Shown piece by piece: positions 1 through 64,000 of a DNA stretch of 64,000 nt. Source of the stretch: an uncultured Bacteroidota bacterium (lineage in GTDB: Bacteria > Bacteroidota > Bacteroidia > Flavobacteriales > Flavobacteriaceae); NCBI GenBank assembly GCA_902546725.1, contig CACCLB010000001.1:1-64000 (forward strand), in the 5' to 3' direction. Each line of letters opens with the position of its first letter. Position 1 is the stretch's first letter. The notes beneath the pieces were generated by a model, which worked only from the letters and a program-made list of their open reading frames with translations, searched no databases and was not told the DNA's origin. The translations under genes were made by a program, and so were the position numbers.

Positions 1-404
1 ATGAAATCATAGAGGTTGAAGAAGTTGAAATAGAAGAAGAATTCGATGATGTTGACGTACCATTTGCTGTGATTGAAGACGTGCCAATTTTTCCTGGTTG
101 TGAAAAAGTAGCTAAGTCCGAACGAAGAAAATGTTTCCAAGAGCAAATGAATAAGCACATACGTAAAAATTTCAGATATCCTGAAATCGCTCAAGAAATG
201 GGAATTCAAGGTCGTGTATATGTAAACTTTATTATTTCCAAAGACGGGAGTATTTCCAATATCAGAATGCGTGGCCCAGACAAAAACTTGGAAAAAGAAG
301 CACAACGAATTATTTCCAAATTACCTAACATGACTCCTGGTAAACAAAGAGGTCGTGCGGTACGTGTTCCTTTCAGTATTCCTATTACTTTTAGATTGCA
401 ATAG
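1..404 (+). CDS. TonB-family energy transducer, C-terminal part (5' end outside window)
   Basis: The reading frame is already open at base 3 and continues in frame into the conserved TonB C-terminal domain, so the gene begins upstream of the window. The visible part has an acidic Glu/Asp/Val-rich stretch, then about 100 residues with the motif FPGCE, the segment FRYPEIAQEMGIQGRVYVNF and a C-terminal IPITFRLQ, typical of TonB proteins of Bacteroidota that carry proton-motive energy across the periplasm to outer-membrane TonB-dependent receptors. It is clearly paralogous to the next gene, with nearly the same C-terminal domain. An ATG at 69 is internal and is not the real start. The Cys in FPGCE and that in KCFQEQ are conserved between the copies. 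Confidence 0.85.
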   Translation, partial: EIIEVEEVEIEEEFDDVDVPFAVIEDVPIFPGCEKVAKSERRKCFQEQMNKHIRKNFRYPEIAQEMGIQGRVYVNFIISKDGSISNIRMRGPDKNLEKEAQRIISKLPNMTPGKQRGRAVRVPFSIPITFRLQ

Positions 405-425
405 CATACAAACTTAAAAAAACTC

Positions 426-453
426 AAAACTCATCATTTCGATGGGTTTTTTT
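426..453 (+). terminator. Rho-independent terminator after first TonB gene
   Basis: A 10-bp stem (A-tract plus CTCATC pairing with GATGGG, one G-T pair) with a five-base loop ATTTC is followed by a run of seven T. It lies 22 bases after the stop of the upstream TonB gene and separates the tandem copies. Confidence 0.7.
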
Positions 454-511
454 AGTTACAAACATTTGTCATGGCATTATTTTTGTGGCTTTTTAGGTAA
501 ATCCTAGCCCC

Positions 512-1218
512 ATGGAAATAAAAAAAAACCCAGATTTGATCTGAATATAAATTCAGCACTCTATTTTGTAATTGGCCTTTGCCTAATGCTTTTTGTCTCA
601 TGGAGACTTATCGAGTTTAAAACCTATGAGAAAGATCAATTTGACTACGAATCAATTCTAGTTGAACAAGATGAGGAGGAGGAAATCCCACTCACAGAGC
701 AAATCAAAACACCTCCACCGCCTCCACCTGTACAAGCACCAACAGAAATTGAAATTGTAGAAGATGAGGAAGAGGTTGAGGAAACCATTATTGAATCTAC
801 AGAAACGGATCGGGATGAAATTATTGAAGTAGAAGATGTTGTAATTGAAGAAGAAGAAGAGATAATTGATGTTCCTTTTGCAGTAATTGAAGATGTTCCC
901 GTTTTTCCAGGTTGTGAAAATGTAGAAAAAGACCAATTGAGGAACTGTTTTCAAGAGCAAATGAATAAGCATATTAGGAGGAACTTTCGGTACCCTGAAA
1001 TTGCCCAAGAAATGGGGATAAAAGGGGGTGTATTTGTAAATTTTATCATTTCTGAAGATGGAAGCATCACTAATATTAGAATGCGAGGACTAGATAAAAA
1101 TCTTGAGGGTGAAGCCAAGCCAATAATTTCTTTATTGCCAAACATGACTCCTGGAAAACAAAGAGGAAGACCGGTAAGGGTTCCGTTTAGCATCCCCATA
1201 GTCTTCAGACTGCAGTAA
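512..1218 (+). CDS. TonB-family energy transducer, second tandem copy, with apparent frameshift near its start
   Basis: From 586 the frame encodes an acidic, proline-rich linker (PPPPPP) and a TonB C-terminal domain almost the same as that of the upstream copy. A start at 586 would cut the N-terminal membrane anchor in half. The frame is in fact open further upstream and encodes a normal TonB beginning (charged residues, RFDLNINSALYF, then a hydrophobic helix to SWRLIEF), but the only ATG that fits, at 512, is one base out of phase. The two frames are separated by a run of nine A at 520-528; ten A would restore MEIKKKPRFDL. So the gene is 512-1218 with a +1 frameshift, either a sequencing error, a real mutation, or a slippage site. 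Function by family: energises TonB-dependent outer membrane transport. Confidence 0.75.
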
Positions 1219-1273
1219 TTGATTGGATTTTTTCTTTAACTATTTTACTGTTTTTTAATAAACGTAAAATAGA

Positions 1274-1304
1274 TTGGACGTTGGCTATTTGTCGATTATC
1301 TTTG
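1274..1304 (+). promoter_or_regulatory. Bacteroidota-type promoter for the ctaB operon
   Basis: TTG at 1274-1276, 20 bases of spacer, then TATCTTTG at 1297-1304, which matches the Bacteroidota -7 consensus TAnnTTTG exactly. The predicted transcription start near 1311 gives a short leader before the ATG at 1325. Confidence 0.55.
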
Positions 1305-1324
1305 CGCACTGAAGATGCCGAGAG

Positions 1325-2227
1325 ATGAGCCAAAATAAAACGACCTTGCTTTCAAATACAGGCTTGAGCTTAACCGATTTTTCTGAACTGACTAAGTTTA
1401 GACTATCTATTACTGTTGTAATTTCATCCATTGCTGGTTATTTTTTAGCAGTTGATACTGTTCACTACCCAACTTTGCTTTTACTTGTAGTGGGCGGTTA
1501 TGCCATGGTAGGTGCGTCAAATGTTTTTAACCAGGTTTTTGAAAAGGATTTGGACGGTCTTATGGAACGTACAATGAACAGACCTTTGCCAAGAGAACGT
1601 ATCCAACCCAATACAGCACTTTTTATTGGTGTAGTCTTAACGCTTATTGGAATTGCTGCACTTTACATCATCAATATCAAAACGGCTTTTTTTGCAAGTA
1701 TCTCAATTTTCTTGTACGCTTGTTTGTATACTCCTTTAAAACAAAGGACATCTTTATCGGTATTTGTTGGAGCTTTTCCAGGCGCCATACCATTTATGCT
1801 GGGTTGGGTGGCAGCAACCAATGAATTTGGTATAGAGCCAGGGGTGTTGTTTATGGTTCAATTTTTTTGGCAATTTCCACATTTTTGGGCCATTGGGTGG
1901 TTAATGCACGACCAATATGAAAATGCAGGATTTAAAATGCTACCCTCTGGTAAGCCTGACCAAATTACAGCTTTTCAGATTGTTTTTTACACCTTTTGGA
2001 CGGTGCTAATTTCATTAATTCCCGCTTTTCAATATACAGGAAAACTCTATTTAACACTTCCAGCAGCTTGCTTGGTAGGAGTTTTAGGAGTATTTTTTCT
2101 ACACGCTGGAATACAACTCATGTACCTCAAAACGGATAAGGCTGCGCGATTTTTAATTCGAGCTAGTATTATCTACATTACTGGAATACAATTGATATAC
2201 GTACTCGATAAATTTATATTACAATGA
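1325..2227 (+). CDS. ctaB: Heme O synthase (protoheme IX farnesyltransferase)
   Basis: A 300-residue polytopic membrane protein of the UbiA prenyltransferase superfamily. It transfers a farnesyl group from farnesyl diphosphate to heme b to make heme O, the precursor of heme A for aa3-type cytochrome oxidases. Residues about 64-89 hold the first Asp-rich prenyl-diphosphate motif (NVFNQVFEKDLDGLMERT) and RPLP; the second conserved loop (YTPLKQRT, then GAFPGAIPFMLGW) follows in the middle of the protein. The length is normal for the family. It overlaps the next oxidase gene by four bases (ATGA), so translation is probably coupled, and it heads an oxidase cluster, which supports the assignment. 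The symbol cyoE is used for the same family. Confidence 0.93.
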   Translation: MSQNKTTLLSNTGLSLTDFSELTKFRLSITVVISSIAGYFLAVDTVHYPTLLLLVVGGYAMVGASNVFNQVFEKDLDGLMERTMNRPLPRERIQPNTALFIGVVLTLIGIAALYIINIKTAFFASISIFLYACLYTPLKQRTSLSVFVGAFPGAIPFMLGWVAATNEFGIEPGVLFMVQFFWQFPHFWAIGWLMHDQYENAGFKMLPSGKPDQITAFQIVFYTFWTVLISLIPAFQYTGKLYLTLPAACLVGVLGVFFLHAGIQLMYLKTDKAARFLIRASIIYITGIQLIYVLDKFILQ

Positions 2228-2802
2228 ATACAAACGATTCTTTACAAGTAAAAAATAACCGAGCAAAAAAAATGATGCTTTGGTTTGGTATGATCAGTAT
2301 GAGTATGACTTTCGCTGGTCTTACTAGTGCTTATGTGGTCAGTAGTTCTCGCTCTGATTGGATAGAACAGATTAACCTTCCTTTTGCCTTTACAATCAGC
2401 ACTATACTCTTAATTTTAAGTAGTGGAACGTTTTACTTGGCATTAAAAAGCATCAAAACAGCCTTAATAAAAAGAGCTCAGTCATTGCTTTTAATAACAT
2501 TGGGATTGGCTCTTGCATTTATTTATTTTCAGTTTCAAGGATTTGGAGAATTCATTGAACAAGGGTATTATTTTACTGGAGCAGAAAGTTCAATAACCAC
2601 TTCCTATTTGTATGTACTTGTCCTACTGCATTTAGCTCACCTTACAGGGGGTATCATCGTGGTTTTATATGTATTGTACAGAACTTTTAGGGGCAAGTAT
2701 TTAGAAGGAAATACCTTGGGTTTTGAAATGGCAGTCACTTTTTGGCACTTTCTGGATATTCTTTGGCTATATTTATTTTTATTCGTTTCATTCTACGGTT
2801 AA
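2224..2802 (+). CDS. Cytochrome c oxidase subunit III-like protein (short form)
   Basis: A 192-residue membrane protein with five predicted helices. It matches the heme-copper oxidase subunit III family: WFGMISMSMTFAGLTSAYVV near the N terminus, a central HLAHLTGG motif and the final helix FWHFLDILWLYLFLF. Subunit III is a structural, cofactor-free subunit of the oxidase complex. It is short because it lacks the two N-terminal helices of the mitochondrial form, as in CyoC-type proteins. It overlaps ctaB by four bases and is followed after 36 bases by a second subunit III gene. Two neighbouring subunit III genes are usual in Flavobacteriia. Confidence 0.85.
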   Translation: MNTNDSLQVKNNRAKKMMLWFGMISMSMTFAGLTSAYVVSSSRSDWIEQINLPFAFTISTILLILSSGTFYLALKSIKTALIKRAQSLLLITLGLALAFIYFQFQGFGEFIEQGYYFTGAESSITTSYLYVLVLLHLAHLTGGIIVVLYVLYRTFRGKYLEGNTLGFEMAVTFWHFLDILWLYLFLFVSFYG

Positions 2803-2809
2803 AAATTAA

Positions 2810-2817
2810 TAAATTTG
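2810..2817 (+). promoter_or_regulatory. Possible -7 promoter box before second subunit III gene
   Basis: TAAATTTG fits the Bacteroidota -7 consensus TAnnTTTG and lies 21 bases before the ATG at 2839. I see no good TTG at the -33 distance, so this is a weak internal promoter candidate. Confidence 0.3.
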
Positions 2818-2838
2818 TATCGAATTTAACATGACAAT

Positions 2839-3819
2839 ATGGAAGTAACAGCCAACACAGCTGCCGAAAACGAAGAACTATGGGGTGGAGGTAACAGACC
2901 CCTAAAAGCGAGTTATGGCAAGTTGATGATGTGGTTTTTTATCGTATCTGATGCACTTACGTTTACCGGATTTTTGGTCTCTTATGGTTTCTCAAGATTT
3001 AAAAACATCAATTCATGGCCAATAGCCGATGAAGTCTTTACACACTTTCCTTTTCTTCACGGCATAGACGCACCAATGTATTATGTGGCCTTGATGACCT
3101 TTATATTAATTTTTTCTTCGGTCACCATGGTACTTGCAGTTGATGCTGGACATCACATGCAAAAATCTAAGGTTACTTTTTACATGCTATTGACCATTAT
3201 TGGTGGTGCAATATTTGTCGGTTCACAGGCATGGGAGTGGAAAAACTTTATCAAAGGAGAATACGGTGCCTTGGAAACTCGTGGTGGTCAAATACTTCAA
3301 TTTGTTGATGCCTCCTCAGGAAAACGCGCTGCCATTCAAGAATTTGCAATTGGAATAGAAACAGATCGTTCAACTCACCAATCGAGTAATGGAATTTGGT
3401 ACAGCTCAGAAAAAGCTTTACCCACAGTTACTTTAGAAGAGGTGAAAAAAGGATTTATAGCTGATGAAAATCTCGTTATTCGTACGCAGCAATTAAATGA
3501 AAAAGGTCAAAAAACTGTACTCAGTAGAGCGGCCTCTATGGGAAAACTCAACGAAGCTATCGGTGTTGTTGAAGGAGCAAACCTAATCCATAATGAATAC
3601 GGTAACAGGCTATTTGCTGACTTCTTCTTCTTTATCACAGGTTTTCACGGATTCCACGTATTTTCAGGTGTGGTGATTAACATCATCATCTTTTTTAATG
3701 TCATCCTAGGAACTTATGAACGAAGAGGACATTATGAAATGGTTGAAAAAGTTGGACTCTATTGGCACTTTGTCGATTTGGTATGGGTATTTGTATTCAC
3801 CTTTTTCTATTTAGTATAA
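2839..3819 (+). CDS. Cytochrome c oxidase subunit III (long form with internal insertion)
   Basis: A 326-residue membrane protein of the heme-copper oxidase subunit III family. The N-terminal part has LMMWFFIVSDALTFTGFLVS, and the C-terminal part has FFFITGFHGFHVFSG and a last helix with YWHFVDLVWVFVFTFFY, both hallmark segments. Between them, roughly residues 135-250, sits a long hydrophilic insertion (EYGALETRGG to VEGANLIHNEYG) absent from the short copy upstream; it is predicted to lie outside the membrane. Such an insertion is seen in Bacteroidota homologues. Together with the short form and the subunit IV gene it belongs to an aa3-type oxidase whose subunits I and II are not in this window. 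Confidence 0.87.
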   Translation: MEVTANTAAENEELWGGGNRPLKASYGKLMMWFFIVSDALTFTGFLVSYGFSRFKNINSWPIADEVFTHFPFLHGIDAPMYYVALMTFILIFSSVTMVLAVDAGHHMQKSKVTFYMLLTIIGGAIFVGSQAWEWKNFIKGEYGALETRGGQILQFVDASSGKRAAIQEFAIGIETDRSTHQSSNGIWYSSEKALPTVTLEEVKKGFIADENLVIRTQQLNEKGQKTVLSRAASMGKLNEAIGVVEGANLIHNEYGNRLFADFFFFITGFHGFHVFSGVVINIIIFFNVILGTYERRGHYEMVEKVGLYWHFVDLVWVFVFTFFYLV

Positions 3820-3838
3820 ACTAATTAAACTTTAAAAA

Positions 3839-4222
3839 ATGGCTGCAGAAGGACATAAGCTTGCAATTTTCAGGGGACTTTTAAAGTTCAAATCCAATCA
3901 ACAAAAAATTTGGGGAGTATTGATTTTTCTCTCTATAGTAACCACTATTGAGGTTGCATTAGGAATCATCAAGCCAGAAATTTTAATGGTACCTTTTCTA
4001 AGAATGAAACTCCTGAATTGGATTTTTATCATATTGACCATAGTGAAGGCCTACTATATTGCTTGGGACTTTATGCACATACGCGACGAAACTAGTGGAT
4101 TAAAAAATTCAATTGTACTTCCACTACTCATATTAATCCCTTATTTGGCATTTATTTTGATCATCGAGGCGGATTATATTTTTGATGTTATGGATACAGG
4201 CTTTATGTCTTGGAACTTCTAA
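3839..4222 (+). CDS. Cytochrome C oxidase subunit IV family protein
   Basis: A 127-residue protein with three predicted membrane helices (about residues 24-43, 55-78 and 92-114). It matches the small prokaryotic subunit IV family (CyoD/COX4_pro-like), which helps to assemble or stabilise the oxidase and binds no cofactor. The motif YYIAWDFMHIRDE between helices two and three is typical of the Bacteroidota members. It starts 19 bases after subunit III and is followed by a terminator, so it ends the ctaB operon. Confidence 0.8.
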   Translation: MAAEGHKLAIFRGLLKFKSNQQKIWGVLIFLSIVTTIEVALGIIKPEILMVPFLRMKLLNWIFIILTIVKAYYIAWDFMHIRDETSGLKNSIVLPLLILIPYLAFILIIEADYIFDVMDTGFMSWNF

Positions 4223-4240
4223 TCTTCATAATTAAAAAAT

Positions 4241-4265
4241 AGAAGCGGTGTTATGCCGCTTTTTT
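4241..4265 (+). terminator. Rho-independent terminator of the ctaB-oxidase operon
   Basis: AAGCGG, a seven-base loop TGTTATG, CCGCTT, then a T tract. It lies 19 bases after the stop of the subunit IV gene. Confidence 0.75.
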
Positions 4266-4284
4266 ATATTATATGAGCATAAAT

Positions 4285-4305
4285 GATACACTTAATCAGT
4301 GTATC
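4285..4305 (+). repeat. Perfect 8-bp inverted repeat, possible operator
   Basis: GATACACT, spacer TAATC, AGTGTATC. The right arm runs into TATCTTCG, one base away from the -7 consensus TAnnTTTG. There is no T tract directly after it, so an operator or promoter-overlapping site is more likely than a terminator. The next gene begins 94 bases downstream, leaving a long leader in which I see no other feature. Confidence 0.4.
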
Positions 4306-4398
4306 TTCGCCATCAAAGATTAAAATCGTAAGTCAATTTTTGAAAGAGAACAAATTAGTAGTTACTTCATTTTCTGTAAACCACGAAATTTCAAAAAG

Positions 4399-5058
4399 AT
4401 GAAAAGGAATGATTTAAATAAAAAGATTGTTTTGGGAATTCTATTCGTATTTCCTCTTGTCGTTTATCTCTTTTTTGCTTCTGGGAAAAACAACTTTGCT
4501 AAACTTCCTGTTCTTACGGCTGGAGTAACTGAAATTAGAGATTTAGACTCCACAAATTCGATACAGTTTAAAGATAAGATTACCATCTTAGGGTATTGGG
4601 GAGGTAGCTTAGAAGAAAAACAAGCTGAGGCTTTAAATCTCAACGAGAAAATTTATAAGCGTTTTTATGAGTTTGAAGATTTCCAATTTGTATTCCTTGT
4701 CAATGAAGCTTATACTGCAGAAGTAGATCAACTCAAAAATGCATTACGTGAGGGTGTAGGAACAGACTTGTCAAAATGGAACTTTGTAACAGTTTCTAAA
4801 GAAACCATGAATAAACATTTTAGTTCTCTAAAAACCCCATTAGAGCTCAATGGAGTTGGAAGCACCCCTTTTGTTTTTATTATTGATAAAGATGCCAATT
4901 TGAGAGGTAGAAACGATGATGAAGATCAAGGAACCGTTTTTGGATTTGATGCGCGCTCTGTTGCGCAGATTAACAAGAAGATGATTGACGATGTCAAAGT
5001 TATTTTAGCTGAATACCGCCTTGCTTTGAAAATATATAATACAGAAAGAGAAAAGTAG
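4399..5058 (+). CDS. Membrane-anchored thioredoxin-fold protein of the oxidase assembly cluster, without CxxC
   Basis: A 219-residue protein with one N-terminal membrane anchor (about residues 8-27). The rest looks like a thioredoxin fold: a beta strand KITILGYWG, a helix, a second strand FQFVFLVNEAYT, then GVGSTPFVFIIDKDANLRGR, where the cis-proline loop and the following strands of thioredoxin or SCO proteins are expected. Where the active-site CxxC should follow the first strand there is GGSLEEK instead, so no redox or copper chemistry through that site is expected. It lies six bases before SCO1 and presumably works with it in oxidase assembly; the exact role is not known to me. Confidence 0.6.
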   Translation: MKRNDLNKKIVLGILFVFPLVVYLFFASGKNNFAKLPVLTAGVTEIRDLDSTNSIQFKDKITILGYWGGSLEEKQAEALNLNEKIYKRFYEFEDFQFVFLVNEAYTAEVDQLKNALREGVGTDLSKWNFVTVSKETMNKHFSSLKTPLELNGVGSTPFVFIIDKDANLRGRNDDEDQGTVFGFDARSVAQINKKMIDDVKVILAEYRLALKIYNTEREK

Positions 5059-5063
5059 TCGAT

Positions 5064-5759
5064 ATGTCTAAACTCAAATATGTGGGTCTTTTTTTAGTGG
5101 TTTTAATATTTGGAATATTATTCATCCCCAAAATCATTGATCGAGTCAAAAATGATACTATCGTTCAGGATGGGAGATCAAAATCAGGGGAACCATTACA
5201 ATACATAACCCTCAACGGAGAGGCTAAAAAGGTCCCAGAATTTACCTTTTCCAATCAAGACAGCTTATTCATATCTAATGAAGATTTTAAGGGAAAGGTC
5301 TATGTCGCGGAGTTTTTCTTTACTTCTTGTCCTAGCATCTGTCCAATCATGAATAAAAACATGAAAAAAATTGAAACTCAATTTGGCGCTCGTAATGATT
5401 TTGGAATTGCTTCTTTTACCATAGACCCCAAACATGATACCCCTTCTGTTTTAAAAGAATACGCTGAGGGCTATGATGTATTTTCACAAAATTGGCATTT
5501 CCTTACTGGAGATAAAGAAAAAATATACACTCTTGCAAATCAAGGATTTAATATCTTTGCATCGGTCAATCCAAGAGTAGAGGGAGGCTTTGAACATCAA
5601 GGTTATTTTGCCTTGATAGACAAAGACGGTTATATCCGCTCTCGTGCAGACCAATTTGATAATCCCATAGTCTATTATATGGGAATTGATCAAGAGGATG
5701 TTGAGGTTCAAGAAGTCGATCTACTCATAGAGGATATTGAAAAACTATTAAAAGAATAA
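5064..5759 (+). CDS. SCO1/SenC family copper chaperone for cytochrome oxidase
   Basis: A 231-residue protein with an N-terminal membrane anchor (about residues 5-21) and a thioredoxin-like domain facing the periplasm. SCO proteins deliver copper to the CuA site of oxidase subunit II. The three expected copper ligands can be seen: Cys89 and Cys93 in the CPSIC motif and His178 in GGFEHQGYF. The segment FGIASFTIDPKHDTP is also typical. It lies between the thioredoxin-fold protein and DUF420 with gaps of only a few bases, forming one operon. Confidence 0.9.
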   Translation: MSKLKYVGLFLVVLIFGILFIPKIIDRVKNDTIVQDGRSKSGEPLQYITLNGEAKKVPEFTFSNQDSLFISNEDFKGKVYVAEFFFTSCPSICPIMNKNMKKIETQFGARNDFGIASFTIDPKHDTPSVLKEYAEGYDVFSQNWHFLTGDKEKIYTLANQGFNIFASVNPRVEGGFEHQGYFALIDKDGYIRSRADQFDNPIVYYMGIDQEDVEVQEVDLLIEDIEKLLKE

Positions 5760-5762
5760 AGT

Positions 5763-6296
5763 ATGAGTGCAAAAGCTGTTAATTACAAAAAGAAATACAA
5801 AACTTGGATATGGATTGTTTCAATTCTAATCCCAGTAGTAGTTGCTTTGTTGTTTATGGTCCGTATACCTGATGTAGCACCATTGACTTTTTTGCCACCC
5901 ATTTATGCAGCAATCAATGGAATTACCGCTATAATTCTAATGATTGCTTATTGGGCAATAAAGCAAAAAAACATCAGCTTACACGAACAACTGATGAAGA
6001 CCTCTATTGGTCTTTCGTTGATTTTTTTAGTCATGTATGTTGCCTATCATATGACTTCTGACCCTACGCCATATGGAGGAGAGGGGATTATCAGATACGT
6101 ATATTATTTTATATTGATCAGCCATATATTTCTTTCTATAGGCATCATTCCAATGGTACTCATTACCTATGTAAGGGCCATCTCAAATTTATTTTTTGAG
6201 CATAAAAAAATAGCTCGATATACTTTTCCTATTTGGATGTATATTGCGGTAACTGGTGTGATTGTCTATCTAATGATTTCTCCCTACTATGCATAA
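5763..6296 (+). CDS. DUF420 family membrane protein (CtaM-like)
   Basis: A 177-residue protein with five predicted membrane helices, matching the DUF420 family. A family member in Gram-positive bacteria (CtaM/YozB) is needed for the function of heme A-containing oxidases, which fits this position just after SCO1. Conserved-looking histidines lie in SLHEQLMK, YVAYHMTSDP and LISHIFLS and could bind heme or metal. The gene begins three bases after SCO1 and overlaps the next small gene by eight bases. Confidence 0.8.
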   Translation: MSAKAVNYKKKYKTWIWIVSILIPVVVALLFMVRIPDVAPLTFLPPIYAAINGITAIILMIAYWAIKQKNISLHEQLMKTSIGLSLIFLVMYVAYHMTSDPTPYGGEGIIRYVYYFILISHIFLSIGIIPMVLITYVRAISNLFFEHKKIARYTFPIWMYIAVTGVIVYLMISPYYA

Positions 6297-6510
6297 ATCA
6301 ATAATGATTTTTGTTTTCTTTTTGGCATTCTTTTTATTGAGTGTTGATGTTGGGTATTCTCAGTGTTCAATGTGTAGAGCGGTGCTTCAGTCTGAAGAGG
6401 GTCAAGCGACTGCAAAAGGAATTAATAATGGAATTTTATACCTCATGGCGATTCCCTACCTACTCGTTGGACTTGTAGGTTGGAAAGTTTTTCAGATTTT
6501 GAAAAAATAA
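6289..6510 (+). CDS. Small membrane protein with CxxC motif, oxidase cluster
   Basis: A 73-residue protein with an N-terminal hydrophobic signal or anchor (residues 5-22), then SQCSMCRAV with Cys26 and Cys29, and a second hydrophobic segment (about 50-68) with a Lys-rich end. It overlaps the DUF420 gene by eight bases and is the last gene of the SCO1 operon. Small proteins of this pattern occur at the same place in other Flavobacteriia; their function is not established as far as I know. The CxxC placed just outside the membrane would suit metal or heme handling, but that is inference. Confidence 0.65.
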   Translation: MHKSIMIFVFFLAFFLLSVDVGYSQCSMCRAVLQSEEGQATAKGINNGILYLMAIPYLLVGLVGWKVFQILKK

Positions 6511-6555
6511 ATGGGCTTAGGATGTAACATTTTGTCATTCCAGTAGTCTAACAAT

Positions 6556-6583
6556 AAAATAACGTTTGCAAACGTTATTTTTG
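6556..6583 (+). promoter_or_regulatory. Perfect 26-bp palindrome overlapping a TAnnTTTG box (operator or terminator)
   Basis: Bases 6556-6581 form an exact palindrome centred on GTTTGCAAAC. Its right end overlaps TATTTTTG (6576-6583), an exact -7 consensus box; the next gene starts at 6607. The core TTTGCAAA with flanking ACG is the style of a LacI-family operator. The T run at the right end means that it could also fold as a terminator for the upstream oxidase operon. No regulator gene is adjacent. Confidence 0.55.
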
Positions 6584-6606
6584 ATAATTCTTAAACCAAA
6601 TTCTAG

Positions 6607-7308
6607 ATGATCCAGATCAAAAATCTTCATAAGTCATATAAAATGGGTTCATCTTCATTACACGTTCTGAAAGGAATCAATTTTAATGTAGAAGAGGGAG
6701 AATTGGTTGCGATCATGGGGTCTTCAGGATCTGGGAAATCTACACTACTCAATATTTTAGGGATGTTAGATAGTGCCGATGATGGAGAATACATACTGGA
6801 TCAGGTTCCCATTAAGGATTTAAATGAAACCAAAGCAGCCAAATACCGCAATAAATTCTTAGGGTTTGTTTTCCAATCCTTCAATCTGATCAATTACAAA
6901 TCTGCACTAGAAAATGTTTCACTTCCTTTGTATTATCAAAGGATTCCAAGAAAAGAACGACAGCAGTTAGCCTTGGAATATTTAGAAAAAGTAGGACTCA
7001 AAGATTGGGCAACCCACCTTCCGAGTGAATTGTCTGGAGGGCAAAAACAACGGGTTGCTATAGCTAGAGCCTTGGCTTCACGACCTAAAGTTTTACTGGC
7101 AGATGAACCTACAGGAGCCTTAGACTCCAAAACATCTTATGAGGTAATGGATCTAATCCAAAAGATCAATGAAGAAGGTAAAACCATCTTAGTGGTTACT
7201 CATGAACGCGATATTGCTCATATGTGCAAGCGTATCGTTCAGCTTAAAGACGGGGTGATTATTGAAGATAAAAAAGTAGATCAAGTTTTAGCCTCAGCAC
7301 ATGTTTAA
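6607..7308 (+). CDS. ABC transporter ATP-binding protein, MacB/LolD type
   Basis: A 233-residue ATPase with Walker A at residues 38-46 (GSSGSGKST), Q-loop at FVFQSFNL (about 88-95), signature LSGGQKQR at 142-149 and Walker B VLLADEP at 162-168. The subclass is that of MacB and LolD, which drive export or lipoprotein release rather than import. It is the first gene of a five-gene operon (ATPase, two permeases, HlyD-type adaptor, TolC-type channel), so it should power a tripartite efflux or secretion pump. It overlaps the first permease by eight bases. Confidence 0.9.
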   Translation: MIQIKNLHKSYKMGSSSLHVLKGINFNVEEGELVAIMGSSGSGKSTLLNILGMLDSADDGEYILDQVPIKDLNETKAAKYRNKFLGFVFQSFNLINYKSALENVSLPLYYQRIPRKERQQLALEYLEKVGLKDWATHLPSELSGGQKQRVAIARALASRPKVLLADEPTGALDSKTSYEVMDLIQKINEEGKTILVVTHERDIAHMCKRIVQLKDGVIIEDKKVDQVLASAHV

Positions 7309-8530
7309 TAGAGACCGTTGGAGAGAAATATTTGAAACCATGGGTAAAAACAAATTGCGAACCTTTTTATCAGGGTTTACTGTTGCCCTAGGAATCTTTA
7401 TTTTCATCATTCTTTTTGGCTTGGGGAATGGTCTGAAAAATACTTTCCAAGAATTCTTTTTAGACGATGCAAGCAATGCTATTTTCTTGTATCCAGGAAG
7501 AACTTCCATGCCGTATAAAGGGTTTAAAGCCAACCGCAGAATAGAATTTAAAAATGAGGATTTGGAGGACATCAGACAGAATTTCGCGATGTTGACTGAA
7601 TTTGTTACTCCACGTATCAGTAGAAGTGCTCTTACACGATATAAAAACGAAAGCAATACTTATACTACAAGAGCCGTTGCACCCGGTCATCAAATGGTTG
7701 AAAAAACCATTTTAATGAAAGGTAGGTATATCAATGAACGGGATATAAAGGAAAAAACTAAGAACGCAGTCATCGGAAGATTGGTTGTTAAAGATTTATT
7801 TAAAACAGAGGATCCACTTGGGAAGTATATCAATGTTGGTTCTACTGCTTTTAAAGTGGTAGGGGTGTTTCAAGATGATGGAGGAGATCGAGAAGAACGC
7901 TATATCTACATTCCCTTCACCACACGTCAATTATTAGAAAAAAGTAATGATAAAGTAGATCAAATTATTGTAACCTTTCCCAAGGAGTTGGGTCATACAG
8001 GAGCAATTGCTTTAGAGACCTCACTTAAAAAATATTTTAAAGACAAAAAGTCGATAGACCCGCGTGATCCTAATGGAATTTATTTTCAAAACCTTACAGA
8101 TGATTTAAAACAGAGTCAGCAATTTGCTGTAGTCTTACAGCTCATTGTAAGTTTTGTTGGCTTAGGGACTTTGATTGCCGGGATTATTGGAATTTCAAAC
8201 ATCATGGTTTTTGTCGTAAAAGAACGCACTAAGGAACTTGGAATTCGAAAAGCCCTAGGCGCAACCCCAAAGTCAGTCATCCAGATGATACTACAGGAAT
8301 CTGTATTGATTACTGCGATTTCTGGTTATGTAGGACTATTTTTAGGAATTGTAGTATTGAAAAATATTGGACTCAAACTAGAAGAATATTTTATTAAAGA
8401 TCCATATATCGATTTAGGAACTGCTCTTACAGCGACTCTTGTTTTGATTCTTTTTGGAGCCATTGCAGGATATATTCCAGCAAAAAGAGCTTCGAGTATA
8501 AAACCCATAGTTGCACTTAGAGATGAATAG
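7301..8530 (+). CDS. ABC transporter permease, MacB type (first of two)
   Basis: A 409-residue permease with the MacB architecture: one N-terminal helix (about residues 21-46, SGFTVALGIFIFIILFG), a long periplasmic MacB_PCD domain (about 50-270), then three C-terminal helices (FtsX domain) with the hallmark KERTKELGIRKALGATP between them and an ending PAKRASSIKPIVALRDE. It works with the ATPase upstream. A second permease of the same build follows, so the pump probably uses a heterodimer. The stop region overlaps the start of the next gene. Confidence 0.88.
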   Translation: MFNRDRWREIFETMGKNKLRTFLSGFTVALGIFIFIILFGLGNGLKNTFQEFFLDDASNAIFLYPGRTSMPYKGFKANRRIEFKNEDLEDIRQNFAMLTEFVTPRISRSALTRYKNESNTYTTRAVAPGHQMVEKTILMKGRYINERDIKEKTKNAVIGRLVVKDLFKTEDPLGKYINVGSTAFKVVGVFQDDGGDREERYIYIPFTTRQLLEKSNDKVDQIIVTFPKELGHTGAIALETSLKKYFKDKKSIDPRDPNGIYFQNLTDDLKQSQQFAVVLQLIVSFVGLGTLIAGIIGISNIMVFVVKERTKELGIRKALGATPKSVIQMILQESVLITAISGYVGLFLGIVVLKNIGLKLEEYFIKDPYIDLGTALTATLVLILFGAIAGYIPAKRASSIKPIVALRDE

Positions 8531-9797
8531 TTTAAAAGTACTTTTTGACCGCGATACTTGGCAAGAAATTTTTGGATCAATTTCCAAAAATAAAACTCGA
8601 ACCGTCATTACTGTGATTGGTGTTTTATGGGGTATTTTTATTTACATCGCTTTATCAGGGGCCGCTAAAGGTTTGGATAATGGTTTTGAACGTCAATTTG
8701 AAAATATTGCCATGAATTCCATGTTTGTTTGGGCACAGCGGACCAGTATTCCGTATGAAGGATTTAAAATTGGCAGGAGTGTAGAACTTAAATTATCAGA
8801 TATTGAAGTTTTAAAAAAGCGGGTGCCAGAAATTGAATTTATTGCGCCTAGAAATGCAAGAGGTGTTTTTGGTGGTTCAAGTCCTCTTGTGGTCAGAAAT
8901 AACAAATCAAGCAATTACAATGTTTATGGAGACTTTCCAGTCTATACTAAAATTGCAACTAAAAAAATATACGAGGGCGGTCGCTTTATCAATGAAGAAG
9001 ACATTAAATATAAACGAAAAGTATGTGTGATAGGAGAGCGGACTCAAACGGAATTATTTGAAAAAGATGAAGAGCCTATTGGAGAATATATTCGGATAAA
9101 TGATATTTATTTTCAAGTCGTCGGGGTACACAAGTTTGTTCCGGGGGGAGGATTTGAAAGTGATGGTGATATTTTTATCCCTTTTGAAACCTATCGTCAA
9201 ATTTACAATTCAGGGGATAATGTACAATGGTTCACTATAGCCGCCTACGATGATGCTGATGTAGTCAAGGTTGAAAAAGATATCAAAGCTACACTCAAAC
9301 GAATTCATAGGGTTTCCCCAGAAGATGAACGTGCATTTGGTGGATTCAATCTTGGTGAAATATTTAATAAAATCGTAGGGTTTTCTAAAGGCATGACCCT
9401 CTTATCCCTAATTGTTGGTATTGCGACCATCATAGCTGGAGTAATTGGCATTGGGAATATATTGTTGATCTCCGTTAAAGAGCGAACTAAAGAGCTTGGG
9501 GTTCGTAGGGCTTTAGGTGCTACTCCATCAGAAGTACGTAATCAGATCATCGTTGAATCAGTTTTTTTAACAGTTATCGCAGGAATTTTAGGGATTATTT
9601 TAGGAGCTTTTGCACTTGCAGGGATCAATGCTGCAACCGCTGATCTAACAGACTTTCCCTATACCAATCCTACGGTACCCATTCCATTTATTTTGGCAGC
9701 CTTGTTTATCATGGTCTTTTTAGGAACCCTAATTGGATTGATACCAGCTCAAAGAGCGGTAAGTATAAAACCCATAGACGCATTAAGAGAAGAATAA
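8523..9797 (+). CDS. ABC transporter permease, MacB type (second of two)
   Basis: A 424-residue permease paralogous to the preceding one: N-terminal helix, periplasmic MacB_PCD domain, three C-terminal helices with VKERTKELGVRRALGATP and the end PAQRAVSIKPIDALREE. The ATG at 8523 lies inside the stop region of the upstream gene (ATGAATAG), a typical coupled start; a TTG at 8511 would add only four residues and is less likely. Both permeases have RTSMPY or RTSIPY followed by GFK early in the periplasmic domain, which shows that they arose by duplication. Confidence 0.87.
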   Translation: MNSLKVLFDRDTWQEIFGSISKNKTRTVITVIGVLWGIFIYIALSGAAKGLDNGFERQFENIAMNSMFVWAQRTSIPYEGFKIGRSVELKLSDIEVLKKRVPEIEFIAPRNARGVFGGSSPLVVRNNKSSNYNVYGDFPVYTKIATKKIYEGGRFINEEDIKYKRKVCVIGERTQTELFEKDEEPIGEYIRINDIYFQVVGVHKFVPGGGFESDGDIFIPFETYRQIYNSGDNVQWFTIAAYDDADVVKVEKDIKATLKRIHRVSPEDERAFGGFNLGEIFNKIVGFSKGMTLLSLIVGIATIIAGVIGIGNILLISVKERTKELGVRRALGATPSEVRNQIIVESVFLTVIAGILGIILGAFALAGINAATADLTDFPYTNPTVPIPFILAALFIMVFLGTLIGLIPAQRAVSIKPIDALREE

Positions 9798-9821
9798 CAA
9801 AATTATTATATACCCAACATT

Positions 9822-10952
9822 ATGAAGATTTTAAAATACATCGGAATTGCAGCAGTCATTTTAGGCGCTTTATTTGCTACTGCTTATTTTATCAAAACCA
9901 ACAATAAGTCTGTAATAGAATACGATACCGAGTCTGCCATCATTACTGATATTGAAAAAAAGACTGTGGTAACGGGTAAGGTTATACCAGAAGATGAGGT
10001 CGAGATCAAACCCCAAATACAAGGGATAATAGAAGGACTTTTTGTCAAGGAAGGAGATCTGGTTCAGACAGGCGATCTCTTGGCTAAAATCAAAGTTGTC
10101 CCCAATGAACAAAATTTAAACAGTGCCAGAGGGAGACTTCAAAACTCAAAAATTGTACTGAACAATGCTAAAATTGAGTTTGATAGAAATCAAGACCTTC
10201 TTAAAAAAGGAATCATCTCTAGACAACAATTTCAAAATGTAGAATTGCAATACAACCAAGCCTTACAGAGTGTGAGTAATGCAGAATCTGATTTAGAGAT
10301 TATTCGTTCTGGTTCTGCAGGAGGAGCAGCTTCTGCCAACACCAATATTAGAGCTACCGTACCTGGTACAATCTTGGAAATTCCTGTTGAAGAAGGGTTT
10401 CAGGTTATTGCCAGTAATAGTTTTAATGCGGGTACTACCATTGCAACCATAGCCGATATGAAGAAAATGATATTTGAAGGTAAGGTAGATGAAGCTGAAG
10501 TAGGAAAATTACGAGTAGGAATGCCACTTGAAGTCAATTTAGGAGCCATTGAAGATCAATCTTTGGATGCCGAACTGAAATTTATTGCCCCCAAAGGAAA
10601 TGAAGAGCAAGGTGCTGTTCAATTTATTATCGAAGCAGATTTATTCTTAAATGATTCATTATTTATCCGTGCAGGCTACAGTGCAAATGCCTCCTTAGTT
10701 CTTGAGAGAAAAGACAGCATCATGGCCATATCTGAAGCTTTGTTGCAATTTGATCGGGAAACAGAAAAGCCCTATGTACAAGTATTAATTGGTGAGCAAG
10801 AATTTGAAAGACGTGATGTTGAAATAGGGATCTCTGACGGAGTCAATGTCGAAGTCGTTTCTGGAATTACAATGGAAGATAAGATCAAGGTTTGGAACAA
10901 AACAGAACCCATCAAAAAAGGGGATGAAGAATCAGAAGAGGATAACGATTAA
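9822..10952 (+). CDS. Periplasmic adaptor subunit (MacA/HlyD family) of the export pump
   Basis: A 376-residue membrane fusion protein: N-terminal anchor (residues 5-26), barrel-sandwich (lipoyl-like) halves at about 60-95 (VKEGDLVQTGDLLAKI) and 175-200 (ATVPGTILEIPVEEGFQV), a short coiled-coil hairpin between them, and beta-barrel and membrane-proximal domains after 210. Such adaptors connect the inner-membrane MacB-type pump to a TolC-type channel. The acidic tail (DEESEEDND) is unremarkable. It lies between the permeases and the outer-membrane channel, completing a tripartite system; the substrate cannot be told from the sequence. Confidence 0.88.
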   Translation: MKILKYIGIAAVILGALFATAYFIKTNNKSVIEYDTESAIITDIEKKTVVTGKVIPEDEVEIKPQIQGIIEGLFVKEGDLVQTGDLLAKIKVVPNEQNLNSARGRLQNSKIVLNNAKIEFDRNQDLLKKGIISRQQFQNVELQYNQALQSVSNAESDLEIIRSGSAGGAASANTNIRATVPGTILEIPVEEGFQVIASNSFNAGTTIATIADMKKMIFEGKVDEAEVGKLRVGMPLEVNLGAIEDQSLDAELKFIAPKGNEEQGAVQFIIEADLFLNDSLFIRAGYSANASLVLERKDSIMAISEALLQFDRETEKPYVQVLIGEQEFERRDVEIGISDGVNVEVVSGITMEDKIKVWNKTEPIKKGDEESEEDND

Positions 10953-11008
10953 TGCTTGATCTTTTAAAAAAAAGAATAATGAACATTGAAAAACCTCAAT
11001 TTCAAAAT

Positions 11009-12427
11009 ATGAAAAATAGAAGCCTAGTTATAAGTACTGCTTTATTTCTTTTCACTTTTGTGCTCACAGCACAAATGAAAGAATATACTTTGGAGGAGTG
11101 CATTTTAATAGCCTTGGACAAAAATATCAGTATCAAACAATCAGAGCTTGATTTAGAATCTGCAGAGATTGATAAAGCTGATGCTCTAGGTAATTTTCTT
11201 CCAAGAATTAATGCCCAATCACAACACATATGGAACAACGGTTTGAGTCAGAACATTACCAATGGTTTGATTGAAAATCTAACCACTCAATTCTCCTCAT
11301 TTGGAGGAAATATTGGGTTGACACTGTTTAATGGTAGGCAAAATGTCAATCAGTTGTCTCGGGCGAATTTAAACATGTTGGCACGTCAGTATCAATTAGA
11401 GGACATGAAAGACGACATCAGTCTTTTTGTTGCAAATGCTTATTTGCAAGTGATGTTCAGTAAAGAGTTAGAGCAGGTTCAACGCTATCAACTGGAACTG
11501 GCTAAACAAGAACTGGAACGTACGCAATTGAGTATAGATGCGGGAATTTTAACTGCAGCTGAAATTTTTGAGATCGAAGCAAATGTAGCTACCCAGGAGC
11601 AAGCTGTGATTCAAGCTGAAAATGCCTATCGCCTTTCTAGAATTAGTCTAGCCCAGTTGCTTCTTATTACTGATTACGAAAATTTTGATATCGCACAGGA
11701 GGAATTTGACATTCCATTTTCTGAAATTTTAGGTGAAACTCCAAAAAAGATATATGAGAAAGCGTTAACATTTAGGAATGATATTAAACTGGGAATTACA
11801 AATCTAGAGCTAGCTGAAAAAGAAATTGATTTGGCTAAAGGGGCTTTGATGCCAACCTTATCTGCCTTTTACAACTACAATACGCGAATTTCATATTCTG
11901 ATCGACTTGTAGAAACTGGAGAATTTATCAGGACACCTATTGGTTTTGTTCAAGATAATGGAGCTGTAGTGGTAAGTCAATTTCCACAAAGAGATGCAGC
12001 TGGGGCATTACCTTTTGGCACTCAATTTACTCAAAATGATGGTCAGAGCTATGGACTTTCTTTAAACATCCCCATCTTTAATGGACTTTCTGCAAAAAAC
12101 AACATCAAAAGACGAAAGCTGAATTTAAAACGGATTGAAAACCAACTGGAACAGACCAAATTAGATTTGGAAAACACCATAAATCAAGCCTATAATGATG
12201 CTAAGGGGGCGTATAAATTTTATGATGCTTCAGAAAAAACACTGCTCGCTCGCCAACAAGCATTTGAAATTGCAAAACAGCGATTTGACGCTGGAGTATT
12301 GAATTCATTTGACTATGTCCAAGCAAGACAACGCTATCAAATTGCAGCTTCAGACATTATCCGAGCTAAGTTTGATTATATTTTTAAACTTAAGGTATTG
12401 GAATTCTATTTTGGACTTGAGATGTAG
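11009..12427 (+). CDS. TolC family outer membrane efflux protein
   Basis: An outer membrane factor of about 472 residues with two repeated outer_membrane_efflux modules. The start at 11009 is preferred because it begins directly with a signal peptide (MKNRSLVIST, hydrophobic core, then LTAQ). The frame is open upstream to ATGs at 10952 (overlapping the adaptor stop) and 10979, but these would place hydrophilic residues before the signal. The mature part starts with YTLEECILIALDKN, the usual beginning of TolC-like proteins; ALTFRNDIKLGITNLELA opens the second half and QRFDAGVLNSFDYVQARQ lies near the end. It provides the outer membrane channel for the ABC pump. Confidence 0.88.
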   Translation: MKNRSLVISTALFLFTFVLTAQMKEYTLEECILIALDKNISIKQSELDLESAEIDKADALGNFLPRINAQSQHIWNNGLSQNITNGLIENLTTQFSSFGGNIGLTLFNGRQNVNQLSRANLNMLARQYQLEDMKDDISLFVANAYLQVMFSKELEQVQRYQLELAKQELERTQLSIDAGILTAAEIFEIEANVATQEQAVIQAENAYRLSRISLAQLLLITDYENFDIAQEEFDIPFSEILGETPKKIYEKALTFRNDIKLGITNLELAEKEIDLAKGALMPTLSAFYNYNTRISYSDRLVETGEFIRTPIGFVQDNGAVVVSQFPQRDAAGALPFGTQFTQNDGQSYGLSLNIPIFNGLSAKNNIKRRKLNLKRIENQLEQTKLDLENTINQAYNDAKGAYKFYDASEKTLLARQQAFEIAKQRFDAGVLNSFDYVQARQRYQIAASDIIRAKFDYIFKLKVLEFYFGLEM

Positions 12428-12515
12428 GCTACACTCTCTTTTGTGATTTTCTTGCACCAAAGGCGGTTTAATAAGCATAAAAAAAGAAGTATTTTTATGT
12501 ACGAATAGGAAGAAA

Positions 12516-13310
12516 ATGGATCTTAAACTCAAAGGAAAATCTGTTTTAATTACAGGGTCAACCTCAGGAATTGGCTACGCAATTGCAAAAGCACTCCTAA
12601 AAGAAGGATCAGTCGTCTATATTAATGGCCGTAGTGAGGACAAGGTAGCTAAAGCTGTTGCAAGACTAGAAGAAGAGGTTCCTAATGCTGAAGTAAAAAC
12701 CTTTGTGTTTGATTTTCTCAAAACGAAAGAGATTCAAATCCAACTGAAGCAGCTCCCAGAAATCGATATACTAATCAACAATGTCGGAGTCTATACTTCA
12801 AAGTCCTTTTTTGAGACTTCAGCCCTGGATTGGCAAACCCAATTTCAGGTGAATGTGATGAGTGGGGTTGAACTTTCAAAGCATTTAATGCCTGGCATGC
12901 TCAAGCGGAATTGGGGGCGTATCTTATTTATTTCAAGTGAATGTGCTTATTTAGTTCCTCCAGATATGATTTCTTATAGTGCTACCAAAGCGGCTCTTCA
13001 CGCAGCAGCAAGAGGACTTTCACAATTGACAAAGTCATCAGCAGTTACTGTAAATACTGTGGTTCCTGGATCAACACTCACAGAAGGGGCTCAAGAATTT
13101 TTAGCAAATAAAGCCAAAACTGAGAATAAACTAATTGATGAGGTCGAGCAGTCATTTTTTGAAGGAGAAAGATCCAATTCCCTCCTGCAAAGATTTGCGA
13201 GAGTAGAGGAGGTTGCTTCAACAGTTGCGTATCTTTGCAGTCCACTATCCAGTGCAACTAACGGTTCCGTAGTTAAGGTAGATGGAGGAAGCTCTGGTGG
13301 TATTTTATAG
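12516..13310 (+). CDS. SDR family oxidoreductase
   Basis: A 264-residue classical short-chain dehydrogenase/reductase. The cofactor motif TGSTSGIG lies at residues 13-20, the NNVG motif at about 88-91, the catalytic Ser at about 139 (ILFISSE) and the Tyr-x-x-x-Lys motif at about 152-156 (YSATK). The Rossmann fold and these residues predict an NAD(P)-dependent oxidoreductase; the substrate is unknown. The C-terminal LCSPLSSATNGSVVKVDGG is typical of FabG-like members. It stands alone after the efflux operon and eight bases before tsaB. Confidence 0.85.
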   Translation: MDLKLKGKSVLITGSTSGIGYAIAKALLKEGSVVYINGRSEDKVAKAVARLEEEVPNAEVKTFVFDFLKTKEIQIQLKQLPEIDILINNVGVYTSKSFFETSALDWQTQFQVNVMSGVELSKHLMPGMLKRNWGRILFISSECAYLVPPDMISYSATKAALHAAARGLSQLTKSSAVTVNTVVPGSTLTEGAQEFLANKAKTENKLIDEVEQSFFEGERSNSLLQRFARVEEVASTVAYLCSPLSSATNGSVVKVDGGSSGGIL

Positions 13311-13318
13311 TTAGACCG

Positions 13319-14008
13319 ATGGCCTATATACTTCATCTCGAAACATCAACCAAACAATGTTCTGTTGCTCTTGCTCATAAGGGTGAATTATTGGCTTCGC
13401 GCATTCTTCTCAACGATAGCTTTAGTCATAGTGAAAAGTTACATTTGTTTATTTCAGAAGTTTTGCAGGAGGCAAAGCTCAAATCTGCTGATTTAGATGC
13501 CGTAGCAGTAAGCAAAGGTCCAGGGTCCTATACAGGCCTTAGAATAGGGGTTGCTGCCGCAAAAGGATTGTGCTTTGGATTAGACATTCCTCTCATTGCT
13601 TTAAATGCATTAAAAATCCTCGCTCAAGCTTCTACAGAGCAAAATACAGACTACATCATTCCAATGATGGACGCCAGACGGATGGAAGTTTATACCGCTG
13701 TTTTTGATTCGAGGAGGAATTGGGTTGAAGATACTTCAGCGCTTGTTTTAAGTCGGGACTCTTTTAAAGAACTTCTCAAAGATCAAACGGTACTTGTATT
13801 GGGTGATGGGGCTCAAAAATTTAAGGAATTAAATCCTGAGATCAATGCCGTTTTCCCCTCTGAAATCTTCTACCCTAAGGCTGTTGATATGACCCCTTTA
13901 GCTTGGGAAAAATTCAATAGTCAAGCTTTTGAGTCATTGGCTTATTTTGAACCTTTCTATCTTAAAGATTTTCAAACAACTCCACCCAAAAAGAATTTGG
14001 GAGTTTAG
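13319..14008 (+). CDS. tsaB: tRNA threonylcarbamoyladenosine biosynthesis protein TsaB
   Basis: A 229-residue protein of the TsaB/YeaZ family, an inactive ASKHA-fold partner of TsaD that is required for the t6A37 modification of tRNAs reading ANN codons. The N-terminal LHLETSTKQCSVAL and the conserved KGPGSYTGLRIG loop (about residues 64-75) are hallmark segments, as is PMMDARRMEVYTA in the middle. The length fits the family. It follows the SDR gene by eight bases and overlaps the convergent NifU-like gene by four bases at the stop codons. Confidence 0.9.
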   Translation: MAYILHLETSTKQCSVALAHKGELLASRILLNDSFSHSEKLHLFISEVLQEAKLKSADLDAVAVSKGPGSYTGLRIGVAAAKGLCFGLDIPLIALNALKILAQASTEQNTDYIIPMMDARRMEVYTAVFDSRRNWVEDTSALVLSRDSFKELLKDQTVLVLGDGAQKFKELNPEINAVFPSEIFYPKAVDMTPLAWEKFNSQAFESLAYFEPFYLKDFQTTPPKKNLGV

Positions 14009-14892
14009 CCATTGAGGGCAATGACACTCTTAATTTTACCTGGCATCATTTCTTTAAGCATATTTTCAATACCATTTTTTAAGGTAAAAGTAGAGGAAGG
14101 ACAACCACTACACGCACCTTGTAAGATCACCTGAACAGTTTTGTCTACTTCGTTATAGGAATCAAATTGAATATTCCCCCCGTCTGAGGCTACCGCAGGC
14201 TTGATGTATTCATCCAAAATTGAAACAATTTGAGATTCTGTTTCACCTAGATTTGTGGCAGTAGATTCATCTGTAGTCTCATGTTGTTGAGGGATTTCTT
14301 TCAAAATCAGCTTACCTTCTTCAATGTACTTTCGAATAAACTCTCGAACCTCCAGAACAATACTGTCCCATTCAGCAACTTCATATTTTGTAATTGAAAC
14401 ATAATTTGCATCAATAAAGACTTCCTTTACAAAAGGGAAGTGAAAAAGCTGTTGTGCCATAAGAGCATTGTTGGCTTCGTCAATATTTTTAAATTCAACA
14501 GTTTGAGTGACTAATGGTTTATTGGCAACGAACTTCATAACTGCTGGATTTGGAGTACTCTCAGCGTAAACACTTACTGGAATTTTATCATTAGATGTCA
14601 TTTCGATCACTACACCTCCGTCATTGAGGTACTGTTGAAGCTGTTCTTGAACCTCTTTGATTACTTCAGACCATTCCAATATGTCAAAGCGTTCAACTTC
14701 TATTTGACTTTCAAATAAACGCACAGACTTTACGAAGGGTAAGTAAAACAATTGTTGAATTAAAGGAGCACCTTTAGCATCGTCAATATTTTGATAGTGA
14801 ACTTCTTCTTTAGGGCCGATTGGATGGTTAAATTTAAATTTCGCCCATGGATTCCCTTTTTCTGTAAGTGTATTTATTTGATAACTTTTCAT
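14005..14892 (-). CDS. NifU-like Fe-S scaffold protein with two Nfu N-terminal repeats
   Basis: The C-terminal 80 residues are a NifU-type domain with ACSGCPSS, whose CxxC binds a [4Fe-4S] cluster for transfer to client proteins. Before it lie two repeats of the Nfu N-terminal domain, each with a QQLF(Y/H)(L/F)PFVK motif. This arrangement is usual in Flavobacteriia. The start is placed at 14892 (MKSYQINTL): the frame is open to an ATG at 14973, but those 27 residues look unlike the family and a -7 promoter box at 14928-14935 would put the transcript start downstream of them. It gives 295 residues. Confidence 0.85.
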   Translation of the reverse strand: MKSYQINTLTEKGNPWAKFKFNHPIGPKEEVHYQNIDDAKGAPLIQQLFYLPFVKSVRLFESQIEVERFDILEWSEVIKEVQEQLQQYLNDGGVVIEMTSNDKIPVSVYAESTPNPAVMKFVANKPLVTQTVEFKNIDEANNALMAQQLFHFPFVKEVFIDANYVSITKYEVAEWDSIVLEVREFIRKYIEEGKLILKEIPQQHETTDESTATNLGETESQIVSILDEYIKPAVASDGGNIQFDSYNEVDKTVQVILQGACSGCPSSTFTLKNGIENMLKEMMPGKIKSVIALNG

Positions 14893-14927
14893 TTTATCTT
14901 TTTCAATGATTGTGCAAACTTTGGTGT

Positions 14928-14935
14928 CAAAAATA
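14928..14935 (-). promoter_or_regulatory. -7 promoter box for the NifU-like gene
   Basis: On the minus strand this reads TATTTTTG, an exact TAnnTTTG match, with the start codon about 36 bases further on. A TTG at the right -33 distance is not obvious. Its position supports the start at 14892 over the longer frame. Confidence 0.4.
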
Positions 14936-15019
14936 GTCAATGCTTGGGGAAATTTGGAATACAATTCCCTCAAATTAGAGAATTTTCTTTTTTGTAATTT
15001 TAGAATTCAAATTTTAGAG

Positions 15020-15538
15020 ATGCTGATCAAATCTGTTAGGGGGAATACTCCAGTCTATGGTGAAGATTGTTTTTTTGCTGAAAATGCTACTTTGATAGGT
15101 GACATCAAAATGGGGGATTACTGTTCGATATGGTATCAGGCGGTGGTAAGAGGAGATGTAAATAGTATTGTCATTGGTGATTATGTGAATATTCAAGATG
15201 GAGCAGTGATTCACGCCACTTACAAAAAATCTTCAACCCTTATTGGAAACAATGTTTCTATTGGGCACAATGCCATAGTTCACGGCTGTACAATAGAGGA
15301 TAATGTTTTGATAGGTATGGGAAGTATAGTGATGGATCACTGCAACATAGGCTCTAACAGAATTATAGCCGCAGGAGCTGTCTTAACTCAAGGGACTATA
15401 GTTCCTCCAGGATCAGTTTACGGGGGTGTACCAGCAAAAAAGATTAAAAGTTTGACTGATGAACTTCAGAAAAACGAAATTGAGCGTATAGCCAAAAACT
15501 ATCTTTTATACGCCTCTTGGTTTAAAACTGAGGAATAA
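15020..15538 (+). CDS. Gamma carbonic anhydrase family protein
   Basis: A 172-residue left-handed beta-helix protein built of hexapeptide repeats (IGDIKMGDYCSIW and so on). The three zinc-binding histidines of gamma-class carbonic anhydrases are in place: His65 (VIHA), His83 and His88 (IGHNAIVHG), with Arg44 and Asp60-like residues nearby. It could be an active carbonic anhydrase or a YrdA/PaaY-like relative. The ATG at 15020 begins the conserved domain; the frame is open back to 14906 but that part resembles no family member. Confidence 0.85.
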   Translation: MLIKSVRGNTPVYGEDCFFAENATLIGDIKMGDYCSIWYQAVVRGDVNSIVIGDYVNIQDGAVIHATYKKSSTLIGNNVSIGHNAIVHGCTIEDNVLIGMGSIVMDHCNIGSNRIIAAGAVLTQGTIVPPGSVYGGVPAKKIKSLTDELQKNEIERIAKNYLLYASWFKTEE

Positions 15539-15540
15539 AA

Positions 15541-15563
15541 AAACCATCCGAAGATGGTTTTTT
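15541..15563 (+). terminator. Rho-independent terminator, probably bidirectional
   Basis: AAACCATC, loop CGAA, GATGGTTT followed by more T. It lies two bases after the carbonic anhydrase gene and just past the end of the convergent OmpH gene; the A run on the left also gives a T tract on the minus strand. Confidence 0.75.
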
Positions 15564-15584
15564 GAAGTTTTAAATATGGATTTT

Positions 15585-16091
15585 TTAGAATCCTAAATCT
15601 GTTTTGACATCTGCCATTAAATCTTTTCCAGCAGCCATGATTACACTACCTCCTGGGCTAGAGTCTAAGACATAATCAAATCCCTGAGCAGCAGCAACTT
15701 TCTCTATTGCTTCACGTGCTTTATCATACAAAGGACGCATCATATCTGCAGAACGCTTTTGAAGTTCTTGTGCAGCAGTTTCTCTAAACTCCTGAATGCG
15801 CTGTTGCATCTCCTGGAGTTCAACCTGTCTTTGCTGATTGATCAAATCAGTTTGGTTTTGTGCATCACCTTGATAGGTTTGTGCTTTGGTCTGAAATTCT
15901 TTTACAGAATTTTCCATCTCTTTAGCGTACTGATCTTCTAATTTTTTCAATTCACCTTGCGCTGCAATAACTTCAGGCATTTCACTGATGAGTTGCTGAG
16001 TGTTGATATGAGCTACTTTTGATTGAGCGGTTAGCGTCAAAGGCGCAATAAAAAGAGTCAAACTGAGAATAAGTGTAGATAAAAGTTTCAT
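15585..16091 (-). CDS. OmpH/Skp family periplasmic chaperone (second copy)
   Basis: A 168-residue protein with a signal peptide (cleavage near LTAQS) and the OmpH/Skp pattern: a start VAHINTQQLISEMPE, a long Gln/Glu-rich coiled coil (about residues 45-120) and the end IEKVAAAQGFDYVLDSS. Skp-type trimers hold unfolded outer membrane proteins in the periplasm on their way to BamA. It is the last gene of the run uppS-bamA-ompH-ompH and lies 13 bases after the longer OmpH copy, a duplication common in Bacteroidota. Confidence 0.87.
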   Translation of the reverse strand: MKLLSTLILSLTLFIAPLTLTAQSKVAHINTQQLISEMPEVIAAQGELKKLEDQYAKEMENSVKEFQTKAQTYQGDAQNQTDLINQQRQVELQEMQQRIQEFRETAAQELQKRSADMMRPLYDKAREAIEKVAAAQGFDYVLDSSPGGSVIMAAGKDLMADVKTDLGF

Positions 16092-16104
16092 AAATGTTTG
16101 GATA

Positions 16105-16704
16105 TTAATTCTTTATACTTGAAGCTTTAGATTTTATAGCTTCTATTTGTTCTTTTCTTTGTTGTATTTTTTGCTGTCTATTAATACGTTTTATAACCAA
16201 TTCGCTAATATCGTAATTTTTTGCGGAATACAACATGGTAGCGGTAGAAGATCGGTCAAAAATAAAGTCGTATTTATTTTCTTCGGCTACTTGTTTGACG
16301 ATACTCATGACTTGATCTTGGAGGGGCTGGATCAATTTAGATCGCTGAATAATCATATCACCATTTGGGCCAAATCTTTTTTCTTGTAAGCGGATGATAT
16401 CAGTAGCAAAGTCTTGAATCTCAAGTTCTCTATCCTTGATGAGTTCGGGTGTCAAAATAATCCGTTCAGCATTGAGTTGGTCTTGATATTGCTGAAGTTC
16501 CAGTTTTTTTAGTTCAATTTCTTTTTTCCAGTTTTCAATATTTTTGTCTAATAGGTCACTAGCTTTGTTGTATTCATCTACTGTTTCAAGGATGTAATTC
16601 ATATCAATGTAGCCAACACGTGTCCCACGTTGACCATAAGTAGTCATACTGCAGAGTACGAGCAGTACAACAAATAGGCATGTTTTTAGTATGTATTTCA
16701 TCAC
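16105..16704 (-). CDS. OmpH/Skp family periplasmic chaperone (first copy)
   Basis: A 199-residue protein with an N-terminal signal peptide and the OmpH/Skp core: RVGYIDMNYILETVDEY, an extended coiled coil (about residues 45-120) and VAEENKYDFIFDRSS. It is longer than its neighbour because of a charged C-terminal extension rich in Lys, Gln and Arg (RINRQQKIQQRKEQIEAIKSK). It follows bamA by 63 bases and should serve the same outer membrane assembly pathway. Confidence 0.87.
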   Translation of the reverse strand: MMKYILKTCLFVVLLVLCSMTTYGQRGTRVGYIDMNYILETVDEYNKASDLLDKNIENWKKEIELKKLELQQYQDQLNAERIILTPELIKDRELEIQDFATDIIRLQEKRFGPNGDMIIQRSKLIQPLQDQVMSIVKQVAEENKYDFIFDRSSTATMLYSAKNYDISELVIKRINRQQKIQQRKEQIEAIKSKASSIKN

Positions 16705-16767
16705 TTGTATAACGAATGAAAGCTATAGATAGTATAGCGCAGTAAAATTATATATCCCTAAATTATG

Positions 16768-19332
16768 TTAAAAGCGTTGGCCTATGATAAAGTGGGTTTC
16801 CCATCCATTGGGTGTAGTGGAATTTGGGTTTGTATTGTCAAAACCATAAGCAAAGTCAATTCCAAGCAAACCAAAGGCAGGCATAAAGATTCTAACCCCT
16901 AATCCTGCTGAGCGTTTAGAGTTAAAAGGATCAAATTCCCTAAAGCTGTTGTACCCATTACCTGCCTCTAGAAAGGTAAGCGCATATATTGACGCACTGG
17001 GTTTTAGCGTGATAGGATAACGTAATTCTAAAGAGAATTTATTGTATATCACTGATCCATCATTGCCCGATAAGGATTGATTTGGGTACCCTCTTAATGC
17101 AATAGTTTCCCTGCCGTCTAGTGCATAACTTACCATCCCGTCTCCTCCTAAAAAGAAACGTTCAAATGGAATATTACCTCGGTCTTTGTTGTAAGCGCCG
17201 ATAAAACCAAAGTCAGCTTGAGTTTTGAGAATTAAATCATCAAATACTCTGGTGTACCAAGTACCGTTAAATTTAACTTTATAAAATTCCAACCAGCGAA
17301 AGCGTTCTTGGTCGATTTTATCGACAAGTGGATTTCCATTTTCATCTTGAAACTCAGGTTGATTTTCCAAGTCTGAAAAGTCTCTTCCTGAGATCAGTGA
17401 ATAGGGCGGGGTGAGTTTAGCGCTTATAGTAAAGGTTGATCCTCCAGTAGGGAAAATTGGATTTAATCTTGTATTGTTTCTCAGCAGACTTATGGTATAA
17501 GCTAAGTTTTTAGCTTCTCCATCTCCAAAGGTAAAAAGACCGGTATAATAGTTTTTTAGATTGTAATACTGATAAGAGAGTGCTTGTGATAATTGGAAAA
17601 AATCATCAGGTACTTGAAGCCTTTTGGCTAAGCCTACAGTGAGTCCACTGATTTGGAATGACTGACTTCGATCTGCAAGTCCAGTAAAAAAGTCATAACG
17701 GTACTGGATGGTATGTTGTAAAGAAGTAGAGAATTGAACAGGTTGTTCACCTCCTAGCCAGGGTTCAGAGAAATTAAAACTGTAAGTATTGTAAAACTGA
17801 CTGGCCTGTAACCTTAAAGCAAGGGTTTGACCGTCCCCCATTGGCAAGGGTTTGTATGATTTTCCGTCAAAAATATTTCGCATGGAAAAATTATTGAATG
17901 AAAGCCCTAAAGTTCCAATAAAACCTCCTTGTCCGTACCCTCCTTGGAGTTCGATTTGACTTGCCCCAGACTCAACCAGATCAAATTTGACATCTATGGT
18001 ACCGTCATTTGGGTTGACATTTTCTAATTCAGGATTGATTTGTTCTGCGTCAAAAAATCCCAATTGACCTAATTCACGAACAGTTCTGACCAATCTGTCT
18101 TTGCTATAAAGTTCACCAGGTTTTGTTCTCAGTTCTCTGTATATAACATGATCATTAGTTTTGGTATTTCCCTCCACATAGATCTTGTTAAAATTGGCGG
18201 GTTTTCCTTCGGTAATTCTAATTTCAAAATTGATGGTATCATTAACTGCACTTACTTCTACAGCATTGATATTGGAAAAGAGATAGCCGCTGTTTTGGTA
18301 AAGATTAGTGATGTCATTACCATCAGGTTTGGAGGTATCTGCAATTCGTTTTTTTAGAAGAACTCCATTGTAAGTATCCCCTTTTTTTAAACCGAGAATT
18401 TGTTGAATGATGTTATCTCCATAGACCGTATTTCCTATAAAATCGATATCTCCAAAATAGTATTTTTTCCCTTCTTCAACCTCGAGATTAAGAGTAATAG
18501 AATTTGGATCATTTTCATCCTTAATCAAAGTGTCCGAAATGACGCGGGCATCTCTATATCCCTCTTCTTTGTAAAAATTAACTAAACCAAAAAGATCCTC
18601 TTGGAAGTCTTTTTCTACGAATTTTGACTTTTTCCAAAACCGTTTAGAGGTCTTGTGTTTAGTGTTTTTAAGTTTTGAGCGCAATTTGGAGGATTTAAAA
18701 ATCTCATTCCCCTCAAAATTGATATTGTCAATTTTTACCCTAGGACCTCTATCTACATTTACCACCATTTTATAGGTATTTTTACCTACGGTGTCTAAGA
18801 TGGTATTTAGGGTTACTTTAGTGTTTAGAAATCCGTCTTTTTTGTACTTATTTTCTATATAATTTTTGGTATTAGTTAAAAAACTTTCTGATAGTTTTTT
18901 CCCCGCAGTAAGTTCAGTATCCTTAATGATAGTCTCTATCTTCCCTTTTTTAAGACCATTTACTTTGACGTCTGTTAAAGTTGGAAGCTCTTCAATTTCG
19001 ATTTCAAGATCGATTTTCTCTCCATTTACTTTAGTCACATAAAAATTGATATCACTAAACAGCTCTAGACCCCATAATTTATTGATGATTTCACTTACTT
19101 GCTCTCCGGGAACACTAATTTTTTGTCCTTTTCTAAGTCCACTGTAAGAAATGACCGTTTGAGCGTTAAAACTTTTCAGTCCACTGACCTTTATGGAGTC
19201 AACAACATAAGTTCTTCCCTTGATAAAACCCTCAGTTTGAGCGTAGTTGGAGTACCCTAAGAGAAGAAACAATCCTAATAGGAAATAACTGTAGTACGAC
19301 TTATGATGTGAGTTGTTCGCTCGTTTTTCCAA
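16768..19332 (-). CDS. bamA: BamA, outer membrane protein assembly factor
   Basis: An 854-residue Omp85 protein. After a signal segment (about residues 14-31) come repeated POTRA domains to about residue 440 (for example LEVEEGKKYYFGDIDFIGN and ITEGKPANFNKIYVEGN), followed by a 16-strand beta-barrel to the C terminus, with the lid-lock type segment ALRGYPNQS and the terminal GWETHFIIGQRF ending in an aromatic residue, as is usual for barrels. BamA inserts beta-barrel proteins into the outer membrane. The start overlaps the end of uppS by 32 bases, so translation is probably coupled; OmpH/Skp chaperones follow. Confidence 0.92.
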   Translation of the reverse strand: MEKRANNSHHKSYYSYFLLGLFLLLGYSNYAQTEGFIKGRTYVVDSIKVSGLKSFNAQTVISYSGLRKGQKISVPGEQVSEIINKLWGLELFSDINFYVTKVNGEKIDLEIEIEELPTLTDVKVNGLKKGKIETIIKDTELTAGKKLSESFLTNTKNYIENKYKKDGFLNTKVTLNTILDTVGKNTYKMVVNVDRGPRVKIDNINFEGNEIFKSSKLRSKLKNTKHKTSKRFWKKSKFVEKDFQEDLFGLVNFYKEEGYRDARVISDTLIKDENDPNSITLNLEVEEGKKYYFGDIDFIGNTVYGDNIIQQILGLKKGDTYNGVLLKKRIADTSKPDGNDITNLYQNSGYLFSNINAVEVSAVNDTINFEIRITEGKPANFNKIYVEGNTKTNDHVIYRELRTKPGELYSKDRLVRTVRELGQLGFFDAEQINPELENVNPNDGTIDVKFDLVESGASQIELQGGYGQGGFIGTLGLSFNNFSMRNIFDGKSYKPLPMGDGQTLALRLQASQFYNTYSFNFSEPWLGGEQPVQFSTSLQHTIQYRYDFFTGLADRSQSFQISGLTVGLAKRLQVPDDFFQLSQALSYQYYNLKNYYTGLFTFGDGEAKNLAYTISLLRNNTRLNPIFPTGGSTFTISAKLTPPYSLISGRDFSDLENQPEFQDENGNPLVDKIDQERFRWLEFYKVKFNGTWYTRVFDDLILKTQADFGFIGAYNKDRGNIPFERFFLGGDGMVSYALDGRETIALRGYPNQSLSGNDGSVIYNKFSLELRYPITLKPSASIYALTFLEAGNGYNSFREFDPFNSKRSAGLGVRIFMPAFGLLGIDFAYGFDNTNPNSTTPNGWETHFIIGQRF

Positions 19333-20020
19333 ATCTTCTTTCTCGTTTAGTGTAATCCACTAGTGCTTTTTGTAAATCCTCTTTTTTAAAATTAGGCCAA
19401 AGCGTCTTAGTGAAATACAATTCTGCGTAGGCAATATGCCAGAGCAAAAAATTACTTATTCGTTCTTCACCACTGGTTCTTATCAGTAAATCAACCGCTG
19501 GTAAATTTTGCGTGTAAAGATGCTCAATTATGGTGGATTGGTCAACTTTTTCGGGGGAAATTATACTATTTTTAACTTTAAATGCGATGGCTTTTACGGC
19601 AGCTGTAAGTTCTTCTTTACCACCGTAGTTAAGCGCCAAAGTAAGGACCATCCCAGTATTGTTTTTTGTCTTTTCAATGACATAGGTCAATTCCTCCTTC
19701 ACAGGGTTAGGGAGTCCATCCATATTCCCAATGGACTGTAAGCGAATGTTGTTTTTGATCAGTCTTTTAAATTCTTTTTTTAAAGAATTCACCAACAATT
19801 TCATCAATAGACTTACCTCTTCTTTGGGCCGACTCCAATTGTCGGTTGAAAAAGCATATAATGTCAGAAACTCAATTTCCATTTTGACAGCTTCATCGAC
19901 GACTTCTCTGACAGATTTAGCACCTTGTTGGTGGCCAGATACACGGTTTTTACCCTGAAGGTTGGCCCATCGGCCGTTACCGTCCATTATAATCGCGACA
20001 TGTTTGGGTAGTTTATTCAT
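19301..20020 (-). CDS. uppS: Isoprenyl transferase (undecaprenyl diphosphate synthase)
   Basis: A 239-residue cis-prenyltransferase that condenses isopentenyl diphosphate units onto farnesyl diphosphate to give the C55 lipid carrier of peptidoglycan and surface polysaccharides. The N-terminal HVAIIMDGNGRWA contains the catalytic Asp13 and the diphosphate-binding residues; LYAFSTDNWSRP and LLIRTSGEERISNFLLW are the later conserved regions, and the protein ends with an RRFG motif region. The length is typical. It begins one base downstream of the DUF6089 gene's stop and overlaps bamA by 32 bases. Confidence 0.93.
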   Translation of the reverse strand: MNKLPKHVAIIMDGNGRWANLQGKNRVSGHQQGAKSVREVVDEAVKMEIEFLTLYAFSTDNWSRPKEEVSLLMKLLVNSLKKEFKRLIKNNIRLQSIGNMDGLPNPVKEELTYVIEKTKNNTGMVLTLALNYGGKEELTAAVKAIAFKVKNSIISPEKVDQSTIIEHLYTQNLPAVDLLIRTSGEERISNFLLWHIAYAELYFTKTLWPNFKKEDLQKALVDYTKRERRFGKTSEQLTS

Positions 20021-20728
20021 TTATTCTTTACAATAACACGGAAGATCGCCAAAGGTAAATGAAATTGTGAAACCCATAAAAATATACCAGTCATTATTCG
20101 CAATATTACCAAATTTATAATCTAATTCGTTTGCAAATTGGTTTTCGGGATTACTTCCGTCTAGGTTGTCAGTAAAAGCATATCGCGCTCCGACCTCAAA
20201 TCCTAATATAAATAATGGATTGGGGTTTAACTTTAAACCGAGAATAAAGGGGATTGCGATTTTTTCATCTTTTCCGTAATTGATGTAGGTGGGTGGATTG
20301 AATTGACCGTTGGGTAGAATATAATATTGATCGTAACGAAAATAACTCAGTCCATAAAAAAGATATGGTGTAAAGTTAAAGTCAGCGTCGTGAAGATTAA
20401 ATTCTTTAAAATTAAATTCTATACCAACTGTGGCCTCTTGAATATTGTTGTCCACTTTATAGGATCTTCTGAAGCGGTTTAAATCACTGTTGTTGTATTC
20501 TGTTTCTGTTAATTTTGTAAATGTAAAACCTCCTCGAAGCGAATAACGATCCGTCACATTCCATTTGTATACCAGTCCCAAAGCAGGGGAGTTTGGATCA
20601 ATATACCGGTCTGTTCCAATATCTCCAATGTAGTTACTGCCTCCCAAAAAAAGCCCCAGCTCATGAAATTGGCTGTAAGCGCTGGTAGAAATTACACAGA
20701 GAAAAAAAAGAATTGATTTTGTAAACAT
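20021..20728 (-). CDS. DUF6089 family outer membrane beta-barrel-like protein
   Basis: A 235-residue secreted protein: signal peptide ending in AYSQ, then HELGLFLGGSNYIGDIG and alternating beta-strand segments with many aromatic residues, matching the DUF6089 family found in this position in Flavobacteriia (between NAD kinase and uppS/bamA). A small beta-barrel in the outer membrane is likely; the function is unknown. It ends with GFTISFTFGDLPCYCKE, with two Cys close to the C terminus. The stop abuts the start of uppS. Confidence 0.75.
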   Translation of the reverse strand: MFTKSILFFLCVISTSAYSQFHELGLFLGGSNYIGDIGTDRYIDPNSPALGLVYKWNVTDRYSLRGGFTFTKLTETEYNNSDLNRFRRSYKVDNNIQEATVGIEFNFKEFNLHDADFNFTPYLFYGLSYFRYDQYYILPNGQFNPPTYINYGKDEKIAIPFILGLKLNPNPLFILGFEVGARYAFTDNLDGSNPENQFANELDYKFGNIANNDWYIFMGFTISFTFGDLPCYCKE

Positions 20729-20797
20729 GGAGTTAGTTAATTTACAAAGCGCAATCGATTTAACGATAGTCTAAATAATAACCTTAAAACCTTCTAT

Positions 20798-21679
20798 TTA
20801 TTGTGTGTTTCGCTTGTCTTCACCCCAAAAAAGTTTTTCCCTTAGCGTACTAAAGAAGTTGGATCCATCAAGTTGAACAGTACGCACTGCATAAGGGGCT
20901 TTTTTTAAATAAATATCATTTCCATTTTCTAGGGTAACTATTCTAGAATCAAGTGATAGCAAATGATACTTACTTCTTCCTTCTACTGAAATTTTTATTT
21001 CTGTACTATCAGGAACTATTAAAGGACGCATATTGATATTGTGAGGAGCAATCGGATTGAGTATCCAGCATTGAGCTGTTGGGCTTACTATGGGTCCCCC
21101 GCTGCTTAGAGAATAGCCTGTAGATCCTGTTGGGGTTGAAATGATAAGTCCGTCAGACCAATAGGTTGTAAGGGGCTTGCCATCCAACTCAGTACGAATA
21201 CTCAACATTGAAGTGGTATTCTTTCTGTTCACACTAACTTCGTTTAAGGCAACTCCACTTTCTTCCAAAATTGATATTGAATCTTTAGTACTTACCTGAA
21301 GTAGTGAACGCGAAATAAAAGTAAATTTTTTATCAAAAAACAAATCCAAACCTTCAGTAAGCGCATCGCGGTGCAGGGAGGTGAGAAAGCCCAACCGACC
21401 AGTATTAATACCTAGAATGGGTATATTAGAATCTTGAATAAGGGTTACAGCTCTTAATATGGTTCCATCTCCACCAATTGAAAATAAAAAATCAACACCT
21501 GCTACTAGTTTGTTTTCCTCATCAAAATAGGAGTAATTGGAACCTTCAGTCCCAAGGTGTTTTCTCAATCGCTGGACCAAAGTAAATTGATGACCATGAC
21601 TTTTTAAATAGGTCACAGTAGCTTTTACATACTGAAGTGTTTCTTCAGAAAAAAAAGCACTATAGAGAGCGATATTCAT
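20798..21679 (-). CDS. nadK: NAD kinase
   Basis: A 293-residue cytoplasmic enzyme that phosphorylates NAD to NADP. The conserved GGDGT motif lies at residues 69-73, the NTGRLGFL motif at about 112-119, and the glycine-rich TPTGSTGYSLSSGGP further on, with the following APH and S/T motifs. The length is usual. It is the first gene of the minus-strand run toward bamA, in the order nadK-DUF6089-uppS-bamA known from other members of the class. The divergent pdxJ starts 134 bases away. Confidence 0.92.
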   Translation of the reverse strand: MNIALYSAFFSEETLQYVKATVTYLKSHGHQFTLVQRLRKHLGTEGSNYSYFDEENKLVAGVDFLFSIGGDGTILRAVTLIQDSNIPILGINTGRLGFLTSLHRDALTEGLDLFFDKKFTFISRSLLQVSTKDSISILEESGVALNEVSVNRKNTTSMLSIRTELDGKPLTTYWSDGLIISTPTGSTGYSLSSGGPIVSPTAQCWILNPIAPHNINMRPLIVPDSTEIKISVEGRSKYHLLSLDSRIVTLENGNDIYLKKAPYAVRTVQLDGSNFFSTLREKLFWGEDKRNTQ

Positions 21680-21812
21680 AACTAAAATCTTATTTCAAAG
21701 GTACGAAACTCCAATAAATGGAGCTGTTTACAAGTGGAAAATAGCAAAAGCTATAAAAAGGCAGTATTTTATTTCAAATTAAGTCAGAAGCGAATACTTT
21801 TACAAAAAAAAG

Positions 21813-22529
21813 ATGACAGCCCTCAGTGTTAACATTAATAAAGTTGCTACTCTTCGAAATGCTCGAGGTGGTAACGTGCCCGATTTACTTAAAGTGGCCA
21901 GAGATTTACAACGATATGGAGCTCAAGGGATTACCATTCATCCAAGGCCAGACCAGAGGCATATTCGCTATGATGATGCTAGAAAGCTCCCAGAGGTGGT
22001 GACTACAGAATACAATATCGAGGGAAATCCAATCCCTGAGTTTATGGAGTTGGTGCTTTCAATAAAACCGACTCAGGTCACCTTAGTCCCTGATAGTATT
22101 GACGCCCTTACTTCCAATGCGGGTTGGGACACTGTAAAAAACAAAGACCATTTAAAGCCTATTATTAAGCAGTTTAAAGGGGCAGGAATTCGAACCTCAA
22201 TATTTGTAAACCCTGATGTCCAAATGGTTGAAGGAGCCAAAGAGGTAGGAACGGATCGAATTGAGCTCTATACCGAATCTTATGCCAATGGCTATCTCAA
22301 TAACCCTGAACAGGCTATTGCACCTTTTGTTAAAGCAGCAGAAAAAGCAATAGAATTGGACCTAGGGATTAATGCGGGTCACGATTTAAGTCTTGAAAAT
22401 ATCAACTACTTTTCCAAGCATATACCGAGTTTATTGGAAGTTTCTATTGGTCACGCCCTTATTTGCGAAAGTTTGTATTTAGGATTTGAAAACGTCATAC
22501 CAATGTACTTACAACGCATCAAATTTTGA
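21813..22529 (+). CDS. pdxJ: Pyridoxine 5'-phosphate synthase
   Basis: A 238-residue TIM-barrel enzyme that condenses 1-deoxyxylulose 5-phosphate with 3-amino-2-oxopropyl phosphate, the last step of de novo vitamin B6 synthesis. The N-terminal VNINKVATLRNARGG with the catalytic region, GITIHPRPDQRHIRYDD, the segment VTLVPDS and the C-terminal GHALICESLYLG are all family hallmarks. The length is as expected. It overlaps the next gene by four bases (ATGA-type junction). Confidence 0.93.
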   Translation: MTALSVNINKVATLRNARGGNVPDLLKVARDLQRYGAQGITIHPRPDQRHIRYDDARKLPEVVTTEYNIEGNPIPEFMELVLSIKPTQVTLVPDSIDALTSNAGWDTVKNKDHLKPIIKQFKGAGIRTSIFVNPDVQMVEGAKEVGTDRIELYTESYANGYLNNPEQAIAPFVKAAEKAIELDLGINAGHDLSLENINYFSKHIPSLLEVSIGHALICESLYLGFENVIPMYLQRIKF

Positions 22530-23305
22530 AATTACTCCACAGCAATATTATAGGCGACTCTGGTCGTGATCTGCTGATATTACACGGTTTTTTGGGGATG
22601 AGCGACAACTGGAAGACACATGCTAAAAACTGGTCCTCTTTGGGATTTAGAGTCCACCTCATTGATCAGCGAAATCACGGTAGAAGTTTTTGGAGTACTG
22701 CCTTTTCCTATGATCTCATGGCTGATGATATCGCCCACTACTGTGAGACTCATCAACTTCAAGAGGTTCTTATTTTAGGTCATTCAATGGGAGGTAAAAC
22801 GGCAATGCATCTCGCTTGTAAATATCCTCATTTATTAAAAGCCATAGTAATTGCAGACATTGCACCCAAAAAGTACGCGCCTCATCATCAAAAAATATTA
22901 CAAGGCCTTTCCGACTTGGATTTTAATCAGATAAAAAGCAGAACTGAGTCTGATATTTTTCTATCCTCTTATGTCACTGAGCCTGGGGTACGAATGTTTT
23001 TATTAAAAAACCTTTACTGGGTAGAACCTGGAAAATTAGGATTAAGAATCAATATTGAGGTGTTAAAAGATGCAAGTGATGCCATCGGAAAAAATTTGAG
23101 TGATGATGCTCAATCCTTGCTTCCCTGCCTCTTTGTAAAAGGGGAATTATCAGATTATATTTTGGAATCAGACACCCCCCTTATCAAACATTATTTTCCT
23201 AATGCAGAACAAGTTACCATAGCTGAAGCTGGCCATTGGTTGCATGCTGAAAAACCAAAGCTTTTCTTTGATACTGTAACTGATTGGTTGACTCTTCAAA
23301 TTTGA
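22526..23305 (+). CDS. Alpha/beta hydrolase (YbfF/esterase-like)
   Basis: A 259-residue alpha/beta-hydrolase fold enzyme. The oxyanion segment LHGFLGMSDNW lies at 19-29, the nucleophile elbow GHSMGG at 86-91 with Ser88, the acid near the segment CLFVKGELSDYI and the catalytic His in AEAGHWLHAEKP. HLIDQRNHGRS is typical of the YbfF/epoxide-hydrolase-like subgroup of esterases. The substrate is unknown. It overlaps pdxJ by four bases and is likely co-transcribed with it. Confidence 0.87.
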   Translation: MKLLHSNIIGDSGRDLLILHGFLGMSDNWKTHAKNWSSLGFRVHLIDQRNHGRSFWSTAFSYDLMADDIAHYCETHQLQEVLILGHSMGGKTAMHLACKYPHLLKAIVIADIAPKKYAPHHQKILQGLSDLDFNQIKSRTESDIFLSSYVTEPGVRMFLLKNLYWVEPGKLGLRINIEVLKDASDAIGKNLSDDAQSLLPCLFVKGELSDYILESDTPLIKHYFPNAEQVTIAEAGHWLHAEKPKLFFDTVTDWLTLQI

Positions 23306-23395
23306 TTTCTAACATTTTTCTTTAATTCGTGATATTTAATTGAACTTGTGGCTTTCCAAGATTCTTGTCTTATTTTTGCTCCTCAATACAAATTC

Positions 23396-23881
23396 ATGAA
23401 AGCGACAATAAGGCAAGCGAGGGTTGAAGACAGTTTAACTATTTTAAGTTTGATTAATGAGTTGGCGGTATTTGAAAAAGAGCCTGAAAGTGTAAAGCTG
23501 ACTATTTCTGATATCGAGCAGTTTGGCTTTGGTGAAATTCCTTTATTCCAATGCTTGGTAGCTGAGGTTGAAAATAAGGTAATCGGTATGGCGCTGTATT
23601 ACCCACGCTTTTCTACTTGGAAAGGACCCACATATCACTTAGAAGATTTAATTGTGACTGAAGCCTCCAAAGGGAAGGGCTTTGGCACACAGTTGTATGC
23701 AGCCTTTATTGAAAAGGCCTATGAGAGTGGCGTAGAACGTATTGAATGGAATGTGTTGGATTGGAATACCCCAGCTATTGGATTTTATGAAAAAAGTGGT
23801 GCAACAGTATTACATGATTGGTCCAGCGTACAAATGCATAGGGCTGAGATGGAGGCTTTCCTAAAAACCCAAAAAAAATGA
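23396..23881 (+). CDS. GNAT family N-acetyltransferase (diamine acetyltransferase-like)
   Basis: A 161-residue GNAT acetyltransferase. The start at 23396 (MKATIRQAR) fits the family; the frame is open to a GTG at 23348 but the extra residues are not domain-like. The acetyl-CoA binding loop is VTEASKGKGFGTQLY, preceded by YHLEDLIV, and the last strand is IEWNVLDWNTPAIGFYEKSGA. This combination is typical of the spermidine/spermine or diamine acetyltransferase subgroup, though the substrate cannot be read from sequence. It overlaps the aspartokinase gene by four bases. Confidence 0.85.
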   Translation: MKATIRQARVEDSLTILSLINELAVFEKEPESVKLTISDIEQFGFGEIPLFQCLVAEVENKVIGMALYYPRFSTWKGPTYHLEDLIVTEASKGKGFGTQLYAAFIEKAYESGVERIEWNVLDWNTPAIGFYEKSGATVLHDWSSVQMHRAEMEAFLKTQKK

Positions 23882-25131
23882 AAGTGTTTAAATTTGGAGG
23901 AGCATCAGTAAAAGATGCTTCTGGGGTAAAAAATTTAGTTCGTGTATTGAACTCAGTTGGGTATAAAGATACCTTGGTTGTTGTTTCCGCTATGGGAAAG
24001 ACGACAAATGCATTGGAAAAAGTTATTGAAGCTTATTTTGAAAACAAACCAAGGCTAATTCATGAACTTTTGGCACTCAAAGAATTCCATCTAAAGATAG
24101 TAGAAGATCTTTTTGAAGAGCAAGCGGCTAAGATAGCAGAAGAGGTTCATGCCTATTTCGAAGACTTACAAGCTTTTTTAAAAAGCAACAAGGCTCCAAA
24201 CTACAGTTTTGTTTACGATCAAGTGGTTAGCTATGGTGAATTGCTATCCACCACAATAATTCATCGTTATTTTGAATTTCAAGGGTGGAAAAGTTTTTGG
24301 TTGGACGCCCGTGACTGTATAAAAACAGATGATTATTATCGAGCAGCAAATTTAAACTGGGAGGAAACTCAAGCCTTAATTAATTCCAAAGCCAACGGTC
24401 ATCAATTAATCATCGCTCAAGGTTTTATTGGGAGTAATTCCAATAATTTTACCACTACCCTAGGTCGAGAAGGTTCGGATTATAGTGCAGCTATATTTGC
24501 ATATGCTCTAAATGCTGAATCAGTGACAATTTGGAAAGATGTTCCTGGTGTATTAAATGCTGACCCTAGAGTATTTAACAACACAAAGTTACTGCATCAG
24601 ATTTCGTATAGAGAAGCCATTGAACTGGCTTTTTATGGAGCTTCAGTAATACATCCAAAAACTCTTCAGCCGCTTCAAAGAAAAGAAATTCCACTTTATG
24701 TAAAGTCTTTTGAAAATCCTGAAGAAATTGGTACAGCAGTCTCCAAGGGTAAAACTCTCGATCCTTTGATTCCCTGTTATATCGTAAAAAAGGATCAAGT
24801 TTTGATTCGCTTGTCATCCATTGATTTCTCGTTTATAGTTGAAGAAAACATCAGTTATATTTTTGGACTATTACACGAATACCAAATGCCTGTTGAAATG
24901 ATACAAAATTCAGCGATCAGTTTTTCAGTTTGTGTAAACAACAAATACAAACGTTTAGAAGAATTGGTCTTGGTGCTGAGATCAAGATTTAATGTTGAGG
25001 TAAAAGAGCAGGTAGATTTGTTTACTGTTCGACATTTTAACGATGAGGCGCTAAAATCAATTCGAAATAACGGAAAACAAATCTTACTGGAGCAACGCAC
25101 TGAAGAAACAGCTCAGTTTGTGCTTTCCTAG
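23878..25131 (+). CDS. Aspartate kinase
   Basis: A 417-residue monofunctional aspartokinase, which phosphorylates aspartate in the first step toward lysine, threonine and methionine. The N-terminal KFGGASV motif (residues 4-10), VVVSAMGKTTNALE, a central GREGSDYSAAIFAYAL and VTIWKDVPGVLNADPR are all present. After about residue 300 comes a regulatory part that looks like degenerate ACT domains (FIVEENISYIFGLLHEYQMPVEM). It overlaps the acetyltransferase upstream and its stop overlaps that of the convergent dehydrogenase by four bases. Confidence 0.9.
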   Translation: MKVFKFGGASVKDASGVKNLVRVLNSVGYKDTLVVVSAMGKTTNALEKVIEAYFENKPRLIHELLALKEFHLKIVEDLFEEQAAKIAEEVHAYFEDLQAFLKSNKAPNYSFVYDQVVSYGELLSTTIIHRYFEFQGWKSFWLDARDCIKTDDYYRAANLNWEETQALINSKANGHQLIIAQGFIGSNSNNFTTTLGREGSDYSAAIFAYALNAESVTIWKDVPGVLNADPRVFNNTKLLHQISYREAIELAFYGASVIHPKTLQPLQRKEIPLYVKSFENPEEIGTAVSKGKTLDPLIPCYIVKKDQVLIRLSSIDFSFIVEENISYIFGLLHEYQMPVEMIQNSAISFSVCVNNKYKRLEELVLVLRSRFNVEVKEQVDLFTVRHFNDEALKSIRNNGKQILLEQRTEETAQFVLS

Positions 25132-26075
25132 AGATTTAGGGCTGCGACCTTGTCAACTATTGTTTGGGCGAGTTTAATATGACTTTCAAAAGTCCAGCCA
25201 GCAACATGTGGACTCAATAATACGGCATCTGAATTTAACAGATAGTCAAGTGTTTCAGGTCGGTTTTTAGCTCCAAAAATGGAATGAAACGAGCTAGATT
25301 CGTATTCCAACACATCCAAAGCTGCACCTAATATTTTTTTTGAGCGAAGCCCTTCAACCAAGTCAGTAGTACGAACGGCTTTTCCTCTAGCACTATTTAG
25401 AAACCAGAATGGATTTTTTACTCTATCGATAAAATTTTTATCAATCATTCCATTGGTTTCCGTGGTTTGTGGAATATGTAGGCTGATTACCTGTGCGCGA
25501 TCCTGAAGTTCTTCCAGAGAGACTTGTTTTGCGTTTTGATCTCCAACTCCAGCCTTGATGTCGTAACAAATTACTTCGACTTCAAAACCGAAAAGTTTTT
25601 TGGCAAAACTTTTTCCTGTATTGCCATAACCTATTATCCCAACGGTTTTTCCTTCCAATTCAATCCCGCGGTGGCCTTCTCTTAACCATGCTCCTTTTTG
25701 AATACTGGTGTGTGCTTGTCGTAATTTATTCATCAGACTGAGCAGCATACCCAAAACATGTTCTCCTACAGCGTTTCTATTACCTTCTGGAGCGGCGATA
25801 AGAGCTATTTTTTTAGATTGTGCATAGGCCATATCTATATTTTCTAAACCCGCACCCACCCTCGCAATGAAATTTAAGTTTGTTGCACAGTCTATAAAAT
25901 TATTGTCTATTGGGAACCGACTTCGAATCACTATACCGGAGTACTTAGGCAATAGTTTCAATACGTCTTCAAGTGGAGTAGTGTAAGCAATATGATTTTC
26001 ATATTCCAATCTTTCAAGACCTTTGATAAGAAGTGGATGATTTTCGTCTATATGAAGAATCAACTTTGAATTCAT
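25128..26075 (-). CDS. D-2-hydroxyacid dehydrogenase (D-3-phosphoglycerate dehydrogenase-like)
   Basis: A 315-residue NAD-dependent enzyme of the D-isomer-specific 2-hydroxyacid dehydrogenase family. The dinucleotide motif GIIGYGNTGKS lies in the middle; the catalytic Arg is in NSARGKAV, the Glu in LDVLEYESS and the His in SPHVAGW. RVGAGLENIDM is typical of phosphoglycerate dehydrogenases, but there is no serine-binding ACT domain, so its role in serine synthesis is possible and unproven. It begins directly after the mgtE stop, at the end of a tightly packed minus-strand operon. Confidence 0.85.
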   Translation of the reverse strand: MNSKLILHIDENHPLLIKGLERLEYENHIAYTTPLEDVLKLLPKYSGIVIRSRFPIDNNFIDCATNLNFIARVGAGLENIDMAYAQSKKIALIAAPEGNRNAVGEHVLGMLLSLMNKLRQAHTSIQKGAWLREGHRGIELEGKTVGIIGYGNTGKSFAKKLFGFEVEVICYDIKAGVGDQNAKQVSLEELQDRAQVISLHIPQTTETNGMIDKNFIDRVKNPFWFLNSARGKAVRTTDLVEGLRSKKILGAALDVLEYESSSFHSIFGAKNRPETLDYLLNSDAVLLSPHVAGWTFESHIKLAQTIVDKVAALNL

Positions 26076-27434
26076 CTAAAAACCCAATACAAGTTTGGCA
26101 ATGTAGAAAAACAAGAAAATCCCAAAAATATCGTTCGCAGTAGTTATAAAAGGACCAGTAGCAATGGCTGGATCTATCCCCCTTTTGTCTAAAACTATGG
26201 GTATGAAGGTACCCACCAGGGCAGCTACAACGATAACCAACATCATGGAACCGGCAATAGTTAGACTGACATTAAATTCTTGTTGAGAGATAAGACCGAA
26301 AATTATGATAACTAAAGCCAGAGCGAATCCATTGATGAGACTTAACCCAATTTCTTTTACGAGTCGGTTAAAAAGCGAACCTTTTACAACGTCGTTTGCT
26401 AAACCTTGAACAATAATTGCTGAGGATTGAACCCCTACATTACCCGCCATAGCCGCAATCAATGGAGTGTAAAAAAATAAATTCCTCAGTTGGGGTTCAC
26501 TCATAATATCTTCAAAATCTTGGAGGATAAATACACTTCCCAGCCCCCCTAGAAGTCCTAAAAATAACCATGGAAGTCGCGCTCTTACCAATTCAAAAAT
26601 GGTATCATCGGCTTCAACATCATTTGAAATACCTGCTGCTAACTGATAATCTTTTTCGGCTTCTTCTTTAATCACATCGACAATATCGTCAATGGTGATA
26701 CGCCCTAATAATTCTTTTTTTTGATTGACTACTGGAATGGCTTCTAAATCGTACTTAGACATGATTTTAGCTACTTCCTCTTTTTCTTGATCAACGGTTA
26801 CAAAATCGACCTTTGGAATAAAAATATCCTTGACTTTATCTTTTGAGTTGGCAGTAATGAGGTCCTTAAGGGAAAGTCTCCCTTTCAATCTATTTTTTTC
26901 GTCAACAACATAGATAGAATGTACTCGAGTGACGTATTCTGCTTGGGCTCTCATCTCGTTCAAGCATTTTAGCACACTTAGGTCTTCTTTTACTTTAACC
27001 AATTCTTTTGCCATAAGACCACCCGCAGTATTCTCATCGTATTTAAGGAGTTCTCGAATATCTTGGGCATGTTCGTCATCTTCAATTTGAGACATGACTT
27101 TTTCCTGTCGATCTTCAGACAATTCTAGGATGATATCAGCAGCATCATCTGTATCCAACTCAGTAACTTCGAGTGCAATCTCTTTAGCAGAAAGATTGTC
27201 TAAAATGGATTCGCGTATGTCGGGATCAACTTCCGCAAGTGCATCGGCAGTAGTTTCGCTGTCCAATAGCTTGACAACATAAGTTGCTTCATCTTGAGAG
27301 AGGAGTTGGATGATTTCAGCAACATCTGCATAATGCATTGGCTTAAACTTCCTTTTTAGCTTGGAATCTTCTTGTTCTTGAATTAAATTCTTAAGATTTT
27401 CTAAAAAGGGGGTGTCAATTTGAAATGTCGCCAT
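26076..27434 (-). CDS. mgtE: Magnesium transporter MgtE
   Basis: A 452-residue magnesium channel. Residues about 20-130 form the helical MgtE N domain (MHYADVAEIIQLL and ELDTDDAADIILELSED), about 135-260 a pair of CBS domains that sense cytoplasmic magnesium, and the last 180 residues five membrane helices with AAMAGNVGVQSSAI and the pore region GIDPAIATGPFITTANDIFG. The start at 27434 (MATFQIDT) is preferred; the frame continues upstream to 27497, inside rsmA, without family similarity. It overlaps rsmA by 20 bases. Confidence 0.9.
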   Translation of the reverse strand: MATFQIDTPFLENLKNLIQEQEDSKLKRKFKPMHYADVAEIIQLLSQDEATYVVKLLDSETTADALAEVDPDIRESILDNLSAKEIALEVTELDTDDAADIILELSEDRQEKVMSQIEDDEHAQDIRELLKYDENTAGGLMAKELVKVKEDLSVLKCLNEMRAQAEYVTRVHSIYVVDEKNRLKGRLSLKDLITANSKDKVKDIFIPKVDFVTVDQEKEEVAKIMSKYDLEAIPVVNQKKELLGRITIDDIVDVIKEEAEKDYQLAAGISNDVEADDTIFELVRARLPWLFLGLLGGLGSVFILQDFEDIMSEPQLRNLFFYTPLIAAMAGNVGVQSSAIIVQGLANDVVKGSLFNRLVKEIGLSLINGFALALVIIIFGLISQQEFNVSLTIAGSMMLVIVVAALVGTFIPIVLDKRGIDPAIATGPFITTANDIFGIFLFFYIAKLVLGF

Positions 27435-28200
27435 AGTCAATCCTTTTTGTAAGCTGGATGAAGTCATCCCCTGAGAGCTTCTCAGGTCTGAGATCAAAGA
27501 TACTATCTTCTCTTAAATTATCAGGAAGATTCAAGGTTTTTAAACTATTACGCAGTGTTTTACGTCTTTGCTGAAAGCTCAATTTCACTATTTTTTTTAA
27601 AAGAGCTTCATCACAGTCTAGATTGAGTTGCTCTTTTCTGGTCATCTGGATTACTGCAGAGTCTACTTTTGGAGGCGGATTGAAAACTCCAGGCGGGACA
27701 CTAAATAGATATTCAGTTTTGTAATATAGTTGAGAAAGAACAGATAGAATACCGTATTTTTTTGAACCTGGAGGCTCGCAAATACGTTCTGCAACTTCTT
27801 TTTGGAACATGCCAGCAAAAAAGGGAATCCGAGTTTTGTTTTCAAGAACTTTAAATACTATTTGAGAGGAGATATTGTAAGGAAAATTACCGACAATCGC
27901 AAAAACATCACTTCCAAAAACCGCAGTGAGATCAAGTTTTAAAAAATCTCCTTTTATCAGGTTAAGTTGATCAGCAGTATAGGTATTTTGCAAAAATAGA
28001 ATGGACTCTTCATCGATTTCTATTAAATGTAAAGCAGTAGTTTTAGGAACTAAAAATTGAGTTAAAACACCTGTTCCAGGTCCAATTTCCAATACATTTT
28101 GATATTGGTCGAACTTGAGTAAGTCAGCAATTTTTTTTGCAATATTGAGATCGGTTAAAAAGTGTTGCCCTAATTTTTTCTTTGGGCGTACCTTTTTCAT
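27415..28200 (-). CDS. rsmA: 16S rRNA (adenine1518-N6/adenine1519-N6)-dimethyltransferase
   Basis: A 261-residue methyltransferase (KsgA) that dimethylates two adjacent adenines near the 3' end of 16S rRNA. The N-terminal KKLGQHFL, the SAM-binding motif VLEIGPGTGVLTQFL, the IVGNFPYNIS catalytic motif and the later PPPKVDSAVIQM are all canonical. The length is normal. It overlaps DUF4286 by four bases upstream and mgtE by 20 bases downstream, so expression in this operon must be coupled. Confidence 0.93.
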   Translation of the reverse strand: MKKVRPKKKLGQHFLTDLNIAKKIADLLKFDQYQNVLEIGPGTGVLTQFLVPKTTALHLIEIDEESILFLQNTYTADQLNLIKGDFLKLDLTAVFGSDVFAIVGNFPYNISSQIVFKVLENKTRIPFFAGMFQKEVAERICEPPGSKKYGILSVLSQLYYKTEYLFSVPPGVFNPPPKVDSAVIQMTRKEQLNLDCDEALLKKIVKLSFQQRRKTLRNSLKTLNLPDNLREDSIFDLRPEKLSGDDFIQLTKRIDYGDISN

Positions 28201-28511
28201 GAGTGTTCTTGAATTAATTGCAGCTCTGTTCTAAAAAATAAAACCTGATCTCCAAACTTGGCATTTACTTTTTGCCTCAGTAGTTCTGCATCTTGGCTTA
28301 AATATGCCTCGAGTTTAGCTCTGTTTTCACAGTGGTACTGAACGGCATAGCTTATTCCTCCCGTATCTTGATCTGTAATGACTTTAAAAATCTTAGTATG
28401 TGTAAATTTTTGAGTAGCATGCATTTCTGGGATATGGTACTGCTCCATCCAATCCAACCAGATTTTTTCTACTGAGGGTTCAACATGAGCGGTGACGTTG
28501 TAGATTAGCAT
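28197..28511 (-). CDS. DUF4286 family protein
   Basis: A 104-residue cytoplasmic protein: MLIYNVTAHVEPSVEKIWLDW, IPEMHATQKFTHTKIFKV, then SYAVQYHCEN and a Phe-Gly-Asp-Gln-rich C-terminal part. This is the DUF4286 family, found between serS and ksgA in many Bacteroidota; the ferredoxin-like dimeric alpha/beta-barrel fold is expected but the function is unknown. The start at 28511 is chosen because it follows the serS stop by one base and begins the conserved domain; upstream codons to 28574 are inside serS. Confidence 0.8.
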   Translation of the reverse strand: MLIYNVTAHVEPSVEKIWLDWMEQYHIPEMHATQKFTHTKIFKVITDQDTGGISYAVQYHCENRAKLEAYLSQDAELLRQKVNAKFGDQVLFFRTELQLIQEHS

Positions 28512-28512
28512 T

Positions 28513-29784
28513 TCAGTCGATTTTATCAAATCCAGTATAGGACACCAAAGCCTTTGGAATGATGATTCCATCATCCGTTTGGCAGTTTTCTAGCATTCCT
28601 GCTACCACTCTAGGCAAGGCTAACGAACTGCCATTAAGAGTGTGTACACTTTGCTTTTTACCCTCTTTTGATTTATACCTTAATTGCAATCGCTCTGCCT
28701 GAAAACTGTCGAAAGTAGATACAGAACTGATTTCCAACCAACGTTTTTGGGCGGTGGAGTAAATTTCAAAATCATAGGTCAGGGCAGAGGTAAACCCAAG
28801 ATCTCCACCGCAAAGTCTTAAAATTCTATAGGGTAGTTCCAATTCTTGAAGGATAGTTTTTACGTGATCTACCATATTGTCAAGCGCCTTCATTGCATTT
28901 TGAGGTTCTTCGATACGGACAATTTCTACTTTATCAAACTGATGCAAGCGGTTTAACCCTCGAACATGAGCCCCGTAACTTCCCGCTTCTCTTCTAAAAC
29001 AAGGGGTATAGCCTGTAAGGCAGACAGGAAGGTCTTTTTCTTCTAAAATGGTATCTCGGTAAAGATTGGTTAGCGGTACTTCAGCGGTTGGAATTAGGTA
29101 TAAGTCATCATTTTGAACATGATACATTTGTCCCTCTTTATCTGGAAGTTGTCCGGTGCCAAATCCAGAAGCTTCGTTTACTAGGTGCGGAACTTGAACT
29201 TCTTTGTATCCAGCTGCGGTATTTTTATCTAAAAAATAATTGATCAAGGCTCTTTGAAGGCGTGCACCTTTACCTTTATACACAGGAAAACCGGCTCCTG
29301 TAATTTTGTTTCCCAATTCAAAATCAATCAAATCGTACTTTTGCGCTAATTCCCAGTGAGGAAGTGGACTTTCTCCCAATTCAGGGATGCTACCAGATTG
29401 GAACACTTCTTCATTATCTTCTTCAGAGTTTCCTGCTGGAACCGACTCATGTGGAACATTAGGGATTTGGGTTCTCAACTCATTAAGAGAAGCGGCAGTA
29501 AGTTGCAACCCTTCTTGAAGTTTTTTTGTGAGTTCTTTGATGCTGGCAGTTTCCTCTTTGAGTTCATTGGCCTTTGCTGTTTCACCGCTCTTGAAAAGCA
29601 TCCCTATTTCTTTCGCCAAAGAATTGGCCTTAGCCAAGTGTTGATCGAGTTCCGCTTGCTGAGTTCTTCGCTTTTGGTCTAGGGCAATGATCTCATCGAT
29701 TTTTTCAGTTGATTGAAAGTTTCGTTTTTTGAGTCCAGCTAAAAGCGCTTCTTTATTTTCTCTGATGTACTGCAATGCCAGCAT
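28513..29784 (-). CDS. serS: Serine--tRNA ligase
   Basis: A 423-residue class II aminoacyl-tRNA synthetase that charges tRNA-Ser. Residues about 1-105 form the long antiparallel coiled-coil arm that contacts the tRNA variable arm (KRRTQQAELDQHLAKANSLAKE). The catalytic core follows, with motif 2 at CFRREAGSYG and motif 3 at SSLALPRVVAGMLENCQ, and the serine-site segment PTAEVPLTN. The length is typical of bacterial SerRS. It lies between ribF and the DUF4286 gene in one operon. Confidence 0.95.
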   Translation of the reverse strand: MLALQYIRENKEALLAGLKKRNFQSTEKIDEIIALDQKRRTQQAELDQHLAKANSLAKEIGMLFKSGETAKANELKEETASIKELTKKLQEGLQLTAASLNELRTQIPNVPHESVPAGNSEEDNEEVFQSGSIPELGESPLPHWELAQKYDLIDFELGNKITGAGFPVYKGKGARLQRALINYFLDKNTAAGYKEVQVPHLVNEASGFGTGQLPDKEGQMYHVQNDDLYLIPTAEVPLTNLYRDTILEEKDLPVCLTGYTPCFRREAGSYGAHVRGLNRLHQFDKVEIVRIEEPQNAMKALDNMVDHVKTILQELELPYRILRLCGGDLGFTSALTYDFEIYSTAQKRWLEISSVSTFDSFQAERLQLRYKSKEGKKQSVHTLNGSSLALPRVVAGMLENCQTDDGIIIPKALVSYTGFDKID

Positions 29785-29814
29785 AAAAAATGTTTTTGCA
29801 AAAATAAAGGAATT

Positions 29815-30753
29815 TTAATGCAAGCCCTTTTTGATTAGGCTTCTTTTGCAAATTTCTTTATCCTTTTTAAGTTGTGTTTTTAAGGCGTCTAAGGATTCGA
29901 ATTTTTGTTCATCCCTGATTTTTTCTAGAAAAGAGATTTTTAATTTTTGACCGTAAAGGTCTTTGTCACAATCGAATAGATGTACTTCGAGGGTTTGGTG
30001 TTCCCCGTTGAGAGTGGGACGGGTTCCAATGTTCATCATGCCGTTAAAGCTATCGTTGTCGTTTTGGACTGTTACCAGATATACTCCAATAGGAGGAATT
30101 AACTTATAAGATTCAGCGACGGAAATATTGGCTGTTGGAAAATCTATTGTTCTACCTAGACCTTGTCCGCGAGTGACCGTTCCTGTCAACTCAAAATGAC
30201 GACCTAAAAAATCATAAACAAGTTCAAACGCTCCAGCAGCAATAGCTTTTCTTACTTTGGTAGAGCTTACTGTAATTGATTCAATATCTTGTGCTGGAAT
30301 AATGGTCACATCAAAGTGAAAGGTTTTTCCAAAGGAGATCAAGTCCTCAGCAGTGGCCTCTCTATTTTTTCCAAATCGATGATCATAACCTATAAAAAGA
30401 CTGTCAATTTGAAGCTGATTTGCTAAAATATCTCTACAGAATTCAACTGCAGAAAGCCTCGAAAAGGTCTTTGAAAAGGGATGAATAATAAGATTATTAA
30501 CCCCCAGCTTTGCTAGAACACTTTTTTTCTCCTCTAGAGTATCGATGAGTTTAATGTCTGATTCTTTTTGTAAAACCATCCTCGGATGAGGAAAAAAAGT
30601 AAGTATGGTCGCTTGAAGATTTCGCTTTTGGGCCAACTCAACTAAGCTTTTTATAATTTTTTGATGTCCAACATGAACCCCATCAAAGGTGCCTATAGTC
30701 AGTATGCATTTTGATTTTGGATTGTAATTTTCAATGTTTTGAAAAACATTCAT
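29815..30753 (-). CDS. ribF: Bifunctional riboflavin kinase/FAD synthetase
   Basis: A 312-residue bifunctional enzyme making FMN and then FAD from riboflavin. The N-terminal nucleotidyltransferase domain (to about residue 180) has TIGTFDGVHVGHQKI and the SSTKVRKAI motif; the C-terminal flavokinase domain has GQGLGRTIDFPTANI, GVYLVTV and the MNIGTRPT motif. The length is that of the usual bifunctional form. It is the first gene of the minus-strand operon toward serS and rsmA. Confidence 0.93.
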   Translation of the reverse strand: MNVFQNIENYNPKSKCILTIGTFDGVHVGHQKIIKSLVELAQKRNLQATILTFFPHPRMVLQKESDIKLIDTLEEKKSVLAKLGVNNLIIHPFSKTFSRLSAVEFCRDILANQLQIDSLFIGYDHRFGKNREATAEDLISFGKTFHFDVTIIPAQDIESITVSSTKVRKAIAAGAFELVYDFLGRHFELTGTVTRGQGLGRTIDFPTANISVAESYKLIPPIGVYLVTVQNDNDSFNGMMNIGTRPTLNGEHQTLEVHLFDCDKDLYGQKLKISFLEKIRDEQKFESLDALKTQLKKDKEICKRSLIKKGLH

Positions 30754-30852
30754 AAGTGATAGCTAAATCTAATCGCTTGACAAAAGTACTGCAATATCCT
30801 CCAAAACTAAATTAGTTTCCTATTTTTAAGCCTGACTAGTTAAAAACCTCTA

Positions 30853-33800
30853 GTGGTAAAAGCATTAAACATAAAAACAACAACCTTAGCCCTTGTAATA
30901 GGCTGTTATTTTATCGGACAATTGGCATGGAGTCAAAACTCTTGGGAAAAAGTTGAAACCCTAAAATTAACTCAATTTCCAGAGCCTTTGGTAAAGGAGC
31001 AATTTTATAGGTACTTGCCTAGTTCAATAGACAAAAATCTATTGTCCTCAAAAGCATTGGTTATGGATCGTATCCTTTTACCAAATGAAAAAGGGGAGGA
31101 GGAGCTATTTTTGTTAAAGCCAGCTCCAGTACTGTCACCTAAACTTTCAGCCACGCATCCCAATATAAAAACTTATAAGGGCTTTAGTAAAAAAAGGCCA
31201 GAGGTAAAAGTTCGATTAAGTGCCCATCCCACAGGATTCAACGCTTGGATTAAACTGCCAAACCAATGGAATTTATTCATCCAACCCAAGAAAAACAGCA
31301 AAGGGATTCACTTTGTTTATCAAAAAACAAAAAACGACAGATTTCAGGATTTTGTATGTAAAACAGTACAGAGTAGAGACTCAAAGCAAAAAACAAGAAA
31401 GAGCTCTAATAAAACAACCAAGGTCAATAACGAAATTCATATTTTTAGAATAGCCATTGCGGCTACTGCGGAATACACTACCTATTGGGGTGACGACGAT
31501 CCGAGTAATGGAACCAATATTGAAGATGCTTATGCAGCTTTGGTAAGTACAATAAATCGAATCAATCAGATTTTTGAGGATGAAATATCGATCCGGTTGG
31601 AGTTGGTTTCTGACGAATCATTAGTTTACGAAGATCCAGAAGCAGATCCTTTTACAGGTGAATTTGCAACTGAACTACAATCGACTATTGATGAAGTATT
31701 AGGGGATGATGCATATGATGTGGGTCATTTATTTGATTTTGGTGAGCCGAACGGAGATGCCGGTTGTATTGGCTGTGTTTGTGAATCTGGAATAAAAGCT
31801 CAGGGGTATAGTACACATCCTTTTGTCGATATTTATGGAGGTGAATATCGCAATGATTATTTTGATTTAGATTATGCAGCACACGAAATAGGGCATCAAT
31901 TTGGCGCCTATCATACTTTTTCATACACCTCTGAGGGCACAGGAGTAAATGCTGAACCAGGAAGTGGATCCTCTATTATGGCATATGCTGGAATTACTGG
32001 CCCAAATGATGTCCAATTACACGGAGATCCTTACTTTCATTATTACAGTATTCAAAATATTAAAAATACACTTGATACTCTAGAATGTGCTGTCGTTGAA
32101 CCTTTGACAAATGAATCTTTTTCAATTGACGCTGGACCTAATTACTTTATCCCAATTGGTACTGCCTATGAATTGTCAATTAATGAAATCGAAGGAGAGG
32201 GTTTAACCTATTGTTGGGAGCAGTTAGATGATGGAGAAATTACAACAGATAATTTTGGCCCCTTTAATAAGTCTGGAAGTACTGCCCGATCTCTTCTTCC
32301 AAAAGCAGTATCGTCTCGATTTATTCCAAATATGACAGATGTGTTATCGAATAACTTAACTCAACAAAATCCAACTATTGGTGATAGTTGGGAAACCGTT
32401 TCTATGGTTGGTAGAGATTTGAATTGGGGACTTACCGTTCGGAAAGATCAAGGAGATTATGTACAATTGGCTCAAGACAGAATGGAAATTACAGTTGTTT
32501 CAACCTCAACTCCTTTTGCGGTAAATTCTCAAAATGAGGATACTGTAGTTTGGAAAGGGGGCGCCTTTCAAACAATTGAATGGGATGTAGCCGAAACAAA
32601 TACCACACCAATCAGTGTGGAACAGGTAGAAATATACCTTTCTGAAGACGGAGGAGCTGAGTTTGACCATGTTTTATCCCTGGACGCTCCAAATATTGGG
32701 GAGGCATCGATATTTGTTCCAAATACGATAGATACAGATCAAGCACGTCTAAAAGTCAAAGCAAAAGATGGGATCTTTTTTGCTGTCAACCGAGCAAATT
32801 TTACCATAGCATCCCGTGATGTAATTCTCAAATTTGATAGTTATACCTTTGAGAATTGTAACGACAATAGTATCCAACTTGATTTTGAAATTGAGCGTAA
32901 AGAGGATTTTACTTCTTCATTTTCAGTTGCAATTTCCAATTTACCCAGTGATCTACAGGCTTCATATTCAAAGGGGAGTTATTCCTCAAATGATACCAAA
33001 GGTTCAATTACATTAAGCGGGTTAAACGATCTTGCTGCAGGAGATTATGAGCTTGATATTGTTGCTCAATACGAGTCGGTAACCGAAATTTTTTCTTTAC
33101 AATTGAATCAAAGAGAATCTTCTTTCGAAATCCCCGTACTATTGTCACCTCTTGATGAGGCTGAGGGAGAAAGTCTCACGCCTGAGCTTTCATGGGAGCC
33201 TAATGTTAATGCAGATAATACTAAAGTTCAAGTAGCCCTAGACGATACATTTCAAAATACAGTCGTAGATACGCTTGTTCGTCAAAACAGCCTTTCATTG
33301 TCCAAACTAGATTCAAATACTAACTATTATTGGCGAATCCAGGAGTCAAATAATTGTGGAATATCGTCTTTCTCAGAACCATTTAACTTTTCAACTACAG
33401 TAATCTCTTGTTTGGAAGTTACTTCATCTGCTATTCCTAAAAATATTCAAGATGCCGAAGACAATGTAAGTAAAGGGGTTACAACAGCATCTATAAATGT
33501 CAATTACGATTTGGCTATCCAAGACTTGGATATTTACGTTGATATTGAACATACTTATTTGGAAGACTTAACACTTTATCTCGAATCACCTGAGGGTATA
33601 AGATACCTCTTTGCTCGTCAATTGGGTGGGGACAAAAATGATTATTCAGAAACGATTTTCGATGAAGAGGCAGTTGTATCGATTGATCAAGGGACTCCTC
33701 CTTTTACAGGAAGATTTTCTCCCGAGGAGAGTATAGCTGATCTTTATGGAACTTCAGTTTTTGGAATATGGACTTTAATTATTGAAGATAATTTCCCAGA

Positions 33801-34689
33801 GGATACGGGTCGTTTGTTAGATTTCACTCTTGCGTTTTGTCTAGAAGGAACGCCACTTCTTAATAGCGATGGCGATAGTATCATAGATGAGGAAGATAAT
33901 TGTCCTGAAATTACAAATGAAGATCAATCTGATATAGACAACAATGGAATTGGTGATGTGTGCGATATTTTCTCAGCTCTAAACCTTAACATATCAAAAA
34001 AAGATACTAGTTGTCCGAATAAGTCAAATGGCAGTATTTCCTTCAGTGCTTTGGCAGATTATCTATATAAGGCAGAGATTTTGGGAGACAATGGATACTC
34101 AAAAACTCTAACTTTTACAATTCAAGGAAATGGACTCTCAAATTTAGCGGAGGGAGTCTATTCTATATGTATAGCCTCAGCTTCATTTTCAGATTTTGAA
34201 TACTGTTTTGAAACCCAAATCAACGCTCCTGAGCCACTTGAAGTGATTAGTTCAATTAATGCATTAAATTCAGAATTGAATTTATCTCTTGCTGGTAGCG
34301 AGCGTTATTTTATTTCTTTAAATGGCCAAGATTTAGAAGTTGTTTCTCAAGATAAAATCACACTCCCCTTAAACCAAAAGCTGAATAGAATCGAGGTAAA
34401 AACATCCAAGAGTTGCCAGGGTATTTATCAGGAGTGGATCAATACAAGTGAAGCCGCATCAGTTTTTCCTAACCCGATTATTGAAAATGCAAACTTGATT
34501 TTACCTGACAATGCCAAAGTTGATCTATTACTTTTGTCAGGTGCAGGAACCCCTCTGTGGCAAAGTGATGCTGTCCAGTCAGCAGGAGAAGCTATTCAAA
34601 TCCCAATGGGTGCATTAAATCCAGGACTTTATTTGCTTCAAGTAATTTATCCTGAACGCATAGAAACTTTAAAATTATTGAAACGATGA
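30853..34689 (+). CDS. Secreted reprolysin-like metallopeptidase with P domain and T9SS sorting domain
   Basis: A 1278-residue multidomain secreted protein. It appears to start at a GTG (30853) followed by a signal peptide ending in LAWSQ. A propeptide-like region precedes a zinc metallopeptidase domain (about residues 195-420) with HEIGHQFGAYH at about 343-353 and a Met-turn in SSIMAYAG. A fibronectin-III-like segment lies near 760-850, a proprotein convertase P-type domain at about 860-985, a TSP3-like calcium repeat (DSDGDSIIDEEDNCP) near 1010-1040, and the final 75 residues (VFPNPI onward, ending KLLKR) form a type A T9SS sorting domain. It is exported through the T9SS and probably attached at the cell surface. 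The next gene overlaps by four bases. Confidence 0.9.
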   Translation: MVKALNIKTTTLALVIGCYFIGQLAWSQNSWEKVETLKLTQFPEPLVKEQFYRYLPSSIDKNLLSSKALVMDRILLPNEKGEEELFLLKPAPVLSPKLSATHPNIKTYKGFSKKRPEVKVRLSAHPTGFNAWIKLPNQWNLFIQPKKNSKGIHFVYQKTKNDRFQDFVCKTVQSRDSKQKTRKSSNKTTKVNNEIHIFRIAIAATAEYTTYWGDDDPSNGTNIEDAYAALVSTINRINQIFEDEISIRLELVSDESLVYEDPEADPFTGEFATELQSTIDEVLGDDAYDVGHLFDFGEPNGDAGCIGCVCESGIKAQGYSTHPFVDIYGGEYRNDYFDLDYAAHEIGHQFGAYHTFSYTSEGTGVNAEPGSGSSIMAYAGITGPNDVQLHGDPYFHYYSIQNIKNTLDTLECAVVEPLTNESFSIDAGPNYFIPIGTAYELSINEIEGEGLTYCWEQLDDGEITTDNFGPFNKSGSTARSLLPKAVSSRFIPNMTDVLSNNLTQQNPTIGDSWETVSMVGRDLNWGLTVRKDQGDYVQLAQDRMEITVVSTSTPFAVNSQNEDTVVWKGGAFQTIEWDVAETNTTPISVEQVEIYLSEDGGAEFDHVLSLDAPNIGEASIFVPNTIDTDQARLKVKAKDGIFFAVNRANFTIASRDVILKFDSYTFENCNDNSIQLDFEIERKEDFTSSFSVAISNLPSDLQASYSKGSYSSNDTKGSITLSGLNDLAAGDYELDIVAQYESVTEIFSLQLNQRESSFEIPVLLSPLDEAEGESLTPELSWEPNVNADNTKVQVALDDTFQNTVVDTLVRQNSLSLSKLDSNTNYYWRIQESNNCGISSFSEPFNFSTTVISCLEVTSSAIPKNIQDAEDNVSKGVTTASINVNYDLAIQDLDIYVDIEHTYLEDLTLYLESPEGIRYLFARQLGGDKNDYSETIFDEEAVVSIDQGTPPFTGRFSPEESIADLYGTSVFGIWTLIIEDNFPEDTGRLLDFTLAFCLEGTPLLNSDGDSIIDEEDNCPEITNEDQSDIDNNGIGDVCDIFSALNLNISKKDTSCPNKSNGSISFSALADYLYKAEILGDNGYSKTLTFTIQGNGLSNLAEGVYSICIASASFSDFEYCFETQINAPEPLEVISSINALNSELNLSLAGSERYFISLNGQDLEVVSQDKITLPLNQKLNRIEVKTSKSCQGIYQEWINTSEAASVFPNPIIENANLILPDNAKVDLLLLSGAGTPLWQSDAVQSAGEAIQIPMGALNPGLYLLQVIYPERIETLKLLKR

Positions 34690-35366
34690 GGCTGCGTATT
34701 TACTTTTTAAGTCTTATTCTCTTTTGGAGTTGCGGACCCGAACCCATACCTGAACCCCAAGCTACAATTCTTATCGCTCCAACAGATTTAAATGAGTGTA
34801 CTACAGCTACGGTTTTAAGCGAAACTGAAAGTCAAGTAAAGTTTGAATGGACACTTGCTCTCAATACTGACAGTTATGAGTTGGTGGTTGTCAACACCCT
34901 GACAAATGCTAGATACGGAAAGACGTCTGCCTTGTTGACCGAGTCAATTATTTTACCTAGCGGTGCGCCTTATCGATGGTATGTAAATTCAAAATCTTTA
35001 CTTTCTACGGCTGTGGGTAAAAGCAGTATACGGCAATTTTACTTAGAAGGGAGCCAGGATGAAAGTTACCTCCCTTTTCCAGCAGTTTTACTTCAACCTG
35101 AAAATCAATCAACAGTCGATCTCGACAGTTCAGGGAATTTTTCATTTGACTGGGAAGGTTATGATTTGGATGAAGATATTGAGAGTTTTGCTATTTATTT
35201 GGGAAAATCTGAAGATGATTTGGAACCAGTTCAAGAAGGTTTAACGGTTTCTCAGCTGAGTTTAAGCTTGGATGCTGGAGAGCGTTATTTTTGGCAAATT
35301 ATCACCCTTGATTATGAAGGAAATACATCCAAATCAGAGGTATATAGCTTTCAAACTGCGGGCTGA
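34686..35366 (+). CDS. Lipoprotein with fibronectin-III-like repeats
   Basis: A 226-residue protein with a lipoprotein signal (ILFWSCGPEP, Cys at about residue 16). The mature part seems to hold two fibronectin type III-like or sugar-binding-like beta domains (PTDLNECTTATVL to RWYVNSKSLL, and LLQPENQSTVDL to FWQIITLDYEG). It overlaps the metallopeptidase gene by four bases, so the pair is co-translated and may act together at the cell surface, with the lipoprotein as anchor or substrate-binding partner. No named family recognised. Confidence 0.65.
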   Translation: MRLRIYFLSLILFWSCGPEPIPEPQATILIAPTDLNECTTATVLSETESQVKFEWTLALNTDSYELVVVNTLTNARYGKTSALLTESIILPSGAPYRWYVNSKSLLSTAVGKSSIRQFYLEGSQDESYLPFPAVLLQPENQSTVDLDSSGNFSFDWEGYDLDEDIESFAIYLGKSEDDLEPVQEGLTVSQLSLSLDAGERYFWQIITLDYEGNTSKSEVYSFQTAG

Positions 35367-35368
35367 CA

Positions 35369-35980
35369 CTACTTTCCGTTAAAGAGATTCATGGTGTTTT
35401 GAAGACCTTGAAGTCCAAAGCTTTCAACAGCTTCTCCGCATCGCTTAAGCCGTTCGGGGAGTAGAGTGTCTTCCTGTTGTGTCCATTGATCTAAAACAAA
35501 TTTTACTTGATCAAAAGGATTTGTTTCTGCTCCTATACCAAATCGTAGACGTGCGTAATTGGGAGTGTTCAATTCAGATTCTATATCCTTTAGACCATTG
35601 TGTCCTGCAGGACTACCTTTGGATTTTATTCGGATGGTACCGAAAGGTAGGTGCAGTTCATCCGTCAATATAAGGATGTTTTGGAGGGGAATTTTTTCTT
35701 TTAATGCCCAATGCCTTACCGCTTTACCACTCCTATTCATAAAAGTACTGGGTTTGATCAAAATAAACTGTCTCCCTTTCTTTTTAAATGAAGAATATGA
35801 AGCTAATTTTTTAATTTCCCAGGTACACTCATAGATTTCTGCCAAAAGATCGAGTATACGAAAACCTACATTGTGTCTTGTATTTTCATATTCTAACCCA
35901 ATATTCCCCAATCCGACAATTAAGAATTTATGCATGGCTAAAGATCGATCTTTTTTAAAAAAGCGTTTAAAAGAAAACAT
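35369..35980 (-). CDS. pth: Peptidyl-tRNA hydrolase
   Basis: A 203-residue Pth enzyme that releases peptides from prematurely dropped peptidyl-tRNA. FLIVGLGNIGLEYENTRHNVGF contains the catalytic His, FILIKPSTFMNRSGKAV and LILTDELHLPFGTIR follow, and GSPAGHNGLKDIE is another hallmark. The first 15 residues (MFSFKRFFKKDRSLA) are an extension before the usual start; an ATG at 35935 would give the standard length, so either start is possible. A strong terminator lies between it and rplY. Confidence 0.92.
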   Translation of the reverse strand: MFSFKRFFKKDRSLAMHKFLIVGLGNIGLEYENTRHNVGFRILDLLAEIYECTWEIKKLASYSSFKKKGRQFILIKPSTFMNRSGKAVRHWALKEKIPLQNILILTDELHLPFGTIRIKSKGSPAGHNGLKDIESELNTPNYARLRFGIGAETNPFDQVKFVLDQWTQQEDTLLPERLKRCGEAVESFGLQGLQNTMNLFNGK

Positions 35981-35991
35981 GTACTAAAATA

Positions 35992-36023
35992 AAAAAAGCA
36001 TGTGATACCTCACATGCTTTTTT
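35992..36023 (-). terminator. Rho-independent terminator after rplY
   Basis: A perfect 14-bp stem (AAAAAAGCATGTGA paired with its complement) with a four-base loop TACC. The T tract works on the minus strand after rplY, only 12 bases before pth, and the structure is symmetrical enough to work on the plus strand too. Confidence 0.85.
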
Positions 36024-36059
36024 ATCTTTGGAAAGGATGAATTAATTTTCAGTTGCTGC

Positions 36060-36698
36060 TTAAGGAGTTTCTCCTCCTTCTGTGCTTTCAGCTCCTTCCT
36101 CAGTTCCTTCTGTAGTCTCATCCAGCTCGTCAATTTCTAATTGCATTGATGCTCTTGAAGTACGTACTTGACATACAACTGTATTGTCTGGGTGAAGAAT
36201 AGTAAAATCTTCGGTTTGTAGTTGAGAGGTATAAAGTTTATTTCCCAATTCAAGCTCGGATATATTTGCTATAATAAAATCAGGTAAATTTTTAGGTAAT
36301 GCCTTAATACGTAATTTACGTTTGTTACGAATTAGAACTCCTCCACCAATCAAAACCCCAGGTGCCGCCCCTTCGAGCTTAACAGGAATATTCATTGAGA
36401 TTTCCTTATCGTTAAATAGACGGTAAAAGTCAACATGAAGTATTTTGTCTGTTAGTGGGTGAAATTGAATATCCTGAAGAATGGCGTTTATTTGATCACC
36501 TCCATTAAGTTCAATGACTACCGTGTGAGCATTGGGTGTGTACACTAGTTTGCTGAAACCCAGTTCCGGTGCAGCAAAGTGAAGGGGTTCTCCTCCACCA
36601 TACAATACACAGGGAACTTGTCCAGCATTACGTATGGCTTTAGTAGCTACTTTGCCCACGCTTTCTCTTTTAGATCCTTTAATTGTAATCGATTTCAT
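36060..36698 (-). CDS. rplY: 50S ribosomal protein L25/general stress protein Ctc
   Basis: A 212-residue L25 of the long (CTC/TL5) type, which binds 5S rRNA in the large subunit. The N-terminal L25 domain (about residues 1-95) has [17 protein letters not shown] and VPCVLYGG; the C-terminal beta domain follows to about residue 185. The last 25 residues are an acidic Glu/Thr-rich tail. It is 10 bases after prs, an arrangement common in Bacteroidota, so the two are co-transcribed. Confidence 0.92.
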
Positions 36699-36708
36699 TA
36701 AATTGTTT

Positions 36709-37641
36709 TTACATTATAAATTTTGAACTTATCGACTCATTGTAATGCACATTTCGCATTACCTCGGCGAATAACGGGGCGCAAGTTAATACTTTTACTT
36801 TAGGGTGACTAACTTTTGGTGGAATAGAATCTGTTACGATCAATTCTTCGAGTTGTGACTGTTCAATTTTTTCATAAGCATCACCGGAAAGCAAGGCATG
36901 GGTACATATCGCACGTACTGAAAGAGCACCTCTCTCTTTCATCAAATCAGCAGCTTTGGTAAGTGTTCCAGCAGTATCGACCATGTCATCAACCAAGATT
37001 ACATTTTTACCCTCTACATTACCGATGAGCTCCATATGGGAAATTATATTTGCTTTTTCTCTTTGCTTGTAACTAATTACAACGTCACTGCTAAGGAATT
37101 TGGAATAAGCATAAGCGCGTTTTGATCCACCCATATCTGGTGAGGCAATTGTTAAATCAGATAATTTTAATGAATCGATATAAGGAAGAAAGATAGTAGA
37201 AGCAAACAGATGATCAACAGGTTTTTCAAAAAAACCTTGAATTTGGTCAGCATGTAAATCCATGGTGATGATTCTCGTAGCACCACCAGATTCCAAGAGT
37301 TTTGCGATTAATTTAGCACCAATTGGAACTCGAGGCTTGTCTTTTCTATCCTGTCTAGCCCAACCAAAGTAGGGCATGACGGCTGTTATATGTCTTGCAG
37401 AAGCTCGTTTTGCAGCATCTAACATTAAAAGCATTTCCATTAAGTTTTCAGAAGATGGGTGGGTAGATCCTATAATAAAAATCCGAGCACCCCTTACAGA
37501 CTCTTCAAAGGAGGGCTGAAATTCACCGTCACTGTAACGGGAAAAGTTGACCTTTCCTACCTCAATTCCAAAATGATCTGCGATTGCTTTACCTAATGCT
37601 GTACTTTGAGTACAGGCAAAAATTTTTGCGGGAGTTTCCAT
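36709..37641 (-). CDS. prs: Ribose-phosphate pyrophosphokinase (PRPP synthase)
   Basis: A 310-residue enzyme that makes phosphoribosyl diphosphate from ribose 5-phosphate and ATP for nucleotide, His and Trp synthesis. [19 protein letters not shown], the ATP-site [10 protein letters not shown], the metal-binding [14 protein letters not shown] and the PRPP loop [14 protein letters not shown] are all canonical. The length is typical. It is followed closely by rplY. A -7 promoter box lies 17 bases upstream of its start. Confidence 0.94.
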
Positions 37642-37657
37642 AGAGAATAGTTCTTGA

Positions 37658-37665
37658 CAAATGTA
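37658..37665 (-). promoter_or_regulatory. -7 promoter box for prs-rplY
   Basis: On the minus strand this reads TACATTTG, an exact TAnnTTTG match; the start codon of prs is 17 bases further. The -33 TTG is not clear. Confidence 0.4.
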
Positions 37666-37724
37666 AAAATAAATTAATGCTAAACCTTATCGAAAAATTT
37701 AAATACTGGGCTTAAATATTTTAT

Positions 37725-37732
37725 TATTTTTG
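37725..37732 (+). promoter_or_regulatory. -7 promoter box for tRNA-Leu
   Basis: TATTTTTG, an exact TAnnTTTG match, 25 bases before the first base of the mature tRNA. No clear TTG at -33. It faces away from the prs promoter in the same 116-base gap. Confidence 0.45.
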
Positions 37733-37757
37733 TCCCTTAATTTAAAAATTACCACTT

Positions 37758-37839
37758 GCCTCGGTGGCGGAACTGGTAGACGCGCTGGATTCAAAATCCA
37801 GTTCTTTCGGGAGTGTGGGTTCGATTCCCACCCGAGGTA
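37758..37839 (+). tRNA. tRNA-Leu (anticodon CAA)
   Basis: An 82-base tRNA. The acceptor stem GCCTCGG pairs with CCGAGGT (first pair G-T), followed by discriminator A; no CCA is encoded. The D arm contains GGCGGAACTGGTAGACGC, the anticodon stem CTGGA/TCCAG frames the loop TTCAAAA with anticodon CAA (reads UUG), a long class II variable arm follows, and the T arm is GTGGG-TTCGATT-CCCAC. This is the boundary between the housekeeping region on the left and the surface polysaccharide region on the right. Confidence 0.96.
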
Positions 37840-37845
37840 CTCAAT

Positions 37846-37888
37846 AAATCCGCAACTAATTGTTTAACATGAAGTTGGGGATTTTTTT
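37846..37888 (+). terminator. Rho-independent terminator after tRNA-Leu
   Basis: AAATCC-G-CAACT pairs with AGTTG-G-GGATTT (11 pairs, one G-G mismatch) around a 15-base loop, followed by seven T. It begins seven bases after the tRNA. Confidence 0.75.
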
Positions 37889-37897
37889 CTTATCAAA

Positions 37898-37916
37898 TGG
37901 CAACATATTGGCAACA
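37898..37916 (+). repeat. Two direct TGGCAACA repeats, 11 bases apart
   Basis: TGGCAACA occurs at 37898-37905 and 37909-37916, an 11-base period, i.e. about one helical turn, downstream of the tRNA-Leu gene. Spaced short repeats next to a tRNA recall arm-type binding sites of tyrosine recombinases, but no integrase gene is present. The rest of the non-coding stretch up to 38032 shows nothing I can name. Confidence 0.35.
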
Positions 37917-38032
37917 AATCATGTGTTTTGTCGTAAAATGTAAACCCTAAAACTTCTCAACCACTCCTATCCCAAACTCAGGGGGCATGGGTTTTATAAA
38001 ACGGTTTTTTTATTTGAGCAGGGGGTTGGGAT

Positions 38033-38062
38033 TTGATATGTAAGCTATTCTCACTATTTTAG
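38033..38062 (+). promoter_or_regulatory. Probable promoter of the Ser-tailed lipoprotein gene
   Basis: TTG at 38033-38035, 19 bases of spacer, TATTTTAG at 38055-38062 (one mismatch to TAnnTTTG), and the ATG at 38091 follows after 28 bases. Confidence 0.4.
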
Positions 38063-38090
38063 AGGTATTATTAAACATAAATCAATTAAA

Positions 38091-39374
38091 ATGAAAAAAA
38101 ATTATTTATTGCTTATCATTTTGGTTATAGTTAGTTGTACCAAAGACGAACCTACAACAATTATACCACCAACATCTAATGAGCTTCCGCCTCCATCGTT
38201 TAGCATACCTCCTGTTTCACTTAATCTTGAACCTGACTTCGAGTACAATGGCGGAGATATAACTATTGCCAGTAAAGAGGATTTTCTCAAATATAGAGGT
38301 TTAGTAATTAAAGAAGTATCAGGAGACTTCAATATTACGGTTGATTGGGCCTTTTTAGATGGTTCTAGCGATGATCCTAGTAGTGTAACCAAGAATATCG
38401 AGATTATAGAAGGAGACGCCACAATCGTTACTAATAACGAATTTTCCATGGAAAGTCTTGTGCGAGTTGATGGAGTTTATTCGGTAGAGGGTCATGATAT
38501 TCGAGATGATAATCTCTTGTATGCTAAAAAAATTAAATTGAGTTATGAAGAAAATTATGAGGTTAAACCTGTTTATTCTGATGGAATTGAAATTAATTTA
38601 AATGTAGGTAAATGGAAAATTAAAAAATCAAAAGAATTTGAAGGTATAGCATCCAAATCGCAAAATTCTTCAAAAGTTAACAATTTGAACTCCATTTCTA
38701 TTGTTATGTATCATACATCTTTATTAGCTAATGCTATTTTTGATGCTACCAATCTTCCTACAGTAAGGGATGTTGCGCCTGAAATGCCAGAGACAGCTAT
38801 CTATCCAACCTTCACACAAACTGAAAGTACACTAGATGGTGTTATTGAATCTGAATCAGTCGAACAAATAACTTTAGGTGGCCATATTAAGGTCAATAAA
38901 ATAATTTCGAATTCTTTAGAGATATTAGCAATAAACAACACCGCACTGGATAACTTAACGGTTCAATCAACTTCAGTAAAAGAAATTTCAATGCCATTAT
39001 TAACAACAATAACAAGCCTAATCTTAGATTGTAAAATAGTTAAAGAATTTGTTGCCCCTAAATTAGTTTCTTTAGATACTTTAACATTAACTGGTATTTC
39101 TGTGGTCACTTTAGAAGCTGTTGAAACAATTGGAACGCTTACTGTTGTTAGTGGGAATGAAATAAATTTACCAAGTGTTGAGACAATTTCCACTTCAACC
39201 TTACCATATAATGTTAGATTAAATGCATCTTCTGCTTCGGGTCTTTCTTCAGGACCAACTGGTGGAGGAGGCGGAGGGACTTCATCAAGTTCATCCAGCA
39301 GCAGTTCATCATCATCCAGCGATGATCATAACTCTGGAGGTGCTGGTCATAATTCTGGAGGAACGGGTGGATGA
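38091..39374 (+). CDS. Surface lipoprotein with beta-rich repeats and Ser/Gly tail
   Basis: A 427-residue protein with a lipoprotein signal (LVIVSCTKDEP, Cys at residue 16) and a proline-rich linker. Residues about 60-150 hold a receptor-L-domain-like start (ITIASKEDFLKYRGLVIKEV); about 265-375 is a run of strand-turn units rich in Leu, Ile, Thr and Val (LEILAINNTALDNLTV, LVSLDTLTLTGISVVTL) suggesting a solenoid. The end is low-complexity: a Gly run, 13 Ser in a row, and two copies of HNSGG(A/T)G. I do not recognise a named family. It stands alone between the tRNA and the polysaccharide locus, with its own promoter and terminator. Confidence 0.7.
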   Translation: MKKNYLLLIILVIVSCTKDEPTTIIPPTSNELPPPSFSIPPVSLNLEPDFEYNGGDITIASKEDFLKYRGLVIKEVSGDFNITVDWAFLDGSSDDPSSVTKNIEIIEGDATIVTNNEFSMESLVRVDGVYSVEGHDIRDDNLLYAKKIKLSYEENYEVKPVYSDGIEINLNVGKWKIKKSKEFEGIASKSQNSSKVNNLNSISIVMYHTSLLANAIFDATNLPTVRDVAPEMPETAIYPTFTQTESTLDGVIESESVEQITLGGHIKVNKIISNSLEILAINNTALDNLTVQSTSVKEISMPLLTTITSLILDCKIVKEFVAPKLVSLDTLTLTGISVVTLEAVETIGTLTVVSGNEINLPSVETISTSTLPYNVRLNASSASGLSSGPTGGGGGGTSSSSSSSSSSSSSDDHNSGGAGHNSGGTGG

Positions 39375-39402
39375 TTTTTGAATCTATACAAATTTTTTAA
39401 GG

Positions 39403-39422
39403 GGGGGTCTTTAGCGACCCCT
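39403..39422. terminator. Bidirectional Rho-independent terminator
   Basis: GGGGGTC, six-base loop TTTAGC, GACCCCC, with an A/T-rich run on both sides (TTTTTTAA before and TTTTT after). It ends the lipoprotein gene on the plus strand and overlaps the stop codon region of the YjbH C-terminal-half gene on the minus strand. Confidence 0.8.
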
Positions 39423-40595
39423 TTTTGATGCTCTTAAAACCCCTTTTTTTAAAATTTCAGGGAAATAATCCGTCATTCTACTTATAATATTATCTCCTTG
39501 ATAATAAGGAAGACCTACTTCTGAATCAGATCTATAGTTATAGGGAAGATAAAATCGATCGTAAAACTTGGCTCTTACAGGTAGTTTCCTACCGTATTTT
39601 CTAATAGGTAATGGCAAACTAAAATCAAAACCAACCATTGTTCCGTAATTCGTTTTTTTATAAAAAAGCCCGATAAATCGTTGACCTGAAAATCTTCTTA
39701 TTTGCGCTGTATAACCCACATCCCCTAAAATATAAGAACCATATCTAAAAGTAAGATCCATATCATATTTATTAATTCTATAGGTAAGGTCTGAGAAAAA
39801 ATCTAATCTTAGATCTGTATTTAAATCGTAATATAAAATTAAATCTTTATTGAGTCTTCCGAATCTAGTTAATCCTAAATGAATATTCATTCGTAATTTA
39901 TCTTTATAAAGAAACTTTAGGTAATTGGTTGTAATACCAAGTCTATTGAAGGTAAAAAAACCAAAATTGAAATTTAAAAAACTTGATTTATCAATTTTAA
40001 AGTCATTAGATAACCTTAAAAGCCCAACTTGAGGCTCCTTATAACCTAAATCATCAAATTCTGGAACATTATAATAAGTTTCAAAATTAACCCCTTTTGA
40101 AAGGTCGGTACTCAGATAGGGTTGAAAATTAACCCTCTGACGAATAGGATTATCAAAGTTTCCCAGAGTATAATCCAACTGAAACCTGAGGCTCAAGTCA
40201 GTTTTGAAATACGAATTATTTAACGTTTTTTCAGTATTGTATTTTTCATCTGTAAAATCAATTGTAGCTACAGATAAAAAATCTTCAATTGTACTATTTT
40301 TAGTTTTAAGTTTAGCGTAGTCACGAGAAGTAAATCTCATCTCTACAATCGGTACTCCTTTATTTAGAATGACAACTTTTGCATTAGAAGCCTTTGTACT
40401 TATATTAATTAGCTCCAAGACTTGATAAAGACCATCTGCAGGAAATCTATAAAGGTTGTCTTCGTAGAACAGTGTATATTGATCTTCTTTATAAAATTCT
40501 TGTAAATTTTCAAATCCATGTTCTTGAAGAACTTTTACGTTTTGCGAGTTTGCAAATTTAAAAAACAGAAGAGCTATAAAAGCATATTTTATCAT
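39411..40595 (-). CDS. YjbH-like exopolysaccharide protein, C-terminal half
   Basis: A 394-residue secreted protein (signal peptide ending in FANSQ). The first part, VLQEHGFENLQEF and RFPADGLYQVLELI with VVILNKGVPIVEMRF, matches the middle domain of YjbH-type proteins; the rest is a run of amphipathic beta strands with many aromatic residues, suggesting an outer membrane barrel. YjbH is an outer membrane protein of exopolysaccharide loci, normally a single protein of about 700 residues. Here its N-terminal barrel is a separate gene at 48955-49659. The gene is divergent from the main operon and starts 235 bases from it. Confidence 0.65.
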   Translation of the reverse strand: MIKYAFIALLFFKFANSQNVKVLQEHGFENLQEFYKEDQYTLFYEDNLYRFPADGLYQVLELINISTKASNAKVVILNKGVPIVEMRFTSRDYAKLKTKNSTIEDFLSVATIDFTDEKYNTEKTLNNSYFKTDLSLRFQLDYTLGNFDNPIRQRVNFQPYLSTDLSKGVNFETYYNVPEFDDLGYKEPQVGLLRLSNDFKIDKSSFLNFNFGFFTFNRLGITTNYLKFLYKDKLRMNIHLGLTRFGRLNKDLILYYDLNTDLRLDFFSDLTYRINKYDMDLTFRYGSYILGDVGYTAQIRRFSGQRFIGLFYKKTNYGTMVGFDFSLPLPIRKYGRKLPVRAKFYDRFYLPYNYRSDSEVGLPYYQGDNIISRMTDYFPEILKKGVLRASKRGR

Positions 40596-40773
40596 TAGAT
40601 AGGTATTTAAATAAATATGCTCATTATAAATGCGGTCTCACCTGTATTATTATTTAATTGTAATAATAAAATAATTAATATTTAATATTATAATCTTTTT
40701 ATACTTACTATTTTATTTCGTTTCATTTACAAAAAACTGAATTACAGTAGTTTGTTGTAGAAAATCTTAGTTA

Positions 40774-40804
40774 TTGCAATATTATTACATATCATCTATA
40801 TTCT
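40774..40804 (+). promoter_or_regulatory. Possible promoter of the polysaccharide operon
   Basis: TTG at 40774-40776, 20-base spacer, TATATTCT at 40797-40804 (two mismatches to TAnnTTTG), 25 bases before the start of the UpxY-like gene. The 234-base gap is otherwise very AT-rich; I see no clear ops-like element in it. Confidence 0.3.
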
Positions 40805-40829
40805 TTTCTTTTTAATAGAATTTAATATT

Positions 40830-41285
40830 ATGAAATGGTATTTAATTAAAACCAAAAATAAACAAACTCTTAAGGCTTACGATTATTTTAATCTTTTAGG
40901 CATAGAATGTTATGTCCCTTGTAAGACTAATATAAGTAAAAGAGGCAACAAACGAATTCCCCTTTTAAATGGGTATGTATTTATTTCGTTTAACGAAACC
41001 ATAGATTATGATCTGGTTAATTTAAATCCATACTCTACAAGTATTATAACAAAAAACGGTCAACCCATTTTGATTCCAGAAGAACAAATGCGCCTTATGA
41101 TCGATCATATAGAATCTAGATACAGTCATAAAGATTTTAAGTCACGTAATGTTGGTGATTTTATTGAAATTAACACGGGCTCTCTAAATGGCCTAATGGG
41201 TCAGATCATTGAGATTAGAAATAATAAAATTTATTTACAAATTGAATCTTTATCTGCACAGGTAGAGATTCAATACGCTAAATAA
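40830..41285 (+). CDS. UpxY/NusG-type transcription antiterminator
   Basis: A 151-residue NusG-family protein. Residues 1-100 form the NGN domain (MKWYLIKTKNKQTLKAYDYF, then IPLLNGYVFISFN) and about 108-140 a KOW motif (GDFIEINTGSLNGLMGQIIEI). In Bacteroidota, UpxY-type proteins stand first in capsule operons and allow RNA polymerase to transcribe the long operon to its end. The position here, first gene before Wza- and Wzz-like genes, fits. No UpxZ partner is seen next to it. Confidence 0.85.
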   Translation: MKWYLIKTKNKQTLKAYDYFNLLGIECYVPCKTNISKRGNKRIPLLNGYVFISFNETIDYDLVNLNPYSTSIITKNGQPILIPEEQMRLMIDHIESRYSHKDFKSRNVGDFIEINTGSLNGLMGQIIEIRNNKIYLQIESLSAQVEIQYAK

Positions 41286-41337
41286 GATTAATAACATACA
41301 AACAATCTAATATTGAGTTAGCTCAAAAGGCGAAGCC

Positions 41338-43593
41338 ATGAAAAAAATCATCTTTTTATTTACTTTATTTATGAGCTTTCATTCATTTAGTCAATCTAAT
41401 GATGAGCTGTTTAATTATTATTCTCAGATGAAGTCACAAGGCTTTACTGATACTCAAATTAAAGATATAGCACGCTCGAGAGGGTACAATATTGATCAGC
41501 TTTTAAAAGGGTCAAACAACAACTTAAAAAATAACTCCAGTATAAATACACTAGAAAAAGATCCTACTCTTCAAAGTGATTATTCAAATTATGTTAAGCC
41601 TAAGATAGATTCAACTTCTAATGAAAACGTTTTTGGAAGTCACTATTTTAAAAATATTCGTTTTGATTTTTCACCCCAGGTTAACATTGCCACTCCCTCA
41701 AACTATCAATTAGGACCAGGAGATGGCTTAATTATCAGTTTGTGGGGTGCATCACAGGCCACTTATCAACTTGAGATTGATAGAGAAGGAAAAATCCTTA
41801 TCGATGGCTTAGGCCCTATTTATTTAAATGGATACACACTTCTTGGAGCTAAAGCAAGAATAACAAATGCACTCTCTAAAATTTATATGGGATTGAATAG
41901 TAAGATCGAACAGGAAAAAGTTAATTTAGACCTTAGTTTGAGTGCTACACGAAGCGTATTTGTTTCTATTATAGGACAGGTAAAAGCACCGGGGATTTAT
42001 ACATTAAATGGTATGTCTTCCCCCATTCATGCTTTGTACGCTGCTGGAGGGATTAGCTCACAGGGAAGCTATCGAAATGTTCAGCTGGTTAGAAAAGGTA
42101 AAGTGATTGACACAATTGATCTCTACCAATATTTTAATGCCGGGGATTTATCTGATCTGTTTTTAAAAGACCAAGATGTGATTCGAGTTCCCTATTATCA
42201 GAATAGAATTACCCTAGAGGGAGAGGTTAAGTTTAGTGGAAGCTTTGAGCTAAAAGAAAATGAAACTTTAGACGATTTAATTCAATACAGTGGTGGATTT
42301 ACTCCCAAGGCTCAAAAGGATAATTTTTTAATCTCTCGAATCGATAGTTCAAGTTATACTTCAATTTCCACTAGTAAAAGTAATTTTAATCTAGAGTCAG
42401 GAGACAAGGTATTTGTTTATTCGATCTCAGATCAAGAAAATCAAAAAGTGAGTATTTCTGGTGAGGTTCTTATTCCTGGTTCTTACAGCCTTTCTAGTTT
42501 AGAAACAATTCAGGATTTAATTAAAGTATCAAAAGGTTTTACTAGGGACGCATACCCCTTGTATGCAAGTCTATACAGAAGACATAATAATGCAAAAGAA
42601 ATGCTACTTAGTGTAGGCTTAGATTCAAAGGGTTTTGATATAAATTTAAATGAACCTCTCCAAGAACAAGACTCTTTGGTGGTTTACAATAAAAATCAAT
42701 TTATAGTAAAAGATAAAGTACAGGTTTTAGGTAGGGTTTCAGAGCCTGGACTTTATGATTTATATCAGGCCATGAGTGTACAAGATCTTTTGGGTCAGGC
42801 CCAAGGGATCACTATAGCAGAAAATAAAATAACTATAATTGTTTCCTCTAGGGATGAAATTCAAAACGACTATAAGAAAAGGTTTGAATTCGACTCATTT
42901 GATTTAAAACAACTTGCAACCACTTATCTAAAGCCTGGAGATATAGTTTCTGTTTCAGAAAAAAATCAGGTTGAATCAATCTCAATACAAGTACAAGGTG
43001 AGATTAAAAATCCTGGTACTTACATACAAACTAAAAGGGAAAACAGTTTGAAAAATCTTATTGAGCTCTCGGGAGGTTTTACTGATTTTGCAAGCGAAAA
43101 TTCTATTTACATCAAAAGAGAGTTGGCTATACAAACAAATCAGCTTTTAAATGATAGTTTAGTTTTACAAGATCAAAAAAATGAGACTAAATTTACTTTT
43201 ATACCTGTGGTCGATTTGAATGAGGCTTATTTTTTTCAGGATAAAGACCAGCTTATAATTGGAAAAAAATCTAATGACATTACCATAAATGGAGAGGTAA
43301 TAAAGCCTTCAATAGTAAAATTTAAAGGCTCTGGTTTAAAGTTCTACTTAAAAAAAGCTGGTATAAATTCTAATGGAAGTAAAAAAGAGATTATAGTAAT
43401 CTATCCCAACAAAGACGTGAGTGCCACAAAAGATATTTTGTTTTTTAAAAAATATCCTAAAATCACTCCTGGAAGTGAAATTCTGGTTGGAAAAAAACCC
43501 GAGCGAGCAAAAATTAGTACTCAAGAACTCATAGGTATTTCTTCTGGCCTTTCTACCCTAGTAATAGTGCTTTCTAGTCTTTTATCCCCTTAA
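41338..43593 (+). CDS. Wza-like polysaccharide export protein with SLBB domains
   Basis: A 751-residue outer membrane polysaccharide exporter: signal peptide (ending FHSFSQ), a short helical N-terminal part, the Poly_export domain at about 125-210 (YQLGPGDGLIISLWG), and then a series of SLBB domains, each beginning with a V-x-G-x-V-x-x-P-G type strand (ISGEVLIPGSYSLSS, VLGRVSEPGLYDL, VQGEIKNPGTY, INGEVIKPS). The C terminus has a hydrophobic helix (about 728-748). Its length and many SLBB repeats are usual for Bacteroidota. It works with the Wzz-like protein that follows after five bases. Confidence 0.88.
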   Translation: MKKIIFLFTLFMSFHSFSQSNDELFNYYSQMKSQGFTDTQIKDIARSRGYNIDQLLKGSNNNLKNNSSINTLEKDPTLQSDYSNYVKPKIDSTSNENVFGSHYFKNIRFDFSPQVNIATPSNYQLGPGDGLIISLWGASQATYQLEIDREGKILIDGLGPIYLNGYTLLGAKARITNALSKIYMGLNSKIEQEKVNLDLSLSATRSVFVSIIGQVKAPGIYTLNGMSSPIHALYAAGGISSQGSYRNVQLVRKGKVIDTIDLYQYFNAGDLSDLFLKDQDVIRVPYYQNRITLEGEVKFSGSFELKENETLDDLIQYSGGFTPKAQKDNFLISRIDSSSYTSISTSKSNFNLESGDKVFVYSISDQENQKVSISGEVLIPGSYSLSSLETIQDLIKVSKGFTRDAYPLYASLYRRHNNAKEMLLSVGLDSKGFDINLNEPLQEQDSLVVYNKNQFIVKDKVQVLGRVSEPGLYDLYQAMSVQDLLGQAQGITIAENKITIIVSSRDEIQNDYKKRFEFDSFDLKQLATTYLKPGDIVSVSEKNQVESISIQVQGEIKNPGTYIQTKRENSLKNLIELSGGFTDFASENSIYIKRELAIQTNQLLNDSLVLQDQKNETKFTFIPVVDLNEAYFFQDKDQLIIGKKSNDITINGEVIKPSIVKFKGSGLKFYLKKAGINSNGSKKEIIVIYPNKDVSATKDILFFKKYPKITPGSEILVGKKPERAKISTQELIGISSGLSTLVIVLSSLLSP

Positions 43594-43597
43594 TAAA

Positions 43598-44671
43598 ATG
43601 AATACTAATAATCCTCATTTACAGGAAGACGAAATTGATTTAGTTGCTCTTTTAGCAAAACTTTATCAGAAGAGAAAATTTATAATAAAGACTATAGTGA
43701 TTTTTGCTGTGGTAGGAATTTTTGTAGCCTTGGTCTCTAAAGAGGTCTTTAGGGCAAAAGGAGTTTTTGTTGTTCAGAATTCAGAAAAACAAGTCAGCTC
43801 TTCCATCAGTGGTTTAGCGGCCCTAGCGGGGGTAAACTTACAGTCTGAAGCCATGGGGGATATACCCCCTTCCTTATATCCTAATATCGTCGGAGGTATA
43901 ACATTTAAACTTGCTCTATTTAGTACCGTATTAGATTCTTCAGGGTTAACCTATAAAGATTATTTGCTCTCTAGGGCAAGTTCACCAGTATCCCTATTAA
44001 AAAAATATACTATCGGTATTCCTGGTTTACTTGCAAAAAATTTTCGATCAACCAGTCAGCAAAACACTCAATCTTCGGGTGGTCTTAGGCAACTTAGTGA
44101 GCAGGATTTTGAGCTAACTGAACTTTTAGAGGAACTGATTCAGGTAGAGGTTAATGAAAAAGAGGGCTTTATTTCCCTCAGTGCTATGGACCAAAATCCC
44201 AAATATGCTGCAGTGGTAGCGGCAAGAGCTTTGGAATTGCTTCAGGATTTTATTACTACCTACAAAACAGAAAACGCCAAAAAAATTCTATCCTATGTCG
44301 AAAAGCAGTATGAATTAAAAGAGCAGCAGTATTTGGAGGTTCAACAAGAGTTAGCTGAATTTAAGGACCAAAACAAGAACATCTCAACGGCTGTATTTGA
44401 ATCAAATTTACAGAAGATACAAACTCGTTATGATTTGATATACGGAGTTTATCTGGAACTTTCCAAACAACTAGAACAAGCTAAATTGCAAGTAAGTAAG
44501 GATATTCCTAATATATCAATGATTGAGTCGATTTATGTTCCTAATAAAAGAGAAAGCCCCAAAATAGCCCTTATACTAGTAATATATACTTTTTTGGGTT
44601 TTGTACTTTCTTGTGGTTGGGTTTTGGTCAATGAACCTTTACAGCAAATCAGTCGTCAGGTTAGAAATTGA
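43598..44671 (+). CDS. Wzz-like polysaccharide chain-length/copolymerase protein
   Basis: A 357-residue inner membrane protein with two membrane helices (about 33-52 and 327-346) and a periplasmic domain with a coiled coil (about 225-290). The N-terminal LVALLAKLYQKRKFI is typical of Wzz/GumC-type proteins, which set chain length in Wzy-dependent polymer synthesis or export. There is no cytoplasmic tyrosine kinase domain at the C terminus, in contrast to Wzc. The stop overlaps the end of the convergent gene by 11 bases. Confidence 0.85.
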   Translation: MNTNNPHLQEDEIDLVALLAKLYQKRKFIIKTIVIFAVVGIFVALVSKEVFRAKGVFVVQNSEKQVSSSISGLAALAGVNLQSEAMGDIPPSLYPNIVGGITFKLALFSTVLDSSGLTYKDYLLSRASSPVSLLKKYTIGIPGLLAKNFRSTSQQNTQSSGGLRQLSEQDFELTELLEELIQVEVNEKEGFISLSAMDQNPKYAAVVAARALELLQDFITTYKTENAKKILSYVEKQYELKEQQYLEVQQELAEFKDQNKNISTAVFESNLQKIQTRYDLIYGVYLELSKQLEQAKLQVSKDIPNISMIESIYVPNKRESPKIALILVIYTFLGFVLSCGWVLVNEPLQQISRQVRN

Positions 44672-46067
44672 AAATATAGAAGAACCAGCCATTGTATATT
44701 TTGATATCTCCCTTGAGTGAGATTTCTTTTATCCTTTTATCAATCTTATTCTTGCTGAAAGCTATTTTTAATTTGAAACCGGAATCATTAGATTTATTTT
44801 CAATTTTTCTCTTTAATTGATCGATTACCTTAGGGGCATAAATTTTGATATAACTATCTGAATATTCATTAAAAACATCAAGTTCAAAAATTTCATTTAA
44901 TTGTGAAGTCGGTTTTATCATTAAAAAATCAATTATTTCTGATTCCTCTACTGTTAGGGGAATAATTATATTTTTAAATGTGATGTATTGATCTTGTTTT
45001 AAGATTTGTATGTTTTTAAATTTTCTAATATTAAAGAGTCTTATGGTTATAAATAGGAATAAAGCAATAAGAGCTAATCGTAGGATGTTTTTTCTAGTTT
45101 TTTGTGTAACATAAACTTTTTCAAGCAGGTCTTTAGGCTCAGAAAAATTTTCTAATAAATCTAATAACGCTATATTTTTAACTTCAAATTTATATTCTTG
45201 ATCGATGTCTAAATAATAAAGTGTGTCCTTGTGTACAACCTTAAAATGATAATCACTAATTTGCGATACTCCTTGGAGGAATCTATATTTTAAAAGTTCA
45301 AAATCAACAAGATAAATATTGTCTTTTTTAAAAAACAAACTTCTATTATCATCTAGATGAATAATATTTTTTTGATTGTTATTAAAAAAGGTAAAATCAT
45401 TTTTAAGAGTACCTATTTTACTGAACTTTTTATCACTGAAATCAAAAGACATCAAATCCAGTAAATGGTTATTGGATTGATACAAATTTGAGTTTGTACC
45501 GCCTAGAAAATAGACTTGATTTCCTTTTTTATGATGAATTGAGTGTCGTCTAACTTCTGGCTGATAGGAATCTTTATCGATAATAACTTTATTCCACTGT
45601 TTATTTTCAAAATCGAATTGAATTACAGCATTTCTTTCTTCAAAGAATCCAGAACCAAAAAAAGAATAAATAGAGTTTTGGTGAAATATCATATTAGCTC
45701 CTAAAAAAGCTTTGCTTTGTTCTGAAAAGTCATTTCGAATTAGTGAGTCCTTTTTAATAGAAAAGACTTCCCCCATGTCTGATCGTACAAAGAAATTATT
45801 ATCGTTATAACCCTTAACAATTAAATAGTTTTTTGAATTGAAATCATTTAAGTCGTTTGATTTTTTTATAGAAAGCGGATTTAAAAAAAAACTATCCTTA
45901 TCAATTTTTACGATACTATTGTTAAAAATTAATTGTAAATTATTGCTGTCTGAAGAAAAAAACCTGAGTGAATCAACATCAAATTGGGTTTGATTGATCG
46001 GTTTATTTTGACTAAAAGCAAAGCAAAGAGTTCCTATTACCAGTAATGAAAAGTATACTAATTTCAT
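44661..46067 (-). CDS. Membrane protein with propeller-like periplasmic part and winged-helix-like cytoplasmic part (first of divergent pair)
   Basis: About 468 residues from the ATG at 46067 (MKLVYFSLLVIG, signal peptide to AFSQ); an ATG at 46085 adds six residues and is less likely. Residues about 25-310 contain Kelch-like beta-propeller blades such as SIYSFFGSGFFEE...VIQFDFENKQW and LMSFDFSDKKFSKIG. One membrane helix at about 328-346 follows, then a cytoplasmic domain of about 100 residues (LTVEESEIIDFLMIK, IDQLKRKIEN, GWFFYI) that resembles an OmpR/ToxR-type winged helix. So it may be a membrane-bound transcription factor with an outside sensor. It lies antisense inside the polysaccharide locus, overlapping both neighbours. 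I know no named family for it. Confidence 0.6.
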   Translation of the reverse strand: MKLVYFSLLVIGTLCFAFSQNKPINQTQFDVDSLRFFSSDSNNLQLIFNNSIVKIDKDSFFLNPLSIKKSNDLNDFNSKNYLIVKGYNDNNFFVRSDMGEVFSIKKDSLIRNDFSEQSKAFLGANMIFHQNSIYSFFGSGFFEERNAVIQFDFENKQWNKVIIDKDSYQPEVRRHSIHHKKGNQVYFLGGTNSNLYQSNNHLLDLMSFDFSDKKFSKIGTLKNDFTFFNNNQKNIIHLDDNRSLFFKKDNIYLVDFELLKYRFLQGVSQISDYHFKVVHKDTLYYLDIDQEYKFEVKNIALLDLLENFSEPKDLLEKVYVTQKTRKNILRLALIALFLFITIRLFNIRKFKNIQILKQDQYITFKNIIIPLTVEESEIIDFLMIKPTSQLNEIFELDVFNEYSDSYIKIYAPKVIDQLKRKIENKSNDSGFKLKIAFSKNKIDKRIKEISLKGDIKIYNGWFFYIFNF

Positions 46068-47404
46068 ATCGGGCAATATACACAATACTACTGATCTTTT
46101 TTAGAATCTTTTTTACATCAGCCCAAGAGGAATTTGAAATAGAAAACTTTCTTTTTGATTCCAATGAGTATAAATTAGTAAAATCTTCAAATGATAGAAT
46201 TCTGCTTTTAGGTAAAAAAAACTACGTAGATGTTTTTCAAAATAAAATTATACCTTATTCAAACCTTTTAGACTCTCTTTTTTTAGACACTGAATTTAAA
46301 TATTTTAATTATGTAAATATTGATGATAAAATTCATCTAATAAATCCAGGTGGCGGCTATGTATTGGAGTTTGATTATAAATCCCTAAAACGCATTGATA
46401 ATTCGAGTAACTTAAGAGCTTATTATCAATCTGAGACCTTTTCATACAAGGGAGATATTTATCAATTTGGAGGCTATGGTTTTTTCAAATATAATGCTCA
46501 ACTTTTGAAATTTGATTTCAGAATTAGAGATTGGATTTTAGTTGATTTGATCCTTGATCAAAATTTTGGTTTTGTGGATCCACTAGTTTTAGTTTATCAA
46601 AACAAACTTTTAATTTATTCAGAGAAGGTAATTAATAATTTTTTTGGTCAAAAGCAAAGTAATCCTTTTGTTTACTCTTACGATTTAGATTCAAAAGAAA
46701 TTGATAAGATTAAATTTGATTATAAAAAATTTGATTTTTTATCTGGAGATCCAATGTTTAAAATTAGTAATCGTTTCACATTTAAGGGTTTGTTTTATAT
46801 CCCCAACTATTCCAATCCAAAGGAGCTTTACAGCTTTGATTTTATAAACAACCAGCATCAAATAAATACACTATCTGCGCCAATTGTATCTGAGGGCAAT
46901 GTTGAAATACTAGAGGATCAGTTATATTATATCTCAAAAGTACAAAGTACTAATCTGTCATATTTAGCTAAAAGTAGTATTTTAAATACTACTGATATGG
47001 GCTCTATTAGATCAGCCTTCTATTTAATTTATGTTATAGTGGCATTATTGTTCTGTATTAGTTTTTATCTGTTTAGAATAAAGAGAGTATTTCTTCTTGA
47101 GGGTAAAAATTTAAAAAGGGGACTTAAAAAAGTAAGATTAGATTATGATCAGGTCTATTTTTTAACCAAGCTCGGTGAGGAAAAAACAGTTAACAACGCA
47201 GATTTAATACGTTATTTTGATCGTGATTCTAAGAGTTATGATCTAAATATAAAGAGAAAAAATAATATGATCTCTACTCTTGAATTTAAAATCGAATCTG
47301 AATTTAAGACCCATTTATTTGAAAAAGTCACCTCTCCCATTGACAAGCGTCAAGGGATTTATATATTAAAAAAGAAACTTACCCTAGCTGATAAAAAGAG
47401 CTAA
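46046..47404 (+). CDS. Membrane protein with propeller-like periplasmic part and winged-helix-like cytoplasmic part (second of divergent pair)
   Basis: A 452-residue paralogue of the preceding gene, transcribed the other way. A signal or anchor helix (residues 10-26, ending TSAQ) leads into a propeller-like region (about 30-315; DIYQFGGYGFFKYN and LLKFDFRIRDW align with the first paralogue), one membrane helix (about 324-344) and a cytoplasmic domain (about 362-441; LDYDQVYFLTKLGEE, STLEFKIESEF, DKRQGIYIL) of winged-helix-like layout. Its start lies inside the coding start of the opposite gene: the two ORFs overlap by 22 bases. A role as signal-responsive regulator of the surrounding polysaccharide genes is inference. 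Confidence 0.6.
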   Translation: MKSILISYRAIYTILLIFFRIFFTSAQEEFEIENFLFDSNEYKLVKSSNDRILLLGKKNYVDVFQNKIIPYSNLLDSLFLDTEFKYFNYVNIDDKIHLINPGGGYVLEFDYKSLKRIDNSSNLRAYYQSETFSYKGDIYQFGGYGFFKYNAQLLKFDFRIRDWILVDLILDQNFGFVDPLVLVYQNKLLIYSEKVINNFFGQKQSNPFVYSYDLDSKEIDKIKFDYKKFDFLSGDPMFKISNRFTFKGLFYIPNYSNPKELYSFDFINNQHQINTLSAPIVSEGNVEILEDQLYYISKVQSTNLSYLAKSSILNTTDMGSIRSAFYLIYVIVALLFCISFYLFRIKRVFLLEGKNLKRGLKKVRLDYDQVYFLTKLGEEKTVNNADLIRYFDRDSKSYDLNIKRKNNMISTLEFKIESEFKTHLFEKVTSPIDKRQGIYILKKKLTLADKKS

Positions 47405-47433
47405 ATAATTCGTTATTCACATTTAAAATTCTG

Positions 47434-48108
47434 ATGTATCCTTTTGTAAAAAGGACCTTAGATGTATTGTTATCTATCATAGGGATACTACTAAGTGCAC
47501 CTTTACTTTTGACGGCCATTTTTTTATTGATCTTCTCTGGAGAATTTTCTCCTGTCTACTTGAGTTATAGAGTGGGTAAAGAGGGGCGATTATTCAGGAT
47601 GTATAAACTCCGAACCATGAGTTCTAAAAAGCCCTCTAAGAGTCCTCTTACAGGTTACAATGACAATCGAATCAGCTTTATAGGGCGTTTTTTACGATTT
47701 TCTAAAATTGATGAACTGCCACAGTTTTTCAATATTCTAAATGGAGATTTGTCTTTTGTTGGGCCCAGACCAATGCTTCCTGAGGTATTTATGTATTATT
47801 CCAAATCGGTTCAAAAGACCTTAAATACGATACGTCCCGGAGTAACGGGAATTGGCTCAATTGTCTTTAGAAATGAGCAGGGTCTTTTTCAAAAAGTAAA
47901 AGGCTCTTATGAGGCATTTTACAAACAGGAGATCGCTCCTGTAAAGGCGGACTTGGAGCTATGGTATATAAAGCAATACAGTTTTAAGGTTGATTTTAAG
48001 ATTTTAATCTATACGGTAGTGGCTGTGGTTTATGGTCAGGTAAAGTCTATTGACAGGCGCTTTAAGAATTTACCTTCTATCGAGATTGTCAAGCAGGGTT
48101 TTGACTAG
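47434..48108 (+). CDS. Initiating sugar transferase (polyprenyl phosphate phosphotransferase)
   Basis: A 224-residue bacterial sugar transferase of the WbaP/PglC/WcaJ C-terminal type, which transfers a sugar 1-phosphate from a nucleotide sugar to undecaprenyl phosphate, the first step of repeat-unit synthesis. One N-terminal helix (about 12-34) is followed by the catalytic domain: KLRTMSS, FLRFSKIDELPQFFNILNGDLSFVGPRP and the RPGVTGIGS segment. It is the short monotopic form without the large N-terminal membrane domain. It follows the propeller gene by 29 bases. Confidence 0.9.
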   Translation: MYPFVKRTLDVLLSIIGILLSAPLLLTAIFLLIFSGEFSPVYLSYRVGKEGRLFRMYKLRTMSSKKPSKSPLTGYNDNRISFIGRFLRFSKIDELPQFFNILNGDLSFVGPRPMLPEVFMYYSKSVQKTLNTIRPGVTGIGSIVFRNEQGLFQKVKGSYEAFYKQEIAPVKADLELWYIKQYSFKVDFKILIYTVVAVVYGQVKSIDRRFKNLPSIEIVKQGFD

Positions 48109-48145
48109 CAGTAGGGGTCAAAAGAAACATTAAAAAAAATATTAG

Positions 48146-48958
48146 ATGATTGGAATAATAGGACAAGGATTTGTTGGAAATGCAGTTTATCAAAAGTTTA
48201 AGAATTATTTTGATGTACACACTTTTGATTTAGATACTGCTAAAGCAAATGCCTCGTATGAAAAAGTAATTAAGAATAAAATAATTTTCATTTGTCTTCC
48301 AACACCAATGAATCTTGATGGATCTTGTAATACTTCGATAGTTGAGGGTGAAATTGAAAAGTTAGATAATCTTGGTAAATATACCATAGTTGTAAAGTCA
48401 ACGATAATACCAGGGACCACAAAAGCGTGGAATAAAAAGTACAACTCTGATATTGTATTTAATCCTGAATTTTTAACTGAGAAAAATGCCGTTAAAGATT
48501 TTGAAAATCAAAAGCATATTGTTTTAGGAGGTCCTAATCAAGCTACTGAAAAAATTAGAAAAGTCTTTGAAGTTGTTTTTGAAAAAGCTAAAATCTCTTG
48601 TGTAGAAGAAACAGCAGCTGAACTTTTAAAATACTACTTAAACACCTTCTTGGCTGTTAAGGTCTCCTTCGCAAACGAGATGTATCTGTTATCTCAAAAA
48701 TTAGAAGTGAACTATGATAATTTGCTTTCAATGGTTTTAGAAGATCAGCGGATAGGGAAGACGCATTTAAATGTTCCAGGCCATGATGGTGATTTTGGAT
48801 ATGGAGGACACTGTTTTCCTAAAGACACAAAGGCCTTAATTAAATTAACAGAAGATTTGGGTGTAGTTAATCATGTTTTGAAAGCTACAGAGGCTACGAA
48901 TGCAAAAGTTAGGAAAAATAAGGACTGGGAGAAAATGGAAGGATGGACTGTATTATGA
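48146..48958 (+). CDS. UDP-sugar 6-dehydrogenase, short form without C-terminal domain
   Basis: A 270-residue protein of the UDP-glucose/GDP-mannose dehydrogenase family, which oxidises the C6 of a nucleotide sugar to a uronic acid. The N-terminal GIIGQGFVGNAVY (NAD site), FICLPTPM, VVKSTIIPGTT and VFNPEFLTE are present, then the central domain with YYLNTFLAVKVSFANEM and the catalytic Cys in GYGGHCFPKDT. The usual C-terminal UDP-binding domain of about 120 residues is missing, the protein ending soon after the Cys. Short forms exist in phage and surface loci; whether this one is active is open. The start of the next gene overlaps its stop. Confidence 0.75.
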   Translation: MIGIIGQGFVGNAVYQKFKNYFDVHTFDLDTAKANASYEKVIKNKIIFICLPTPMNLDGSCNTSIVEGEIEKLDNLGKYTIVVKSTIIPGTTKAWNKKYNSDIVFNPEFLTEKNAVKDFENQKHIVLGGPNQATEKIRKVFEVVFEKAKISCVEETAAELLKYYLNTFLAVKVSFANEMYLLSQKLEVNYDNLLSMVLEDQRIGKTHLNVPGHDGDFGYGGHCFPKDTKALIKLTEDLGVVNHVLKATEATNAKVRKNKDWEKMEGWTVL

Positions 48959-49659
48959 GAAAAATATTACTCTTAATAATTTTATTAATCTCTTGGAAAG
49001 GATTTTCTCAATCTACAAATGGGATGTCAGGGCTTATTCATATACCCTCGGCCAGGATGCTTGAGGATGGGCAGCTCGTTTTAGGTGCGGCTTATATTCC
49101 TAAGCCTTATTTTTTTAGATATGGCCGAAACGAAAATCCTGGATTAAATACTTATATAACCTATGGAATTTTACCATTTTTAGAAATTATGTTTAGGTAC
49201 ACTCATGAATTAAATTTACCAGTAAACCCTCAAACTAAATATTTTCCAGATCGAATGCTTGGTTTTAGAGGAGGAATTATTAAAGAAAAAAAATATTTGC
49301 CTGCTGTAGTTATTGGTTTTCATGATCCATCATCTCTTATAGGTACTGCTGATGGGGCAACTAATTATGCTGCTTCTTATTTTGTGCTAAGTAAAGTTTT
49401 AAAATCAGATTTAGGAAAATTTGATTTTTCTATAGGTTACGCCCAAGATTTTTTTGATTTACGTTTTAAAGACATCGAAGGTCTTTTTGGAGGGGTGTCT
49501 TTTACTCCAAAACTTTATGATAAAATCAATTTTATAATTGAAAACAATTCCAAAGGGATTAATACCGGAATAAAAATGATTTTCTTGTCAAGATTCAATT
49601 TGATGCTTGGACTTTGGAATCTTGATAAACCTACTTTTTCCTTTAACTATTTGTTTTAA
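48955..49659 (+). CDS. YjbH-like exopolysaccharide protein, N-terminal half
   Basis: A 234-residue secreted protein. The ATG at 48955 overlaps the upstream stop (ATGA) and begins directly with a signal peptide (MRKILLLIILLISWKG to FSQS); a start four codons earlier is less likely. NGMSGLIHIPSARMLEDGQLVLG and LPFLEIMFRYTHE are the hallmark start of YjbH-type outer membrane proteins, and the strand pattern up to the final FSFNYLF indicates a small barrel. It stops where the first barrel of YjbH would end; the missing second half appears to be the gene at 39411-40595. Confidence 0.7.
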   Translation: MRKILLLIILLISWKGFSQSTNGMSGLIHIPSARMLEDGQLVLGAAYIPKPYFFRYGRNENPGLNTYITYGILPFLEIMFRYTHELNLPVNPQTKYFPDRMLGFRGGIIKEKKYLPAVVIGFHDPSSLIGTADGATNYAASYFVLSKVLKSDLGKFDFSIGYAQDFFDLRFKDIEGLFGGVSFTPKLYDKINFIIENNSKGINTGIKMIFLSRFNLMLGLWNLDKPTFSFNYLF

Positions 49660-49718
49660 TACTACCGACAGTAGTGAAAATGAATATAAAAATGCATAAA
49701 TAAAATGGAATTTATTAA

Positions 49719-49835
49719 ATGATAAATTTTTTAAAAAATATTAAAAAACCCACCATGGTTTTTTTAATTAAGGCTTTTGAAGAATTAAAAAATAAAATGA
49801 CTACTGAACCTAGTCGAATAAAATTTAATTGGTGA
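49719..49835 (+). CDS. Possible 38-residue small protein coupled to the epimerase gene
   Basis: A short frame (MINFLKNIKKPTMVFLIKAF..., Lys-rich, ending RIKFNW) whose stop TGA overlaps the ATG of the epimerase as TGATG, the usual sign of coupled translation. It fills most of the 175-base gap after the YjbH half. Against it: it is short, matches nothing I recognise, and contains a terminator-like hairpin. It could be a small membrane-surface peptide, a leader peptide, or chance. Confidence 0.35.
   Translation: MINFLKNIKKPTMVFLIKAFEELKNKMTTEPSRIKFNW
49743..49765 (+). terminator. Terminator-like hairpin in front of the epimerase gene
   Basis: AAAAAACC, loop CACCAT, GGTTTTTT plus an extra T. 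The stem is AT-rich apart from two G-C pairs. It may end transcription after the YjbH half or act as an attenuator inside the small ORF. Confidence 0.45.
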
Positions 49836-50818
49836 TGAATATTGAATTAAGTAATAAGACGATTCTAGTAACAGGAGGTGCAGGTTTTATTGGTTCAAAT
49901 TTATGTGAAGCTTTACTTAATAAAGGGAATAAAGTAGTTTGTCTAGATAATTTTGCTACAGGCTACAGAAAAAGTATTGAAGAGTTTATCAATGATACTA
50001 ATTTTACCTTAATTGATGGGGACATTAGAAAACTAGAGGATTGTTTAAAAGCAACCAAGGATGTTGATTATGTGTTACACCAAGCAGCACTAGGCTCAGT
50101 TCCAAGATCCATAAAAGATCCAATTACTTCAAACGATGTAAATGTAAGTGGTTTTTTGAACATGCTTGTTGCCTCAAGGGACAATGGTGTGAAAAGGTTT
50201 GTATATGCTGCAAGCTCATCAACTTATGGTGATTCAGAGTCCATGCCAAAAGTTGAGGATATCATCGGCAAACCCTTATCTCCCTATGCTATTACAAAAT
50301 ATGTAAATGAATTATATGCTGATATTTTCTCAAAAACTTATGGTCTTGAAACAATTGGTCTCCGTTATTTTAATGTTTTTGGTAGAAATCAAGACCCAAA
50401 CGGTGCTTATGCAGCAGTAATCCCAAAATTTGTAAGCCAACTTATAAAAGGAGAATCTCCAGTAATTTATGGAGACGGAAATTACTCAAGAGATTTTACC
50501 TACATTGATAATGTAATACAAGCGAATTTATTGAGTATGGTCACAACAAACCAAAAAGCTATCAACACTATCTATAATGTAGCCTATGGAGACAGAAATA
50601 CATTGAATGATTTAATGAGATACCTTAAGGAGTATTTATCTGAATTTGATTCCAAAATTTCAAATATTAAGGTTATTTATGGCCCATATAGAGCAGGTGA
50701 TATACCTCATTCACACGCAAATATAGATAAGGCAAAAGAAAATTTAAATTATGATCCACAGTTTACATTGCAACAGGGTTTGAAAATAGCTGTAAAATGG
50801 TATTGGGAAAATTTATAA
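49835..50818 (+). CDS. UDP-N-acetylhexosamine(-uronate) 4-epimerase, WbpP/TviC type
   Basis: A 327-residue extended SDR. The NAD motif GGAGFIG lies at about 13-19, the catalytic segment is [10 protein letters not shown] and the Tyr-x-x-x-Lys motif is in [37 protein letters not shown] and [15 protein letters not shown] are typical of the WbpP/TviC subgroup, which interconverts UDP-GlcNAc/UDP-GalNAc or the matching uronic acids. The next gene is the matching 6-dehydrogenase, so the pair probably makes a UDP-hexosaminuronic acid. The ATG at 49835 is preferred over an upstream TTG at 49829. Confidence 0.85.
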
Positions 50819-50825
50819 ATTAAAT

Positions 50826-52103
50826 TTGAAAAAAGATAAAATAGCAATCATCGGTTTGGGGTATGTAGGCTTACCATTGGCAAGGCTTTTTGCTACAAAG
50901 TATTCGGTTATTGGGTTTGATATAAATTCAGATAGAGTAGATGAGATAATGACTGGTATAGACTCTACCTTAGAGGTAGATAACAAAACCTTACAATCTG
51001 TCTTGGTTGGTGAAGATTCAGAAACAAATGGATTATTTTGTACAAATAAGCAGGATCAGATAAAAGACTGTAATTACTATATTATAACAGTTCCAACTCC
51101 TGTTGATAAAAATAACAGGCCCAATTTAACACCTTTAATTAAGGCAAGTGAAACAGCCGGTGCAGTCTTAAAAAAGGGAGATATTATAGTTTATGAATCT
51201 ACCGTGTATCCTGGCTGCACAGAAGATGATTGTGTGCCAGTATTAGAAAAAAAATCTAAATTAAAATTTAATGAAGATTTCTATGTTGGTTATTCACCTG
51301 AGAGAATTAATCCTGGAGATAAAGAGCATACCATAGAAAAGATATTAAAAGTAACTTCAGGATCAACGCTTGAAGTTGGAAAAAAGGTAAATGAATTGTA
51401 TAAATCTGTCATTACAGCTGGGACTCATTTGGTACCAACTATTAAAGTTGCTGAAGCATCTAAGGTTATTGAAAATTCTCAAAGAGATATCAATATTGCT
51501 TTTATGAATGAACTAGCCAAGATATTTAATCTTTTAGATATCAACACCCATGATGTATTGGAAGCAGCAGGCACTAAGTGGAATTTTCTTCCATTTAAGC
51601 CAGGTTTAGTTGGAGGACATTGTATTGGAGTTGATCCCTATTATTTAGCACAAAAGGCTCAAGAGAATGGATATCATCCTGAAATTATTTTAATAGGGCG
51701 AAGGATAAATGATGGAATGGGAAATTATGTGGCTTCTGAGATTGTAAAATGTATGATTAAGAAAAATATTACTGTAAACGGTTCTAAGGTACTTATTTTA
51801 GGAATTACGTTTAAAGAAAACTGCCCAGATATTAGAAATACTAAAGTAGTAGATCTTATATATGCTTTAAAAAATTACGAAATTAATATTACTATTCATG
51901 ATCCTTGGGCAGATCAAGAGGAAGTTAAGCACGAATATGGATTAGAATCTTTAAAATCCATACCCGATGAAAAATATGATGCAATTGTATTGGCTGTATC
52001 ACATAACAAGTTTAAAGATATTAATTTGAAATCAATTAGAACAAATCAATCTATCGTTTATGATGTTAAAGGATTTTTAAATGATTATACTAAAAGATTA
52101 TAA
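50826..52103 (+). CDS. Nucleotide sugar dehydrogenase, WbpO/TviB type
   Basis: A 425-residue UDP-N-acetylhexosamine 6-dehydrogenase, full length. It starts with [21 protein letters not shown] is the NAD site, YIITVPTPV and [12 protein letters not shown] follow, and the catalytic Cys lies in [15 protein letters not shown]. The C-terminal domain (about 305-425; [18 protein letters not shown]) is present, in contrast to the short dehydrogenase upstream. With the preceding epimerase it parallels the tviB-tviC pair of Vi antigen synthesis, which gives N-acetylgalactosaminuronic acid. Confidence 0.88.
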
Positions 52104-52777
52104 TGAAATTTGAAAATTTTGATATTGGTCATGAGTTTATTATTGTAGAAGAACTTGTTTCTTTAATTGATTTTTTTTTGCTAAATGAAAATAAGTGTAA
52201 TATATGTGTTTCAGGAGGGTCATCTCCATCAGAAATACTAAAGTTACTATCAAAAGCAATTGATTTTGATGATAGAACATGTTTTCTTTTAACAGATGAG
52301 AGAATTGTTGATACTAGAAGCATTAATTCAAATTATAATAATTTAATATTAAACCTTGGTTTGACAAGCAATAAAATTAAATCCATGTTTGATAATAAAT
52401 GTCTTGTTAGCTCTATGAATGATTATGAATTATACATCAAGAAAAAAATTTGTAAAAAAGATAAAGCTGTAATAGATATACTAATTCTTGGATTTGGAAA
52501 AGACGGTCATATTGCTTCTATATTTGATAAAGAAAATCAAATTGAATATAAAAATGAGTATTTGTTTTCATCTAAAAATTCTATTAATGGATTTAAAAGA
52601 ATGTCTTTAAAAATGGATTTACTTAAAACGGCAAAATACACATTCTTAATTTCTTATGGTCAAGATAAATATAATTTACTAAAAAATAATAATGATCAAA
52701 AACTTGTTATCAACCGTTATTTAAATGGTCAGAAAAATGTAAAATGGTTTTATTCGATAAATGATAATTCAAATTAA
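52103..52777 (+). CDS. 6-phosphogluconolactonase/glucosamine-6-phosphate isomerase-like protein
   Basis: A 224-residue protein of the 6PGL/NagB superfamily. ICVSGGSSPSEILKLL, CFLLTDERIVDTRSINSNY and ILILGFGKDGHIASIF match the phosphate-binding, DER and GPDGHTAS-like motifs. In a polysaccharide locus it is unlikely to serve the pentose pathway; it may act on a phosphorylated sugar acid or amino sugar needed by the following genes. It overlaps the dehydrogenase upstream by one base and is one base from the fusion gene downstream. From here on the DNA is strikingly AT-rich. Confidence 0.7.
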   Translation: MKFENFDIGHEFIIVEELVSLIDFFLLNENKCNICVSGGSSPSEILKLLSKAIDFDDRTCFLLTDERIVDTRSINSNYNNLILNLGLTSNKIKSMFDNKCLVSSMNDYELYIKKKICKKDKAVIDILILGFGKDGHIASIFDKENQIEYKNEYLFSSKNSINGFKRMSLKMDLLKTAKYTFLISYGQDKYNLLKNNNDQKLVINRYLNGQKNVKWFYSINDNSN

Positions 52778-52778
52778 T

Positions 52779-54371
52779 ATGTATAAAAAATTAAAAAACA
52801 TAATATTTGATTTTGACGGAGTAATTCTGGATTCTTTAGATGTTAAAACTGAAGCATTTGCCTCGTTATATGAATCATATGGAAGTGATATCGCTGATAA
52901 AGTAAAGTCTTATCATATAAACAATGGTGGAATATCTAGATATGAAAAAATTAAATTTTGGCATAAAAATTATTTAAACATTGAACTTAACGAGAATGAA
53001 ATCAGCAAGTTAGCTGACAAATTCTCAAATTTAGTTATTGATAAAGTTTTATTATCTAAAGAGGTTAAGGGCTCAATAAATTTTATTAGAAATTATCATA
53101 AGAATTTTAATTTTTTTATTGTTAGTGGCACACCTCATAATGAAATTAATGAAATTGCTAACAAGTTAAATATTTCCAAATATTTTAATGAAATATTAGG
53201 TTCTCCAAAAAATAAAATTGAATGCTGTAATGTGTTAAAAGAAAAATATTTAATTGAGCCGGAAAGCACAATTTTTTTAGGCGATGCAATGAGTGATTTT
53301 AAAGCTGCTGAACATAATAAGTTTCATTTTGCCCTAAGTTTAAAGAATTATAACTCAGATATTTTTAAAGATTTTAAGGGCATTAAGTTTGATAACTTTA
53401 AATCTCTTAGATCTACATTGAGTTTTCCTAAATTTAAAATATTAGTGACTTCAACATCTTTTCAAGATACACCAGGAAATCATCATAAACTATTAAAAGA
53501 ACAAGATTGGGAAATAGATTTTTTGAGGGGTCCTTTAGAAGAAAATGAAATTTTTGATGTAATAGATCAATATGATGCCGTTATTTGTGGGGACGATAAA
53601 TATAGTTATAAAGTAATTGAAAAAGGATTTAATTCAAAGCTTAAAGTTATTTCAAAATATGGAGTAGGTTTAGATAAAATTGATTTAAATGCCGCAAATT
53701 TGTTAGATATACCAGTCACAAATTGTCCTGGAATTAATCAAAATTCTGTTGCTGAACATGTTTTTGCATTATTATTTTCATTTGAAAAAAATATCCATAC
53801 ACAATTTAATTCTGTGCAAAAATATTCATGGAAACGTGAAATAGGAAATGAAGTATTTAACAAAACAATTGGTATTATAGGATTTGGTGCTATTGGTAGA
53901 AGAGTTGCTGAAATTTCTAACGCATTTGGTTTGAGAGTGTTAGTGTTTGATCCATATATTAATATTGATGATATTGTTAATAAATTTAATTATCAATTTG
54001 TTGATACATTAGATAATATTTGGCTAGAATCAAATTACATATCATTACACACACCATTAAATAGTGAAACAAGTAATATGATTAATGACTTGGTAATAAA
54101 TAGGTTAAATAAAAGGCCTATTATTATAAATACTGCAAGATCTGGACTTGTAAATACTAAGTCAATAATAGATGGAATTAATTCTAAAAAAATCTCTGGA
54201 TACTTATGTGATGTATTAGACGAAGAGCCAATAAGTAAAAACGAATTGCTTGTTGGTATTGATAAAGTTTTAATTACCCCTCACGTTGGATCAAGAACTT
54301 ATGAAAATGTTGAAAAACAAGCAGAAAAAGCTATTATCAATTTAGTAGAATTATTAGATTTTAAAATATGA
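52779..54371 (+). CDS. Fusion of HAD phosphatase and D-2-hydroxyacid dehydrogenase
   Basis: About 530 residues from the ATG at 52779 (a start at 52761 would lie in the previous gene). Residues 1 to about 212 are a HAD-IA phosphatase: nucleophile Asp11 and Asp13 in FDFDGVILDS, motif II around VSGTP, motif III GDAMSDF near 168-174. From about 220 to the end is a D-isomer-specific 2-hydroxyacid dehydrogenase: YGVGLDKIDLNAAN, NAD motif GIIGFGAIGRR, Arg in NTARSGLVN, Glu in DVLDEEP, His in TPHVGSRTYE. Both halves keep their key residues. It could dephosphorylate and oxidise or reduce a phosphoglycerate-like or sugar acid substrate; the exact reaction is unknown. It overlaps the next gene by four bases. 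Confidence 0.8.
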   Translation: MYKKLKNIIFDFDGVILDSLDVKTEAFASLYESYGSDIADKVKSYHINNGGISRYEKIKFWHKNYLNIELNENEISKLADKFSNLVIDKVLLSKEVKGSINFIRNYHKNFNFFIVSGTPHNEINEIANKLNISKYFNEILGSPKNKIECCNVLKEKYLIEPESTIFLGDAMSDFKAAEHNKFHFALSLKNYNSDIFKDFKGIKFDNFKSLRSTLSFPKFKILVTSTSFQDTPGNHHKLLKEQDWEIDFLRGPLEENEIFDVIDQYDAVICGDDKYSYKVIEKGFNSKLKVISKYGVGLDKIDLNAANLLDIPVTNCPGINQNSVAEHVFALLFSFEKNIHTQFNSVQKYSWKREIGNEVFNKTIGIIGFGAIGRRVAEISNAFGLRVLVFDPYINIDDIVNKFNYQFVDTLDNIWLESNYISLHTPLNSETSNMINDLVINRLNKRPIIINTARSGLVNTKSIIDGINSKKISGYLCDVLDEEPISKNELLVGIDKVLITPHVGSRTYENVEKQAEKAIINLVELLDFKI

Positions 54372-55090
54372 ATATAGCGGTAATAACAGCAAAAGGAAAC
54401 AATTCTCAACTTGCAAACAAAAATTTAATTAAAGTTTGCGGTAAGTCATTTATAGAGCATCAGTTTGAGGCAGCTAAAAATTGTGATTTAATAGACTTTA
54501 TTTATATTTCAAGTAGTGATATTGATATAATTATCGAATCTGAAAAGATTGGTATATCGGTTATAAAAAGACCAGATGAGTTATCACAACCAGATACTAA
54601 TCACGGAGATGTGATTACACATATTGTTGAAGAACTAGAAAAATTACATCAAAAAATTAATACAATAACGATTCTTTTGGGTAATACCTTGATGGTTAGT
54701 CCCATTGATATTCAAAATTGTATTAGAAATGTTAATTCTTCTGATAAAATCGATTCATCTATGACAGTATGGAAAGCACAAGATGATCATCCATTACGTG
54801 CGCTGAAAATAAATAATCATGGGTTTTTGGAATCTTATTTAAATATTAAAAATGTAGATACTAACAGACAATCTTACGAAGATGTATATTATTACGATCA
54901 AGGCCCATGGACCTTTAAAATGAAGTCATTTAAAAAATATCAAACTGAAAGAACGGGACCAGGGCCATGGTGGTGGATGGCAAAAAATTGTAAGCCAGAA
55001 TTAAGATACTGGGTAACTGGTAGAGATATTCATAACAATTTGGATGTTAGAATTTCTGAATTTTGGCAAAAAAATATAAAACAAATTTAA
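54368..55090 (+). CDS. Acylneuraminate cytidylyltransferase-like nucleotidyltransferase
   Basis: A 240-residue protein of the NeuA/KdsB-like GT-A nucleotidyltransferase family. The N-terminal IAVITAKGNNSQLANKNLIKVCGKSFIEHQ resembles the CMP-sugar synthetase start (A-K-G/R-x-x-S-x-x-x-x-x-K-N) and TILLGNTLMV the position of the LQPTSP-like motif. It differs more from classical NeuA than the gene at 60624, for instance LLGNT in place of LQPTS, and has an unusual GPGPWWWMAKN segment. It probably activates the acid made by the preceding genes with a nucleotide, most likely CTP. It overlaps the fusion gene by four bases. Confidence 0.65.
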   Translation: MNIAVITAKGNNSQLANKNLIKVCGKSFIEHQFEAAKNCDLIDFIYISSSDIDIIIESEKIGISVIKRPDELSQPDTNHGDVITHIVEELEKLHQKINTITILLGNTLMVSPIDIQNCIRNVNSSDKIDSSMTVWKAQDDHPLRALKINNHGFLESYLNIKNVDTNRQSYEDVYYYDQGPWTFKMKSFKKYQTERTGPGPWWWMAKNCKPELRYWVTGRDIHNNLDVRISEFWQKNIKQI

Positions 55091-55092
55091 TT

Positions 55093-55965
55093 ATGAAAGT
55101 AATTATTAGCGGTGGTTCTGGATATTTTGGCTCGGAACTAATCAAAACATTTTTGAATAAAAATATACAAATACTTAATATTGATATACAGAATTCAAAT
55201 ATCTCACATAAAAATTTAATTGAAATCAATCAGGATATTACAGATATAAACTTAAATGATCTTTCTAATTTTGATGCTTCTACATTTATTCACCTTGCAG
55301 GTTTTGCTGATTTAAATTACGCCTATTCTAAGCCTTATAAAACTCTTAAGCATAACGTCGAAATGTCAATAAAAATGATTGAAATATGTAATAAGTTAAA
55401 CATTAAAAATTTTATTTTTTCTAGCTCAATGTATGCTAATGGAAAGCATGGAGGCTTTTATGGTGTTTCTAAAAAATGTGCAGAGCTTTATCTTAATGAG
55501 TTTGCCTCTCAAAAAAAAATGAATTTAAGTATTATAAGAGTTGGAAGTTTGTATGGAGGAAATTCTAAAGAAAGTAATGGGCTACATTCAATTATAAAAA
55601 AAGTTTTAAAAGGAGAAAAAATTGAATACCATGGTAATGAGAATAGTTTAAGAAATTATATTCATGTTAATGATGCTTCAAATTCAGTTTTTAAGATATT
55701 AAAGGAATTGAAATTAGGATCTTATAATCTTGTAGGCAGAGATCAATATAGAATTAAAGATGTTTTTTTAATTATTTCAGAGATCTTGGGAGTTAATATT
55801 GAGGTTGATTACAAAAATGTAAAAAACAAAAAACACTATAATTACAGTTCCTATTCAATTAATAAGTTTGACAGAACATTAGAAATAAAAAATCAAATTG
55901 ATTTTGGCTCAGGTATTAAAGAGCTACATTCTCATATAATTAATTCTAACAACAAAATTCTGTAA
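55093..55965 (+). CDS. NAD-dependent epimerase/dehydratase (extended SDR)
   Basis: A 290-residue extended SDR. From the ATG at 55093 (two bases after the previous gene's stop) it begins with VIISGGSGYFGSELI, the NAD site; FIHLAGFAD, FIFSSSMYANG and the catalytic Tyr-x-x-x-Lys in FYGVSKKCAELY follow, then IRVGSLYGG and RNYIHVNDAS. The family acts on nucleotide sugars; the exact substrate is unknown. It is the last gene of the four-gene cassette before the flippase. A longer frame start at 55063 overlaps the upstream gene and is unlikely. Confidence 0.8.
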   Translation: MKVIISGGSGYFGSELIKTFLNKNIQILNIDIQNSNISHKNLIEINQDITDINLNDLSNFDASTFIHLAGFADLNYAYSKPYKTLKHNVEMSIKMIEICNKLNIKNFIFSSSMYANGKHGGFYGVSKKCAELYLNEFASQKKMNLSIIRVGSLYGGNSKESNGLHSIIKKVLKGEKIEYHGNENSLRNYIHVNDASNSVFKILKELKLGSYNLVGRDQYRIKDVFLIISEILGVNIEVDYKNVKNKKHYNYSSYSINKFDRTLEIKNQIDFGSGIKELHSHIINSNNKIL

Positions 55966-56004
55966 TAATATTTCACTTATTCTAGTAACCATGAATTTTA
56001 AATT

Positions 56005-57303
56005 TTGAGTATTTTTAAAAATACAATTAATGTTTCTTTTTCTAGATTAGCACCAATTGGCTTTTCAGTCATAACTTTACCAATAGTACTAATTAAGTTA
56101 AGCGTTGAAGAAATTGGGATTTTGGGATTAATATTAATAACATCTCAATTTATGTCACTTACTATGCTTGCTGTAAACAAGGCAATTCCTCGTTTTTTAG
56201 TAGGTAGTGGTAAAGTAAACTCTGATATATACAATTTTAATGGACTATGGTTGTTTTGTTTATTGATTAATCTTTTGATTTATTTTTTTTTAAATCAGAT
56301 AATATGGGACTTTATTACAAATGGATATTCTAATAAACTTTCAATCTTTATCATATTGTTTTTTCTAAAGCAAGAAATTGATAATTATATAAATGAATGG
56401 TTAATAGCACAAGATAAAACTCTCTTTCTAAGAAATTATAAGTTATTAGAAACAGGTTTGACTTTTTTATTGACGATATTTTTGTTGTTATTTTTAAATT
56501 TAGGCTTTTATGGCCGTATTTTTTCGTTATTGATTCCAGGTTTATTTATTGGGATAATTGTGATGTTTCACTTGAACATTTATAAAATATCTTACAAAAA
56601 AGATATATGGATTAAATATATTTCTTATTCAAAATCTTTAGCATTATCCTCTCTTGGCACTGTAACATTTAACTATTTAGATAGAATTCTTATAATGAAA
56701 TTAATTCCAGAAAACTACGCGACGAATAGTCTTGGAATTTATGAAATTGCTAATAAAGTAGCTAATATTATCAAAGCTATAATAAATAGTTTATCAAGAG
56801 TTTTTCATGTAAAATATAATAAAATTGCCTTAAATAATATTTTATTAGCTGATAGATATAGTAATTTGATTAAAAAATATGTAGTAAAAAATTTATTAAT
56901 TCTAATAATTATATTTAATACTTTAAGTTTTATTGGGTTATATGCAATATCTAAATTTGATAAAATTTATTTAACGCTTATACCACTTATTACTTTTGGA
57001 TATTGGTTGCGATCTAATTTCATTTTCTTTATTAATCAGCTTTTAATGACTAATCGACAAATATTAGTTTTTATAGGTACTTTAATTGCAGGGTTGATAA
57101 ACACTATTTTAAATTTTATTTTAATTCCTGAGCTTGGTATCGTTAGCGCAGCTTTAACTACAACAATTTCATATTCATTTTTACTAGTTTATTTTTATTA
57201 TCAAGTCGAAAAAACACATTTTAAAAAGTTGATCAATTTTAATTATTTATTCTTAGCGATAATTTTAAATTCATTTTATTTTTTGATTTATTATTTGTTT
57301 TAA
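56005..57303 (+). CDS. Wzx-type lipid-linked repeat unit flippase
   Basis: A 432-residue protein with about 12 predicted membrane helices and very high Ile, Leu, Phe and Asn content, matching the polysaccharide transporter (MOP/Wzx) family. The N-terminal NTINVSFSRLAPIGFSVITLPIV and IGILGLILITSQF are typical. It moves the undecaprenyl-linked repeat unit across the inner membrane for polymerisation by Wzy. The start appears to be TTG at 56005, as no ATG is in frame nearby. It follows the SDR by 39 bases. Confidence 0.82.
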   Translation: MSIFKNTINVSFSRLAPIGFSVITLPIVLIKLSVEEIGILGLILITSQFMSLTMLAVNKAIPRFLVGSGKVNSDIYNFNGLWLFCLLINLLIYFFLNQIIWDFITNGYSNKLSIFIILFFLKQEIDNYINEWLIAQDKTLFLRNYKLLETGLTFLLTIFLLLFLNLGFYGRIFSLLIPGLFIGIIVMFHLNIYKISYKKDIWIKYISYSKSLALSSLGTVTFNYLDRILIMKLIPENYATNSLGIYEIANKVANIIKAIINSLSRVFHVKYNKIALNNILLADRYSNLIKKYVVKNLLILIIIFNTLSFIGLYAISKFDKIYLTLIPLITFGYWLRSNFIFFINQLLMTNRQILVFIGTLIAGLINTILNFILIPELGIVSAALTTTISYSFLLVYFYYQVEKTHFKKLINFNYLFLAIILNSFYFLIYYLF

Positions 57304-57325
57304 ACTAACCTATATTGATTAGAAG

Positions 57326-58450
57326 GTGAAACTAATAATTTACATTACCTCAAACAAAACTCAAATACAAGAAATGTCTAGACTTTTTGAGTTTATTTCA
57401 AATGAGATTAAATTGATTAATACCATAAAAATTTCTTATCCGCACACTATATTATCAAATTATTATTTGAAAATATTGTGGACTATTAAAACCATATTAG
57501 CTTTCAAAAGAAACACTTACATATTGATTTCAAATACAGAAAGAGTTACAGGCTTTGAAGGTTTAGTATTGTCAAAATTATCAAAAAAATCTTTACATCA
57601 TATTTTTTATCAAATTTCTAAAACTGACCCTAAATTTGATGAAAATTTTAAAAGAATAAATCATTTAAATTACAATAAATTTATCACGCGGATTGCCAAA
57701 ATGCTGTATCCATCTAATTTTAGAAATAACTTATCTTTTTTTTCAAATAAAGAAGTTTTTTTTAAATTTTTTAATAACACACTTTTAATTAATCCCTGGA
57801 TTGAGGGATCCACAATTATTGATGAATTTTGGATACATGATAATTCAAGTAAAAAAATTTATGAAAAATCCTCAAAAAAAATGTTTTTATTAGGTAGTAT
57901 TCAAAAGAATGAGTTATTTCTTAATGAAAAAAAGAAAAAAATAAAAAATAAAGTAGCGTTTGCAATTCCTCATCTCTTTGAGCACAAGTTAATGACTAAA
58001 AAAGATGCTATTTATGAGTTAAATAAAATAAAAGACATTTTTTTAACGTTTGATGGTGACCTCGAATTTATTGCTTGTTTACATCCCAAACAAAATAAGT
58101 CAGACTACTTATGGTTGAATGAAAAAAACATCATAGTATCTGATAAATCTCTTTTAGAAGAAATTGTTGATTCTGAATGTTTGATTTGCGCCTTTCGGAG
58201 TGTCACAGATTGGGCAAGATTATTAAAAATACCTACTATTCAATTAAATTACTTGGCTTTTGGCCTATCTACAGAAGCTAATGGAATTTTTAATGCTGAT
58301 AATATTTTAGAGTTTAAGGATTATTTAAATGAACTCAATAAAAACAAATTAAGAGTATCTGAAATTGACAAGGAACTTTTACCATTTGACGACAGAATAA
58401 AGGAAAGAATTGAAAATAGATTAACATCTATTATAAACGATAATAAATAA
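57326..58450 (+). CDS. Glycosyltransferase-like protein of the polysaccharide locus
   Basis: A 374-residue cytoplasmic protein, AT-rich DNA, GTG start at 57326. No named family recognised. The pattern resembles a GT-B or surface polysaccharide synthesis protein: an alpha/beta N-terminal part, and in the C-terminal half FIACLHPKQNKSDY and LICAFRSVTDWARLLKIPTIQLNY, similar to the HP and donor-site segments of capsule glycosyl- or phosphotransferases. It lies between Wzx and NeuB, so a role in adding a residue of the repeat unit is likely by context only. Confidence 0.5.
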   Translation: MKLIIYITSNKTQIQEMSRLFEFISNEIKLINTIKISYPHTILSNYYLKILWTIKTILAFKRNTYILISNTERVTGFEGLVLSKLSKKSLHHIFYQISKTDPKFDENFKRINHLNYNKFITRIAKMLYPSNFRNNLSFFSNKEVFFKFFNNTLLINPWIEGSTIIDEFWIHDNSSKKIYEKSSKKMFLLGSIQKNELFLNEKKKKIKNKVAFAIPHLFEHKLMTKKDAIYELNKIKDIFLTFDGDLEFIACLHPKQNKSDYLWLNEKNIIVSDKSLLEEIVDSECLICAFRSVTDWARLLKIPTIQLNYLAFGLSTEANGIFNADNILEFKDYLNELNKNKLRVSEIDKELLPFDDRIKERIENRLTSIINDNK

Positions 58451-58458
58451 AAAAGTTT

Positions 58459-59454
58459 GTGTATATAATTTCAGAATTCGGTAATATGCACGAGGGAAGT
58501 GTTCCCTTGGCTAAGAAATTTATTGAAGTTGGGAAGAGTTTGGGAGCTGACTGTGTTAAATTTCAAGCACACTATTTTGATGAAGAAAGCCTTATTAATG
58601 CTCCAGCTCCATCTTATTTTAACCAAGAGTCCAGGGAAAGTTATTTTAATAGAACATCTTTTTCAGTCAAACAATGGAATGAGTTAAAATTCTATGCTGA
58701 TGAAATAGAAATTGATTTTATGGTTTCCCCCTTTTCTTTGTATGCTGTGGATGTATTATTGGATGCAGGTATTACCAGATTTAAGATAGCGTCAGGTGAA
58801 GTAACTAATTTACCTCTTCTTAATTATATTAATATAAAAGCTGATGAAGTTTTTGTTTCAAGTGGAATGAGTTCATTGTCGGAACTAAAACAAGCGGTAA
58901 AGTTGTTTAACAATAATAATTTAAAAAGGAGAGTGTTATTTCAATGCTCTAGTATTTATCCATGCCCTCCAGAAAAAGTAGGATTAAATTTAATTAATAG
59001 TTATCAAAATAATTTTCCTGATTGGGAAATCGGATTGAGTGATCATACTCTTTCTAGTACAGCTGGAGTACTTTCTGTTTACTCAGGAGCTACTGTAATT
59101 GAGAAACATTTAACGTTAAGTAATTTAATGTACGGTAGTGATGCAAAAAACTCGTTAGAACCGCAGGAATTCGATTTATTCGTGAAAAGTATTCGTGAAG
59201 CACAAGTAATTATAAATTCTCCACTAAACAAAGATAAGGAAGTTCTTTTGCTGGGTGATATGAAGCATATATTTGAAAAATCAATTGTGTATTCAAGAAA
59301 CTTATTAAAAGGGAAAATACTAGAATTTTCAGATCTAAGTTTTAAGAAACCAGGTGATGGAATTTCTGCCAATAAGTTTGAAGATTACATCGGTAAAAAA
59401 CTTACTGTTGACGTATTTAAAAATCAAAAATTAAGTAAAACAAATTTTAAATAA
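58459..59454 (+). CDS. neuB: NeuB-type nonulosonic acid synthase
   Basis: A 331-residue enzyme of the sialic acid synthase family, which condenses phosphoenolpyruvate with an N-acetylated hexose (ManNAc for NeuB) to a nine-carbon acid. The GTG start leads directly into YIISEFGNMHEGSV, matching the family start. FKIASGEVTNLPLLNYI, VFVSSGMSS, IGLSDHT and VIEKHLTLS are the barrel motifs, and the final 60 residues form a SAF (antifreeze-like) domain (RNLLKGKILEFSDLSFKKPGDGI). It lies directly before neuC and neuA. Confidence 0.88.
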   Translation: MYIISEFGNMHEGSVPLAKKFIEVGKSLGADCVKFQAHYFDEESLINAPAPSYFNQESRESYFNRTSFSVKQWNELKFYADEIEIDFMVSPFSLYAVDVLLDAGITRFKIASGEVTNLPLLNYINIKADEVFVSSGMSSLSELKQAVKLFNNNNLKRRVLFQCSSIYPCPPEKVGLNLINSYQNNFPDWEIGLSDHTLSSTAGVLSVYSGATVIEKHLTLSNLMYGSDAKNSLEPQEFDLFVKSIREAQVIINSPLNKDKEVLLLGDMKHIFEKSIVYSRNLLKGKILEFSDLSFKKPGDGISANKFEDYIGKKLTVDVFKNQKLSKTNFK

Positions 59455-59460
59455 TAAAAA

Positions 59461-60618
59461 TTGAAAATATTAACCTATATAGGTGGGAGAGCAAATTACA
59501 GTAGTATTAAGTCTGTAATGAAAGCCCTAAACAACGATGATTATTTTGATTTAATAACTGTTCTTGGCTGTTCTGCAGTTTTAGAAAAGTTTGGAGATGT
59601 TTCAGAGTTAATAGAAAAAGATGGATTCAAAATTCATGAAAAGGTATATCATTTAGTAGAAGGAGATTCTACAAATGTTATGGCCAAAACGACAGGCCTA
59701 GGTATTATTGAAGCATCTAGTATTTTAAACAGATATAATCCTGATTTTATAATTATTGTTGGTGATCGTTATGAAATGATGTCATTTGCGCTCACTGCAG
59801 CATATATGAATATTAGAATTATTCATACAATGGGAGGTGAGGTTACAGGAACAATCGATGAAAGTATTCGACATGCGCTCACAAAATTTTCTCACATTCA
59901 CTTCGTTGCAACAGAACAATCGCGTTTGCGAGTAATAAAAATGGGAGAGGACCCAAAATATGTAGTTAACACAGGTTGTCCTAGAATAGATTTAGTGAAA
60001 CGAGAATTAAGAAATAATTCAATGGAAATTCTGACAAAGTATTTTAATGGGAAAAAAGGGGTTGGAACAGATATAGACTTTGAGGCCCCATTTTTACTGA
60101 TATCATACCATCCAGTCACTACTGAGCACGATTATAATCGTAGTTATATGGAGCAAATTTTGAATGCTTTACATCAATTTAGAATGCAAGCTTTAATACT
60201 ATGGCCTAACAGTGATGCCGGAGGAGATCAAATTGCCAAAGCAATACGAACTTTTCGTGAACATAATAATAAATTAAAATTCTCATTTCATAAGAACCTA
60301 CCAAATAAGATTTATATCCACCTTATGAATACATGCTATGCATTGGTGGGCAACAGTAGCTCGGGTATTAGAGAAGGTGCATACATAGGAACACGTGTAT
60401 TAAATATAGGTACTAGACAAAATACCCGAGAGCATAGCAGTAATGTTATTAATGTTCCAAATTCAAGTATTGATATTTTGAATTCTTTGAAAAGCTTAGA
60501 AAATATACCCAAAAAATCGGACCATATTTATGGTTCCGGCAATGCATCCGACAAAATTATTAGGTTTTTGAAAGAATTGATTGAGTTGCCTAGTATCCAA
60601 AAAACGATACAATACTAA
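59461..60618 (+). CDS. neuC: UDP-N-acetylglucosamine 2-epimerase (hydrolysing), NeuC type
   Basis: A 385-residue GT-B-fold enzyme which converts UDP-GlcNAc to ManNAc and UDP, the first step of sialic acid synthesis. It starts at a TTG (ILTYIGGRANYSSIKSV). IIIVGDRYEMMSFALTA, HTMGGEVTGTIDESIRHALTK, ISYHPVTTEH and GNSSSGIREGAYIGTRVLNIG are typical of the NeuC/LegG subgroup rather than of the non-hydrolysing WecB type. The length is as expected. It lies between neuB and neuA. Confidence 0.88.
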   Translation: MKILTYIGGRANYSSIKSVMKALNNDDYFDLITVLGCSAVLEKFGDVSELIEKDGFKIHEKVYHLVEGDSTNVMAKTTGLGIIEASSILNRYNPDFIIIVGDRYEMMSFALTAAYMNIRIIHTMGGEVTGTIDESIRHALTKFSHIHFVATEQSRLRVIKMGEDPKYVVNTGCPRIDLVKRELRNNSMEILTKYFNGKKGVGTDIDFEAPFLLISYHPVTTEHDYNRSYMEQILNALHQFRMQALILWPNSDAGGDQIAKAIRTFREHNNKLKFSFHKNLPNKIYIHLMNTCYALVGNSSSGIREGAYIGTRVLNIGTRQNTREHSSNVINVPNSSIDILNSLKSLENIPKKSDHIYGSGNASDKIIRFLKELIELPSIQKTIQY

Positions 60619-60623
60619 GAATT

Positions 60624-61334
60624 ATGATTGGGCTAATAACAGCTAGAGGAGGGAGTAAAGGAATTCCTAATAAGAATATGGTTTTGTTAAATAATAAACC
60701 ATTGTTATATTATACTATTGAGGCAGCGAAAAAATCTAAATTAAAAGAGACTTGGATCACTAGTGATTCAAATGAGATTTTAAAATATGCGAAAAGTCAA
60801 GGAATTAAGTGTATTTCTAGGCCGAAACACCTTGCTGAAGATGATACTCCATCAATAGAAGTTGTAAAGCACGCGGTATCTATAATTGGAGAAGAAAACA
60901 CATATTGTTTACTTCAACCTACATCACCTCTCAGAAACTTTAAACATATAAATGAGGCTTTTGAGGTTTATAAAAATTGTAACAGCACGACAAAGTCTTT
61001 AGTAAGTGTGAGTAAATTACCTCATAATTTTAGTCCAAAGTCACTAATGACAATGACAGATGGTATTTTAACACCAGTAAATCAAAATGAGAAAATATTT
61101 AGACGACAGGATAAAAAAACATTCTATGCTCGCAACGGTGCAGCTATTTATATTTTTAATTCTAAAGACATTATTAAATCTGAATATAAAATTTTAAATG
61201 GTACAATTTTAAGTTACGAAATGGATAAAATATTTAGTCTTGATATAGATGAGCCAATTGATATTCAAATTGCCGAATTATATTTAAATCTTATAAAGAA
61301 TAAAAGCATTAAAGAAAGATTTATTAGCAAATAA
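60624..61334 (+). CDS. neuA: CMP-N-acylneuraminate cytidylyltransferase
   Basis: A 236-residue CMP-sialic acid synthetase. The start IGLITARGGSKGIPNKN, the LLQPTSPLRNFKHI motif, RRQDKKTFYARNGAAIYIF and SLDIDEPIDIQIAE are all canonical. It activates the nonulosonic acid with CTP for transfer to the polymer. With NeuB and NeuC it completes the minimal sialic acid pathway. The next gene's frame overlaps its 3' end. Confidence 0.9.
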   Translation: MIGLITARGGSKGIPNKNMVLLNNKPLLYYTIEAAKKSKLKETWITSDSNEILKYAKSQGIKCISRPKHLAEDDTPSIEVVKHAVSIIGEENTYCLLQPTSPLRNFKHINEAFEVYKNCNSTTKSLVSVSKLPHNFSPKSLMTMTDGILTPVNQNEKIFRRQDKKTFYARNGAAIYIFNSKDIIKSEYKILNGTILSYEMDKIFSLDIDEPIDIQIAELYLNLIKNKSIKERFISK

Positions 61335-61770
61335 AAATTTTTATTCCAAAATTATAACTCTCATTCTTTATGCTGAAAGATCTAAATTATCTTCAATTAT
61401 TTGGCCAATTAAAAAAATAATTTATGTCGTTTTAAATATAGAATTACCACATTCTAAGAATATATGGAAAGGACTTGTCCTACCTCATCCTTATAATATA
61501 ATTATAAATAAAAAGGTTATAATAGGGGAAAATTGTAGAATTTATCATAATACTACAATTGGGAATAATGATTTTAAAAGGGGGTCTCCAGTAATAGGAT
61601 CTCATTGTTATATTAGCACTAATTCAAGTGTAATAGGCCCCATTGTAATAGGGGATAACTGTTTCATTTCAGCTCATAGCCTTCTTACTAATGATCTAGA
61701 TAAAAATTTATTTTACTCTAACAATCAAACAAAAAAAAACAACATCAAAATTCAAGAATTATATAGATGA
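61300..61770 (+). CDS. Serine acetyltransferase-like O-acetyltransferase without ordinary start codon
   Basis: An open frame of 158 codons between neuA and the next gene encodes a hexapeptide-repeat acetyltransferase: KALKKDLLANKNFYSKI (the usual start of this family), VVLNIELPHSKNIWKGLVLPHPYNI, VIIGENCRIYHNTTIGNN and VIGPIVIGDNCFISAHS. There is no in-frame ATG, GTG or TTG at all. The best candidate is ATA at 61300, inside the end of neuA, giving 156 residues. The stop overlaps the next ATG (ATGA), as expected for a working operon gene. It probably O-acetylates a sugar of the polymer. Either a rare start codon, a start mutation, or a sequencing error explains it. Confidence 0.7.
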   Translation: MKALKKDLLANKNFYSKIITLILYAERSKLSSIIWPIKKIIYVVLNIELPHSKNIWKGLVLPHPYNIIINKKVIIGENCRIYHNTTIGNNDFKRGSPVIGSHCYISTNSSVIGPIVIGDNCFISAHSLLTNDLDKNLFYSNNQTKKNNIKIQELYR

Positions 61771-63005
61771 AAAAAATTCTTGTAACTCTACCATATAGTT
61801 ATAATTATAGAAACTTTGTGGGTTCAGGATTTCTCTTAAAGGCTGCTAAAGACTTTGATATAACCATCTTCATAGACATTAACATTAAAATTGATCCATT
61901 AATAGATCATTCAAATCTTAATATCATTAGGTGTAATTTTGATCAAAATATTTTTGTTAGATCTATATATAAGTTATTAAAAGAATCAATTTTCTTCTCT
62001 CAAGAAACGACAACACAAAAAATTAAATTCCATCAAAAATCTTTTTTATGGAGGTTATATTTAAATTTTTTTGGCTCAAATCTTTTTTTGATCAAATTAT
62101 ATAAGTTTTTATATGAGAGATTACTTAAAGACTCTGAAATTCAAATAAAAATCAAAAATTTTGACTTAATTATTTTCACAATGGGTCATAAACCCTATGA
62201 ATCTAAATTTTTTATAAATAAATCAAAAAAGACAACAACTTTTAATATAATACATTCCTGGGATGTTATTACAACTAAAGGGGCATTCTTATTTGATTAC
62301 GATTATACAGTTACATGGAATGAAGTTACAAAAAATGAGTATATCCATTTAATCCAAAAAAACAATAATTTTAGTGGTATTGTGATTGCAAACGCCCCTA
62401 TCCATTTTGATATTTATAACTCTATTAAAGATAAAAAGAGTAAATATATTTTATATTCAACATCTGTTGAACGATTAGTACCAAATGAAATTGAGATAAT
62501 AAAATCAATATTAGACTTCTGTATAATTGAAGGGATATCTTTGAAAATAAGGAATCATCCTCAGAGAATTAAAAATATCAATATTGAAGGTGGAAAATTA
62601 ATTTTAACTGAGAATAATCCAATTAAACCATCTAGGGATAATGCTACGTTTGATTCAAATTTTTTTTCTAATCTTTCGTCTGAAATTAAGGAGAGTAAAT
62701 TAGTAATTTGTATAGCATCAACAATTGCAATAGATGCTCTTTGCTTAAATAGAAATGTGATTTTTTTGAATTTCAATAATTTTTCAAAATCAATTAGGAA
62801 TTATTACGAATACGAACACCTTGAGAAATTTATCAAAATATGTTCAGTTCCTGTTGCAACTGATATTAAAGAAATGAAAGTATTTATAAAGAGCTTATCA
62901 AGTGAATCTAATCATGGAAAACAAAGCATTTATCCATTTATGCAAATTAAAAGTCCTCAAAAAAAATTATTAAGACTTTTAACTGACATTCCTAAATCTT
63001 ATTAA
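61767..63005 (+). CDS. Glycosyltransferase-like protein (GT-B-like)
   Basis: A 412-residue cytoplasmic protein. The N-terminal MKKILVTLPYSYNYRNFVGSGFL suggests a GT-B Rossmann domain, and the C-terminal half has LKIRNHPQRIKN and SKLVICIASTIAIDALCLNRNVIFLNF, similar to the donor-binding segments of capsule GT-B or CDP-glycerol-type transferases (HP near a strand, and a later S/T-x-x-x-x-E/D-A helix). No exact family recognised. It overlaps the acetyltransferase by four bases and is followed by a polymerase, so it most likely adds a sugar to the repeat unit. Confidence 0.55.
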   Translation: MKKILVTLPYSYNYRNFVGSGFLLKAAKDFDITIFIDINIKIDPLIDHSNLNIIRCNFDQNIFVRSIYKLLKESIFFSQETTTQKIKFHQKSFLWRLYLNFFGSNLFLIKLYKFLYERLLKDSEIQIKIKNFDLIIFTMGHKPYESKFFINKSKKTTTFNIIHSWDVITTKGAFLFDYDYTVTWNEVTKNEYIHLIQKNNNFSGIVIANAPIHFDIYNSIKDKKSKYILYSTSVERLVPNEIEIIKSILDFCIIEGISLKIRNHPQRIKNINIEGGKLILTENNPIKPSRDNATFDSNFFSNLSSEIKESKLVICIASTIAIDALCLNRNVIFLNFNNFSKSIRNYYEYEHLEKFIKICSVPVATDIKEMKVFIKSLSSESNHGKQSIYPFMQIKSPQKKLLRLLTDIPKSY

Positions 63006-63054
63006 AATCATAAATTTCTTAATGTTAAATGAATAGTATCCTTGTGTTTATAGA

Positions 63055-64000
63055 ATGAAGTTTTGGATAATTGCAATTTTATTAATTTTTAATGATGTCT
63101 TCATTAATCTTTATGAAGAAAATATTTTGCCAATACCTTCTGTGCCAATCATTTTTTCAACTTTAATTTTATTTCGTTACAAACGATTTAATTTTAAAAT
63201 TAAAAAAGTCATTTTATTTTTACTTGTTTGGACTTTAATCATCTTCTTATCAATGATGTTAAACGTAGCTAATTGGAAATTTTTTTTTCATTTTTTAGTC
63301 TACGTTTTCTTCTTTCTTATACTAAAGAATAGTGGGCAATTTAGTATTATATTAGAAAAGTTTTCTAAATTAATGATTATATACTCCTTGGTATATATTT
63401 TTATTTTTTTTCTATTTACGCTTGGAATAAATATAAACTTACCAACCTTTAAATACTATGAATCAGGGAGGTTCATTTTTCTTTTTAATGAACCATTAAA
63501 TGCAGGCTTAGGTCTTTTAACTTCATTATATTTCAGCATAAAAAACCACAATAAAATTCAAATATTTTTATTCTTTTCAACAATAGTTTTAGTAAAATCT
63601 TTTACTTTTCAATTACTATCAATTATCCTTATACTTTCAAATTTAAATATACTTGTTGGGCTTGGAGCGAAAAGAAAATTAAAATTTTTTATTTTAGGAA
63701 TATTAACCACTTTCTTTATTTTTATTTATTATTATGAAAGAGCTGTTAAAGTTTTTTCATTTAGTGAAGGTTCTACAAGAATTCGTTTAGCCCAACTATT
63801 AAGAGATTTTGATATACTTAAAGAAAATTTTTTTTTAGGGATTGGACACGGTAATGCAGCTTTAAAAACAGCGGAATTTTCTAATCAATTCACTAATAGC
63901 CTTAAATACTATGAACTTACTTATACGAATACTTTTTTTGAAATTCTTACAGGTTCCGGTATAATTGGATTTATTTTTGCCTTTTTATTTTTTAAATCAG
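63055..64000 (+). CDS. Wzy-type O-antigen polymerase-like membrane protein (3' end outside window)
   Basis: The frame opens with ATG at 63055 (MKFWIIAILLIFNDVF) and is still open at the window end after 315 codons. It has many predicted membrane helices, a stretch of charged residues around RYKRFNFKIKK, and the segment GSTRIRLAQLLRDFDILKENFFLGIGHGN, which is the hallmark of the Wzy_C/O-antigen ligase family (large periplasmic loop with G-x-G-x-G/N). It probably polymerises the repeat units moved out by Wzx. The 49 bases before it hold no other feature that I can see. Confidence 0.8.
   Translation, partial: MKFWIIAILLIFNDVFINLYEENILPIPSVPIIFSTLILFRYKRFNFKIKKVILFLLVWTLIIFLSMMLNVANWKFFFHFLVYVFFFLILKNSGQFSIILEKFSKLMIIYSLVYIFIFFLFTLGININLPTFKYYESGRFIFLFNEPLNAGLGLLTSLYFSIKNHNKIQIFLFFSTIVLVKSFTFQLLSIILILSNLNILVGLGAKRKLKFFILGILTTFFIFIYYYERAVKVFSFSEGSTRIRLAQLLRDFDILKENFFLGIGHGNAALKTAEFSNQFTNSLKYYELTYTNTFFEILTGSGIIGFIFAFLFFKS

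Follow-up and report, generated by a model that had tools for sequence, protein, structure and literature searches.

Paired Kelch-propeller membrane proteins with an OmpR-like winged-helix domain: putative one-component regulators at flavobacterial polysaccharide loci

Hybrid two-component systems and SusR-type proteins account for most of the known sensing of external sugars in Bacteroidetes. The propeller sensors of this phylum (hybrid two-component systems and propeller-LuxR proteins) have a periplasmic propeller, a membrane helix and a C-terminal cytoplasmic regulator output, and in them Reg_prop/Y_Y_Y propellers are combined with outputs of kinase or LuxR/AraC type. ToxR-like regulators (ToxR, TcpP, CadC) have a periplasmic sensor, a single membrane helix and a cytoplasmic OmpR-type winged helix (excerpts of PMC5430869). 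In Bacteroides, a specialised NusG paralogue heads the polysaccharide operon in UpxY/NusG-led capsule operons (excerpts of PMC7819879).

Two genes, here called A and B, encode proteins that can be compared with each of these systems. They were found in the window, a stretch of 64,000 nucleotides of flavobacterial DNA. Like the ToxR-like regulators, they appear to combine sensing and output in one protein, through a periplasmic sensor, a single membrane helix and a cytoplasmic winged helix of OmpR type. Whereas the DNA-binding domain of CadC is N-terminal (residues 1-107), the DNA-binding-type domain of A and B is C-terminal, behind a signal peptide; A and B also differ from ToxR-like regulators in having a Kelch propeller as sensor and no Trans_reg_C match by Pfam. 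In contrast to the propeller sensors of Bacteroidetes, they join a Kelch-type propeller to an OmpR-like winged helix. Their locus resembles the UpxY operons in having a NusG paralogue at its head (excerpts of PMC7819879), but adds a divergent pair of propeller regulators, of which one is encoded antisense amid the other genes. The first-pass annotation knew of no named family with this architecture, and none was found in Pfam, NCBIfam or the literature searched. There is about an even chance that A and B are membrane-bound one-component regulators of an undescribed flavobacterial family and that, in the conserved loci, the pair acts on a nusG(UpxY)-led promoter. Such a build would widen the known designs of membrane-bound one-component regulators.

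Pfam confirmed the polysaccharide setting, between Wzz and an initiating transferase, in which the pair had first been placed. On the plus strand are genes for a NusG paralogue (40830-41285; PF02357, E 1.6e-14), UpxY-like by position, a Wza-type export protein (41338-43593; Poly_export and SLBB), the chain-length protein Wzz (43598-44671; PF02706, E 3.3e-8) and, after B, an initiating sugar transferase (Bac_transf; 47434-48108). Gene A (468 aa) is on the minus strand (44661-46067) with an ATG at 46067; the mechanical open reading frame starts at a TTG at 46085 and is 6 aa longer. Gene B (452 aa) is on the plus strand (46046-47404). Both products have the same architecture: a signal-peptide-like start, called from an N-terminal hydrophobic helix, a Kelch-type propeller, a membrane helix and, at the C terminus, a basic domain of some 100 residues, predicted to be cytoplasmic, that resembles an OmpR winged helix. 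Their sidedness in the membrane is suggested by the N-terminal helix and by charge.

Several features proposed at first sight, a paralogous divergent pair, a propeller, one membrane helix per protein and a winged-helix-like domain, were confirmed. BLASTP aligned A with B at E 2e-6 over 60 aa, and both fall into one profile family; they are homologous, though only 18% identical. Full-length AlphaFold2 models (mean pLDDT 86.6 for A and 85.6 for B) contain the propeller and the winged-helix layout in both proteins. The models and hydropathy place the single membrane helix at residues 322-353 of A (45009-45104, minus strand) and 318-346 of B (46997-47083, plus strand).

By repeats and predicted fold, A and B contain Kelch-type β-propellers, at residues about 25-320 of A (45108-45995, minus strand) and about 30-312 of B (46133-46981, plus strand). 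Kelch Pfam models matched A at E 6.9e-9 and B at E 2.2e-3, both under Pfam's cut-offs, and in a Pfam scan that included A and B, Kelch_KLHDC2 was matched by 63 of 64 family members at E ≤ 1. Among the 50 Foldseek matches against the PDB listed for each model, which span the propeller only, most are Kelch domains by name, with designed SAKe propellers and some other entries making up the rest. The propeller might instead be a periplasmic sugar-modifying enzyme, a mutarotase like NanM/YjhT, with the tail as a mere anchor. A weak match to a YjhT mutarotase model in 25 of the 64 members (best 3.1e-6), and to the NanM model in 22, would fit such an enzyme; however, the NanM match of A covers residues 123-218 only and reaches 13.5 bits where the cut-off is 416, B is not matched, and the cytoplasmic domain is conserved, with a D-x-R present in all 64 members. 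A mutarotase is very improbable.

The cytoplasmic domain comprises residues 355-452 of A (44712-45005, minus strand) and 348-449 of B (47087-47392, plus strand). In both models the order past the membrane helix is β-β-β-α1-β-α2-α3-β-β (DSSP), so that the sheet-α1-α2-α3-hairpin topology of PF00486 is present in each; it is close to the OmpR-type topology of CadC (excerpts of PMC5430869). When the tail profile was aligned by hhalign to OmpR domains of related genomes, it scored 32 over 40 columns, in register across the sheet, α1 and α2, against a maximum of 16.3 in 200 column shuffles, 8.7 for the reversed profile and 13.3 for propeller segments. The match leaves α3 and the wing uncovered, and a forced global alignment lowered the probability to 25. 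A profile search of PDB sequences gave the MarR protein AdcR at 2.3e-4 and the OmpR-type 2k4j at 4.9e-3; the best single AdcR stretch by itself had E 0.03, and non-regulators scored nearly as high. An OmpR-like winged helix is thus supported by model topology, by profile-profile comparison with controls and, weakly, by the PDB profile search. No convincing helix-turn-helix match to the domain was found in Pfam or NCBIfam. Trans_reg_C (PF00486) did not appear in the complete results for the two proteins at E ≤ 10 and was not among the matches listed for the 64 members at E ≤ 1 (25 of 61 families). Of the two closing hairpins originally assigned, QGIYIL in B does hold the second hairpin strand, while GWFFYI in A (residues 461-466) lies behind the hairpin, which is formed by 434-439 and 447-452.

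A and B share with the OmpR/PhoB type the model topology and the profile register of the sheet, α1 and α2, but they lack a receiver domain and have an invariant D-x-R behind the helices. This D-x-R (44733-44741 in A, 47342-47350 in B) is present in 64 of 64 members and aligns with a D-x-R of AdcR, in the wing of that protein. In 111 of 114 sequences the residues that follow the membrane helix carry a net positive charge. These features, together with the OmpR profile match, bear on a rather improbable alternative, in which the domain is a protein-interaction module and A and B form a membrane scaffold or checkpoint that holds the initiating transferase or Wzz, with the propeller reading polymer and no contact with DNA. 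A scaffold would be consistent with the lack of a convincing helix-turn-helix match, whereas the basic tail, the D-x-R aligned to that of AdcR and the OmpR profile match speak against it.

Of 397 genomes of the same taxonomic family, 33 contain members, at least five of the matches being partial or weak; viral contigs were also searched and yielded none, and the full alignment offered no conserved stretch for a search of related loci. The pair is present in 17 loci besides the window, in the order A (minus), WecA-like transferase (plus) and B (plus), and a NusG paralogue is found in these loci wherever the sequence extends that far; in one of them (L151) A is cut by the contig end. An example of the conserved pair locus is L148, from the marine single cell AG-916-G20. 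The recurrence of the pair beside surface-polysaccharide genes, for which the first-pass annotation suggested looking, makes an as yet undescribed family of membrane-bound gene switches likely. Neither outcome that the first-pass annotation had named as refuting was observed, be it models lacking the propeller or the DNA-binding-type fold, or homologues never paired or never near polysaccharide genes. In the related loci the gene between A and B is of the WecA-like Glycos_transf_4 type, whereas in the window Bac_transf follows B. The window copy of the pair is strongly diverged, and a search of the genus for an empty version of the locus found this Wzz in the window genome only (1 of 38).

In all, 112 distinct relatives were counted after exclusion of L164 (Saprospiraceae, four tandem weak matches), of members shorter than 330 aa and then of duplicates (122 rows before duplicate removal); weak matches in G100 and G162 and an 875-aa open reading frame of G123 were left out. 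L051/G117 was dropped because its sequence resembles a homogentisate-dioxygenase-type protein, and matches in G029 and G070 were rejected, L045 and L043 holding no member. The domain is C-terminal in the aligned relatives, as in A and B. Polysaccharide markers adjoin 49 of the 112, and 63 have no such marker gene within four open reading frames, 24 of these 63 lying ≤ 4 kb from an end of the retrieved stretch; the family is therefore probably wider than this locus type. The 63 relatives without these genes nearby speak against a scaffold for Wzz or the transferase, for which the gene order offers one argument, since linkage to the WecA-like gene persists without Wza and Wzz between NusG and A in seven loci (L084, L143, L144, L152, L153, L158 and L159). 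Solo relatives, carried for instance by Muriicola and Lutimonas, adjoin many different genes.

Phylogenetic trees separate two clades, each with SH-aLRT 100: one comprises the 18 B-position rows, the other L146 and the pair type's 18 A-position rows. In the first tree both window proteins were joined to other long rows, so 12 rows were dropped from later trees. The orthology of window A and B to the two clades then received SH-aLRT 90 and 93, values that depend on a removal made with the first tree in view, and a topology with window A and window B as sisters was not rejected (p-AU 0.285).

The nusG leaders of related pair loci carry a 24-bp motif, about RATA-N3-A5-N-GAAC-YWTT. It occupies the place expected of a -33 promoter element and is sometimes repeated in tandem at a spacing of five or six DNA turns. 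The motif was first spotted by eye in these same leaders, and four pair leaders scored high in an earlier control scan because their own sites had built the matrix. With matrices built from the other clade's sites only, 11 of 11 pair leaders scored above all 26 control nusG leaders (11.0-24.3 against at most 10.5 or 7.8), and a one-clade matrix, averaged over the other clade's five leaders, beat 500 of 500 shuffled matrices. The motif is thus linked to the pair, although the loci that carry it belong to one related lineage and common descent adds to this link. The exact pattern was no commoner than a reversed control in five whole genomes; it was too strict and so missed several listed sites.

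Within the window, binding had been proposed at 46040-46090 and in the nusG leader (40596-40829, plus strand), which corresponds to the site of the motif in related loci. Here the motif scored at best 1.6 in the leader and -0.7 in the A/B start region, against 19-29 at the listed sites, so both proposals are without sequence support. In the window leader the only direct repeat was a two-copy 14-nt family with its second copy inside nusG. Neither a sigma-70 scan (28 against 33.5 in shuffles) nor a terminator scan (3 against 2.3) gave a clear excess.

The presence of the pair without the motif in the window would suit an explanation that is unlikely, namely that A and B are regulators acting elsewhere, for example where A and GT4 start or at genes outside the locus, and that the motif in the nusG leaders belongs to another factor. 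The variety of genes beside solo relatives would also suit it. Against another factor, a scan of 25 nusG leaders from other genomes did not detect the motif, and 14 of 17 and 21 of 34 matches of two matrices over 1.63 Mb of loci, building sites included, are nusG leaders of pair loci.

Under the favoured reading, that of membrane-bound regulators acting on the nusG-led promoter, the signal peptide would export A and B and the Kelch-type propeller would fold in the periplasm, where it may sense sugar, polymer or envelope state. After a single membrane crossing, the cytoplasmic winged helix would be placed to contact DNA. In the conserved loci the pair most likely targets the nusG(UpxY)-led polysaccharide operon at its promoter, probably through the predicted 24-bp site and presumably by activation rather than repression. 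As A lies antisense inside the polysaccharide gene run and B closes it, the regulators would be tied to their own target. A direct propeller-to-winged-helix family with a predicted operator would offer a testable circuit for surface-coat control in uncultured marine flavobacteria.

A more specific scheme is tentative. Two ancient Kelch-propeller/winged-helix paralogues may function only together, probably as a heteromer, with one of the two encoded antisense in the operon that they control. The pair would respond to a signal from periplasmic polysaccharide or the envelope and would bind tandem sites, spaced by five or six helical turns, at -33 of the NusG/UpxY-led promoter; one circuit would then set start, read-through and initiating transferase. 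If true, an obligate pair of this kind would be a new class of one-component switch.

The start regions of A and B overlap head-to-head by 22 bp (46046-46067), which the first-pass annotation did not mention. The conserved antisense A is a natural candidate for a noncontiguous-operon layout in the Bacteroidetes phylum. In the window wzz and A overlap tail-to-tail by 11 bp (TTA..TGA; 44661-44671), and each of the 11 related loci measured, L146 among them, has an overlap of this length.

The head-to-head open reading frames A and B span 44661-47404 in the window. A (468 amino acids, minus strand) starts with an ATG at 46067 and B (452 amino acids, plus strand) with an ATG at 46046, and 22 bp are common to their start regions. 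At its other end A overlaps the tail of wzz by 11 bp. Pfam matches identify the neighbours as a NusG paralogue, a Wza-type exporter and Wzz, with a Bac_transf initiating transferase downstream. The window's genome (1.70 Mb, 75% complete) yielded no third copy of the A/B family. It does have one more NusG paralogue of this kind, outside the window (G000:C6:5117-5575, E = 1.0e-12). The regulator part of the locus is flanked on both sides by YjbH-like exopolysaccharide proteins, encoded at 39411-40595 (minus strand, slightly under the Pfam cut-off) and 48943-49659 (plus strand, over it), and 38091-39374 (plus strand), adjoining the polysaccharide locus, encodes a putative lipoprotein that carries a long run of serines and has a glycine-rich tail.

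A matched Kelch models at E = 6.9e-9 and B weakly at 2.2e-3, both under Pfam's own cut-offs, and Kelch_KLHDC2 was matched at E ≤ 1 by 63 of 64 members of the family, A and B included (best 5.4e-13). AlphaFold2 models of the two proteins, built from 64 sequences (mean pLDDT 86.6 for A and 85.6 for B), both run from an N-terminal helix through a beta propeller and one membrane helix to a tail domain, and named Kelch domains make up most of the 50 Foldseek matches in the PDB listed for each. Among 114 sequences, a clear hydrophobic span precedes the tail in 113, the N terminus is hydrophobic in 108, and 111 carry a net positive charge just after the membrane helix, where the median is +8, compared with -2 on the propeller side; truncated or over-extended open reading frames are among the exceptions to these counts. 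The propeller of A and B presumably faces the periplasm.

Helix-turn-helix families are absent from the 25 Pfam families listed, of 61 matched, for the 64 members, and weak NCBIfam matches of this type occur in few of them (CueR in three, MsvR in two, best 4.1e-4, and a Sar regulator model in two). Three lines of comparison agree that the tail is probably a winged helix. The first is the order of its modelled elements, in A and B alike three strands, a1, a short strand, a2, a long a3 and a hairpin, which is close to that of the OmpR-type domain of CadC, except that CadC has four leading strands (PMC5430869). Secondly, comparison with an OmpR-type profile made from domains of related genomes gave a score of 32 (probability 80; E = 1.5e-5 for a single comparison; 40 columns), in register across the N-terminal sheet, a1 and a2, against a maximum of 16.3 in 200 column shuffles, 8.7 on reversal of either side and at most 13.3 for propeller segments. 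Neither the recognition helix nor the wing falls within the confident part of this alignment, and when a global alignment is forced the probability is 25. Thirdly, a profile of 53 tails searched against all PDB sequences matched the MarR-type repressor AdcR (2.3e-4 for the whole sequence, 0.03 for its best single stretch) and the OmpR-type protein 2k4j (4.9e-3); the D-x-R that is invariant in the family is aligned with one in AdcR. Several further weak matches are OmpR- or MarR-type regulators; others, to a kinetochore subunit (0.016) and gp120, look like chance.

In 17 loci of related genomes an A-type and a B-type gene surround a WecA-like Glycos_transf_4 (GT4) gene, always in the order A(-)/GT4(+)/B(+); they include L151, in which A runs off the contig. 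An eighteenth, L150, retains B, GT4, nusG and two copies of the motif described below, and its A-type gene (5459-6859) is split into three open reading frames, by decay or sequencing error. Contig ends truncate L146 and L158. Wherever sequence extends far enough, a NusG paralogue heads the pair locus, and purD stands on its far side in every locus whose sequence includes that flank. Some pair loci have Wza and Wzz between NusG and A; in L084, L143, L144, L152, L153, L158 and L159 they are absent from this position. A quick tree of 114 rows placed the 18 B-position rows in a clade of their own and gathered the 18 A-position rows of pair-locus type, with L146, in a second (SH-aLRT 100 each); L093, L113 and L130, A-position by rule, are placed elsewhere. 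As the two positions fall in separate clades, the A and B types are two old paralogues rather than repeated fresh duplications.

The start of A is 16 to 38 bp from that of GT4 in 14 of 18 loci. Two loci have a gap of -40, probably because the A start was called too early, one has a gap of 383, with GT4 split into two open reading frames, and one is without a call. A and wzz overlap by 11 bp in all ten loci measured, and also in L146 and the window. These short spacings leave two options: promoters that overlap coding sequence, or transcription of GT4 and B that starts at nusG and continues across antisense A; an operon that crosses an antisense gene in this way is called noncontiguous in PMC7154746.

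A candidate operator is a 24-bp motif, roughly RATA-N3-A5-N-GAAC-YWTT, that recurs in nusG leaders at the pair loci. As it was first noticed by eye, tallies from those leaders are not independent evidence: GAAC in 19 of 19 listed sites, partly a consequence of how sites were chosen, and 23 overlapping matches of the first pattern in 9 of 13 leaders (Markov shuffles, mean 0.36, maximum 4). The four leaders missed were L148 and L149, which have near matches, and L154 and L156, clipped by nusG starts called too early, whose sites were found in the matrix scan of fetched loci. In a cleaner, cross-clade test, a matrix from one clade's six sites scored a mean of 11.6 on the other clade's five leaders, a value reached by none of 500 column-shuffled matrices (maximum 9.0). 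With matrices from the other clade only, each of the 11 pair leaders scored higher than any of the 26 control nusG leaders; the margin was wide in at most eight and smallest in L145 (11.0 versus 10.5). The controls were the 26 non-pair loci among 30 of 66 nusG matches, including the window's own (L243) and L218, with an unpaired member nearby. A 16-site matrix gave controls no more than 8.2 and four pair leaders 22.8 to 28.4, high by construction as their own sites are in the matrix. Across 1.63 Mb of fetched loci, pair-locus nusG leaders accounted for 14 of the 17 matches to one matrix and 21 of the 34 to the other, matrix-building sites and duplicate records included, and the remaining matches were mostly inside genes. 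The motif loci represent one lineage; the NusG proteins of nine of them are only 39 to 67% identical, so their leaders have had time to diverge. Since the exact pattern was not enriched over a reversed control in five genomes, no wide regulon is suggested.

The spacing of tandem copies is 52 bp in three loci and 63 bp in a fourth (L047 and L145 being one locus), equivalent to five or six helical turns; scan coordinates give 52 in L158 and 53 in L146. A third, weaker L158 match, about 101 bp further up, does not fit this spacing, and the L082 leader has the distal site only. In these AT-rich leaders the proximal GAAC is 24-25 or 31-34 bp ahead of a TAnnTTTG-like box (TATATTAG in L143 and L153), which was not found in the L149 leader. 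TAnnTTTG is given as the flavobacterial -7 consensus in PMC9723704, and the candidate motif would therefore take the place of the -33 element. A second short block, about ATCAgn-TTTTA, was seen by eye roughly halfway between tandem copies (for example, in L145, L084, L142 and L150).

The analysis shows the fold, family, pairing, gene order and motif; the mechanism is proposed. The propeller may sense periplasmic or polymer state, and the winged helices may bind the candidate site in the nusG leader, probably as a pair. With the motif in place of the -33 element, A and B would act as activators of the polysaccharide operon. UpxY and other NusG-type paralogues keep capsule operons from being terminated early (PMC7819879); speculatively, the NusG paralogue could also help transcription to cross antisense A. 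A and B would work like ToxR/CadC-type receptors, but their domain order is the reverse of that in CadC and they have no match to the Trans_reg_C model. They are best called a new form of membrane-bound one-component regulator, and no description of a Kelch-propeller/winged-helix regulator was found in the open-licence papers searched.

The window pair itself is divergent, A being at most 24% and B at most 25% identical to any relative in the tree, and the motif was absent from its leader and A/B start region. After removal of 12 rows, mostly long-branched or oddly composed and picked with the first tree in view, window A grouped with the A clade (SH-aLRT 90) and window B with the B clade (93), both short of the starred level. 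Forcing window A and B together (p-AU 0.285) or window B with the A clade (p-AU 0.204) was not rejected. Position, orientation and the identical 11-bp overlap make a shared ancestral arrangement the likelier reading, GT4 having been lost and Bac_transf standing behind B instead. As the window's Wzz occurs in only 1 of 38 genomes of the genus, the cassette is accessory there.

Of 397 genomes from the window's taxonomic family, 33 contain members (profile search, E ≤ 1e-6), with at least five of the matches partial or propeller-only; in its genus 6 of 38 genomes do, the window included and some partial. When public genomes were scanned with a single conserved peptide, 63 named loci were recovered, including Maribacter, Muriicola, Robiginitalea, Lutibacter, Lutimonas and numerous marine single cells. 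Besides A and B there are 112 distinct members (excluding duplicates, pieces < 330 amino acids and L164); 49 have a polysaccharide marker within four open reading frames and 63 have none, fractions that are not population frequencies because the public scan used a single pattern. Some of the 24 marker-less members < 4 kb from the end of the fetched stretch may have markers beyond view. Same-strand tandem duplicates occur away from polysaccharide markers in L124, L132, L141 and L097, followed in the first three by a similar convergent gene. Four weak relatives (36 to 61 bits) lie in tandem at 6136-11372 of L164, from a Saprospiraceae genome, and are perhaps an outlying branch. In Lutibacter-type loci (L106, L107, L108, L110, L112, L116, L117, L135 and L138) a similar same-strand gene of 136 to 264 amino acids comes after each solo member and is a possible target outside polysaccharide loci.
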